Shown here piece by piece: positions 1-33,497 of a stretch of DNA of 33,497 nucleotides. This DNA comes from Idiomarinaceae bacterium (GTDB lineage Bacteria; Pseudomonadota; Gammaproteobacteria; Enterobacterales; Alteromonadaceae). A model generated the notes under the pieces. The model was not told the DNA's origin. It searched no databases and saw only the letters and a list, made by a program, of their open reading frames with translations. The position numbers and the translations under genes were made by a program. The stretch is taken from contig NYWU01000037.1 in the NCBI GenBank assembly GCA_002685255.1, positions 1-33,497 on the forward strand. The letters are read 5' to 3'. Each line of letters opens with the position of its first letter. Position 1 is the first letter of the stretch.

Positions 1-311
1 GCGGCATCACAGGCGATATGACCGCTGAACTCATGCACATCGTGTACGTGTTGCAAGGTTTGCGAGTCAGCTGCTACACCACAGACACCTTGACCAAAGG
101 GAATCCGCACACAAGCAACCTTGCCTTGAAACGGCCCTAGCACGAGCTCGCGCTCACCTCGAGTGAGGTAAAACCCAGCCCAGTTAATATCTTCAAACTG
201 ATCAAAAATGAGTGCTGAAATATTCGCTAAATTAGCAATTAAATCGGATTCTCCGGTTGTGATGGCTTCGCATTGAGTCACGATATCATCACGCACTGAT
301 ACTGCTTGCAT
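1..311 (-). CDS. msrC: Free methionine-(R)-sulfoxide reductase (fRMsr, GAF domain), 3' end cut by window
   Basis: Cytosolic GAF-fold enzyme that reduces free methionine-(R)-sulfoxide using thioredoxin. I translated about 103 residues from an ATG at 311; the C-terminus lies beyond the left edge. Family hallmarks are visible: NWAGFYL (43-49), LVLGPFQGKVACVRI (57-70 region), GQGVCG and GHIACD. Three cysteines at 67, 77 and 101 have the same 10 and 24 residue spacing as the three functional cysteines of E. coli YebR/MsrC (84, 94, 118). It starts 8 bases after the YeaC-like gene, so it is the last visible gene of a three-gene operon. The identification rests on strong by-eye similarity; only the end is missing. 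Confidence 0.93.
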   Translation of the reverse strand, partial: MQAVSVRDDIVTQCEAITTGESDLIANLANISALIFDQFEDINWAGFYLTRGERELVLGPFQGKVACVRIPFGQGVCGVAADSQTLQHVHDVHEFSGHIACDA

Positions 312-319
312 ACGACCTC

Positions 320-616
320 TTATTCCGCGTCATCTTTAAGATCAAAGCGAGCGATGGTGTCTGCACCACCCTGCTCTGAAAATTGGCGTTTTAGTTCACT
401 CTTTGATTTGGTGACGATACGCCCGTCTTTACCCACTGTGTAATGCTGATCGCTATCAAGAAACCTCGCTTGATACGCCATCACTAACTGTAGTGAGTTC
501 TCCAAATGCTCTTCAGACAATTTTGCGCCGTCAGGCCAGCGGCCTGTTTCGACAGCGCTTACCAAGCGTTCATAGGTGTCTTGGCTCATACTATTAATGA
601 GGTCTTCAAATTGCAT
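320..616 (-). CDS. yeaC: YeaC-like DUF1315 family protein
   Basis: Small soluble protein of unknown function, 98 residues from the ATG at 616. It aligns closely with E. coli YeaC: a start like MxFEDLINSM, the block WPDGxxLSEEHLENSLQLVMAYQAR, then a KSKSELKRQF segment. The frame stays open upstream to 721, but that part overlaps the preceding gene and has no YeaC similarity, so I chose the internal ATG, which lies 8 bases after the upstream stop. The Shine-Dalgarno is weak, so translational coupling is likely. In E. coli yeaC sits beside msrB; here it is beside msrC, again linking it loosely to methionine-sulfoxide repair. No catalytic motif is seen. Confidence 0.88.
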   Translation of the reverse strand: MQFEDLINSMSQDTYERLVSAVETGRWPDGAKLSEEHLENSLQLVMAYQARFLDSDQHYTVGKDGRIVTKSKSELKRQFSEQGGADTIARFDLKDDAE

Positions 617-624
617 GCTGTACT

Positions 625-951
625 CTACCGCTTTCTCTTCAGCATAATAAGGCGTACTCGATTTATCACAAACCACACGAGCCCAATACCAATAACTAAT
701 AGCGCAGTGCTTCGCTGCCAACTATTAGCGAGGGGTTGTTGAAAGAATAGATAGACAAAGGCAGCGATTGAAAGCAATAGCGCTAACATCGACTGAGAAA
801 CCAGTTTATCCGACTTTTCTTGACGCAGTCGAGCCGCTTCACGCTCGATATCTTCTTTTGAATTACCCGCGAATACAAACTGACAATGAGGGCAATCTTT
901 TGCTTTTGAAGACACACGCTTGCCGCACGACGGGCAATTGACTAATGCCAT
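625..951 (-). CDS. Zinc-ribbon membrane protein, function unknown
   Basis: Protein of 108 residues starting at the ATG at 951 (MALVNCPSCGK). A GTG at 960 would add three residues but leaves no room for a ribosome site, while AAAGG sits 8 bases before the ATG. An N-terminal zinc ribbon with two CxxC knuckles (CPSC and CPHC, within the first 25 residues) is followed by a charged helical stretch (about 32-52) and two hydrophobic segments near 57-73 and 83-100. A basic tail suggests a cytoplasmic C-terminus. It is the first gene of the operon with the yeaC-like gene and msrC. A role as a membrane-tethered metal or nucleic-acid sensor is possible but not shown. Confidence 0.75.
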   Translation of the reverse strand: MALVNCPSCGKRVSSKAKDCPHCQFVFAGNSKEDIEREAARLRQEKSDKLVSQSMLALLLSIAAFVYLFFQQPLANSWQRSTALLVIGIGLVWFVINRVRLIMLKRKR

Positions 952-981
952 ATCAAACACCTTTACTGATATATACCAAGC

Positions 982-1009
982 AATATAAGGCTTTTGTCAC
1001 CAAATTCAA
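982..1009 (-). promoter_or_regulatory. Candidate sigma-70 promoter of the zinc-ribbon/yeaC/msrC operon
   Basis: Reading the minus strand, TTGAAT (1004-1009) and TATATT (982-987) are separated by 16 bases, about 30 bases before the ATG at 951. It is a by-eye match to -35 and -10 consensus only. Confidence 0.42.
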
Positions 1010-1039
1010 GGGACAGCCCGAATAAATGAAGTTTAAATA

Positions 1040-1069
1040 AAAAAAGCGAGGCAAAAGCCCCGCTTTTTA
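1040..1069 (-). terminator. Rho-independent terminator after the AGCS symporter gene
   Basis: GC-rich inverted repeat (AGCGGGGC / GCCTCGCT on the minus strand, one wobble, TTTT loop) flanked by an A-run and followed by a T-run. It lies 16 bases past the symporter stop and could also act on the opposite strand. Confidence 0.85.
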
Positions 1070-1084
1070 ACATAAACGTTATAC

Positions 1085-2761
1085 CTATTTACGTTTTTGT
1101 TCTTTATTAAAGTCTTGCCAGTACGACTTAACCGTACTCTTCATTTCCTTGTGTAATAACAACATACCAATCAAGTTCGGTAATGTCATTAACACGATGG
1201 CGACGGCCGATGCCGTCCAAATTAAGGTGGTGTCGGCAAAAGACGCCCAGAAGAAGCCTGCCACGTAAAGAATGCGGTAAGGCATGACGCCTTTTTGTCC
1301 GAACAAATAAACAACCGCACGGTCGCCGTAGTAAGACCACGCAATAGCGGTCGAAAACGCGAACAATAACAAGGTGACTGGAATAATATATTGACCGAAG
1401 TCACCAAAATAACCGTTGGCAAAGGCAAGCGATGTTAATGCCGCAGAGTGCACCAATGACTTACCAACAACTTCAATATCGTCCTTGATAAGATTGCCGT
1501 TTTCAACTTTGACAGTGCCGGTATAGGCGTCTTCACCCGCGACAACAAAGCGCACGTCTTCAGCAACTGAACGTGCATGAAGGATGGTAAACTGCTCATT
1601 GGTCTGAGCAACACCATCTTCGACACGAACAATACCGTTGTAACGTTCGATCTCGTTGTCATCAGTTTGGTTCAAGTAAGCGTATAGCTTCTCGCGGTCA
1701 GCCGTTACCGTGTCATCGTAATGACCTGCAATAAAGTCGAGGTCGCTGCGCGCAAAATTGTTCTCGAACTTTTGCGTCCATACACCCGACGATAGGATAA
1801 CCAGACCAGTCAGTGTACAGATCAAAATGGTATCCAAGAATGGCTCTAAAATAGATACCAGACCCTCAGACACAGGATCTTTGGCACGAGCTGACGCGTG
1901 CGCAATCGGAGCAGAGCCTTGACCAGCTTCGTTCGAGAACAAGCCGCGGTTAACGCCTCGGTTGAACGCATATGCGAAGCTTGCGCCCAAGAAACCACCC
2001 GCTGCCGCAGAGCCCGTAAAAGCATCGCGGAAAATCGAGATGAACGATTCGCCGATATTGTCAAAGTTAAACGCGATAACGCTTAATGAACCAATCACGT
2101 ACAAAATACCCATGATCGGTACAATCTTCGAGGTCACCGCCGCGATACGCTTAATACCACCGATAATAACCATCGCCAATAAAATCGAGAGTACGGCACC
2201 TGTGATGACCGGATCGATTTCAAAGGTTTGTTCCATCGATTGAGCGATATTATTGATTTGTGGCATGTTACCGGTGCCGAAGGAACTGATAATGGTTGCG
2301 ATAGCAAAGATGACCGCGAGCCACTTCATGTTCAAACGACGGTCCATGTAGTACATTGGTCCACCGGCCATGGTGCCATCTTCAGTTTTAACGCGGTACT
2401 TGTGCGATAACGTGACCTCAACAAACTTGGTGGTCATACCCATGAATGCAGTCATCCACATCCAAAAAATAGCGGCTGGACCACCTAAGAAGATAGCCAG
2501 TGCCACACCACCAATGTTACCCGTACCCACGGTACCAGAAAGCGCTGTCGAGAGCGCTTGGAAGTGACTGGTATCGCCTTGTGAGTCCTTTTTATCAAAC
2601 TTACCACTTAATACGCGCCACGCGTGACGGAAATAGCGTACTTGAGGAAAGCCCAAATAGAGCGTGAAGAATAAACCCACACCCAACAAAAGAAATGGGA
2701 AATAGGCTGCAGAGCCTAAAAACCCATCAATCCATAACAAAATATTATTCAGCGTTTCCAA
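1085..2761 (-). CDS. Sodium:alanine/glycine symporter (AGCS family) with large hydrophilic insert
   Basis: Inner-membrane sodium-coupled importer of small neutral amino acids, 558 residues. AGCS signatures are clear: [17 protein letters not shown] (74-90), [14 protein letters not shown] (93-106), [19 protein letters not shown] (271-289) and [14 protein letters not shown]. Between transmembrane segments there is an unusual hydrophilic stretch at about 330-440, rich in D, E, T and N, which makes the protein roughly 100 residues longer than compact AGCS members. The start is a TTG at 2761 with AAAGGGG seven bases upstream. The gene lies 40 bases behind the M14 carboxypeptidase gene and ends in a terminator, so the two probably form a peptide-use operon. 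The exact substrate (alanine, glycine or another) cannot be told from sequence. Confidence 0.93.
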
Positions 2762-2801
2762 GGTGTATCCCCTTTATTTATTGTTATTTTTACCGCGTAC
2801 G

Positions 2802-3938
2802 TTAAACCTTACGCAGGATTGGCGATACTGCCAATATAGCAGTTAGCACATCCTCGCCTAAACGTTGACAACGAGTTGAAGACCAGCCGAAATCCTCATC
2901 AGGCAAATCAGCATTGTCTTTAAATGGCATTTCTAGTGTATAAGATAGACATTTAAAACGTTCGCCGACAGCTGAGCACGCAACAGTCATATTGGCTTTG
3001 CCAGGCTCATCTTTTTCGTAACCGAACTCATCTTGAAACTCAGGCGTTGCTGCGAGCAAGGCATTTTTAAACGTTTCTTCCAGATGCTTATGGCGCTCAT
3101 CATACGAAGGAATACCCTCACAGCCAGCGACAAAGTTATAAGGCAGTGCCTCATCACCATGCACATCTAAAAACATATCAACGCCGGTTTCTTGCATGCG
3201 CTTGAGCACATAAAAAACTTCTGGGCTTTTCTCTAGCGAAGGTTCAGCCCACTCTCGATTTAGGTTAGTTCCTACTGCGTTAGTACGCAAATGGCCGCGA
3301 ACACTACCGTCTGGGTTCATATTAGGCACGACATAGAACACATTCTCATCGAGCAGCTTACGCGCAACGCCATCTTCGTCGTCAAGCAAACGGCCCAATA
3401 GCCCTTCCATCAACCACTCAGCCATCGACTCACCTGGATGCTGACGTGCGGTGACCCAGATGGTGTTTTTCTCTTCGCTCGGCTCACCGATAATCAACAG
3501 GTTCAGCTCACGGCCGTCGATAGTCTCGCCGAGTAATTCGTGATAGCAATCAACCGATTGTTGCGCTTGCTGGATGAGATCTAAGTGGCGCTCATATGAA
3601 TAAGGCACAAAATAAGCGTAATAAACTGACTCTTGTTCTGGTGTATGCCGAATCGTCAGCTTCTCACCGTTATATTCGGTAGGTACGCGGAACCAGGTGT
3701 CCCGATCGTAAGACGCCAAGGCTTGATAGTCCTTCCAGCCATCGGGGTAAGCTGATTTACCTGCATTCTCAATGATCATCACATGTTCCTCGCCTACTTC
3801 GGCAAACAACTTGTAATGAAACCACTGATAAAAATCGGACTGATGATCTTTCCGGATTGTCAGACGGATGTTGTCACTTGAATTTGCTTCGATAACGTCA
3901 ATATTGCCGCTATCAAACGCCGTATTTATACGTATCAT
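2802..3938 (-). CDS. M14 family zinc carboxypeptidase (cytosolic CCP/Nna1-like)
   Basis: 378-residue zinc carboxypeptidase with no signal peptide. An N-terminal beta-rich domain (about 1-115) precedes the M14 catalytic domain, the layout of bacterial relatives of cytosolic (Nna1/AGTPBP1-type) carboxypeptidases. Zinc ligands are H167 and E170 (ARQHPGESMAEW) and H260 (LDVHGDE). NPDG (208-211), TNLNREW (224-230) for substrate carboxylate binding, and the catalytic glutamate E336 in YTLEMPFK are all present, so the enzyme looks intact. The ATG at 3938 has AAAGG upstream. The AGCS symporter follows on the same strand, fitting C-terminal amino acid release plus amino acid uptake. The true substrate in bacteria is unclear. 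Confidence 0.92.
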   Translation of the reverse strand: MIRINTAFDSGNIDVIEANSSDNIRLTIRKDHQSDFYQWFHYKLFAEVGEEHVMIIENAGKSAYPDGWKDYQALASYDRDTWFRVPTEYNGEKLTIRHTPEQESVYYAYFVPYSYERHLDLIQQAQQSVDCYHELLGETIDGRELNLLIIGEPSEEKNTIWVTARQHPGESMAEWLMEGLLGRLLDDEDGVARKLLDENVFYVVPNMNPDGSVRGHLRTNAVGTNLNREWAEPSLEKSPEVFYVLKRMQETGVDMFLDVHGDEALPYNFVAGCEGIPSYDERHKHLEETFKNALLAATPEFQDEFGYEKDEPGKANMTVACSAVGERFKCLSYTLEMPFKDNADLPDEDFGWSSTRCQRLGEDVLTAILAVSPILRKV

Positions 3939-3982
3939 GCGTTTCCTTTATAATTTTTAAGAACGAATGCTTAGCAGTATAC

Positions 3983-4012
3983 GAAAAAAGCGCCACCACG
4001 GGCGCTTTTTTC
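3983..4012 (-). terminator. Rho-independent terminator after the GAPDH gene
   Basis: Perfect 11-base arms (AAAAAAGCGCC at 3984-3994, its complement at 4001-4011) around a 6-base loop, with a T-run on either strand. It separates the GAPDH gene from the M14-AGCS pair. Confidence 0.87.
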
Positions 4013-4025
4013 TATTTTTATGTGT

Positions 4026-5471
4026 TTAGCGAGGCAAGTTAGGTACTTTAAGACCTGCCATATGCTCGGCAACACGTACAACCTGACAGCTGTAGCCGAA
4101 CTCGTTGTCATACCACACGTACAAAACAGCGCGGTCATCTTCAACAATCGTCGCTTGCGAATCAACGATACCTGCATAACGGCTACCGACCAAGTCGCTT
4201 GATACAATTTCCGTTGAAGCCGTGTAGTCAATTTGGCTTTCCAATGACGAGTGCAACGCAGTCTTACGAAGATACTCATTAAGCGTCTCACGATCAGTGG
4301 CTTTGCCAAGGTTCAGGTTCATAATTGCCATTGAAACGTTAGGCGTAGGTACACGAATCGCGTTACCGGTTAACTTACCTTTAAGTTCAGGTAAAGCTTT
4401 TGCAACCGCTTTGGCAGCGCCGGTTGAGGTGATAACCATGTTTAATGGTGCAGAACGACCACGACGTTCAGCTTTGTGATAGTTATCAATCAAGTTTTGG
4501 TCGTTCGTATACGAATGAACAGTCTCTACGTGACCATTGTGAATACCGTACTCGTCGTTAACTGCTTTGAGTACAGGCGTAATCGCATTGGTAGTACAGC
4601 TCGCTGCCGAGAGAATGCGGTCATCTTCCAAAATATCGCTGTCGTTCACACCAAATACGATATTTTTGATGTCACCTTTGGCAGGCGCAGTAAGTAGTAC
4701 TTTTGCAACGCCTTTCGATTTCAGGTGCAAGCCTAAACCGGCTTCATCTTTCCAGATACCGGTATTATCGATAACAATCGCGTTGTCGATACCATACTGA
4801 GTATAGTCAACTTGGTCGGGACCATCTGAATAAATCACTTTGATAGAAGTGCCGTTAGCCTTGATGCTATTGGTTTCTTTATCAATCGTAATTGAACCAT
4901 TGAACTGGCCATGAATCGAGTCACGACGAAGCAAGCTCGCACGCTTCTCTAAGTCGCCTTCGCGTCCACCACGAACAACAATCGCTCGCAAGCGCATCTT
5001 GTTGTTTGCACCGTTCTTTTCAATTAATAACCGTGCCAGTAAACGACCGATACGACCAAAGCCATATAGCACAACATCTCGTGGCTCGATGCTGTCATCG
5101 ACGTCAACCACGTCAGCTAGCTCACGACGTAGGTAATCTTCAATCGACAAACCGTCTGCTTTACCACCGTGGTGATAACCATAGGCAAGTTTGCCTAAAT
5201 CTACGCGTGCTGGAGCCATCTGCATTTTCGCCATGGCTTCTAGGAACGGAAAGCTCTCGCGTAAACGCACTTTTTGACCTTCATAACGACGGATCAAACG
5301 ATGCGCTTTAATGATATTAATTGTCGAGACGTTTAATAGTGAACGACCATAAACTAGAATCTCCACACCAAAATTACGGTATAATTTACCGATTAATGGT
5401 TGCATGAGTTCTGCGTACTCTTGGCGCTCCTGCCAACTTGAGAGTGTCGGGTCCTGCTGGTTAGCATTCAT
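4026..5471 (-). CDS. Glyceraldehyde-3-phosphate dehydrogenase, long (about 480 aa) form
   Basis: Phosphorylating GAPDH of 481 residues, about 130-150 longer than classical GapA. The dehydrogenase core begins near 131: GFGRIGR nucleotide-binding motif (137-143), active-site SAASCTTNAITP with C292, and general-base H319 in ETVHSYTNDQ. The N-terminal extension (1-130) is helical and charged, with no motif I recognise. This long form recurs in marine Gammaproteobacteria. The ATG at 5471 is preceded by GAGGA at 8 bases. It is a single-gene transcript by context, with a promoter candidate upstream and a terminator downstream. Whether it works in glycolysis or gluconeogenesis, and with NAD or NADP, cannot be decided here. 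Confidence 0.94.
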   Translation of the reverse strand: MNANQQDPTLSSWQERQEYAELMQPLIGKLYRNFGVEILVYGRSLLNVSTINIIKAHRLIRRYEGQKVRLRESFPFLEAMAKMQMAPARVDLGKLAYGYHHGGKADGLSIEDYLRRELADVVDVDDSIEPRDVVLYGFGRIGRLLARLLIEKNGANNKMRLRAIVVRGGREGDLEKRASLLRRDSIHGQFNGSITIDKETNSIKANGTSIKVIYSDGPDQVDYTQYGIDNAIVIDNTGIWKDEAGLGLHLKSKGVAKVLLTAPAKGDIKNIVFGVNDSDILEDDRILSAASCTTNAITPVLKAVNDEYGIHNGHVETVHSYTNDQNLIDNYHKAERRGRSAPLNMVITSTGAAKAVAKALPELKGKLTGNAIRVPTPNVSMAIMNLNLGKATDRETLNEYLRKTALHSSLESQIDYTASTEIVSSDLVGSRYAGIVDSQATIVEDDRAVLYVWYDNEFGYSCQVVRVAEHMAGLKVPNLPR

Positions 5472-5516
5472 TAGCTAAGTCCTCATGGTATGATATGCTC
5501 AAAAATCTCGATGCGT

Positions 5517-5546
5517 ATTGTACTTAAAAGCGCACTCATAAGCCAA
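5517..5546 (-). promoter_or_regulatory. Candidate promoter of the GAPDH gene
   Basis: On the minus strand TTGGCT (5541-5546) and TACAAT (5517-5522) are 18 bases apart, giving a leader of about 40 bases before the ATG. Supported only by consensus match. Confidence 0.42.
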
Positions 5547-5596
5547 CCTATGCTGGCGAACTTGTTAGTTAATCGTTGAAACGGCGGAAAATATCA

Positions 5597-6430
5597 ATGA
5601 CATATGCACGTAGTATCGGATTGAGCGCAGCCATTGCTGCCATTGTTGTCACACTTTCTGGCTGTGAGGAACGACCGATTACTGTGCGAGAGGCATGTGA
5701 GAGCTACCCCGATATCTGTTCTGACTTAAACCAAGACAATTGGTGTAACGCGGAGCGTCGACAGCTGATTCTAACGCGCTATGCCAACAAAACAGATGAA
5801 ACACCTACGCATCAATATTATTTGCTAAAAGACTTACAGTCATACTCCCAATGTATCGAATTAGCTTCATCAATTGAGCATAGAAAGCTCAAAGCCAAGC
5901 AGTCTCATCGCATCGAGGCGTACATCAAAAGCTTGAGCAACATCGAGAAACTCGCTCAGCAGACCAAAAGCAGCGAACACCCGCTTTTGATGTACTGGCA
6001 CTGGGCCAATCGAGGTAATAATGATGCCCTTGACCGCTTACTCGCGCTCGAGGGGCAACCCATCATGCAAACATCGGAATTACAATTTGCATTAGCGACT
6101 TATTACGCCAAAGAAGATAGTCAAACCATGCTCGAATATTTATACCGAGCATTGCGATTATATAAGCCACAACAACGCTTTAACGTTGAGATCCCCGAAT
6201 CACTGGTGACCTATTATTTAAACAACCAACGCACAGATGAAGCTTACATTTGGGCGCTTGTCGCAATCCAATTTAACTCAGAAGTACTGCAAGCCGATCA
6301 GCTTGGCACTATCTTCACACAATCAGACGAGCGCAAAGAGACGCTTGCCGACTCGGCAGAAGACATTATTGACCAAATTGAAGAAGGACAATTTAATCTT
6401 TACCCTGATTGGTCAGCGCCAACGAGTTAA
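5597..6430 (+). CDS. DUF2989 family lipoprotein
   Basis: Predicted lipoprotein of 277 residues. A signal peptide ending in lipobox LSGC (C23) is visible from the ATG at 5597. A TTG at 5576 would add seven residues but has no ribosome site, whereas GGCGGA precedes the ATG. The body carries conserved cysteines in the early segment (EACESYPDICSDL, DNWCNAER) and then alpha-helical, TPR-like repeats such as PLLMYWHWANRGNNDALDRLL and SELQFALATYYAKEDSQTMLEYLYRALRLY. It matches DUF2989, known from Vibrio, Shewanella and Alteromonas relatives, without an assigned function. Its 3' end overlaps the opposite-strand msrB by 38 bases. Confidence 0.85.
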   Translation: MTYARSIGLSAAIAAIVVTLSGCEERPITVREACESYPDICSDLNQDNWCNAERRQLILTRYANKTDETPTHQYYLLKDLQSYSQCIELASSIEHRKLKAKQSHRIEAYIKSLSNIEKLAQQTKSSEHPLLMYWHWANRGNNDALDRLLALEGQPIMQTSELQFALATYYAKEDSQTMLEYLYRALRLYKPQQRFNVEIPESLVTYYLNNQRTDEAYIWALVAIQFNSEVLQADQLGTIFTQSDERKETLADSAEDIIDQIEEGQFNLYPDWSAPTS

Positions 6431-6806
6431 CGCAATAGCGTTGCCCCGTTGCTGTGGGGCCATCGTTAAACACATGACCTAAATGCCCCTTGCAGCGGCT
6501 ACACACAATCTCAATTCGTTGCATGCCATGGCTAGCGTCCTCACAGTACTCGACGGCTCCATCAATGGCCTCATCAAAGCTTGGCCAACCACAATGCCCT
6601 TCAAACTGCTGCTGCCCAGTAAACAATAATTGCCCGCAGCCAGCACAGTGATACTCGCCGTTTTCATTCACCTGAATAAAATCGCCACTAAAGGGGGCTT
6701 CTGTGCCCTGCTGACGCAGAATCTGGTATTGCTCAGGTGTTAACCGCTCACGCCATTGTTCTTCACTGAGGTCGTTCCAATTAGTGTCGTTTTGCTGATT
6801 ACTCAT
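6393..6806 (-). CDS. msrB: Peptide-methionine (R)-S-oxide reductase MsrB
   Basis: 137-residue cytosolic repair enzyme that reduces methionine-R-sulfoxide in proteins. The zinc site is intact (C54-x2-C57 in CAGC and C102-x2-C105 in CSRC). The catalytic cysteine is C125 in RYCVNS, and substrate-pocket motifs HCGWPSF and GHLGHVFNDGP are present. The start at 6806 is the only sensible ATG. It is transcribed divergently from pyruvate kinase across a 91-base region and converges, with overlap, on the DUF2989 gene. With msrC at the left edge, the window carries repair for both free and protein-bound R-sulfoxides. Confidence 0.96.
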   Translation of the reverse strand: MSNQQNDTNWNDLSEEQWRERLTPEQYQILRQQGTEAPFSGDFIQVNENGEYHCAGCGQLLFTGQQQFEGHCGWPSFDEAIDGAVEYCEDASHGMQRIEIVCSRCKGHLGHVFNDGPTATGQRYCVNSLALTNQGKD

Positions 6807-6835
6807 TACTCACCTATGTCTCTGTTCTGTCTTAC

Positions 6836-6856
6836 TTTGTTAACAAACACTGTGTT
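6836..6856. promoter_or_regulatory. Overlapping dyads between msrB and pyk
   Basis: A perfect 12-base palindrome TTTGTTAACAAA (6836-6847) runs directly into a second dyad AACAC-T-GTGTT (6846-6856), in the middle of the 91-base divergent intergenic region. This is a good position for an operator acting on either gene. The binding protein is unknown, and I could not match it to a Cra or HexR consensus. Confidence 0.35.
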
Positions 6857-6897
6857 AGACTTAAGACTCAATCACTTTCAGCTGCTCGGAGTTTTAC

Positions 6898-8328
6898 ATG
6901 TTGCGTCGTACAAAGATCGTTACCACCCTAGGTCCTGCTACTGATGACCCTAGTGTTCTTAAGTCACTTATACAAGCAGGTGCTAATGTAGTACGTCTAA
7001 ACTTCTCTCATGGTTCGGCGGACGATCACATCAAACGCGCTGAAATGGTTCGTAAGCTATCCGCTGAATTAAAAGCACACGTCGCCATCTTAGGTGATCT
7101 GCAAGGACCAAAGATACGGGTAGCACGCTTCAAAAACGACAAAGTCACACTTTCTCAAGGTGAGAAGTTCACACTCGATGCCGAGTACGACAGCCAATCA
7201 GGCAACGAGCAAATCGTTGGACTTGATTATAAAGCACTTCCACACGATGTAGCCCCCGGTGACATTTTATTGTTGGACGACGGCCGTATTCGTTTAGAGG
7301 TTACTGATATCGACGGTACTGCAGTGCATACCGCTGTCGTTGTGGGTGGCCAATTATCCAATAATAAAGGTATTAATCGACTTGGTGGTGGGCTTTCAGC
7401 TAAGGCACTCACTGAGAAAGATTTAGAAGACATTAAGACGGCTGCAAAAATTGGTGTTGACTACTTAGCCGTGTCGTTCCCTCGCAGCGGTGATGACATT
7501 AATGAAGCTCGCCAGTTATTACGTGCAGCGGGTGGCGATGGTGTCTTGTGTGCGAAAATCGAACGAGCTGAGGCGGTTGCCTCAGAACACGCGTTAGACG
7601 ATATTGTTCGCGCTTCGGATGCGGTCATGGTTGCACGGGGTGATTTAGGTGTTGAAATCGGTGATGCCCAACTTGTGGGTAAACAGAAACTCATCATCAG
7701 CCGGGCACGTCAATTAAACAAAGTCGTGATCACCGCAACACAAATGATGGAGTCGATGATCGAAAACCCGATGCCTACCCGTGCCGAAGTTATGGACGTT
7801 GCTAACGCGGTGCTTGATGGCACCGATGCGGTTATGCTTTCAGCTGAGACCGCGGCCGGTAAACACCCCGTCGAAACAGTCAAAGCAATGGCAGAAATTT
7901 GTTTGGGTGCAGAGACACATCCGAGTGCTCAGTTAAAGCATCACGATTTAGAGGAACATTTTTCGAGCATTTCAGAAGCAGCAGCGATGTCGGCGATGTA
8001 TGCCGCAACTCACTTGACCGGTGTGAAAGCCATTATTGCACTGACCGAATCGGGCTTCACTGCTAAGTTAATGTCGCGTATTACCTCGCACTTACCCATT
8101 TTTTCCATGTCACGTCATTCAGGTAGCCGTCACAAGTGTGCGCTATACCGGGGTGTATATCCTATTCAATTTGACTCAACTCAATCAGAAAACCCAATTT
8201 TAGATGCTATTGGTGTTATCAAAGGTTTAGGTCATGTGGCAAAAGGCGACTTAGTGGTATTAACCCATGGCGATGTAATGGAAACCGTAGGCTCAAGTAA
8301 TACCTGTAAGGTTATTGAAGTTCAATAA
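6898..8328 (+). CDS. pyk: Pyruvate kinase
   Basis: 476-residue glycolytic enzyme converting phosphoenolpyruvate and ADP to pyruvate and ATP. Visible landmarks are the N-terminal [15 protein letters not shown], the active-site strand VVRLNFSHG (R33, N35, S37), [10 protein letters not shown], the lysine motif CAKIERAEA, the divalent-metal/substrate segment [13 protein letters not shown], and [31 protein letters not shown]. The C-terminal allosteric domain runs from about 345 to the end. It looks closer to the PykA (type II) than the PykF form by its N-terminus, but I am not certain. GGAG lies 6 bases before the ATG. Downstream is a hairpin shared with the converging DUF6279 gene. Confidence 0.97.
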
Positions 8329-8336
8329 TAAGCGCG

Positions 8337-8374
8337 TGAGGCACACGCTTGGTTACCCACCAAAGTGTGCCTCA
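8337..8374. terminator. Long hairpin between convergent pyk and DUF6279 genes
   Basis: Perfect 10-base arms TGAGGCACAC (8337-8346) and GTGTGCCTCA (8365-8374), with an inner stem TTGGT/ACCAA around TACCC. It overlaps the last codons of the minus-strand gene (stop at 8353). There is no T-run on either side, so it may block transcription in another way or protect RNA ends. Confidence 0.5.
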
Positions 8375-9201
8375 ATATCTCGGCATGTCTCAATATACTC
8401 GTCTAGCTGTTCAATTAGAGTATCACGCTGTTCTTGGTTCAGAGTCCCACTCAACTTTGCAAGGTATTGATGACGAATGGCGGCTTTGGTTCGACGGTTT
8501 TCGCGCTGTTCGTCGGACAACATTTGTTCTGGATCGGTGATTAATGACTCGATTCTTTCGGCTTTGATAGGCGACTGTAATAACGCCTTCTCGAAAGCGT
8601 CAAGCCAGCGTTGACGATAGGCTAACCAGTCATAATCGTTTGGCACCGCTTCAGATTCAGTCACCCACACTTTAATCAATTGCCGTTGTGCGTCAGTCAA
8701 AGTGCCCAAGCGCTCTTCAATCGACTCTTGCCGACGCTTAACACGGTCATAAGAAGCAAATAGGTCATCGCCCTCCTCAGCCTCCTCTTCGCGCTGCTCA
8801 TCAATTTTTGATTGCATTGACGCTATTAGCTGCTGCTTCTGCACATCCGACAACGTGTTGAGAAAGTCCGTACGGGCGGCAATTTGGTCTTTTATTTGCT
8901 GCCAAAAATACCAGGCGTCCATCTCGATTTGCTCAAGCAAGTCACGGTCCACAGTGTCTTCGGCAAGTGCCTGACGTAAACTTTGAAGGCGGACGCGGTA
9001 TTGAGGAATTTGCTTCGTAGCATGCCATTGATGGAGCTCATCAATGATTTCAGATGCACGCTCTTGCTGGTCATCTGTTAGCTCGACATAATCATCGAGT
9101 TGCCACTCTATAAAAGTGTCGAAGTAGCGATAACCAAACTGAGCCGTACATCCGACTAATACGATTGATAGAACAAGTACTACTGCATAGATTCGACGCA
9201 T
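8353..9201 (-). CDS. DUF6279 family lipoprotein
   Basis: 282-residue predicted lipoprotein. The N-terminal hydrophobic segment ends in lipobox LVGC with C18. The mature part is strongly helical and charged, with repeated DxQQxxA-type motifs (LTDDQQERASEIIDELHQWH, LSDVQKQQLIASM, LTDAQRQLIKVW, LSDEQRENRRTKA, LNQEQRDTLIEQL), which suggests a helical bundle facing the periplasm. This matches DUF6279 proteins, whose function is not established. The ATG shares one base with the stop of the LytTR regulator gene (TAATG), so translation is probably coupled and the lipoprotein belongs to the signalling operon. Confidence 0.82.
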   Translation of the reverse strand: MRRIYAVVLVLSIVLVGCTAQFGYRYFDTFIEWQLDDYVELTDDQQERASEIIDELHQWHATKQIPQYRVRLQSLRQALAEDTVDRDLLEQIEMDAWYFWQQIKDQIAARTDFLNTLSDVQKQQLIASMQSKIDEQREEEAEEGDDLFASYDRVKRRQESIEERLGTLTDAQRQLIKVWVTESEAVPNDYDWLAYRQRWLDAFEKALLQSPIKAERIESLITDPEQMLSDEQRENRRTKAAIRHQYLAKLSGTLNQEQRDTLIEQLDEYIETCRDIEAHFGG

Positions 9202-10025
9202 TAATTTAATATCAGTTGTTTGATCCTATCTTTGTAACTACGACTGACTTTTAATTTTTGACCATTCTTGAGTGAAATATGGTATTCGCCGTTTTGACGT
9301 GTGCATAACTTCTCGACTTGGTTGACGTTCACAATCGCAGAACGATGGATACGCTGAAACAAATTAGGGTTAAGCTCTTTCTCAAGCTCCTTCATTGTTC
9401 GACGCAAAATAAACGTTTCACCGCTGGCGTGAATGCACATGTAGTCGCCCGCCGCATCGACCCATTCAATCGCATTGATGGGCACTCGCGTGATTTCGCC
9501 ACTGTCTTTTATCGCAATATGTTCCGGATACCGACTCATCGGAACATCATCGCCACTGGCGAGCCGCTCGAGGATCACATCGCAATCTTCGCCCGTGACC
9601 TCAGCGACTAGATTCACTAACTTTTGCTGTGTCGCATCAAACTCATTAGGCTCAAGCTCCTGTTTGACCCGCTCAATCGTTTCGGCCAGGCGCTCTTCAT
9701 CAACAGGCTTTAACAAGTAATCCAATGCACGGACCTCAAAAGCGCGAATAGCGTATTGATCGAACGCTGTCACAAACACAATCGCAGGTAACACCTGCAT
9801 ACTCTGTTGAAGTGACTTGAGCACGTCAAATCCGTTCAAGCCTGGCATCTGAATATCTAAAAATACGATATCAGGCTTCAACGCACTAATTTCTGCAATG
9901 GCTTCACGACTATTGCCTTGATGACCGATCAACTTAATTTCGTCGAATGACTCCAATCGGATGGCTAGTCCTTTACGTGCTAACGATTCATCGTCCACGA
10001 TGTAAGCAGTAAAACTACGACTCAT
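9201..10025 (-). CDS. LytTR-family response regulator
   Basis: 274-residue cytosolic transcription regulator. The receiver domain (1-120) has acidic residues D11/D12, phospho-acceptor D57 (VFLDIQMPG), T86 and K106 (LDYLLKPVDE). A linker of about 50 residues leads to a C-terminal LytTR DNA-binding domain (about 170-272) with FILRRTMKELEKEL and FQRIHRSAIVNVNQVE. The ATG overlaps the stop of the upstream kinase gene by 4 bases (ATGA), so the two form a cognate LytS/LytTR-type pair. Targets are unknown; the coupled lipoprotein gene is a likely functional partner rather than a proven target. Confidence 0.95.
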   Translation of the reverse strand: MSRSFTAYIVDDESLARKGLAIRLESFDEIKLIGHQGNSREAIAEISALKPDIVFLDIQMPGLNGFDVLKSLQQSMQVLPAIVFVTAFDQYAIRAFEVRALDYLLKPVDEERLAETIERVKQELEPNEFDATQQKLVNLVAEVTGEDCDVILERLASGDDVPMSRYPEHIAIKDSGEITRVPINAIEWVDAAGDYMCIHASGETFILRRTMKELEKELNPNLFQRIHRSAIVNVNQVEKLCTRQNGEYHISLKNGQKLKVSRSYKDRIKQLILN

Positions 10026-11116
10026 ACACTCTCCAATGTTTCATAAGGCAATACAATCTCAACGCATAAGCCTTGCGGTTTATTTTTCGTCATACGGAAG
10101 CTGAAATCATTACCATACAAAGCTGATAATCGCTCACGCGTATTCTTTAAACCCACACCTGCATTACGCATTAATAATTCGGGCTGTTCAGGTGCATTGG
10201 GCCCATTATCGCATAAGCGTACTTTTAGCTCACCGCGTTCAATATAAGCCGTTAACGATAATACGCCCTGATCCTCAGTTTTAGCAATCGCATACTTTAT
10301 CGCATTCTCGATTAACGGCTGGAACAGCAAACTGGGCACCAACGCCTTTTTAGCTTCATCGCTGACATCAATAATAATCTCTAATCGTTCATCAAAGCGG
10401 ACTTTTTCGATATCGAGATACAGCATCAGCGCCTCGACTTCCTTCTTTAACGTGATTTTTTTAATCGGGTCGTTATCCAAGGAAAAGCGCAGGAAGTGGC
10501 TTAATCGATTAACCATCTTATTCGCGATTTCAGTATCTTTGACCAAGATCAGCGTTGAAATCGCATTGAGGCTGTTGAATAAGAAATGAGGGTTCAGTTG
10601 ATAGCGCAGCATTTTAAGTTGCGCTTGGTGCGCCATTGAAGACGCCATCAATGCCTTTTGTTTTTCGCTTTGTAGCATACGGTAATACTTGATACCAAAG
10701 TACAAACCGCTCCAACTCAACACGATGTAAAATTTAGCGATGTTATTTTTGAAGTAAGCAAGTTTACTATCTGGTGTAAATCCGAATTTGTAGATTTCCC
10801 AGTAGGTCGCGTTATCTATTACTGCCCACAAACACGCAATCGTGTAACTCGCTAAAATGACCACGAGCATTAACAGTAATGGATGCCACTCCCATACCCG
10901 TTGGTAAAAATAGCGCAGCGGCAGCGTCATGAAAAAACCAGTGTAAGCCCCTAAAATCAGCACAACACCATAAATATCGCGCATTTCGTGCATCAATGAG
11001 CCGATATAGTTTACAAGCGCATAGCCTGCCCAACCGCCAAACTGCAGTAACCAGAACCAGCGATCAGAGCTCGGAAACCAGGATGTGTTTAAAATTGCTT
11101 TTACCAACGTATTCAA
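10022..11116 (-). CDS. LytS/YehU-type sensor histidine kinase
   Basis: 364-residue inner-membrane kinase. Four hydrophobic segments (about 22-40, 50-70, 80-100, 127-143) are followed by a His_kinase region with the phospho-acceptor H177 in YQLNPHFLFNSLNAIS and a C-terminal ATPase domain with NAIKYA (N box), DNGP and GVGLKNTRERL (G box). There is no separate periplasmic sensor domain, so sensing is probably within or near the membrane. The start is a TTG at 11116. A second TTG three codons later, 9 bases after AAAAGG, is an equally plausible start. It lies 24 bases after the PilZ gene and overlaps the regulator gene. Confidence 0.94.
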   Translation of the reverse strand: MNTLVKAILNTSWFPSSDRWFWLLQFGGWAGYALVNYIGSLMHEMRDIYGVVLILGAYTGFFMTLPLRYFYQRVWEWHPLLLMLVVILASYTIACLWAVIDNATYWEIYKFGFTPDSKLAYFKNNIAKFYIVLSWSGLYFGIKYYRMLQSEKQKALMASSMAHQAQLKMLRYQLNPHFLFNSLNAISTLILVKDTEIANKMVNRLSHFLRFSLDNDPIKKITLKKEVEALMLYLDIEKVRFDERLEIIIDVSDEAKKALVPSLLFQPLIENAIKYAIAKTEDQGVLSLTAYIERGELKVRLCDNGPNAPEQPELLMRNAGVGLKNTRERLSALYGNDFSFRMTKNKPQGLCVEIVLPYETLESV

Positions 11117-11140
11117 CCTTTTACCTGTACAAACGCAAGC

Positions 11141-11851
11141 TCATGATTGCGAGCGCGATAAGGCGTCAATATCAACGAGACTGCCTGCAAACAGGCCGTT
11201 AATGGCTTCTTTTTGTTGGCTATTAAACTGCACACCCAGCGTGACTTCATCATCAGATGCTTTCACTTGCCTAACAATACTGCCCAATTTGACGGTATTT
11301 CCTGACTTTTGCTTGACGATAATGTTAACCCGATCGCCGGATTTCCACTCAATACCTTGCTCTTTATCTTGTTCATCTTCAGTATCGTGTTCATCAAGTA
11401 AGTAGCGCAACTTACAACCGGTTTCCGATACATCTAAAATAATTGCCTCCACTGAAGCATTGACTTTATTATCTTCTGATAGGCGTTCAACGGCACACGG
11501 CAAATAGGCATCAAAACGACGGCCCTGCCTTATCACGCGACTCTCAACTTGTTTGGGCCAATCTAAAAACAGCATTTTGGTTGGGTGGGCGACGACAAAG
11601 TCAATGTCACTTCTGAATGCGCAGATTTCACCATTTTCGTTTTCTAGCACAAAGCGCACGATAATCGGCACGCCCTCATAAAGATGTTCCCTTAATTCAC
11701 CATAGCGCCGAGAATCAGGCATATTGACGATAAACCAACGGCCCATGACAGCCCCTATAAAGTCCGTCTGAAAACGCGCTGGTACATTGAGGCCGGAAAT
11801 TTGTATTTCTACTTTTTGCCCCACCGTCAGCTGCTTGATTTTTGCCGTCAT
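11141..11851 (-). CDS. PilZ-domain cyclic-di-GMP binding protein (YcgR-like)
   Basis: 236-residue cytosolic protein. The N-terminal half (about 1-105) resembles the YcgR-N type flagellar-brake domain (QKVEIQI, RWFIVNMPDS, GVPIIVRFVLENENG). The C-terminal half is a PilZ domain with the c-di-GMP binding RxxxR loop (VIRQGRRFDAYLPC) and the DVSETGCKL motif (DxSxxG). An acidic insert DEHDTEDEQDKEQ interrupts the PilZ barrel. I chose the ATG at 11851 because AGGGGAT lies just before it; a TTG at 11866 would add five residues. It precedes the kinase gene by 24 bases on the same strand, giving a candidate link between c-di-GMP and the LytS/LytTR system. Confidence 0.9.
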   Translation of the reverse strand: MTAKIKQLTVGQKVEIQISGLNVPARFQTDFIGAVMGRWFIVNMPDSRRYGELREHLYEGVPIIVRFVLENENGEICAFRSDIDFVVAHPTKMLFLDWPKQVESRVIRQGRRFDAYLPCAVERLSEDNKVNASVEAIILDVSETGCKLRYLLDEHDTEDEQDKEQGIEWKSGDRVNIIVKQKSGNTVKLGSIVRQVKASDDEVTLGVQFNSQQKEAINGLFAGSLVDIDALSRSQS

Positions 11852-11929
11852 GCAATCCCCTATCAATAAAACCGAGTATGTTAATATAATCGCCAGAAGT
11901 CATTGACTGTCAAGCAAAGGAGTATCAGT

Positions 11930-13705
11930 TTGAACCATTACTACATTAACCCAATTGACCCTAAAGGTCATTTATTTGAGGTCACGCTGCGTATTGAAAA
12001 GCCGCATCCTGATGGTCAAGAACTCTGGTTACCGAATTGGATACCCGGCAGCTATCTCATCCGCGATTTTAGCAAACATATTATCGGCGTTTATGCCGAA
12101 CACGATGGACGTGCCATTAAGCTCGATCAAATCAGCAAAAATCGCTGGCGCCTCGAGCCTTGTGATCACGCTGTGCAAGTAAGTTACCAAGTATATGCTT
12201 TCGATCTTTCCGTTCGCAGCGCGTATCTTGATGAGTTACAAGGCTTTTTCAACAACACATCGCTCTGCCTTGCCGTCGCTGGCCAAGAGCAGAACCCTTG
12301 TCGATTGACCCTCGAGCCAAGCGATAGCGTCGCGCATTGGCGTATTGCAACCGGTATGCCGCGCGTATCCGGAAATGCGCACAGCTGGGGTGAATTTGAA
12401 GCGGAAAACTACGACAAATTAATTGATTACCCATTCTTGCTGGGTGATCTGACCATTGAAGAGTTTATTGCCCACGGTATTAAACACTCTTTAGTACTGA
12501 GCGGTCGACACAAAGCCGATACTTCCCGCATCACCGCGGACCTAGCGCGTATTTGCGAGTATCAGCTTAAAATGTTCGGCGAACCTGCACCCTTTAAGCA
12601 CTATACGTTCTTAACCATGGTCGTAGGCGATGGTTTTGGCGGCCTCGAACATAATAACTCGACCGCACTGGTGTGCAGCCGCAAGGATCTCATCAAGCCT
12701 GGGCAAACTAAGGTGGACGATAATTACGAAACATTCTTAAGTTTGTGTTGCCATGAGTATTTTCACAGTTGGAACATCAAAACGCTCAAGCCTAAAGCTT
12801 TCATTCCCTACCCGCTGGAGCAAGAAACCTACACAGAGCAACTGTGGTTCTACGAGGGCATGACCTCATATTTTGATGATTACCTGCTTCATCGTGCAGG
12901 CATTATTTCTGCCGATCGTTATTTACGTTTGCTAGGCAACACCTTGGCGCGTGTTGAGCGCGGTGTCGGACAGCATCAACAATCCGTGACTGAATCGAGC
13001 TTTTTAGCTTGGACCAAGTTCTACCAACAGAATGAAAACGCGCCTAATAGCATTGTTAGTTACTACGCTAAAGGGGCTCTTATCGCCTTGTGTTTGGACT
13101 TAACCATTCGTCTACAAAGCGATCATCAACTCGATTTACAGCAAATAATGCACGACTTTTGGCACCGCTACGGTAAAACCGGAGAAGGTACTGAAGATCA
13201 TACTTTTTTCGAGTACTTGAGCCACTATACCGCACTTGATGTCAACGAGATGCTTCATAACGCGCTATATTCTCGTGAGCAACTGCCTGTGTCAGAGCTG
13301 TTAGAAAACTTTGGCGTTAAGGTGGCACGACACGTGCCCGCGAACGACTTACAAAGTAACGGCAAATTACCCGAAAAGTCCGCTAAAGTGACCTTAGGAG
13401 CGCGTTACAAAAACCATCCTCAAGGATTGGAGTTAACGCAGGTGTACCACGATGAAAGCGCTTATGAAGCAGGGCTATCGGCCAATGACCGCATAATAGC
13501 CATCGACCACCTCCAGGTTACCAGCGATAACATCAACGAAATATTGGATGCTTTCAAGCCGGGCGATAGTGTCACCGTGCACGCCTTTAGACGAGACGAA
13601 TTACGAACATTAAAGCTGACCTGGCAAGCACCTAAGAAAACAAGCTACGTGCTTTCCATCACGCAGCCTGAGCATCTTAATAATTGGTTGAAGACCAGCC
13701 CTTAA
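11930..13705 (+). CDS. M61 family glycyl-aminopeptidase-like metalloprotease with PDZ domain
   Basis: 591-residue gluzincin peptidase. The N-terminal beta domain (1-160) has the M61 pattern LWLPNWIPGSYLIRDFSKHI. The catalytic domain carries GGLEHNNS (237-243), HEYFH (275-279) and the third zinc ligand E309 in LWFYEGMTSYFDDYLLH. A C-terminal PDZ domain (about 490-575) contains AYEAGLSANDRIIAID. I place the start at a TTG at 11930 because AAAGGAG is 7 bases upstream; an earlier in-frame TTG at 11903 has no ribosome site and would translate through that Shine-Dalgarno. No signal peptide is evident. The stop overlaps that of the opposite-strand M23 gene in a shared TTAA. It is related to glycyl aminopeptidases, but true specificity is unknown. 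Confidence 0.93.
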   Translation: MNHYYINPIDPKGHLFEVTLRIEKPHPDGQELWLPNWIPGSYLIRDFSKHIIGVYAEHDGRAIKLDQISKNRWRLEPCDHAVQVSYQVYAFDLSVRSAYLDELQGFFNNTSLCLAVAGQEQNPCRLTLEPSDSVAHWRIATGMPRVSGNAHSWGEFEAENYDKLIDYPFLLGDLTIEEFIAHGIKHSLVLSGRHKADTSRITADLARICEYQLKMFGEPAPFKHYTFLTMVVGDGFGGLEHNNSTALVCSRKDLIKPGQTKVDDNYETFLSLCCHEYFHSWNIKTLKPKAFIPYPLEQETYTEQLWFYEGMTSYFDDYLLHRAGIISADRYLRLLGNTLARVERGVGQHQQSVTESSFLAWTKFYQQNENAPNSIVSYYAKGALIALCLDLTIRLQSDHQLDLQQIMHDFWHRYGKTGEGTEDHTFFEYLSHYTALDVNEMLHNALYSREQLPVSELLENFGVKVARHVPANDLQSNGKLPEKSAKVTLGARYKNHPQGLELTQVYHDESAYEAGLSANDRIIAIDHLQVTSDNINEILDAFKPGDSVTVHAFRRDELRTLKLTWQAPKKTSYVLSITQPEHLNNWLKTSP

Positions 13706-14550
13706 TTAGTTGCCAGAGGATACAGCTGGGGTAACAATGCAGGATCGAGACGCTCGTTACCCCAGTTTACGCGCCAATCAAGGTGAGGCCCGGTAGCGCG
13801 CCCCGACGCGCCTATTTCACCAATTTTTTCGCCTTGCTGGATAGTATCGCCGACCTCCACTGACAGTTTGCTTAAATGCAGGTAGGTGGTGTTCACACGA
13901 TAGCCGTGGTCGATAATCAGCGTGCCACCTGAATAAAATAAATCAGGCTCAGCTAAGGTGACTACTCCACTCCAAGGCGCGTAGACGGGTGTTCCAGTCG
14001 GTGCGGCAATATCTTCGCCGTAATGGGGACGACGCGGTTCACCATTGTAGAATCGCTGTGAACCATAAACACCGCTGATACGCCCTTCCGCGGGCTTACG
14101 TACCGGAGTCATAAAGTCCATTCGTTTCGAATCAGTTTGGCGAGCGCGCCATACTTTAGCTGCTTCAGCCTTGGCGCGTTTAACTTGCTCGGGATCCGGC
14201 GTGACTGTTTTTTGCGGTACGCCCTCAACGCGATCAATCTTGTATTCGCGTTTGCTTAAAGTCAGATTAATCGGCGTTTTTTCTGAGCCATCACGCACTT
14301 CAAGAGTTTGATTCAACGCTGCATCGCGACCAAAGCCAATAACAAAGTAACCATCATCAGTGATATCAAGTGACTCACCTTGATAAACCACCTGTGAGTC
14401 AGGCTCAACTTGACCGATCAGCAGTGCGCCTTGAGTCAACTCGCCATACCATGTAATGGGCGTATCCTGTTGAGCCGCAGAGGCCACGCTCGCGCAAGCA
14501 ATACTCAATATCGATAATACCGAGACCATCGGCTTTAAACGGTTAAGCAT
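13702..14550 (-). CDS. M23 family peptidase, periplasmic, DW-type variant of the HxH motif
   Basis: 282-residue secreted protein with signal peptide (SVASA cleavage near residue 25) and a beta-rich N-terminal domain, then an M23/LytM domain (about 155-275). Zinc ligands H176 and D180 (PHYGEDIAAPTG) are present, as is H225 (TYLHLS). The usual GPHLHxE reads GPHLDWR, so D258 replaces the second His of HxH; this GPHLDW form occurs in a recognised proteobacterial subgroup. It may be a peptidoglycan endopeptidase or a regulatory M23. The ATG at 14550 is inside the end of the upstream PTPS gene and has AAAGGAG 9 bases before it. A start at 14580 would leave that site unused. Confidence 0.9.
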   Translation of the reverse strand: MLNRLKPMVSVLSILSIACASVASAAQQDTPITWYGELTQGALLIGQVEPDSQVVYQGESLDITDDGYFVIGFGRDAALNQTLEVRDGSEKTPINLTLSKREYKIDRVEGVPQKTVTPDPEQVKRAKAEAAKVWRARQTDSKRMDFMTPVRKPAEGRISGVYGSQRFYNGEPRRPHYGEDIAAPTGTPVYAPWSGVVTLAEPDLFYSGGTLIIDHGYRVNTTYLHLSKLSVEVGDTIQQGEKIGEIGASGRATGPHLDWRVNWGNERLDPALLPQLYPLATN

Positions 14551-15424
14551 ATGCAATAGCTCCTTTACCAACGCCTTCAAACGCTTTGACTCTTACACGT
14601 TGTTCAGGATGGTCTTGTTTGATTTTTGCTGCAATAAATTCTGCAATGCACTCCACTGTAGAGTCGGAATCAATAAAATCGTTCTCGCTTTTGGGCACAA
14701 TTAATTCAAACAAGCCTTGGTCAGCAACATAACTATAGCCAACATGAGTTGCTTCACTGAGTTGCTTCGCCGACTCCGAGCGCTGTAGACTTTTGATTTC
14801 GGCTTTATCCTCTTCTGAGCCAATATAAATATCAGCCCATCGTTCGGACCATTGTTTCTCAAGCACCGGCTGACGAATATTATCCAACGCAATTTGAATT
14901 TTTGAGCGGTGACCGTGAGCGATACGCTGGCAGTTACCGTCATGTTTCTTTAGCCCATGAGTATAATGATAATAGAAGCCATCTATCGCCTCGGGGCGCA
15001 ATGACAAGCGCAAGCCTTGAACGTTACCAGGCAATTCTCGTTTTATCACAGCGCGTAAATAGTCGGTGACTGAGAGCGCATCCACTTTTTCTGCATCGAT
15101 ATAAGCAAAGGCTTCAGCGGGACAAAATAAATGAATCGAGCGGCCTTCAGGTCGCACAAAGTCAACCCAATGGGACTCATCGTCACTAGAGTGAGTAACG
15201 CGTGTATATGAATGACTGCTTGGCACTAATAGCTTGTGATCAACTGACCGATCAATAATCGCTTTGATCTGCTTTTTTACTCGACCAAAATCAAGCACCA
15301 TTGATTGCTCGTTGAGTGAACCATCTAGCTCAATATCTACAATCCAACTCTCGCCCACGATGCCGCGCTCAGCACATAGGTAAGAACAATCAATTACGGT
15401 CAAATCATCTACAAATAACAGCAT
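14543..15424 (-). CDS. Two-domain 6-pyruvoyl-tetrahydropterin synthase/QueD-like protein
   Basis: 293-residue protein made of two degenerate PTPS/QueD halves. The C-terminal half (about 150-293) has the metal-site pattern: H156 in HYTHGL, C165, and H170-G-H172 in CQRIAHGH. It also has a PTxEN-like STVECIAEF (E258) and E283. The N-terminal half (1-70) lacks the HGH histidines (GES in their place) but holds DFGRVK (45-50) and DH (62-63), features that normally sit in the same domain as the HGH site. The active site may thus be shared between halves. The reaction (carboxy-tetrahydropterin formation, pterin metabolism or other) is uncertain. The gene overlaps the M23 gene by 8 bases; no other queuosine genes are seen. 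Confidence 0.8.
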   Translation of the reverse strand: MLLFVDDLTVIDCSYLCAERGIVGESWIVDIELDGSLNEQSMVLDFGRVKKQIKAIIDRSVDHKLLVPSSHSYTRVTHSSDDESHWVDFVRPEGRSIHLFCPAEAFAYIDAEKVDALSVTDYLRAVIKRELPGNVQGLRLSLRPEAIDGFYYHYTHGLKKHDGNCQRIAHGHRSKIQIALDNIRQPVLEKQWSERWADIYIGSEEDKAEIKSLQRSESAKQLSEATHVGYSYVADQGLFELIVPKSENDFIDSDSTVECIAEFIAAKIKQDHPEQRVRVKAFEGVGKGAIAYA

Positions 15425-15501
15425 AGCTCTCGCTTACATCTCATAAAAATCGGTTCAATTATAACGCTATTCATTGGGTTACGCACCCAGCGCTCATCGG
15501 C

Positions 15502-16164
15502 TTAAACAATAATTTTCAGTTGGCTGAGCACATCAATGAATAAATGCATAGCTAACGCAATCAATAACACACCCATTAGTCGATCAACCCAGTGCATGTA
15601 ACGCCATACTCGTTTAAATACGCGCTCCGACGATAGCACTCGGGACAGAAACAAAAACCAAACGCCCGTGGCGAGAATTAAATAAATGGCATAGCTTAAC
15701 TGCCAAGCAAATGGCGTGTCAGGGCTAATCACCACCGTAAATAATGTCAAAAAGAACAACGTTGCTTTGACATTCAGTCCATTGGTTATAAAGCCGGTCA
15801 TAAACGCGCGCCTTTCAGATGGACGCTGCGGGTCGTACTCATGCGTGTCGGGCGCCGGTTTCGGTTTTGACTGCAGTGCGCCCACGCCCATGTAGGCTAA
15901 GTAGAGCGCACCCGCTGTCAAAATAGCCGCATATAACCACTGGGTTTGTTTAATAATAATGGCCACGCCCACCAGTGAATAAGTCACATGCAAAATAATA
16001 CCGGCGGCTACACCTAAGCTTACAAACGCACCGACTCTACGACCATAAGAAAGGCTGTAGCGAGTGACAACCGCAAAGTCTGGGCCCGGACTCGCAACGG
16101 CGAGTAAATGATAAGTGGCAATAGTGAGAAACTCAGCCCAATAAGACACGACTTGCGCCTCCAT
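15502..16164 (-). CDS. LysE/RhtB family amino acid exporter
   Basis: 220-residue inner-membrane exporter with about six hydrophobic segments and the family motif ASPGPDFAVVTRYSLSYGRRVGAFVSLGVAAGIILH (24-59 region). These proteins expel amino acids or related metabolites. It is divergent from the LysR regulator gene with only 51 bases between the two ATGs, the classical arrangement in which the LysR protein controls the exporter. The substrate cannot be read from sequence. Confidence 0.92.
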   Translation of the reverse strand: MEAQVVSYWAEFLTIATYHLLAVASPGPDFAVVTRYSLSYGRRVGAFVSLGVAAGIILHVTYSLVGVAIIIKQTQWLYAAILTAGALYLAYMGVGALQSKPKPAPDTHEYDPQRPSERRAFMTGFITNGLNVKATLFFLTLFTVVISPDTPFAWQLSYAIYLILATGVWFLFLSRVLSSERVFKRVWRYMHWVDRLMGVLLIALAMHLFIDVLSQLKIIV

Positions 16165-16174
16165 GCAATTAAGG

Positions 16175-16189
16175 TTAACTTTTAGTTAA
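16175..16189. promoter_or_regulatory. Candidate LysR-type operator between lysE-like and lysR-like genes
   Basis: Perfect dyad TTAACT-TTT-AGTTAA, which contains a T-N11-A arrangement typical of LysR-family recognition boxes. It lies in the 51-base divergent intergenic region, consistent with control of the exporter and autoregulation. Confidence 0.5.
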
Positions 16190-16215
16190 TTCAAATTAAA
16201 TAAAGCTGGTTCATT

Positions 16216-17115
16216 ATGAGCTCTAAATCAAACTTATCGCTGAATGCTCTGCGCGTGTTTGACGTCGCGGCGCGTGCAGGCACCTTCAAACAAGCCGCTC
16301 AGCAGTTGGGCGTCACCCAAGCGGCTGTCACACGACAGATTCAGACACTCGAAAATCAGTTGGGCATGCGTTTATTTCAACGCGACAACCGTGTTCATGC
16401 ACTGACGCCGGCGGGACTAGAGCTGGCCCCTGCACTCGAGAGTATATTTCGCGAGTTAGATCACACGATACAACGTGCTCGTTCGACCGCTGATCATAAC
16501 ATTACCCGGCTCACACTGGCTATTAGTTCTGAGCGTCTTCGCTATTGGCTACAAGATCGCCTGGCAGATTTTCATTCGATTTATCCTCATATCCAACTCA
16601 GCTTTGTTCGTAGCGATGAGCAAGTCAATGATGCACAGCAAGCTGACTGGGCGAGTCAAATTCAACACGAAAACATTGATCTGCTTATCAGCCAAAGTCT
16701 TTTACGCGATACACAAATACAGCAAACCACACTCTATAAACCGAGTTATGTCGCGATCAGTCCCGATGCAAATTGTGACTTGACTCAGGCAACGTGGTTT
16801 GTCGATAAAGCACACCCCATGCATCAACAAGTGATAGAACAGCACACAAGCCGCACTCACCCGCTGACTATTAATCAGTGTGCCGATACGACTATGGCGC
16901 TCGATTTGGCACTCACATATCAAGGTGTGGCAATTGTCGATGAACAGCTGACGCAACATCCATCATTATCAGACTGGCATACGTTGGGTAAAACTGAGTC
17001 ATCACGGAGTGTAGCTGTGTATGCGCAGTATCGTAAAAAGCGTCGCTATTCTGTTGCGCTGGTCGCGCTACTCAACTGGCTTAAGTTACAAGTCAAAGAT
17101 ATCGATGCATCTTAG
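16216..17115 (+). CDS. LysR-family transcription regulator (GcvA-like)
   Basis: 299-residue regulator. The N-terminal winged helix-turn-helix is textbook: LNALRVFDVAARAGTFKQAAQQLGVTQAAVTRQIQTLENQLGMRLFQRDNR. The effector-binding periplasmic-protein fold follows from about 90 to the end. Similarity by eye is to GcvA/AmpR-type members. It is divergent from the LysE exporter, its most likely target, and is followed 11 bases later by the GNAT gene on the same strand, so it may also head that cluster. The effector is unknown. Confidence 0.94.
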   Translation: MSSKSNLSLNALRVFDVAARAGTFKQAAQQLGVTQAAVTRQIQTLENQLGMRLFQRDNRVHALTPAGLELAPALESIFRELDHTIQRARSTADHNITRLTLAISSERLRYWLQDRLADFHSIYPHIQLSFVRSDEQVNDAQQADWASQIQHENIDLLISQSLLRDTQIQQTTLYKPSYVAISPDANCDLTQATWFVDKAHPMHQQVIEQHTSRTHPLTINQCADTTMALDLALTYQGVAIVDEQLTQHPSLSDWHTLGKTESSRSVAVYAQYRKKRRYSVALVALLNWLKLQVKDIDAS

Positions 17116-17126
17116 GAGTCGCTAAC

Positions 17127-17600
17127 ATGCCCACTTCGAGCCTAAAAACTGAGCGCTTTAATTTTGAACGTCACGCGATTACACAGGTGGTATCTATCGA
17201 ACAACAGCTCTACGATGACCTCGCCTATCCTGAACTGTTGTTCTATCAAGCCGCACATCAATGGCCGAGCTTTCAGTTTATCTGTCGTGATGACAACGAC
17301 ATCCTTGCCTACGCCATGTACGCGCCGGCGGAAAAGTCCAATACATTATGGTTGATGTCCGCCGCAGTAAAGCCAGGTTGCCAAGGCCGTGGCGTGGGCA
17401 CAAAACTGTTAAGCGATAGTTTGCGTAGTCTAGATGAAGATGGGGTGACATGTATCCTTCTGAGCGTTGCCCCAAGCAACGTTGCCGCAATCAGCGTGTA
17501 CGAAAAGCTCGGCTTCGACGTTGTTAGAAAGGCTGAGAACTACCTCGGCCTGGGTGAACACAGACTCATAATGCAGAGGAAAATCACAGACAAGGATTAG
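17127..17600 (+). CDS. GNAT family N-acetyltransferase
   Basis: 157-residue cytosolic acetyltransferase. The acetyl-CoA pyrophosphate loop is seen in VKPGCQGRGVGTKLLSDSL (motif A), and a C-terminal motif B in NVAAISVYEKLGFDVVRKAENYL resembles RimI-type enzymes. AGGAG is 8 bases before the ATG. It is 11 bases from the LysR gene and 2 bases from the permease gene, so cotranscription is likely. The substrate could be an amine, amino acid or protein N-terminus; the sequence does not decide. Confidence 0.9.
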   Translation: MPTSSLKTERFNFERHAITQVVSIEQQLYDDLAYPELLFYQAAHQWPSFQFICRDDNDILAYAMYAPAEKSNTLWLMSAAVKPGCQGRGVGTKLLSDSLRSLDEDGVTCILLSVAPSNVAAISVYEKLGFDVVRKAENYLGLGEHRLIMQRKITDKD

Positions 17601-17602
17601 CC

Positions 17603-18835
17603 ATGAATTTTTTACAAGAGTGGGCAAATGCAGCACACACCAGTGTTGGTTTCTTTTGGATGGCGTTGTGGGCGTTCGCGCTCGGATATCTAATAAGTAG
17701 TCTTATTCAGGTCATGGTCAGTCGTGGACATATGAAAAGCCTGATGGGTGACGACTCAGCTAAATCGATGACACTCGGCACTTTTTTCGGGTTTATTTCG
17801 AGCTCTTGCAGTTTCGCAGCGCTTTCAACAACGCGCGCTTTGTTTAATAAAGGCGCCTCTTTCCCCGCCTCCATGGCATTTTTACTTGCATCCACCAACC
17901 TCGTTATCGAACTTGGGTTCGTGATTGCGATCTTCTTGAGTTGGCAGTTTGTCGCAGGTGAATATATTGGTGGCGTGTTACTTATCGCTTTTGCTTGGCT
18001 ATATATTAAGCTGACATCACCTACGGGTTTGATTAAATCGGCTCGCAAAAACGAAGACACTGACGATGAGGATAACTCAACAAAGCCATGGAGCGCTTTG
18101 CTGACACGCGAAACATGGCAACAAGTCGCAAAAAAATACCAAATGGAATGGCAGATGGTGTGGCAAGACGTGCTTCTTGGCTTCACTGCTGCGGGTATCA
18201 TTTCCGCCTTTGTACCCAGTGAGTTTTTTAACTGGTTATTCCAAGGTTCTGGCGCCAATGTCGCTGACGCATCGTTTTTCGAAGTGCTACAACAGACCAT
18301 TGTGGGTCCTTTAGCCGCGTTCTTCACCTTTATTGGTTCAATGGGTAACATTCCGCTCGCCGCAGTGCTATACGGTGAGGGAGTCGCCTTTGCGGGCGTC
18401 ATGGCGTTTATATTCTCCGACTTAATCGTATTGCCAGTGTTGCGTATCAACGCTAAGTACTACGGTTGGAAAATGGCGTTATACATTGCCCTGATGTTAT
18501 TCGTCTGTTTGGTATTAACCGCCTTAACGTTGCATTATGGCTTGTTTGCTTTTGACGCCCTGCCCGATCATTCGCAGCAACAAAAAATTACCGAACGTGC
18601 GTTCTTCTCGGTCGACTACGGATTCATTCTTAACCTGATCTTTTTAGCTGTGAGCGCGGGTTTAATCTATTTGACTCAGCGGCAGAAAAAGCAACATAAC
18701 CATCACGAACACCACCATCATCATGATCACGACCATGGTAGCAGTAACTCATGGCGCGATTATTTGATGAACGGTCTTTGTATTATTGCCGGCGTTTGGT
18801 TAATTGCAGGTCTGATACTGTATGGGACGCTTTAA
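17603..18835 (+). CDS. YraQ/UPF0718-type permease with histidine-rich segment
   Basis: 410-residue membrane protein with about eight to nine hydrophobic segments in two similar halves. The permease signature SSSCSFAALSTTRALFNKGASFPASMAFLLASTNLVIELGF (69-109 region) and the mirrored GFTAAGIISAFVP and IGSMGNIPLAAVLYGEGVAFAGVMAFIFSDLIVLP resemble the DUF318/ArsP-related family. Near the C-terminus (about 365-378), before the last transmembrane segment, lies a stretch of mostly His and Asp residues that should bind transition metals. ArsP-type members export organoarsenicals, but that function is not shown here. It is 2 bases after the GNAT gene and overlaps alkB by one base. Confidence 0.88.
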   Translation: MNFLQEWANAAHTSVGFFWMALWAFALGYLISSLIQVMVSRGHMKSLMGDDSAKSMTLGTFFGFISSSCSFAALSTTRALFNKGASFPASMAFLLASTNLVIELGFVIAIFLSWQFVAGEYIGGVLLIAFAWLYIKLTSPTGLIKSARKNEDTDDEDNSTKPWSALLTRETWQQVAKKYQMEWQMVWQDVLLGFTAAGIISAFVPSEFFNWLFQGSGANVADASFFEVLQQTIVGPLAAFFTFIGSMGNIPLAAVLYGEGVAFAGVMAFIFSDLIVLPVLRINAKYYGWKMALYIALMLFVCLVLTALTLHYGLFAFDALPDHSQQQKITERAFFSVDYGFILNLIFLAVSAGLIYLTQRQKKQHNHHEHHHHHDHDHGSSNSWRDYLMNGLCIIAGVWLIAGLILYGTL

Positions 18836-19464
18836 TGCCTCTGTTGGACGCGTCTGAACCCATTGAGTTTGCGCCTGGGGCATGGCTCTTTCCGAATCAT
18901 GCCTCGGAACAGGCTGCGGATATACTTGCGGCGATACGTGAGTGTGTGCGTCAAGCGCCGCTTCGTCACTTCATGACGCCCGGTAATAAGCCGATGTCAG
19001 TGCTGAGCAGTAACTGCGGTGATTTCGGATGGGTTTCGGATAGCAAAGGCTACCGCTATCAAGCAACCGACCCCAAGTCAGATAAACCTTGGCCTGACAT
19101 GCCGTCGATTTTGCTTCATGAAGCAACACAAATTGCTGAACAGGCAGGCTACCGGGACTTCATACCGAATGCCTGCTTAATAAATGTCTATAAGCCCGGT
19201 GCCAAAATGGGGTTGCACCAAGACCGCGATGAGTCCGACCTAAACGAGCCGGTCGTTTCTTATTCATTTGGCTTGCCCGCGCGCTTTATTTGGGCAGGCC
19301 AAACACGCACCGGTTCAAAGCAGCGTATTCCCCTTAATCACGGTGATGTATTAGTTTGGGGCGGACCTAGCCGACTCAATTATCATGGAATTGATAAACT
19401 CGTCGAAGGCACCCACCCGCTCACGCAACAAACACGTGTGAACCTCACATTAAGAAAAGCTTAA
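18835..19464 (+). CDS. alkB: DNA oxidative demethylase AlkB
   Basis: 209-residue Fe(II)/2-oxoglutarate dioxygenase that repairs 1-methyladenine and 3-methylcytosine in DNA. It aligns closely with E. coli AlkB: RHFMTPGNKPMSVLSSNCGDFGW, DFIPNACLINVYKPGAKMGLHQDRDE, HGDVLVWGGPSRLNYHGI. Iron ligands H128, D130 and H184 and 2-oxoglutarate arginines R201 and R207 (RVNLTLR) are all present. The start at 18835 overlaps the permease stop by one base (TAATG); the frame is open further upstream, but that part lies inside the permease and has no AlkB similarity. Coupling to a permease and GNAT is unusual, since alkB often accompanies ada. Confidence 0.96.
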   Translation: MPLLDASEPIEFAPGAWLFPNHASEQAADILAAIRECVRQAPLRHFMTPGNKPMSVLSSNCGDFGWVSDSKGYRYQATDPKSDKPWPDMPSILLHEATQIAEQAGYRDFIPNACLINVYKPGAKMGLHQDRDESDLNEPVVSYSFGLPARFIWAGQTRTGSKQRIPLNHGDVLVWGGPSRLNYHGIDKLVEGTHPLTQQTRVNLTLRKA

Positions 19465-19480
19465 TTTTTTCTGATCCTTT

Positions 19481-19500
19481 TACATACAGTCACGTATGTA
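19481..19500. promoter_or_regulatory. Dyad upstream of the PagL-like gene
   Basis: Perfect inverted repeat TACATAC-AGTCAC-GTATGTA, followed by a further direct copy of GTATGT at 19510-19515. It lies in the 64-base gap after alkB, 29 bases before the PagL-like ATG. Candidate operator or RNA hairpin. Confidence 0.38.
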
Positions 19501-19528
19501 TCATTACCTGTATGTGAGAGGAAGTAGT

Positions 19529-20056
19529 ATGAGCACTATCAAAACCGCGGCTGTCGCATTGGCAGCCGCAACCTTTTTATTACCTGTAAAGGCCGATGAA
19601 TGGCACGTATCCGCTTCGTATTCCACCGACCAATTGCGCGGTGCACGAGTCGGCTACCGCACTGAGAGTACACAATTCAGCTTTTTAGATTGGGCAGGCA
19701 GTCCGCAAGTAAGTCTTGAGATGGGGCTCAATCATTGGCAGGATTCAAACGACACGTCCGATAACATCACCGCATTGACCGTGTCACCTGTGTTCCAATG
19801 GCAATTGACCGAAAGCGCCACGCCACTCTATTTAGAGGCCGGTATCGGCGGTAGTTATTTTGATAAAACCCGTATTAGCGACCGCCGTTTATCAACACAA
19901 TTTCAGTTTGAAGATCGCGTAGGATTGTCTTGGCAGTATAGCGCTGATAGTAAAGCAAGAATTACAGTACAGTACTCCCATTATTCTAATGCGGATATCG
20001 AAAGGCCCAACGATGGATTGGACTTTTATTCGATTTATTGGGTACTACCTATATGA
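19529..20056 (+). CDS. PagL-like lipid A 3-O-deacylase (acyloxyacyl hydrolase family)
   Basis: 175-residue predicted outer-membrane beta-barrel. The start is the ATG at 19529, with GAGGAAG just upstream and a signal peptide ending near AAATFLLPVKA. The mature part alternates polar and hydrophobic residues as in an eight-strand barrel and ends in a beta-signal-like YSIYWVLPI. The PagL catalytic H-x-S is present as H151 and S153 in QYSHYSNADIERPNDG. At the position of the third PagL residue (Glu, 12 residues after Ser) there is D165, a conservative change. Family role: removal of a lipid A acyl chain, altering the outer leaflet. Activity is likely but unproven because of the Asp. Confidence 0.82.
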   Translation: MSTIKTAAVALAAATFLLPVKADEWHVSASYSTDQLRGARVGYRTESTQFSFLDWAGSPQVSLEMGLNHWQDSNDTSDNITALTVSPVFQWQLTESATPLYLEAGIGGSYFDKTRISDRRLSTQFQFEDRVGLSWQYSADSKARITVQYSHYSNADIERPNDGLDFYSIYWVLPI

Positions 20057-20079
20057 ATAGCTTAATAAAGGAGGCGATT

Positions 20080-20871
20080 ATGATTCCCCAGTTTGGTATG
20101 GGTACCTTTAGATTAGAAGGACAGGAACTCACCGACCTCGTTAGTGCTGCCATTGATATGGGTTACGAGCACATCGATACCGCGCAGTTTTACGATAACG
20201 AAGCCGATGTCGGTAAAGCACTCGCTCAACACACCAACAAGGACGTGTTTGTCACGACCAAAGTGTGGTATGAAAAACTTGCCTATCAAGACGTGCTTGA
20301 TTCGCTACAAGTGAGCCGCGATAAACTACAACGCGACACCATCGATCTTGCGCTGATTCATTGGCCCTCACCCAATGACGAAGTGCCTGTTGAGGAAACC
20401 CTAGACGCGCTGCAGAAAGCCCAGCAAGATGGGTTAATCAAGCACCTAGGTGTCTCCAATTTCACCATCGATTTGTTAAATCGTGCGGTTGCGCACGTGG
20501 GGAAAGATAAAATCCTCACCAATCAGATCGAGGTCCATCCATTCTTTCAAAACCATGCGATAACCGATGCCTGTAAGCAAATGGGTGTTAAAATAACGGC
20601 TTATTTACCGTTGGCAAAAGGCGCTGTGATGGATAACTCAGTGATGCAAGATATTGCTGAGAAACACAATGTCTCGCCGGCACAAGTCGCTATTGCATGG
20701 CAGTTGGCGAATGACTATGTCGCGATTCCGTCAACCACCAAGGTGGACCATTTGAAGTCGAATTTTGATGCGCAAAACTTGAAGCTTGACCAGGATGACA
20801 TGAAGGCAATCGCGGATATTGATAAAGACGATCGTCTCATCGATCCCGACTTCTCGCCTGACTGGGACTAA
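20080..20871 (+). CDS. dkgB: 2,5-diketo-D-gluconate reductase B-like aldo/keto reductase
   Basis: 263-residue NADPH-dependent aldo/keto reductase. Catalytic tetrad D33, Y38, K61 and H94 are in HIDTAQFYDNE, TTKVWYE and LALIHWPSPNDE. The cofactor segment IPSTTKVDHLKSNFDAQNL matches E. coli DkgB (YafB) closely, as does the C-terminus ending in DWD. The ATG at 20080 has a near-perfect AAAGGAGG at 5 bases, so upstream in-frame starts at 20038 and 20053 are rejected. Family substrates are 2,5-diketogluconate, methylglyoxal and other small carbonyls. It lies 23 bases after the PagL-like gene. Confidence 0.95.
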   Translation: MIPQFGMGTFRLEGQELTDLVSAAIDMGYEHIDTAQFYDNEADVGKALAQHTNKDVFVTTKVWYEKLAYQDVLDSLQVSRDKLQRDTIDLALIHWPSPNDEVPVEETLDALQKAQQDGLIKHLGVSNFTIDLLNRAVAHVGKDKILTNQIEVHPFFQNHAITDACKQMGVKITAYLPLAKGAVMDNSVMQDIAEKHNVSPAQVAIAWQLANDYVAIPSTTKVDHLKSNFDAQNLKLDQDDMKAIADIDKDDRLIDPDFSPDWD

Positions 20872-20884
20872 CGAGTTCGTAAAA

Positions 20885-20907
20885 GGCAGTGTGCGCAGCA
20901 CGCTGCC
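20885..20907 (+). terminator. Hairpin after dkgB
   Basis: Ten-base arms GGCAGTGTGC / GCACGCTGCC (one wobble pair) around a GCA loop, 13 bases past the stop. There is no T-run, so termination strength is uncertain. Confidence 0.5.
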
Positions 20908-20938
20908 TATTGAACATCGCTTACGTTCTGGCACAATA

Positions 20939-20953
20939 CAGTAAATAATACTG
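20939..20953. promoter_or_regulatory. Small dyad upstream of the scs cluster
   Basis: CAGTA-AATAA-TACTG, perfect 5-base arms ending 17 bases before the ATG of the first gene. AATAAT (20944-20949) inside it could serve as a -10 element. Candidate operator only. Confidence 0.25.
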
Positions 20954-20969
20954 AATAGTCAGCGGTGCC

Positions 20970-21341
20970 ATGACCCCCTTCTCCAAACCACAAAAGCCCT
21001 CTTTCATTGCGGTGTGTGTCGCACTCGCGGTGGTCTTTGTGTTGTGTTGGGGTAACCGTTTTAGTCTAATTAAAACCTGTCAGCTGAATGACCAACATAA
21101 TTCAGTCACAGCATCGTTCGACACGAGTAATAAGACGCCTCAAACGAGCCATAAACAGTGTGATCACGCCTCACACTTGCTAAAAGTCAGTCAATTAGAT
21201 ATCAGCGCAATGACATTATTTGTTGCGTTTATTGGCTTTGTACTCTTTTCCAAAAGCGATACGCCTGCACCTAGCTATGCGAATCGATTTGCAAAGCCCA
21301 AACGAAGGTGCCACACCCTCTTCTGCTTATTTCTGGAATAG
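20970..21341 (+). CDS. Small membrane protein heading the scs cluster
   Basis: 123-residue protein I do not recognise by family. Two hydrophobic segments (about 12-26 and 76-92) flank a loop of about 50 residues with two cysteines and histidines (KTCQLNDQHN, HKQCDHASH). A basic, cysteine-containing tail (KPKRRCHTLFC) follows. The ATG at 20970 has only a weak ribosome site. Position directly before scsB, in the same direction, matches the place of scsA or other small ORFs in scs-type copper-tolerance loci, and the Cys/His loop could bind copper. That role is inferred from context. Confidence 0.62.
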   Translation: MTPFSKPQKPSFIAVCVALAVVFVLCWGNRFSLIKTCQLNDQHNSVTASFDTSNKTPQTSHKQCDHASHLLKVSQLDISAMTLFVAFIGFVLFSKSDTPAPSYANRFAKPKRRCHTLFCLFLE

Positions 21342-21346
21342 CTTCT

Positions 21347-21373
21347 TACGTTTGCTTCGAAAACGTATTTTTT
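21347..21373 (+). terminator. Weak terminator or attenuator before scsB
   Basis: Arms TACGTTT (21347-21353) and AAACGTA (21361-21367) around a 7-base loop, followed directly by six T. It lies between the small membrane protein gene and scsB. The stem is AT-rich, so partial read-through would be expected. Confidence 0.45.
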
Positions 21374-21392
21374 AGCTATTTTAGGAGTATCA

Positions 21393-23369
21393 ATGAACAC
21401 AGCAAAATTTGTAGGCTACCTACGCTGGTTTAGCGTATGTTTAAGCCTTTTGATGTCACCGTTCAGCTGGGCACAGGGCTCACCTTCCACGGGTTGGTTA
21501 ACGAGTCCCGATCACGACGCGGTCAAGGTCAAACTTGAAGTGACAGGCGAATTTAATCCCGAAACCCGCGTATTACCGGCACTGTTAACGGTGCAGCTTA
21601 AAGATGAATGGAAAACGTACTGGCGAGCACCGGGTGAAGGCGGTATTCCACCGCGTATCGACTTGGCTTCGTCAAAAGGTATTGAACGCATCAAGTGGCA
21701 TTGGCCAACACCGAGTGAGTATTACGTACAATCCATTCGCACAGCCGGCTATAAACACCAAGTCACGTTTCCCCTCGAAATCGTTGTATCTGAAACAACT
21801 GAAAGTGCTCAGTTGGATGCTGTATTCACGTTATCGAGCTGCACGAATATCTGTGTGCTAACCGATTTTCCGCTGCAACTGAATATTGATGTTAACCAAC
21901 TTACGCCAGACAGCGAACAGAGCTTTGCGTTTGCACAAGCAATGAGTCAAGTACCGCAGCCACTCCGCAGCGCGGAGGTGACGCGCGCTGATTACAACGC
22001 CGATGATCAACGACTAACCTTTGAGGTATCACGCGCATCAGGTTGGGATTCACCCCAACTATTCGTGCACAGTGACGATAAACAACTTGATGAAGTGGTT
22101 TTTAAGCTCATCGATCAGCAGATGAGCGAAGATGGGAAGCGTTTAATCGCCCGCTTTAAAGCATCTCATTGGCTCGAGCTACCAGAACTCGTTAACCGAC
22201 GAGTCAGCATCACCGTAAATGACGATCCATTCGGTGCGGCTTATACAACACAACTCGATCGGAGTAAAAGCTCGACGACTAATGAGTCCCTCGACTCTAT
22301 GACTATTTGGGGGGCGCTATTCGCGGCTCTGCTGGGCGGTTTAATTCTCAATATGATGCCCTGCGTCTTACCAGTCCTTGGAATCAAGGTGCAATCTTTG
22401 ATCGCTAACAGCAACGCATCAGCGCGAGAGGTTCGGTATCAGTTTCTCGCCACAGCCATGGGTGTTATCAGCACCTTTATCGTTATTGGCACTCTACTCG
22501 GTCTGTTAAAACTGAGTGGCGTGCGGATCAGTTGGGGAATGCAGTTTCAAAACCCTTGGTTTATCGCAGTGCTGGCGTTCATTACATTGGCTTTTGCTAT
22601 AAATTTGTTCGGGCTTTATCAGATTCGCCTCCCGCAGTGGCTCAATCAATGGGCGCTAAAATCACAGCGTAGTTCCTTATTAGGTCATTTCAGTCAGGGC
22701 GTCTTTGCCACCGTATTAGCAACGCCGTGTACCGCCCCCTTTTTAGGCACAGCGGTGGCGTTCGCGTTGGGCGCGCCCATGTATTTACTACTGCTGATAT
22801 TCTTCGGGCTCGGTGTTGGAATGGCACTGCCTTGGTTGTCCATCGCGGCATTTCCACAAACCCGTAAGTTGTTACCCAAACCCGGGTCGTGGCTGAAATG
22901 GGTGAAGCCGATATTTGGTGCCTTGTTGCTCGCCACAAGCGTCTGGCTATTCACATTGTTAACACCGCATTGGTTAGAGGCATCCAGCGAATCAACTTCA
23001 GCAGAGCAAACCAGCGAACGCCCTTGGCAAACGCTCTCGTTTAAGACGATTCATCAGGCGGTTACGCAAGGAAAAGTCGTATTTGTGGATGTCACAGCAG
23101 ACTGGTGTATTACCTGTAAAGCCAATAAGCTTGGTGTACTTGAGCAAGAGCCGGTATACAGTGCGCTCGCAGCACCGGACCTGATTCGTATGCGCGGTGA
23201 TTGGACTGTGCGAAATGATTATATCACGGACTATCTTCGCGCCTATGGACAGTACGGCGTGCCATACAACCGAGTATACGGACCGGGCGCTCCCGAAGGG
23301 ATTGAGTTGCCCATCATCCTTACCAGCGATGCCGTAATGCAAGCCATCAAGGAAGCCAGAAATGAATAA
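21393..23369 (+). CDS. scsB: ScsB/DsbD-like thiol-disulfide interchange protein
   Basis: 658-residue inner-membrane electron carrier that passes reducing power from cytosolic thioredoxin to periplasmic partners. A signal peptide (SPFSWAQG) is followed by a large N-terminal periplasmic domain with C150 and C154 (SSCTNICVL). The membrane domain (about 303-525) has C323 (MMPCVLPVLG) and C445 (ATPCTAPFLG). The C-terminal thioredoxin-like domain has C571-x2-C574 (DWCITCKANK). All six cysteines of the relay are present. AGGAG is 5 bases before the ATG. It overlaps scsD by 8 bases and is followed by scsC, which fits ScsB rather than housekeeping DsbD. Likely role: keeping ScsC and ScsD reduced under copper or oxidative stress. 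Confidence 0.93.
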   Translation: MNTAKFVGYLRWFSVCLSLLMSPFSWAQGSPSTGWLTSPDHDAVKVKLEVTGEFNPETRVLPALLTVQLKDEWKTYWRAPGEGGIPPRIDLASSKGIERIKWHWPTPSEYYVQSIRTAGYKHQVTFPLEIVVSETTESAQLDAVFTLSSCTNICVLTDFPLQLNIDVNQLTPDSEQSFAFAQAMSQVPQPLRSAEVTRADYNADDQRLTFEVSRASGWDSPQLFVHSDDKQLDEVVFKLIDQQMSEDGKRLIARFKASHWLELPELVNRRVSITVNDDPFGAAYTTQLDRSKSSTTNESLDSMTIWGALFAALLGGLILNMMPCVLPVLGIKVQSLIANSNASAREVRYQFLATAMGVISTFIVIGTLLGLLKLSGVRISWGMQFQNPWFIAVLAFITLAFAINLFGLYQIRLPQWLNQWALKSQRSSLLGHFSQGVFATVLATPCTAPFLGTAVAFALGAPMYLLLLIFFGLGVGMALPWLSIAAFPQTRKLLPKPGSWLKWVKPIFGALLLATSVWLFTLLTPHWLEASSESTSAEQTSERPWQTLSFKTIHQAVTQGKVVFVDVTADWCITCKANKLGVLEQEPVYSALAAPDLIRMRGDWTVRNDYITDYLRAYGQYGVPYNRVYGPGAPEGIELPIILTSDAVMQAIKEARNE

Positions 23370-23862
23370 ATGGGGTCTGAGATTTATTAAATTACTGGGT
23401 TACCTTGTTGTCGCCGCCGCGATCGCCTTCGGCGTCGACTTGTATCGTAACAATAACGTACCCACTACGTTGCCCGACGAATTAACACTCACAAGCCTGG
23501 CTGGCGAACCGCTATCAATAGCTAAGATGAGTGAAGAAGAGCCCGTGCTACTTTATTTCTGGGCGACCTGGTGTCCCGTGTGTCCAACGGTCTCGCCGAC
23601 TGTGGACTGGTTAAGTGACGACTACACCGTTATTTCTGTCGCATTGAGATCGGGACACGACAAAAAGGTTTCCGCTTATTTACAAAGTAACCAACTCGAC
23701 TTCACAACAATTAATGATGATCGTGGTCAGATATCGCGGCTATTTAATGTGGGCGTAACCCCCACCATTTTAATTATTAATAACCATAAAGTGACCAGCG
23801 CCACCAGTGGCTTCACTTCGCCACCGGGGATCCTAGCACGCTTGTGGTTGAGCAAATTTTAG
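23362..23862 (+). CDS. scsD: ScsD-like membrane-anchored thioredoxin/TlpA-like oxidoreductase
   Basis: 166-residue thioredoxin-fold protein held in the inner membrane by an N-terminal segment (about 9-26), with the catalytic domain in the periplasm. The active site is C71-P-V-C74 in FWATWCPVCPTVSPT. The cis-proline loop is visible in VGVTPTILII. The ATG at 23362 lies inside the end of scsB (8-base overlap), indicating translational coupling. ScsD proteins are thought to receive electrons from ScsB. Gene order here is B-D-C, not the B-C-D of enterobacterial loci. Confidence 0.88.
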   Translation: MNKWGLRFIKLLGYLVVAAAIAFGVDLYRNNNVPTTLPDELTLTSLAGEPLSIAKMSEEEPVLLYFWATWCPVCPTVSPTVDWLSDDYTVISVALRSGHDKKVSAYLQSNQLDFTTINDDRGQISRLFNVGVTPTILIINNHKVTSATSGFTSPPGILARLWLSKF

Positions 23863-23887
23863 AATTAACTTTTAAGATAAGGAATTA

Positions 23888-24616
23888 ATGATGTTTAAAC
23901 GAATGACACTCTTTATTGGTGCCGCTTTAATGAGCAATGCGATCAGCGCACAATCACTCACCGATAAACAAGAAACGGATCTGGCACAAATCGAAACCAT
24001 GCTCCGCGATAACCCGCAACTTATTGGAAATATGCGTCAGGGATTAGAAAACTTTCTAGAGGAACAAAAAGCGCAAAAAGCGACCTACCAAGAATATAAG
24101 GACTGGCTTTTTGATACCTCTACACACCCTACTCTAGGCAATATTGATGCCGCGCATTCGATCGTCATTTTTACGGATTATAACTGTCCCTACTGCAAAA
24201 AGCTGGAGCCCAGTTTAGAGCGTTTAATTGAAGAATACCCATCGGTCAATGTCATTAATATCATTGTGCCGCTACGTCAGCGCTCTGTTGATGGTATCAA
24301 CACCAATGCAACTGAGTTTGGGCTGAGTGTTTGGTCGAATGCTTCCGATAGTTACTATGATGTGCATACACTGCTAATGAGCAAATCAGGAATGCATAAC
24401 GCAGATTCACTTCGAGCAATCGCCGAACGCACGGAAACACAAGCGTGGTTGAAAGACCCGCAAGCAAGCAAAGAAACGATTAAGAAGAATTTACAGACGT
24501 TTCAAGCGCTAGGGTTTCGTGGTACTCCTACCATCATGATTGGTGAACAGTGGATACCTGGTTTTATTCAGTATGGTCAGATCGAACAAATTGCCAAGCA
24601 AGAATTCGGTCTATAG
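23888..24616 (+). CDS. scsC: ScsC-like periplasmic DsbA-family disulfide isomerase/reductase
   Basis: 242-residue secreted thioredoxin-fold protein. A signal peptide (cleavage near SAQS, residue 22) precedes a charged helical N-terminal region (24-75), the part that mediates oligomerisation in some ScsC proteins. Then comes the DsbA-type domain with C100-P-Y-C103 (FTDYNCPYCKKLEPSL) and cis-Pro GTPTIMI. Two adjacent ATGs exist (23888 and 23891); AAGGA precedes both. It lies 25 bases after scsD and ends just before a strong terminator, so it closes the operon. Family role: copper tolerance and reshuffling of wrong disulfides. Confidence 0.92.
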   Translation: MMFKRMTLFIGAALMSNAISAQSLTDKQETDLAQIETMLRDNPQLIGNMRQGLENFLEEQKAQKATYQEYKDWLFDTSTHPTLGNIDAAHSIVIFTDYNCPYCKKLEPSLERLIEEYPSVNVINIIVPLRQRSVDGINTNATEFGLSVWSNASDSYYDVHTLLMSKSGMHNADSLRAIAERTETQAWLKDPQASKETIKKNLQTFQALGFRGTPTIMIGEQWIPGFIQYGQIEQIAKQEFGL

Positions 24617-24626
24617 ATTGCTTTCT

Positions 24627-24652
24627 AAGGGGCTCCTATGCCCCTTTTTTTT
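24627..24652 (+). terminator. Rho-independent terminator of the scs operon
   Basis: AAGGGGC / GCCCCTT arms with a 6-base loop and a run of eight T, 11 bases past the scsC stop. Confidence 0.92.
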
Positions 24653-24663
24653 GGCCTTAGTCT

Positions 24664-24969
24664 TTAAGCTAGATTCACCAAATAGCCGACAAGCCATGGC
24701 GCAATTGCACATAAACATAATAGACCGACTTTTTTCCAGCGAGCTTCTATATTACTTTTTAGACTGTAAAACACCGCCGCGTACGCAGTTACTATCGACC
24801 AGCCTATGTATATAAGTAACTCAGTCAGTGCCAACCCTAAATAGACTTCTCTCATCTCGCTGGATGACATTCCCCAACTGAGAATTAGCTGACCATAAAC
24901 GATGACGGCAACGGTACCAATAATAGCAATCAAAGGCATCGCATTCTTCTGCATAAACACTCGACTCAT
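24664..24969 (-). CDS. Small three-TM membrane protein, unknown
   Basis: 101-residue hydrophobic protein from the ATG at 24969, chosen because AGGAG lies 7 bases upstream; a TTG at 24975 would add two residues. Hydrophobic segments are near 13-32, 41-66 and 78-98, with short charged turns (SSSEMREVY, KSNIEARWKK). I recognise no family and see no cysteine pair or metal motif. It is transcribed towards the scs operon and divergently from the serine hydrolase across a 160-base region with no clear motif. Confidence 0.7.
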   Translation of the reverse strand: MSRVFMQKNAMPLIAIIGTVAVIVYGQLILSWGMSSSEMREVYLGLALTELLIYIGWSIVTAYAAVFYSLKSNIEARWKKVGLLCLCAIAPWLVGYLVNLA

Positions 24970-25129
24970 GTGCAAGCTCCTGTGTTATTAATTATACATT
25001 GTAAAACGAACTAAGGTTTTTCGAATCGAAACAAGTCGATACATTTATTCTGTAGCGACAATAATCAATACTGAGTAAAGTCGTGCACTCAAACGGCTTT
25101 CTTAAACGATTATATACGGCGATAAGCAC

Positions 25130-26161
25130 ATGAATAAAAAAGCACTTTGGTCACTCCGCATAGCCTTACTCATCGGAACCGTGATATCTCTGTTTTTCGT
25201 ACCTTGGCCACTTGTTAGCACTTGGCTTGCGCCACTCCCCAACACTATTCAGCAACAAATAGATGAAGCGACGCAAGACCATTTTGACGGAATGATTGTT
25301 TACGTTCAGCAAGGACAACAACCGGCAACGATATTCACCGCGGGGTGGCACGATAGAGCCAAGCAGTTGCCTGCCGAACCTAATGCGTTATTTAAGATCG
25401 CGAGTATCAGTAAGCTTTATGTAGCGCTAGCAACAACAAAGCTCATCAACGACGGTCAGCTATCCCTAAATGACTCGCTTAGCCAGCTGTTACCTAAAGT
25501 CAGCCAGCACCTTCCAAACGCTAATGAAATTACGTTGCGAATGCTTTTACAGCATCGGAGTGGACTTCCTAACTTCACAGATACGCCCAACTACTGGTCA
25601 AATCCACCCGCAACAGCCTCGGAAAAACTAGCACTTATTATGGATGAGCCCGCTGATTTTGCGCCCGATTCCGATTATGCATATTGCAATACAAACTATT
25701 TACTACTTACCCAAATTATTAACCATACTGTGGGTTATTCGTATCAACAGTACATTACCGATCGCATTTTACAACCATTAGCACTTCAGAATACTTACTT
25801 CTCGCTCGACGCAATTAATATCAAGGATCTCATGGGTGGTTACTACGTCGGTGTACAACCCAATATAAAAGAAAATGACTATGGTTCGATGATTGCCAGT
25901 ATTACCGATGTTGGGCGATTCATTCGAGCACTTAACGACGGCTCTGCATTTGCACCGGGTGAACAAGCGATTTATTCATCGGTTTACAAGTTCGAACACG
26001 GTGGTTTGATACCCGGCTATCAGAGCTTAGCCGAGTATCACCCAGACATCGATACGGTTGTTGTTCAGTTCGTAAACACGACCGATTTTGACGGATACGA
26101 ATGGAACCTCTCGGAAATATACATAAACCGTATTGTGGACATACTAAAAAAGAAGCCTTAA
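25130..26161 (+). CDS. Serine hydrolase of the beta-lactamase (class C/penicillin-binding) family
   Basis: 343-residue exported or membrane-anchored protein with an N-terminal hydrophobic segment (8-25). Catalytic motifs of the PF00144 family are complete: S92-I-S-K95 (SxxK), Y185-C-N187 (YxN) and H290-G-G292 (HxG/KTG equivalent). Such proteins act as D-alanyl-D-alanine carboxypeptidases, esterases or peptidases; true beta-lactamase activity cannot be assumed. The stop is shared with the opposite-strand TonB-like gene in a TTAA overlap. The ribosome site is weak (GATAAG). Confidence 0.9.
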   Translation: MNKKALWSLRIALLIGTVISLFFVPWPLVSTWLAPLPNTIQQQIDEATQDHFDGMIVYVQQGQQPATIFTAGWHDRAKQLPAEPNALFKIASISKLYVALATTKLINDGQLSLNDSLSQLLPKVSQHLPNANEITLRMLLQHRSGLPNFTDTPNYWSNPPATASEKLALIMDEPADFAPDSDYAYCNTNYLLLTQIINHTVGYSYQQYITDRILQPLALQNTYFSLDAINIKDLMGGYYVGVQPNIKENDYGSMIASITDVGRFIRALNDGSAFAPGEQAIYSSVYKFEHGGLIPGYQSLAEYHPDIDTVVVQFVNTTDFDGYEWNLSEIYINRIVDILKKKP

Positions 26162-26667
26162 CTGGCTTCTTTTTGTTTCGCAAACTTATCAATCGTATTG
26201 GCATCGACGTCACAAGCGGCTTTAAATTCTTCCGAACCTTCACTTTTACCCACCTTAAATACCGAAAACATTCGGGTCATAACAGGGGTGCGCTCGACAT
26301 TTTGTTCCGTCGGTTTAAAACGAAGGTACTGTAAGTTCACAGCGATTGCTTTGGCAACCGTTTCGTTGGGATATGCATATTCGACTTTGTAGTTTGGCAC
26401 GCGTCCCTCACTATTTATTGTATAGATAATTGAGGCGCAGCCATTTTGATTGTTACGTGCAAGTTCCCGTGCGTATTTATCGGAGGTGTTACGTGTTTTT
26501 TCTTGTTTCTGCATAACCCAGTAGTCGGTTACGACCTGACCATTTTTTTCTTCGGTTAAGTCCAAAACATACTCGGGCTCTTCGGGTAAATCCCGACCCA
26601 TACTTTCACATCCAATTAGCCCGAGTAAACATATTGCTCCCGAGAGCCCAAATGCCAACTTTTTCAT
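26158..26667 (-). CDS. TonB C-terminal-like lipoprotein
   Basis: 169-residue predicted lipoprotein (lipobox LIGC, C20). The region from about 78 to 125 has the TonB_C pattern: GCASIIYTINSEGRVPNYKVEYAYPNETVAKAIAVNLQYLRFKP. It lacks the proline-rich spacer and transmembrane anchor of true TonB and is held by lipid instead, so it probably does not transduce energy by the classical route. Two cysteines (C79 and one near 151) could pair. A promoter candidate lies upstream. The function is unknown. Confidence 0.78.
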   Translation of the reverse strand: MKKLAFGLSGAICLLGLIGCESMGRDLPEEPEYVLDLTEEKNGQVVTDYWVMQKQEKTRNTSDKYARELARNNQNGCASIIYTINSEGRVPNYKVEYAYPNETVAKAIAVNLQYLRFKPTEQNVERTPVMTRMFSVFKVGKSEGSEEFKAACDVDANTIDKFAKQKEAS

Positions 26668-26712
26668 TTTTATATCCTTGTAAATTGACTAAATTTGCTA
26701 TTGGAAACATAA

Positions 26713-26740
26713 ATCATATCACAGCGTTAACAAAAGTTAA
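26713..26740 (-). promoter_or_regulatory. Candidate promoter of the TonB-like lipoprotein gene
   Basis: Minus strand TTAACT (26735-26740) and TATGAT (26713-26718) with a 16-base spacer, about 45 bases before the ATG. Consensus match only. Confidence 0.4.
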
Positions 26741-26751
26741 CAAAAAGTAAC
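26726..26751. repeat. Tandem GTTAAC array in the tonB-like/sugE divergent region
   Basis: GTTAAC-AAAA-GTTAAC-AAAAA-GTAAC. GTTAAC is itself a palindrome, so the unit is both a direct and an inverted repeat, with about one helical turn between centres. It overlaps the -35 region of the minus-strand promoter and lies just upstream of the -10-like TATACT (26764-26769) of sugE. Candidate operator. Confidence 0.4.
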
Positions 26752-26780
26752 AATAAAACCCTTTATACTGGCGCCTGTTT

Positions 26781-26829
26781 GGAGGACGACCTCCCCCGTT
26801 GTGGGAATCAATGACCGGGACGACCTGGT
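26781..26829 (+). promoter_or_regulatory. Guanidine-II (mini-ykkC) riboswitch
   Basis: Two small hairpins, both with the diagnostic ACGA loop inside an identical GGACGACC core: GGAGG-ACGA-CCTCC (26781-26794) and ACCGGG-ACGA-CCTGGT (26814-26829), joined by a 19-base linker. This is the architecture of the mini-ykkC/guanidine-II class, in which guanidine binding stabilises both stem-loops and frees the ribosome site. It lies 18 bases before the start of a SugE/Gdx guanidine exporter, the classic target. A -10-like TATACT at 26764-26769 would start the RNA a few bases before the first hairpin. Confidence 0.94.
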
Positions 26830-26847
26830 AAATTCGACGAGCTTTGT

Positions 26848-27165
26848 ATGTCTTGGATCTATCTCATTTTGGCGGGTTTTCTTGAGATCGTGTGGGCATT
26901 CTCAATGAAACAGTCAGCGGGGTTTACGCGACTAACGCCATCCATCATTACGATTGTCGCAATGATGGCGAGCTTCTGGTTGCTCGCCATAGCAATGCGC
27001 TCAATTCCCCTCGGTACAGCCTACGTTATTTGGACGGGTATCGGTGCTATTGGCGCATTGATTGTTGGTATTGTATTTTTGTCTGAAGCGGTAACACCCA
27101 TGCGACTAGTTGCCGCAGGCATGATCGTATGTGGTTTGTTGCTGTTGTCATTAACCAAGCAATAA
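26848..27165 (+). CDS. sugE: SMR-family guanidinium exporter (SugE/Gdx)
   Basis: 105-residue small multidrug resistance protein with four transmembrane helices. The conserved membrane glutamate is E13 (AGFLEIVWAFSMKQS), and the W-x-x-G pattern in YVIWTGIGAIGALIVGIVFLSEAVTP fits SugE/Gdx rather than EmrE. Gdx proteins are dual-topology dimers exchanging guanidinium for protons. The guanidine-II riboswitch directly upstream strongly supports guanidinium as the natural substrate. Confidence 0.96.
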   Translation: MSWIYLILAGFLEIVWAFSMKQSAGFTRLTPSIITIVAMMASFWLLAIAMRSIPLGTAYVIWTGIGAIGALIVGIVFLSEAVTPMRLVAAGMIVCGLLLLSLTKQ

Positions 27166-27182
27166 CCCAATTCCAGTTTTAA

Positions 27183-27235
27183 GGGCTGTTCAATCTGAGA
27201 AATCAGAGCACTGATTTAATGATGACGAACAGCCC
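27183..27235. terminator. Structured region between convergent sugE and tauE genes
   Basis: Outer arms GGGCTGTTC (27183-27191) and GAACAGCCC (27227-27235) enclose two mutually exclusive small hairpins, TCTGA-GAAA-TCAGA (27194-27207, GNRA-type loop) and AATCAG-AGCA-CTGATT (27201-27216). It covers the tauE stop. There is no T-run. Probably a tail-to-tail transcription end. Confidence 0.42.
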
Positions 27236-27955
27236 CATGCCCACTAAGAATACCGCAAAGCCTTTTTGCAGTTTATCCTTAGCAATCGAGCGGCCGAGTT
27301 TGGCGCCAAACACTGAGCCCAGTACGCCCCCCACTATCATGATACCAATAACAACCCAGTCAAAGGTGATATTTTGGCTCGACATGACAGCGTAATATTT
27401 AAAGAAGCCAACGATCGACTTGATAACAATAATGAGGAGGCTGGTGCCAATAGCAACGGGCATTGATAAACCAGCCAGTAAGACCAATGCAGGTACGATT
27501 AAGAACCCACCGCCAACACCCACAAACCCAGTAATCACGCCAACAGTTAAGCCCTCAAACATGACCTTAGTGTAATTAAGTGTTTGCGTGTTGCCGTTTT
27601 CTGGCGATTTACTGCGCCACATGAACACGGCAGCGACGATCATCAGCAATGAAAACACCAGTAATTGCCAGCGACTGTCCACCAAGGTTCCGAGCCACGC
27701 ACCGCCATATGTACCGATCATGCCAGGAATACCGAATACCCAAAGGTGTTTCCAACTCACAGACTTTCGACGAATGTAAGAAATAGATCCGAAAAGACTA
27801 ATACCTGCGACAATGAGCAACGAAGAAGCGATGGCTAAATCGGCAGGCATATCAACAAGGTACATTAAAACAGGTACGGTTAGGATCGAGCCGCCCGAGC
27901 CGAATAGCCCCAGAGACGCACCGATAATTAACGCACCAATAATCGCAAACAGCAT
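27203..27955 (-). CDS. TauE/SafE family sulfite/sulfonate exporter-like permease
   Basis: 250-residue inner-membrane protein with about eight hydrophobic segments in two related halves, each starting with the glycine-rich family motif (GLFGSGGSILTVPVLMYL and GFVGVGGGFLIVPALVLL). I start at the ATG at 27955, with AGAGG 5 bases upstream; the longer frame to 28012 has no ribosome site. TauE/SafE members move sulfite, sulfonates or other anions. Next to persulfide dioxygenase genes, sulfite export is the natural inference. A terminator separates it from the peroxiredoxin gene, and a dyad-bearing promoter region of its own precedes it. Confidence 0.9.
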   Translation of the reverse strand: MLFAIIGALIIGASLGLFGSGGSILTVPVLMYLVDMPADLAIASSLLIVAGISLFGSISYIRRKSVSWKHLWVFGIPGMIGTYGGAWLGTLVDSRWQLLVFSLLMIVAAVFMWRSKSPENGNTQTLNYTKVMFEGLTVGVITGFVGVGGGFLIVPALVLLAGLSMPVAIGTSLLIIVIKSIVGFFKYYAVMSSQNITFDWVVIGIMIVGGVLGSVFGAKLGRSIAKDKLQKGFAVFLVGMGLFVIIKSVL

Positions 27956-27981
27956 ATGAACCTCTATATTCCCTGATCGAA

Positions 27982-27997
27982 TATGGTTATAACTATA
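27982..27997. promoter_or_regulatory. Candidate operator upstream of tauE
   Basis: TATGGTTATAACTATA: a 16-base dyad with one mismatched pair, perfect core GTTATAAC, 27 bases upstream of the tauE ATG. Its first 11 bases (TATGGTTATAA) recur exactly at 29830-29840 in front of the second dioxygenase gene. Confidence 0.42.
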
Positions 27998-28010
27998 ATA
28001 TATTAAATTC

Positions 28011-28047
28011 AAAAAAAGGAAATAGCCGCACTTAACGCACGGCTATT
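28011..28047 (-). terminator. Terminator after the peroxiredoxin gene
   Basis: On the minus strand AATAGCCG / CGGCTATT arms (28040-28047 and 28021-28028) with an 11-base loop, followed after three bases by a run of seven T. Confidence 0.8.
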
Positions 28048-28058
28048 CTACTATTCTC

Positions 28059-28688
28059 CTATTTTAAATTGGTTAACCGTAAGTATGGGCGCAGCGTTTC
28101 CCATCCTTGCGGAAACTTATTCTTCGCATCATCGTCAGAAACGCTAGGACGAATAATAACCGGTTTACCGACTTCCCAGTCCGCGGGGCAAGCGACTTCT
28201 TGTTTATCTGTCGTTTGCAATGCATCGATAACTCGTAAAATCTCGGCAAAATTGCGCCCTACTGCCATTGGGTATGTCATGGTCAAACGAATTTTCATGT
28301 TTGGATCGATGATAAACACGGAACGTACCGCCGCCGTGTCATCTTCATCCGGGTGGATCATGTCGTACAGTTCAGCGACTTTCTTATCCTTATCTGCGAC
28401 AATTGGAAACTCAAGAACAGTATTCTGCGTCTCATTAACGTCTTTAATCCAACCTAAATGCTCTTCAACAGTGTCAGTTGATAGTCCGAGCGGTTTGACA
28501 TTACGCTTTTCAAATTCTGGCGCTAATTGAGCCGTACGTCCCATCTCGGTGGTACATACTGGCGTATAATCAGCTGGGTGACTGAAAAAGAACGTCCATG
28601 ATCCTTTAGCCCAGTCATGAAAATCGATCGTCCCTTGCGTAGTTTCAATTTTAAAGTTGGGTGCAATATTGCCTATACGTAAACCCAT
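28059..28688 (-). CDS. Prx6-type (1-Cys) peroxiredoxin
   Basis: 209-residue thiol peroxidase. Peroxidatic C45 lies in PADYTPVCTTEMGR. The Prx6-type C-terminal domain is recognisable (DKQEVACPADWEVGKPVIIRPSVSDDDAKNKFPQGWETLRPYLR). The start at 28688 (MGLRIGNIAPNF) matches the family and has AGAAGG 8 bases upstream; the open frame to 28787 would run into the upstream gene. It lies 55 bases after the first persulfide dioxygenase gene and ends in a terminator. Likely role: removal of peroxides, possibly reduction of persulfidated species, during sulfide oxidation. Confidence 0.94.
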   Translation of the reverse strand: MGLRIGNIAPNFKIETTQGTIDFHDWAKGSWTFFFSHPADYTPVCTTEMGRTAQLAPEFEKRNVKPLGLSTDTVEEHLGWIKDVNETQNTVLEFPIVADKDKKVAELYDMIHPDEDDTAAVRSVFIIDPNMKIRLTMTYPMAVGRNFAEILRVIDALQTTDKQEVACPADWEVGKPVIIRPSVSDDDAKNKFPQGWETLRPYLRLTNLK

Positions 28689-28743
28689 GGTAATTACCTT
28701 CTTTGCTATGGTTACAGAAAAGCCATCAGATTCAATGGCATGA

Positions 28744-29640
28744 TTAAAATTTGTTCGCTGGTATCTTGAAGTAATGGTGACCATCATCTTCTTTGAGTGG
28801 CAATTTGCCTGCTCGCAAATTTACTTGGAGTGCGTACAGCATTCTATCTGGTAACGACAAAGTTGCGTCACGAGTGTCGCGAGTGTTGCGAAACTCGTCT
28901 TCAGTGACATGACCCGCCAAATGAACATTACCCTGTTTATGTTGAGCTACTGTTGCCTCCCACTGTGGTTCTCGACCGTCTTTGCCATAATCGTGTCCCA
29001 CAAAAAGACGTGTAGTGTCCGGAAGCTCAAGAATACGTTGCAACGAGTTCCATAAATCGTGAGATGAGCCACCAGGAAAGTCAGCTCGTGAGGTACCACT
29101 GTCCGGGAACATGAATGTATCGTGGACAAATGCACTATCACCAACCACATAAGTAATAGACCCCAGCGTGTGTCCTGGTGACAACCAAACTTTGATGTTT
29201 AATTCACCAATATTGAAACTATCGCCTTCATCAAGTAAATAATCGAAATCTTTTGCTGGATTGAATGCACTCGGTAAGTTGTAGTATTCGGACCAAAGCT
29301 TCGCAATCTCACATGTTTTTTTACCAATGGCATTAGGTACACCTACCTTCTCTTTTAAGTAGTGAGACGCCATTAGATGATCCGCATGTGGGTGAGTATC
29401 TAAAACCCATTCCACAGTTAGTTGATTTTGTTCGACTAACGCTAGAACTTCTTCTGCGCTCGCAAAGCTTGTTCTTGCACTATTAGGGTCGAAGTTCTGA
29501 ACAATGTCGATCAAAGCAGCTTTTCGAGTCACTGGATCTGCCACAATGTATTGCACTGAGCCGGTATCAGCTTCATAGATGCCCCACACATGGGGAGACC
29601 CTTTTCCAGTAGAAGGACTTTTACGAATGATGCTTGTCAT
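28744..29640 (-). CDS. MBL-fold persulfide dioxygenase-like protein (Blh/ETHE1 type), copy 1
   Basis: 298-residue cytosolic metallo-beta-lactamase-fold protein. The metal-site motif is TH83-P-H85-A-D87-H88, with further ligands H157 (SPGHTLGS), D174 and H216 (FVGHDY). GTSRADFPGG resembles the glutathione-contact region of ETHE1. Expected reaction: glutathione persulfide + O2 + H2O to glutathione + sulfite, with one mononuclear iron. The ATG at 29640 has AAAGGAG a few bases upstream. It is followed by the peroxiredoxin gene and is divergent from a paralogous copy. It lacks the fused DUF442 domain found in Blh proteins; that domain is on the SQR protein instead. Confidence 0.9.
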   Translation of the reverse strand: MTSIIRKSPSTGKGSPHVWGIYEADTGSVQYIVADPVTRKAALIDIVQNFDPNSARTSFASAEEVLALVEQNQLTVEWVLDTHPHADHLMASHYLKEKVGVPNAIGKKTCEIAKLWSEYYNLPSAFNPAKDFDYLLDEGDSFNIGELNIKVWLSPGHTLGSITYVVGDSAFVHDTFMFPDSGTSRADFPGGSSHDLWNSLQRILELPDTTRLFVGHDYGKDGREPQWEATVAQHKQGNVHLAGHVTEDEFRNTRDTRDATLSLPDRMLYALQVNLRAGKLPLKEDDGHHYFKIPANKF

Positions 29641-29673
29641 AATGGACTCCTTTAAACACGACTTGATAATTTA

Positions 29674-29689
29674 GTTATAAGCATATAAC
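29674..29689. promoter_or_regulatory. Dyad over the likely promoter of dioxygenase copy 1
   Basis: GTTATA-AGCA-TATAAC, perfect 6-base arms. On the minus strand it covers a -10-like TATGCT that lies 16 bases after TTGCCC (29702-29707), about 35 bases before the gene start. Position fits a repressor site. Confidence 0.45.
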
Positions 29690-29764
29690 AATATGTTTTT
29701 AGGGCAAGTGATTAAACATGATGGTGAGCCGATGAGGTTAATCGATTTTTTGAATCAATGATTA

Positions 29765-29779
29765 AGTTCTAATAGAACT
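29765..29779. promoter_or_regulatory. 15-base perfect palindrome in the divergent dioxygenase region
   Basis: AGTTCTA-A-TAGAACT, symmetric about one base, near the middle of the 239-base gap between the two dioxygenase genes. Placed where an activator or shared regulator could act on both promoters. Confidence 0.42.
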
Positions 29780-29811
29780 CTCATCTATAGCAGATTAGTA
29801 TTTGTAAAAGC

Positions 29812-29843
29812 TTGCGGTAAAAACTACCTTATGGTTATAAGGT
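29812..29843 (+). promoter_or_regulatory. Candidate promoter and operator of the dioxygenase-2/SQR operon
   Basis: TTGCGG (29812-29817), an 18-base spacer and TATAAG (29836-29841). The perfect dyad ACCTTAT-GGTT-ATAAGGT (29826-29843) overlaps the -10 element, the typical place for a repressor. The gene starts 36 bases later behind AAGAGG. Confidence 0.5.
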
Positions 29844-29879
29844 TATTTCGTTTTAGAATATGTTTTTAAGAGGTATACG

Positions 29880-30752
29880 ATGTCCACAATTACACCTAAG
29901 GTTACGGCTTTTTTCGATGAGCCAACCAATACATATAGTTACGTGGTTCAGGACCCTAACTCCTCGCACTGTGTAATTATCGATTCAGTATTAGACTTTG
30001 ACTATGCCGCTGGTCGTACCAACACAGATTCAGCGGACCAAATACTCGATTTTATCAAGAACAAAAACCTTACTGTCGACTTTATTTTAGAAACACATGT
30101 TCATGCGGACCACCTTTCCGCAGCGCCTTACTTAAAAGATCATACTGGCGCTCCGATGGGCATCGGAGAGCACATCAAAACTGTGCAAGATACTTTTGGT
30201 AAAGCATTTAATGAAGGCTCTGAGTTTGAGCGCGACGGTAGCCAGTTTGACCATCTATTTGCTGATGGCGATGTATTTGCTGTTGGAAAACTGCAAGCTA
30301 AAGTGCTCCACACCCCCGGACACACACCGGCATGCTTGACTTATGTAATAGGAGACGCCGCTTTTGTCGGTGACACTCTATTCATGCCAGATTACGGCAC
30401 AGCACGCTGTGACTTCCCCGGTGGAGACGCACGCACACTTTACCGATCCATTCAAAAAGTATTCGCGCTACCAGACGAAACTCGGCTATTTATGTGCCAC
30501 GATTACAAAGCGCCCAACCGAGATGAGTACGCGTATGAGACGACGGTTGCCGATGAGAAAAAACATAACATTCATGTCGGTGGAAGTAAGACCGAAGATG
30601 AATTTGTTGCAATGCGGTCTGAACGAGACAAAACATTAAATATGCCGCGTCTGATACTTCCCTCAGTACAAATTAATATGCGCGCTGGAAAATTCCCGGA
30701 GCCAGAAGATAATGGTCAGAGTTATCTTAAAATTCCACTCAATTTATTTTAA
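29880..30752 (+). CDS. MBL-fold persulfide dioxygenase-like protein (Blh/ETHE1 type), copy 2
   Basis: 290-residue paralogue of the divergent gene, full length and with an intact metal site: TH73-V-H75-A-D77-H78, H147 (TPGHTPACL), D165 and the HDY motif. GTARCDFPGGDARTLYRSIQKVFALPDETRLFMCHDY parallels copy 1 and the ETHE1 family. AAGAGG lies 6 bases before the ATG. The SQR fusion gene begins 14 bases downstream, so sulfide oxidation and persulfide oxidation are made from one transcript. The two copies differ clearly in their middle regions (about 95-130), hinting at different persulfide donors. Confidence 0.91.
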   Translation: MSTITPKVTAFFDEPTNTYSYVVQDPNSSHCVIIDSVLDFDYAAGRTNTDSADQILDFIKNKNLTVDFILETHVHADHLSAAPYLKDHTGAPMGIGEHIKTVQDTFGKAFNEGSEFERDGSQFDHLFADGDVFAVGKLQAKVLHTPGHTPACLTYVIGDAAFVGDTLFMPDYGTARCDFPGGDARTLYRSIQKVFALPDETRLFMCHDYKAPNRDEYAYETTVADEKKHNIHVGGSKTEDEFVAMRSERDKTLNMPRLILPSVQINMRAGKFPEPEDNGQSYLKIPLNLF

Positions 30753-30766
30753 TACGAGAGTAATCT

Positions 30767-32506
30767 ATGGACCTTCGGAAGCTTACTAGCAAATTGACAG
30801 TTTCGCCGCAGATCACTATTGATGATGTCAATGCGTTGGCGTCTGATAATTTCAAAACAATCATATGTAATCGCCCAGATAATGAGAGCGAGGATCAAGC
30901 CAATGCGCAGCAAATTGAAAATGCAGCAGAAGCCCATGGCATGGCTTTTTATTACTTACCCGTTGTGCCTGGTGAAATATCTGATCGGCAAATCAGTCAA
31001 TTTGCAAAAATAATACAAGACTGTGACGGACCAACGCTTGCGTATTGTCGAACGGGAACACGCTCAAGTTCACTTTGGGCGCTTGCAGAATCCGAACATC
31101 AACCAACATCGGAACTATTAGCGACAGCATCTGTAGCAGGCTATGACCTATCGAGTCTAGCGCCGCGCATGCAGGCGCGATCTGCAAACGCAGAGCTCAC
31201 TAAAAAATCTAATGGTCGTCGAACAGCGCATCATAAAGTGGTTGTTGTTGGTGGTGGAGCTGCGGGTTTAGCAGTAACTGCGAGCTTGTTAAAACGCCAA
31301 TCAAACTTAGATATTGCAATTGTTGACTCGGCTACATCTCACTTTTATCAACCCGGCTGGACGCTTGTAGGCGGTGGTGTATTCAAGCCAAAGCAAACTG
31401 AACGTTCGATGGCATCTGTCGTGCCAGCTCGCGCCAAATGGTACCAAAATAATGCCGTAACATTTAAGCCAGAGCATAATCGGCTATTACTCGATAACGA
31501 TGAAGAGCTATCATACGACGTTTTGGTTATCGCAACAGGTTTAAGCCTAAATTGGGAAGCTATTCCTGGTTTATCTGAAACCTTGGGAAAAAACGGTGTG
31601 ACATCTAATTATCGATACGATTTAGCGCCTTATACATGGCAACTAGTTCAGTCGCTAGGCAAAGGAACTGCAATATTCACTCAACCACCTATGCCGATTA
31701 AATGTGCTGGTGCTCCTCAAAAAGCTATGTATTTGTCTTGTGACGAATGGCAGCGTCAAGGGAAGCTAAGTGATATTAACGTTGAGTTTTGCACCGCAGG
31801 TGCCGCGTTATTTGGAGTTTCCGACTATGTTCCGGCGTTGACGAACTATGTTGAAAAGTACGGAATTAAACTTAATTTTAAAAACACTCTCAAGTCAGTC
31901 AACGGTGAGGCAAAAACCGCGCAATTTGTAGTTGTCGACGCAAATGGCACCGGGCGAGAAGTGACTCGTTCTTTTGATATGTTACACGTATGCCCCCCTC
32001 AATGTGCACCTAAAATTATTGCTGATAGCCCCCTATCTGACGATTCAGGGTGGGTTGATGTAAATTCAGAGAGTTTACAGCACAAAACCTACAGCAATGT
32101 TTATGCACTCGGTGACGTTGCGAATACGCCTAATGCAAAAACTGCAGCTGCAGTTCGCAAACAAGCGCCTGTCGTTGCAGAGAATATCGTATCAACATTA
32201 AATGAGGAATCACCTTGCGCTGTTTACGAAGGTTACGGCTCCTGCCCATTAACGGTTGAACGAGGAAAAATCGTATTGGCAGAGTTTGGTTACGGAGGCG
32301 TTTTGCAGCCGACATTTCCATCGTGGCTTATTAATGGCAAACGAGCTACGAGTGCAGCTTGGTTCTTAAAAGAAAAACTATTACCTTGGCTATACTGGGA
32401 AGCGATGTTAAAAGGACGGGAGTGGTTGGCGTCACCTAAACACTCAAAGCCTTCTGAGACGAATAATACGAAACGAGATGTTTGCGACTTTAAAGAGAAG
32501 CCATGA
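30767..32506 (+). CDS. Fusion of DUF442 rhodanese-like domain and type II sulfide:quinone oxidoreductase
   Basis: 579-residue two-domain protein. Residues 1-135 are a DUF442/TIGR01244 domain (SPQITIDDV, FKTIICNRPDNES, LAYCRTGTRSSSLWAL) whose loop C94-RTGT-R99 is CX4R, the loop length of rhodaneses rather than the CX5R of phosphatases. Residues 155-560 are a flavoprotein with FAD site VVVVGGGAAGLAV (158-170), C313 in CAGAPQKAMYLS and C493 in SCPLTV, the two redox cysteines of human SQOR-type (type II) enzymes, and SNVYALGDVANTPNAKTAAAV. The C-terminal part (FLKEKLLPWLYWEAMLKG) would dock on the membrane. Expected reaction: sulfide plus thiol acceptor to persulfide, reducing quinone; the N-terminal domain may pass the sulfane sulfur on. 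Confidence 0.92.
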   Translation: MDLRKLTSKLTVSPQITIDDVNALASDNFKTIICNRPDNESEDQANAQQIENAAEAHGMAFYYLPVVPGEISDRQISQFAKIIQDCDGPTLAYCRTGTRSSSLWALAESEHQPTSELLATASVAGYDLSSLAPRMQARSANAELTKKSNGRRTAHHKVVVVGGGAAGLAVTASLLKRQSNLDIAIVDSATSHFYQPGWTLVGGGVFKPKQTERSMASVVPARAKWYQNNAVTFKPEHNRLLLDNDEELSYDVLVIATGLSLNWEAIPGLSETLGKNGVTSNYRYDLAPYTWQLVQSLGKGTAIFTQPPMPIKCAGAPQKAMYLSCDEWQRQGKLSDINVEFCTAGAALFGVSDYVPALTNYVEKYGIKLNFKNTLKSVNGEAKTAQFVVVDANGTGREVTRSFDMLHVCPPQCAPKIIADSPLSDDSGWVDVNSESLQHKTYSNVYALGDVANTPNAKTAAAVRKQAPVVAENIVSTLNEESPCAVYEGYGSCPLTVERGKIVLAEFGYGGVLQPTFPSWLINGKRATSAAWFLKEKLLPWLYWEAMLKGREWLASPKHSKPSETNNTKRDVCDFKEKP

Positions 32507-32516
32507 CAAGTGAAGT

Positions 32517-32546
32517 AAAGGTGGCTTACTAAGAAGCCACCTTTTT
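32517..32546 (+). terminator. Rho-independent terminator of the dioxygenase-2/SQR operon
   Basis: AAAGGTGGCTT / AAGCCACCTTT arms, 6-base loop and T-run, 11 bases after the SQR stop. Its second arm overlaps the last codons of the converging methyltransferase gene. Confidence 0.9.
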
Positions 32547-33152
32547 AGCAACAACTTGTACCACTGCGGCATCACCTGTATGTCCGGAACCCTCAATCAC
32601 TTTTCGGTTAACTGAGGCTAAATCAACAAACTTAAGTGGTTCTAAATCCTCTTCAAGCTGTTGTTCACTATACATTAATGCCTCATCTTGAGGGCCTCCT
32701 GTTTTTAACTGAAGTTGTTCTTTACGATAAAACTCGCCAATAAATATACCTTCGTTTGTAAGTGCAGGCGGTATTTTATTTAGTACTGACTTCCGCATAT
32801 CAGGAGATAAATGCATAAAGATCGCAACAATGGCATCCCATTGCTTTACACCGAAGTCGTACTCAGATAAATCCGCAAGTTTCCAGTCGACCGAAACACC
32901 TCGCTCGTCAGCCAGTTTCTTTCCTTTAGCTAATGCTACCGATGAGATATCGATCGCCGTTACTCTAAGTCCACACTCAGCCAGATATACTGCGTTACGC
33001 CCTTCACCTTCAGCTAGACATAAAACCTGACTGCCGGGTTTAAGAACATCGTTCTTAGGCGGCAAAATATATTTGAGGAAGTCATTAGGTTGTTTCCCAT
33101 ACAAATATCTTTCATCAGAATAGCGGTCGTTCCAAAAATTCTTACTTTCCAA
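32529..33152 (-). CDS. Class I SAM-dependent methyltransferase (TehB/thiol-methyltransferase-like)
   Basis: 207-residue cytosolic methyltransferase. The N-terminal FWNDRYSDERYLYGKQPNDFL and the SAM-binding motif I VLCLAEGEGRNAVYLAECG (43-61), followed by VTAIDISSVAL (motif II) and FGVKQWDAIVAIFMHLSP, resemble TehB-type and related enzymes that methylate soft nucleophiles such as tellurite, selenite or thiols. The start is a TTG at 33152 with a GAGGAG/AAAGG ribosome site. It converges on the SQR operon. S-methylation of sulfide or thiols would fit the neighbourhood but is inference. Confidence 0.87.
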   Translation of the reverse strand: MESKNFWNDRYSDERYLYGKQPNDFLKYILPPKNDVLKPGSQVLCLAEGEGRNAVYLAECGLRVTAIDISSVALAKGKKLADERGVSVDWKLADLSEYDFGVKQWDAIVAIFMHLSPDMRKSVLNKIPPALTNEGIFIGEFYRKEQLQLKTGGPQDEALMYSEQQLEEDLEPLKFVDLASVNRKVIEGSGHTGDAAVVQVVAKKVAS

Positions 33153-33206
33153 TATCCTTTCTCCTCTTCACTCATATCCCGTGACCAACTTATGTAACCT
33201 CGATAA

Positions 33207-33497
33207 TTAATGATAACCCTGATCGGCTTTTACTTTGCCGCGAAACACCCAGTATGTCCAAGCGGTGTAAACAAGCACAATGGGAATTACGAACAGCAAA
33301 CCTAACAGCAGGAATAGCTGTGACTCGTGAGCAGATGCTGCTTGACTTAACGTATAGTTAGGCGGCACAACATAAGGCCACTTACTCGCCAGCAGACCTA
33401 AGTAAGTAAAGATAAACATCCCCATGGTGGCGATAAAGGGCGTACCCTCACGCTTCGCTTGAATAGAACGGTAAATCCAAAACGCACAGGCCAACGC
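33207..33497 (-). CDS. Cytochrome bd-type quinol oxidase subunit II, C-terminal part (5' end outside window)
   Basis: The last 96 or so residues of a CydB/CioB-type integral membrane subunit; the gene enters from the right edge. Visible parts are a transmembrane helix ending GLLASKWPYVVPPNYTLSQAASAHESQ and a final helix LLLGLLFVIPIVLVYTAWTYWVFRGKV, both typical of the family. The phrase YPYVVPP-like with TYWVFRGKV leans to the cyanide-insensitive (Cio) subgroup. No CydX-like small gene fits in the 54 bases downstream. With subunit I it would oxidise quinol, and bd oxidases are known to tolerate sulfide. Confidence 0.9.
   Translation of the reverse strand, partial: ALACAFWIYRSIQAKREGTPFIATMGMFIFTYLGLLASKWPYVVPPNYTLSQAASAHESQLFLLLGLLFVIPIVLVYTAWTYWVFRGKVKADQGYH

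Follow-up and report, generated by a model that had tools for sequence, protein, structure and literature searches.

A DUF442-sulfide:quinone oxidoreductase fusion and two stand-alone dioxygenases in a probable sulfide-detoxification island of an Idiomarinaceae bacterium

Introduction

Blh, a protein of the bigR operon in Xylella and Agrobacterium, is described as a fusion of a DUF442 domain to an ETHE1-type dioxygenase (PMC5823870). A 33,497-nucleotide stretch of DNA from an Idiomarinaceae bacterium, analyzed here as a whole and called the window, encodes a different arrangement, in which DUF442 is joined to a sulfide:quinone oxidoreductase (SQR) and the dioxygenases are separate proteins. 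This locus raises the question of what such an island does and how sulfur would pass through it. The original prediction had proposed a channel from SQR through a DUF442 cysteine to a dioxygenase. Our analyses point elsewhere: this is very probably a sulfide-detoxification island of the known kind that combines SQR, persulfide dioxygenase (PDO) and rhodanese functions.

Results

A single protein combines DUF442 and SQR domains

The gene at positions 30767–32506 (forward strand) encodes a 579-residue protein whose ORF, profile matches, structure-sequence match and predicted model place DUF442 and SQR domains in one open frame. The rhodanese-like DUF442 domain, with its C94-RTGTR loop, spans about residues 1–140 (PF04273, 5.4e-30, residues 2–108; TIGR01244, 142.8 bits against a cut-off of 85.85 bits) and is followed by a linker at about residues 143–152. 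The PF07992 flavoprotein domain lies C-terminal to DUF442, and residues 155–551 match human mitochondrial SQOR (6OI5) with 314.8 bits. Cysteines stand at positions 34, 94, 313 and 493 of the translation. C313 and C493 align with SQOR cysteines that we take to be the catalytic pair, so that the protein combines full-length likeness to human SQOR with the two cysteines of SQOR-like enzymes, and on these two features we call it type II. The human enzyme is alike in its SQR domain but lacks DUF442, and the mammalian sulfurtransferase is a protein separate from SQOR. The fusion and its cysteines 94, 313 and 493 had been read correctly in the original prediction, and its DUF442, SQR and dioxygenase assignments all held in domain searches.

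In the predicted model both domains are well folded, the linker is of low confidence (residues 143–150) and pTM is modest (0.67), so that the model gives no indication of a fixed interface between the domains. Cysteine 409 was considered as a fusion-specific relay residue and dropped, despite its presence in 79 of the 80 loci surveyed below. The peptide FDMLHVCP had served as a search pattern, biasing that sample at this position, and fusions found by other routes vary there (V in locus L118, T in L120 and L139, A in L009, and C in L138 and L119).

Two divergent dioxygenases and their neighbors

PDOa (29880–30752, forward strand) is the first gene of a pair with the fusion, from which it is separated by 14 bp, while PDOb (28744–29640, reverse strand) diverges from it. 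Both stand alone, as predicted. NF040641, the Blh model, requires DUF442 and an ETHE1-like domain in one protein and more than 625 bits; PDOa and PDOb match its dioxygenase part with 415.3 and 413.1 bits and the fusion scores 88.3 bits. None of these three proteins is thus of the Blh type, in agreement with the contrast originally drawn.

PDB matches of both dioxygenases include 9G8T, 4EFZ and 4YSK, named there as (metallo-)beta-lactamases, of which some are presumably persulfide dioxygenases. Human ETHE1 (4CHL), named persulfide dioxygenase, scores 75.9 bits with PDOa and 49.1 bits with PDOb. The HxHADH and PGHT motifs and the Asp of (G/H)DT are kept in PDOb, and the metal-ligand motifs of PDOa are identical in type. 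Judged by sequence, both proteins appear to possess the MBL fold and the HxHxDH, PGH and Asp ligands of ETHE1-like enzymes, with the ligands assigned by the ETHE1 motifs. The two are 43% identical, and PDOb falls in a clade apart from PDOa.

A peroxiredoxin and a TauE exporter complete the island as anticipated. The 1-Cys (Prx6-type) peroxiredoxin (28059–28688, reverse strand; PF00578 and PF10417) most likely starts at 28688, because an alternative start at 28787 would overlap the dioxygenase gene. The TauE/SafE-family exporter (27203–27955, reverse strand; PF01925, 3e-52) most likely begins with the ATG at 27955, a start corrected from the sequence. At the other end, the island may reach the window edge and include a cydB-like gene for subunit II of a bd-type quinol oxidase (33207–33497, reverse strand), of which the contig end leaves the C-terminal part. 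Its product is 44–51% identical to annotated CydB of loci L118, L119 and L120, and a bd oxidase is a possible electron sink for the island. We left out the SAM methyltransferase at 32529–33152: it matched only L031 and L058 among the 80 loci and, at E 1e-4, had no match in L118, a cluster with an annotated class I methyltransferase.

The fusion is widespread and has a characterized member

Among the best 80 named relatives of the fusion, 79 are single-frame DUF442-SQR proteins; at the remaining locus (L099) a stop separates the two parts. The loop cysteine, C313 and C493 are kept in all 80. Just ahead of the fusion, 67 of these 80 loci carry a dioxygenase gene, which gives the co-occurrence frequency that the original prediction had left to a survey. 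Seven loci have a fusion and no dioxygenase match above 150 bits, though their flanks are not notably short. We also inspected 21 additional type II SQR loci, and 19 of them lack DUF442 in the frame. At five of six named Idiomarina loci a dioxygenase-peroxiredoxin-TauE arm is present; the sixth, L042, retains the peroxiredoxin and TauE genes without an intact PDOb. On three plasmids, relatives of the fusion are accompanied by cydAB, a dioxygenase and a TauE-like gene, the last recognized in L119 by similarity. A peroxiredoxin and ArsR are also present in two of these clusters, and a sigma-54 regulator in one.

A fusion beside a dioxygenase gene is therefore a sulfide module common in proteobacteria, and one member has been characterized. 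CpSQR (AAZ62946.1) of Cupriavidus pinatubonensis JMP134 is a DUF442-SQR fusion whose DUF442 domain was purified and mutagenized; it is reported to make thiosulfate from glutathione persulfide (GSSH) and sulfite, with C94 and R99 essential (PMC6441731, PMC8533005). As far as the published loop and residue numbers allow comparison, the window protein shares its domain order, C34/C94 and CRTGTR loop with C94 and R99. With this protein in print and the gene pair common, the novelty implied for the fusion does not survive.

Other systems resemble the island in part. C. pinatubonensis likewise has two dioxygenases (PDO1 and PDO2), but is credited with a complete Sox system (PMC9959259), whereas a profile search of the window genome, with SoxB as the oxidase covered, gave no SoxB over cut-off. 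In Acinetobacter baumannii, which also has two PDOs, FisR is described as controlling SQR, PDO1 and TauE, and BigR a second dioxygenase, PDO2, in a separate operon (PMC7315123); PDOb of the window is divergent instead. The Acinetobacter junii plasmid locus L118 shares a PDO, DUF442-SQR fusion, TauE and cydAB with the window, yet its PDO is of a distant type (31% to PDOa). Blh, as described, has the same two domain families, combines sulfur transfer with persulfide oxidation and is accompanied by a TauE-related transporter (PMC5823870).

Regulation of the island

The PDOb/PDOa intergenic region (29641–29879), aligned over eight Idiomarina sequences including the window, contains a conserved perfect palindrome, GTTATA-AGCA-TATAAC (29674–29689), that is a candidate operator. 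A weak second copy near the PDOa start (29834–29849, forward strand; two mismatches) may be due to chance; the pattern has three matches in the window against 1.75 expected, and three were reached in 26 of 100 shuffles. A related sequence, GTTATAACCATATTC, was seen by eye upstream of tauE (27979–27993, reverse strand). Genome-wide, allowing up to one mismatch, the palindrome shows no enrichment (seven sites against 14 for the reversed control). The sole other perfect copy (C38:26878) precedes, by eye, a cysteine-desulfurase-like gene rather than a regulator, and the palindrome was abandoned as a route to the regulator. A cysteine desulfurase would be another source of persulfide.

None of seven ORFs tested between 26848 and 33152 matched a regulator above curated cut-offs, and the window locus lacks the adjacent sigma-54 activator gene of FisR-type operons, which the L118 cluster has. 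The L118 regulator has seven matches in the window genome, mostly to its residues 18–270; we take these for the common sigma-54 activator domain, which makes them uninformative about a FisR homologue. A BigR-like two-Cys ArsR gene is present in the genome, unlinked to the island (G000:C25). Idiomarina may conceivably have a two-armed regulon, in which the unlinked BigR-like ArsR repressor would act through the shared intergenic palindrome on a PDOa-fusion arm and a PDOb-peroxiredoxin-TauE arm, with PDOb specialized for a persulfide other than that of PDOa, though we consider this rather unlikely.

Discussion

The likeliest role of the island is detoxification of sulfide to sulfite and thiosulfate. 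By analogy with the characterized C. pinatubonensis protein, from which we infer the chemistry, the SQR domain would oxidize sulfide at the membrane, with quinone as the acceptor of electrons and a small thiol, probably glutathione, as the acceptor of sulfane sulfur. PDOa, and presumably PDOb, would convert glutathione persulfide to sulfite, and DUF442, through C94, would form thiosulfate by moving sulfane sulfur between this persulfide and sulfite. TauE would export sulfite or thiosulfate; its role and those of PDOb and the peroxiredoxin are likewise inferred. Thiosulfate is a likely product because this is the activity published for the CpSQR DUF442, and detoxification fits better than Sox lithotrophy given the SoxB result. 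Since the Blh DUF442 is reported to run also in reverse, from thiosulfate to glutathione (PMC5823870), the net direction in the island is not fixed.

The channel originally envisaged, in which C94 of DUF442 would take sulfur straight from the SQR cysteines and hand it to a dioxygenase for release as sulfite, draws on the near-universal fusion and the frequent upstream dioxygenase among the 80 loci. We nevertheless judge it very improbable: the low-confidence linker and modest pTM, the split proteins of L099 and the many SQR loci without in-frame DUF442 all argue against it, the published activity of the CpSQR domain yields thiosulfate, and SQR-bound sulfur is reported to pass to free glutathione spontaneously (PMC9959259). 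Hardly credible is the suggestion, contained in the RefSeq name of relatives (bifunctional protein tyrosine phosphatase family protein/NAD(P)/FAD-dependent oxidoreductase) and in the phosphatase-like label that Pfam gives PF04273, that DUF442 of the fusion is a tyrosine phosphatase, as the domain scores above the cut-off of TIGR01244, a family named for sulfur transferases, the CRTGTR loop is that of CpSQR and rhodanese activity is reported for the DUF442 domains of CpSQR and Blh (PMC6441731, PMC8533005, PMC5823870).

A division of labor between the dioxygenases is a refinement compatible with detoxification, and one we hold as a tentative possibility. PDOa would act on the glutathione persulfide that arises from SQR, and PDOb, together with the peroxiredoxin, on another persulfide or polysulfide source as a backup, like A. 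baumannii PDO2. The separate clade of PDOb and its 43% identity to PDOa, its association with peroxiredoxin and tauE in Idiomarina and the BigR-controlled second PDO described for A. baumannii (PMC7315123) are consistent with this; the matching metal-ligand motifs, and the persistence of peroxiredoxin and TauE in L042 where PDOb is not intact, speak against it.

The DUF442-SQR design is published and widespread, and the find in this window is largely ordinary. Annotation would benefit nonetheless, because RefSeq calls such proteins tyrosine phosphatases; one relative already bears the name "DUF442/Sulfide:quinone oxidoreductase" in GenBank. How the paired paralogous dioxygenases of Idiomarina might divide the labor is a modest question, and one that can be tested.

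A DUF442-SQR fusion flanked by two dioxygenase genes

The contig under study (C33) is part of a 2.77 Mb genome and is taken to be from Idiomarina because its fusion protein is 96% identical to that of the closest named relative in a protein scan of species genomes, Idiomarina sp. MD25a. Domain profile searches identify this 579-residue DUF442-SQR fusion at 30767-32506 on the forward strand. The DUF442 domain (PF04273, 5.4e-30; TIGR01244, 142.8 bits, cut-off 85.85) is followed in the same ORF by a C-terminal flavoprotein domain, and the match to human mitochondrial SQOR (6OI5) spans residues 155-551 with 314.8 bits. The protein contains cysteines at positions 34, 94, 313 and 493; C94 starts a CRTGTR loop, and C313 and C493 align opposite the human KCAGAP and SCPL motifs, respectively.

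PDOa (29880-30752), a persulfide dioxygenase-like gene, lies immediately 5' of the fusion and on the same strand. Three genes run divergently from PDOa: a second dioxygenase-like gene, PDOb (28744-29640), and two identified by domain matches, which code for a 1-Cys peroxiredoxin (28059-28688) and for an exporter of the TauE family (27203-27955). Both PDO ORFs score against the dioxygenase portion of NF040641 (Blh, a DUF442-ETHE1-type fusion; 415.3 bits for PDOa and 413.1 bits for PDOb) and match PDB entries 9G8T, 4EFZ and 4YSK, with a weaker match to ETHE1. Both retain the metal-ligand motifs of ETHE1. The residue preceding the conserved Asp differs between the two (FVGDT in PDOa, FVHDT in PDOb). 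ORF and domain searches thus confirm the original prediction of a DUF442-SQR fusion accompanied by two separate, divergent dioxygenase genes, a peroxiredoxin and TauE. On the 5' side of the island, an ORF run (21393-24616) appears by eye to encode thiol-disulfide proteins of the DsbD-like, thioredoxin-like and DsbA-like types.

The DUF442-SQR architecture is not new, and a protein of this kind, the Cupriavidus pinatubonensis JMP134 SQR (CpSQR), has already been characterized, with Xin et al. 2016 (Environ. Microbiol.) reportedly the original study. CpSQR (AAZ62946.1) includes a DUF442 domain with C34 and C94, of which only C94 is conserved and essential, and this domain catalyzes the conversion of GSSH and sulfite to thiosulfate (PMC6441731). 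Its loop is given as CRTGTR, with R99 required (PMC8533005). The Idiomarina fusion has an identical CRTGTR loop and C34/C94 numbering, a likeness judged from these published features. The architecture is also on public record, since AFSD01000008.1 is annotated 'DUF442/Sulfide:quinone oxidoreductase' and RefSeq names relatives 'bifunctional protein tyrosine phosphatase family protein/NAD(P)/FAD-dependent oxidoreductase'. Our literature search retrieved no paper joining Idiomarina with sulfide, SQR and PDO.

A proposed route for sulfide oxidation

In the best-supported scheme, SQR would oxidize sulfide and pass the sulfane sulfur to glutathione, the dioxygenases would produce sulfite, DUF442 would interconvert GSSH, sulfite and thiosulfate, and the products would then be exported. 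In a published description of the C. pinatubonensis pathway, sulfane sulfur moves from SQR to glutathione spontaneously (PMC9959259). The Blh DUF442 can also take sulfur from thiosulfate and deliver it to GSH for use by the dioxygenase (PMC5823870), so the direction of the DUF442 reaction depends on conditions. The original prediction had proposed a channel from SQR to C94 of DUF442 and on to the dioxygenase and sulfite, for which a fixed domain geometry is expected. An AlphaFold2 model of the fusion, built from 35 aligned sequences, has mostly high confidence within each domain, pLDDT <50 at residues 143-150 and a pTM of 0.67, and does not support a fixed interface. A transient DUF442-SQR interface would be compatible with the model. 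The original interpretation as a whole is partly supported.

The reverse-strand ORF at the contig edge (33207-33497) resembles annotated cydB and represents the terminal part of a cydB-like bd quinol oxidase gene. A similar stretch occurs in 19 of the 80 best loci out of 222 relatives of the fusion (six Idiomarina, one, L046, weak). Plasmids of Acinetobacter junii (L118), Agrobacterium tumefaciens F2 and Sphingomonas naphthae carry the fusion beside dioxygenase and cytochrome bd oxidase genes, and the contig-edge ORF is 44-51% identical to cydB of the three plasmid loci (L118, L119, L120); TauE is annotated in L118 and L120, and L119 has a similar gene. A quinol oxidase close to SQR makes sense as a possible electron sink. 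A profile search of the genome found no SoxB over the family cut-off (best 61.1 versus 550 bits).

The divergent arm in Idiomarina

The peroxiredoxin and TauE lie upstream in divergent orientation at each of the six named Idiomarina loci that carry the fusion (L031, L032, L033, L038, L042 and L085), and PDOb is present at five of them. The exception is L042 (Idiomarina seosinensis), which by eye seems to retain just the two ends of a PDOb gene in the interval from the peroxiredoxin to PDOa, as if its middle had been deleted. PDOb forms a clade separate from PDOa, and its closest relatives in other genera are those of L090 (Oceaniglobus) and L109 (Jannaschia), roughly 2-3 kb past the end of the fusion gene, followed by L100 and L145.

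A conserved palindrome and a candidate regulator

A 16-bp palindrome, GTTATAAGCATATAAC (29674-29689; pattern GTTATA-N4-TATAAC), lies on the upstream side of PDOb and is kept in an alignment of eight Idiomarina intergenic sequences, including this one, with a single substitution (in L038); L042 carries it too. Weaker copies occur near the PDOa start (29834-29849) and before tauE (27979-27993). Support comes from conservation alone, because the palindrome is not enriched genome-wide (7 sites versus 14 for the reversed control). The sole other perfect copy in the genome (L122, G000:C38:26878-26893) precedes a gene reading by eye as cysteine-desulfurase-like.

No regulator gene lies next to the island. 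A profile search found four HTH_5 (ArsR) matches in the genome, one of which (L114) lies in a frame that looks by eye like a response regulator. A further match, L111 (G000:C25:129369-129503), is an ArsR-type gene that is unlinked to the island, encodes two cysteines and resembles BigR/YgaV; the cysteine pair is positioned as in BigR/SqrR/YgaV. L111 relatives flank the fusion in 15 of the best 80 of 222 loci, none from Idiomarina; two plasmid loci, L119 and L120, have them as well. The L111 product could control the island.

Distribution of the fusion

A scan of 84,980 species genomes with the fusion protein gave 222 relatives; the analysis used the best 80, a sample that therefore leans to close relatives. 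Among these 80, the protein is a fusion in 79; a single frame is stop-free over nearly the whole query in 70, in nine the sole stop falls close to the C-terminus (aligned position 562-570), and L099 is the only locus with a split frame (at position 146). All 80 keep C313, C493 and the loop cysteine, and 58 of the 80 have C34. In 67 of the 80, a dioxygenase gene (counted at >150 bits) precedes the fusion on the same strand at a distance of up to 1.2 kb, and in 63 it is no more than 250 bp away. Among the remaining 13, four have the dioxygenase at another place in the locus (L057, L088, L090, L109) and two have a short upstream flank (L081, L101); the examined flanks of the other seven contain no match >150 bits (L039, L063, L070, L077, L094, L106, L108).

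A plasmid collection gave 315 records with a match, which in 57 covers at least 80% of the query. In a class sample, 87 of 369 genomes match the fusion at 1e-20; among the matches listed, most cover the SQR or DUF442 part alone, and three single matches besides our contig span both parts, one with two internal stops. A closer look at 20 class-sample SQR loci and L011 found a fused frame in two (L138, L139) and an unfused one in 19. In the tree, type II SQRs that carry DUF442 are interspersed with ones that lack it (L138, L139, L135, L136), and this intermixing suggests that DUF442 may have been lost or gained repeatedly among these enzymes. Within the genus, the fusion is found in 8 of 18 other genomes and thus constitutes an accessory island.
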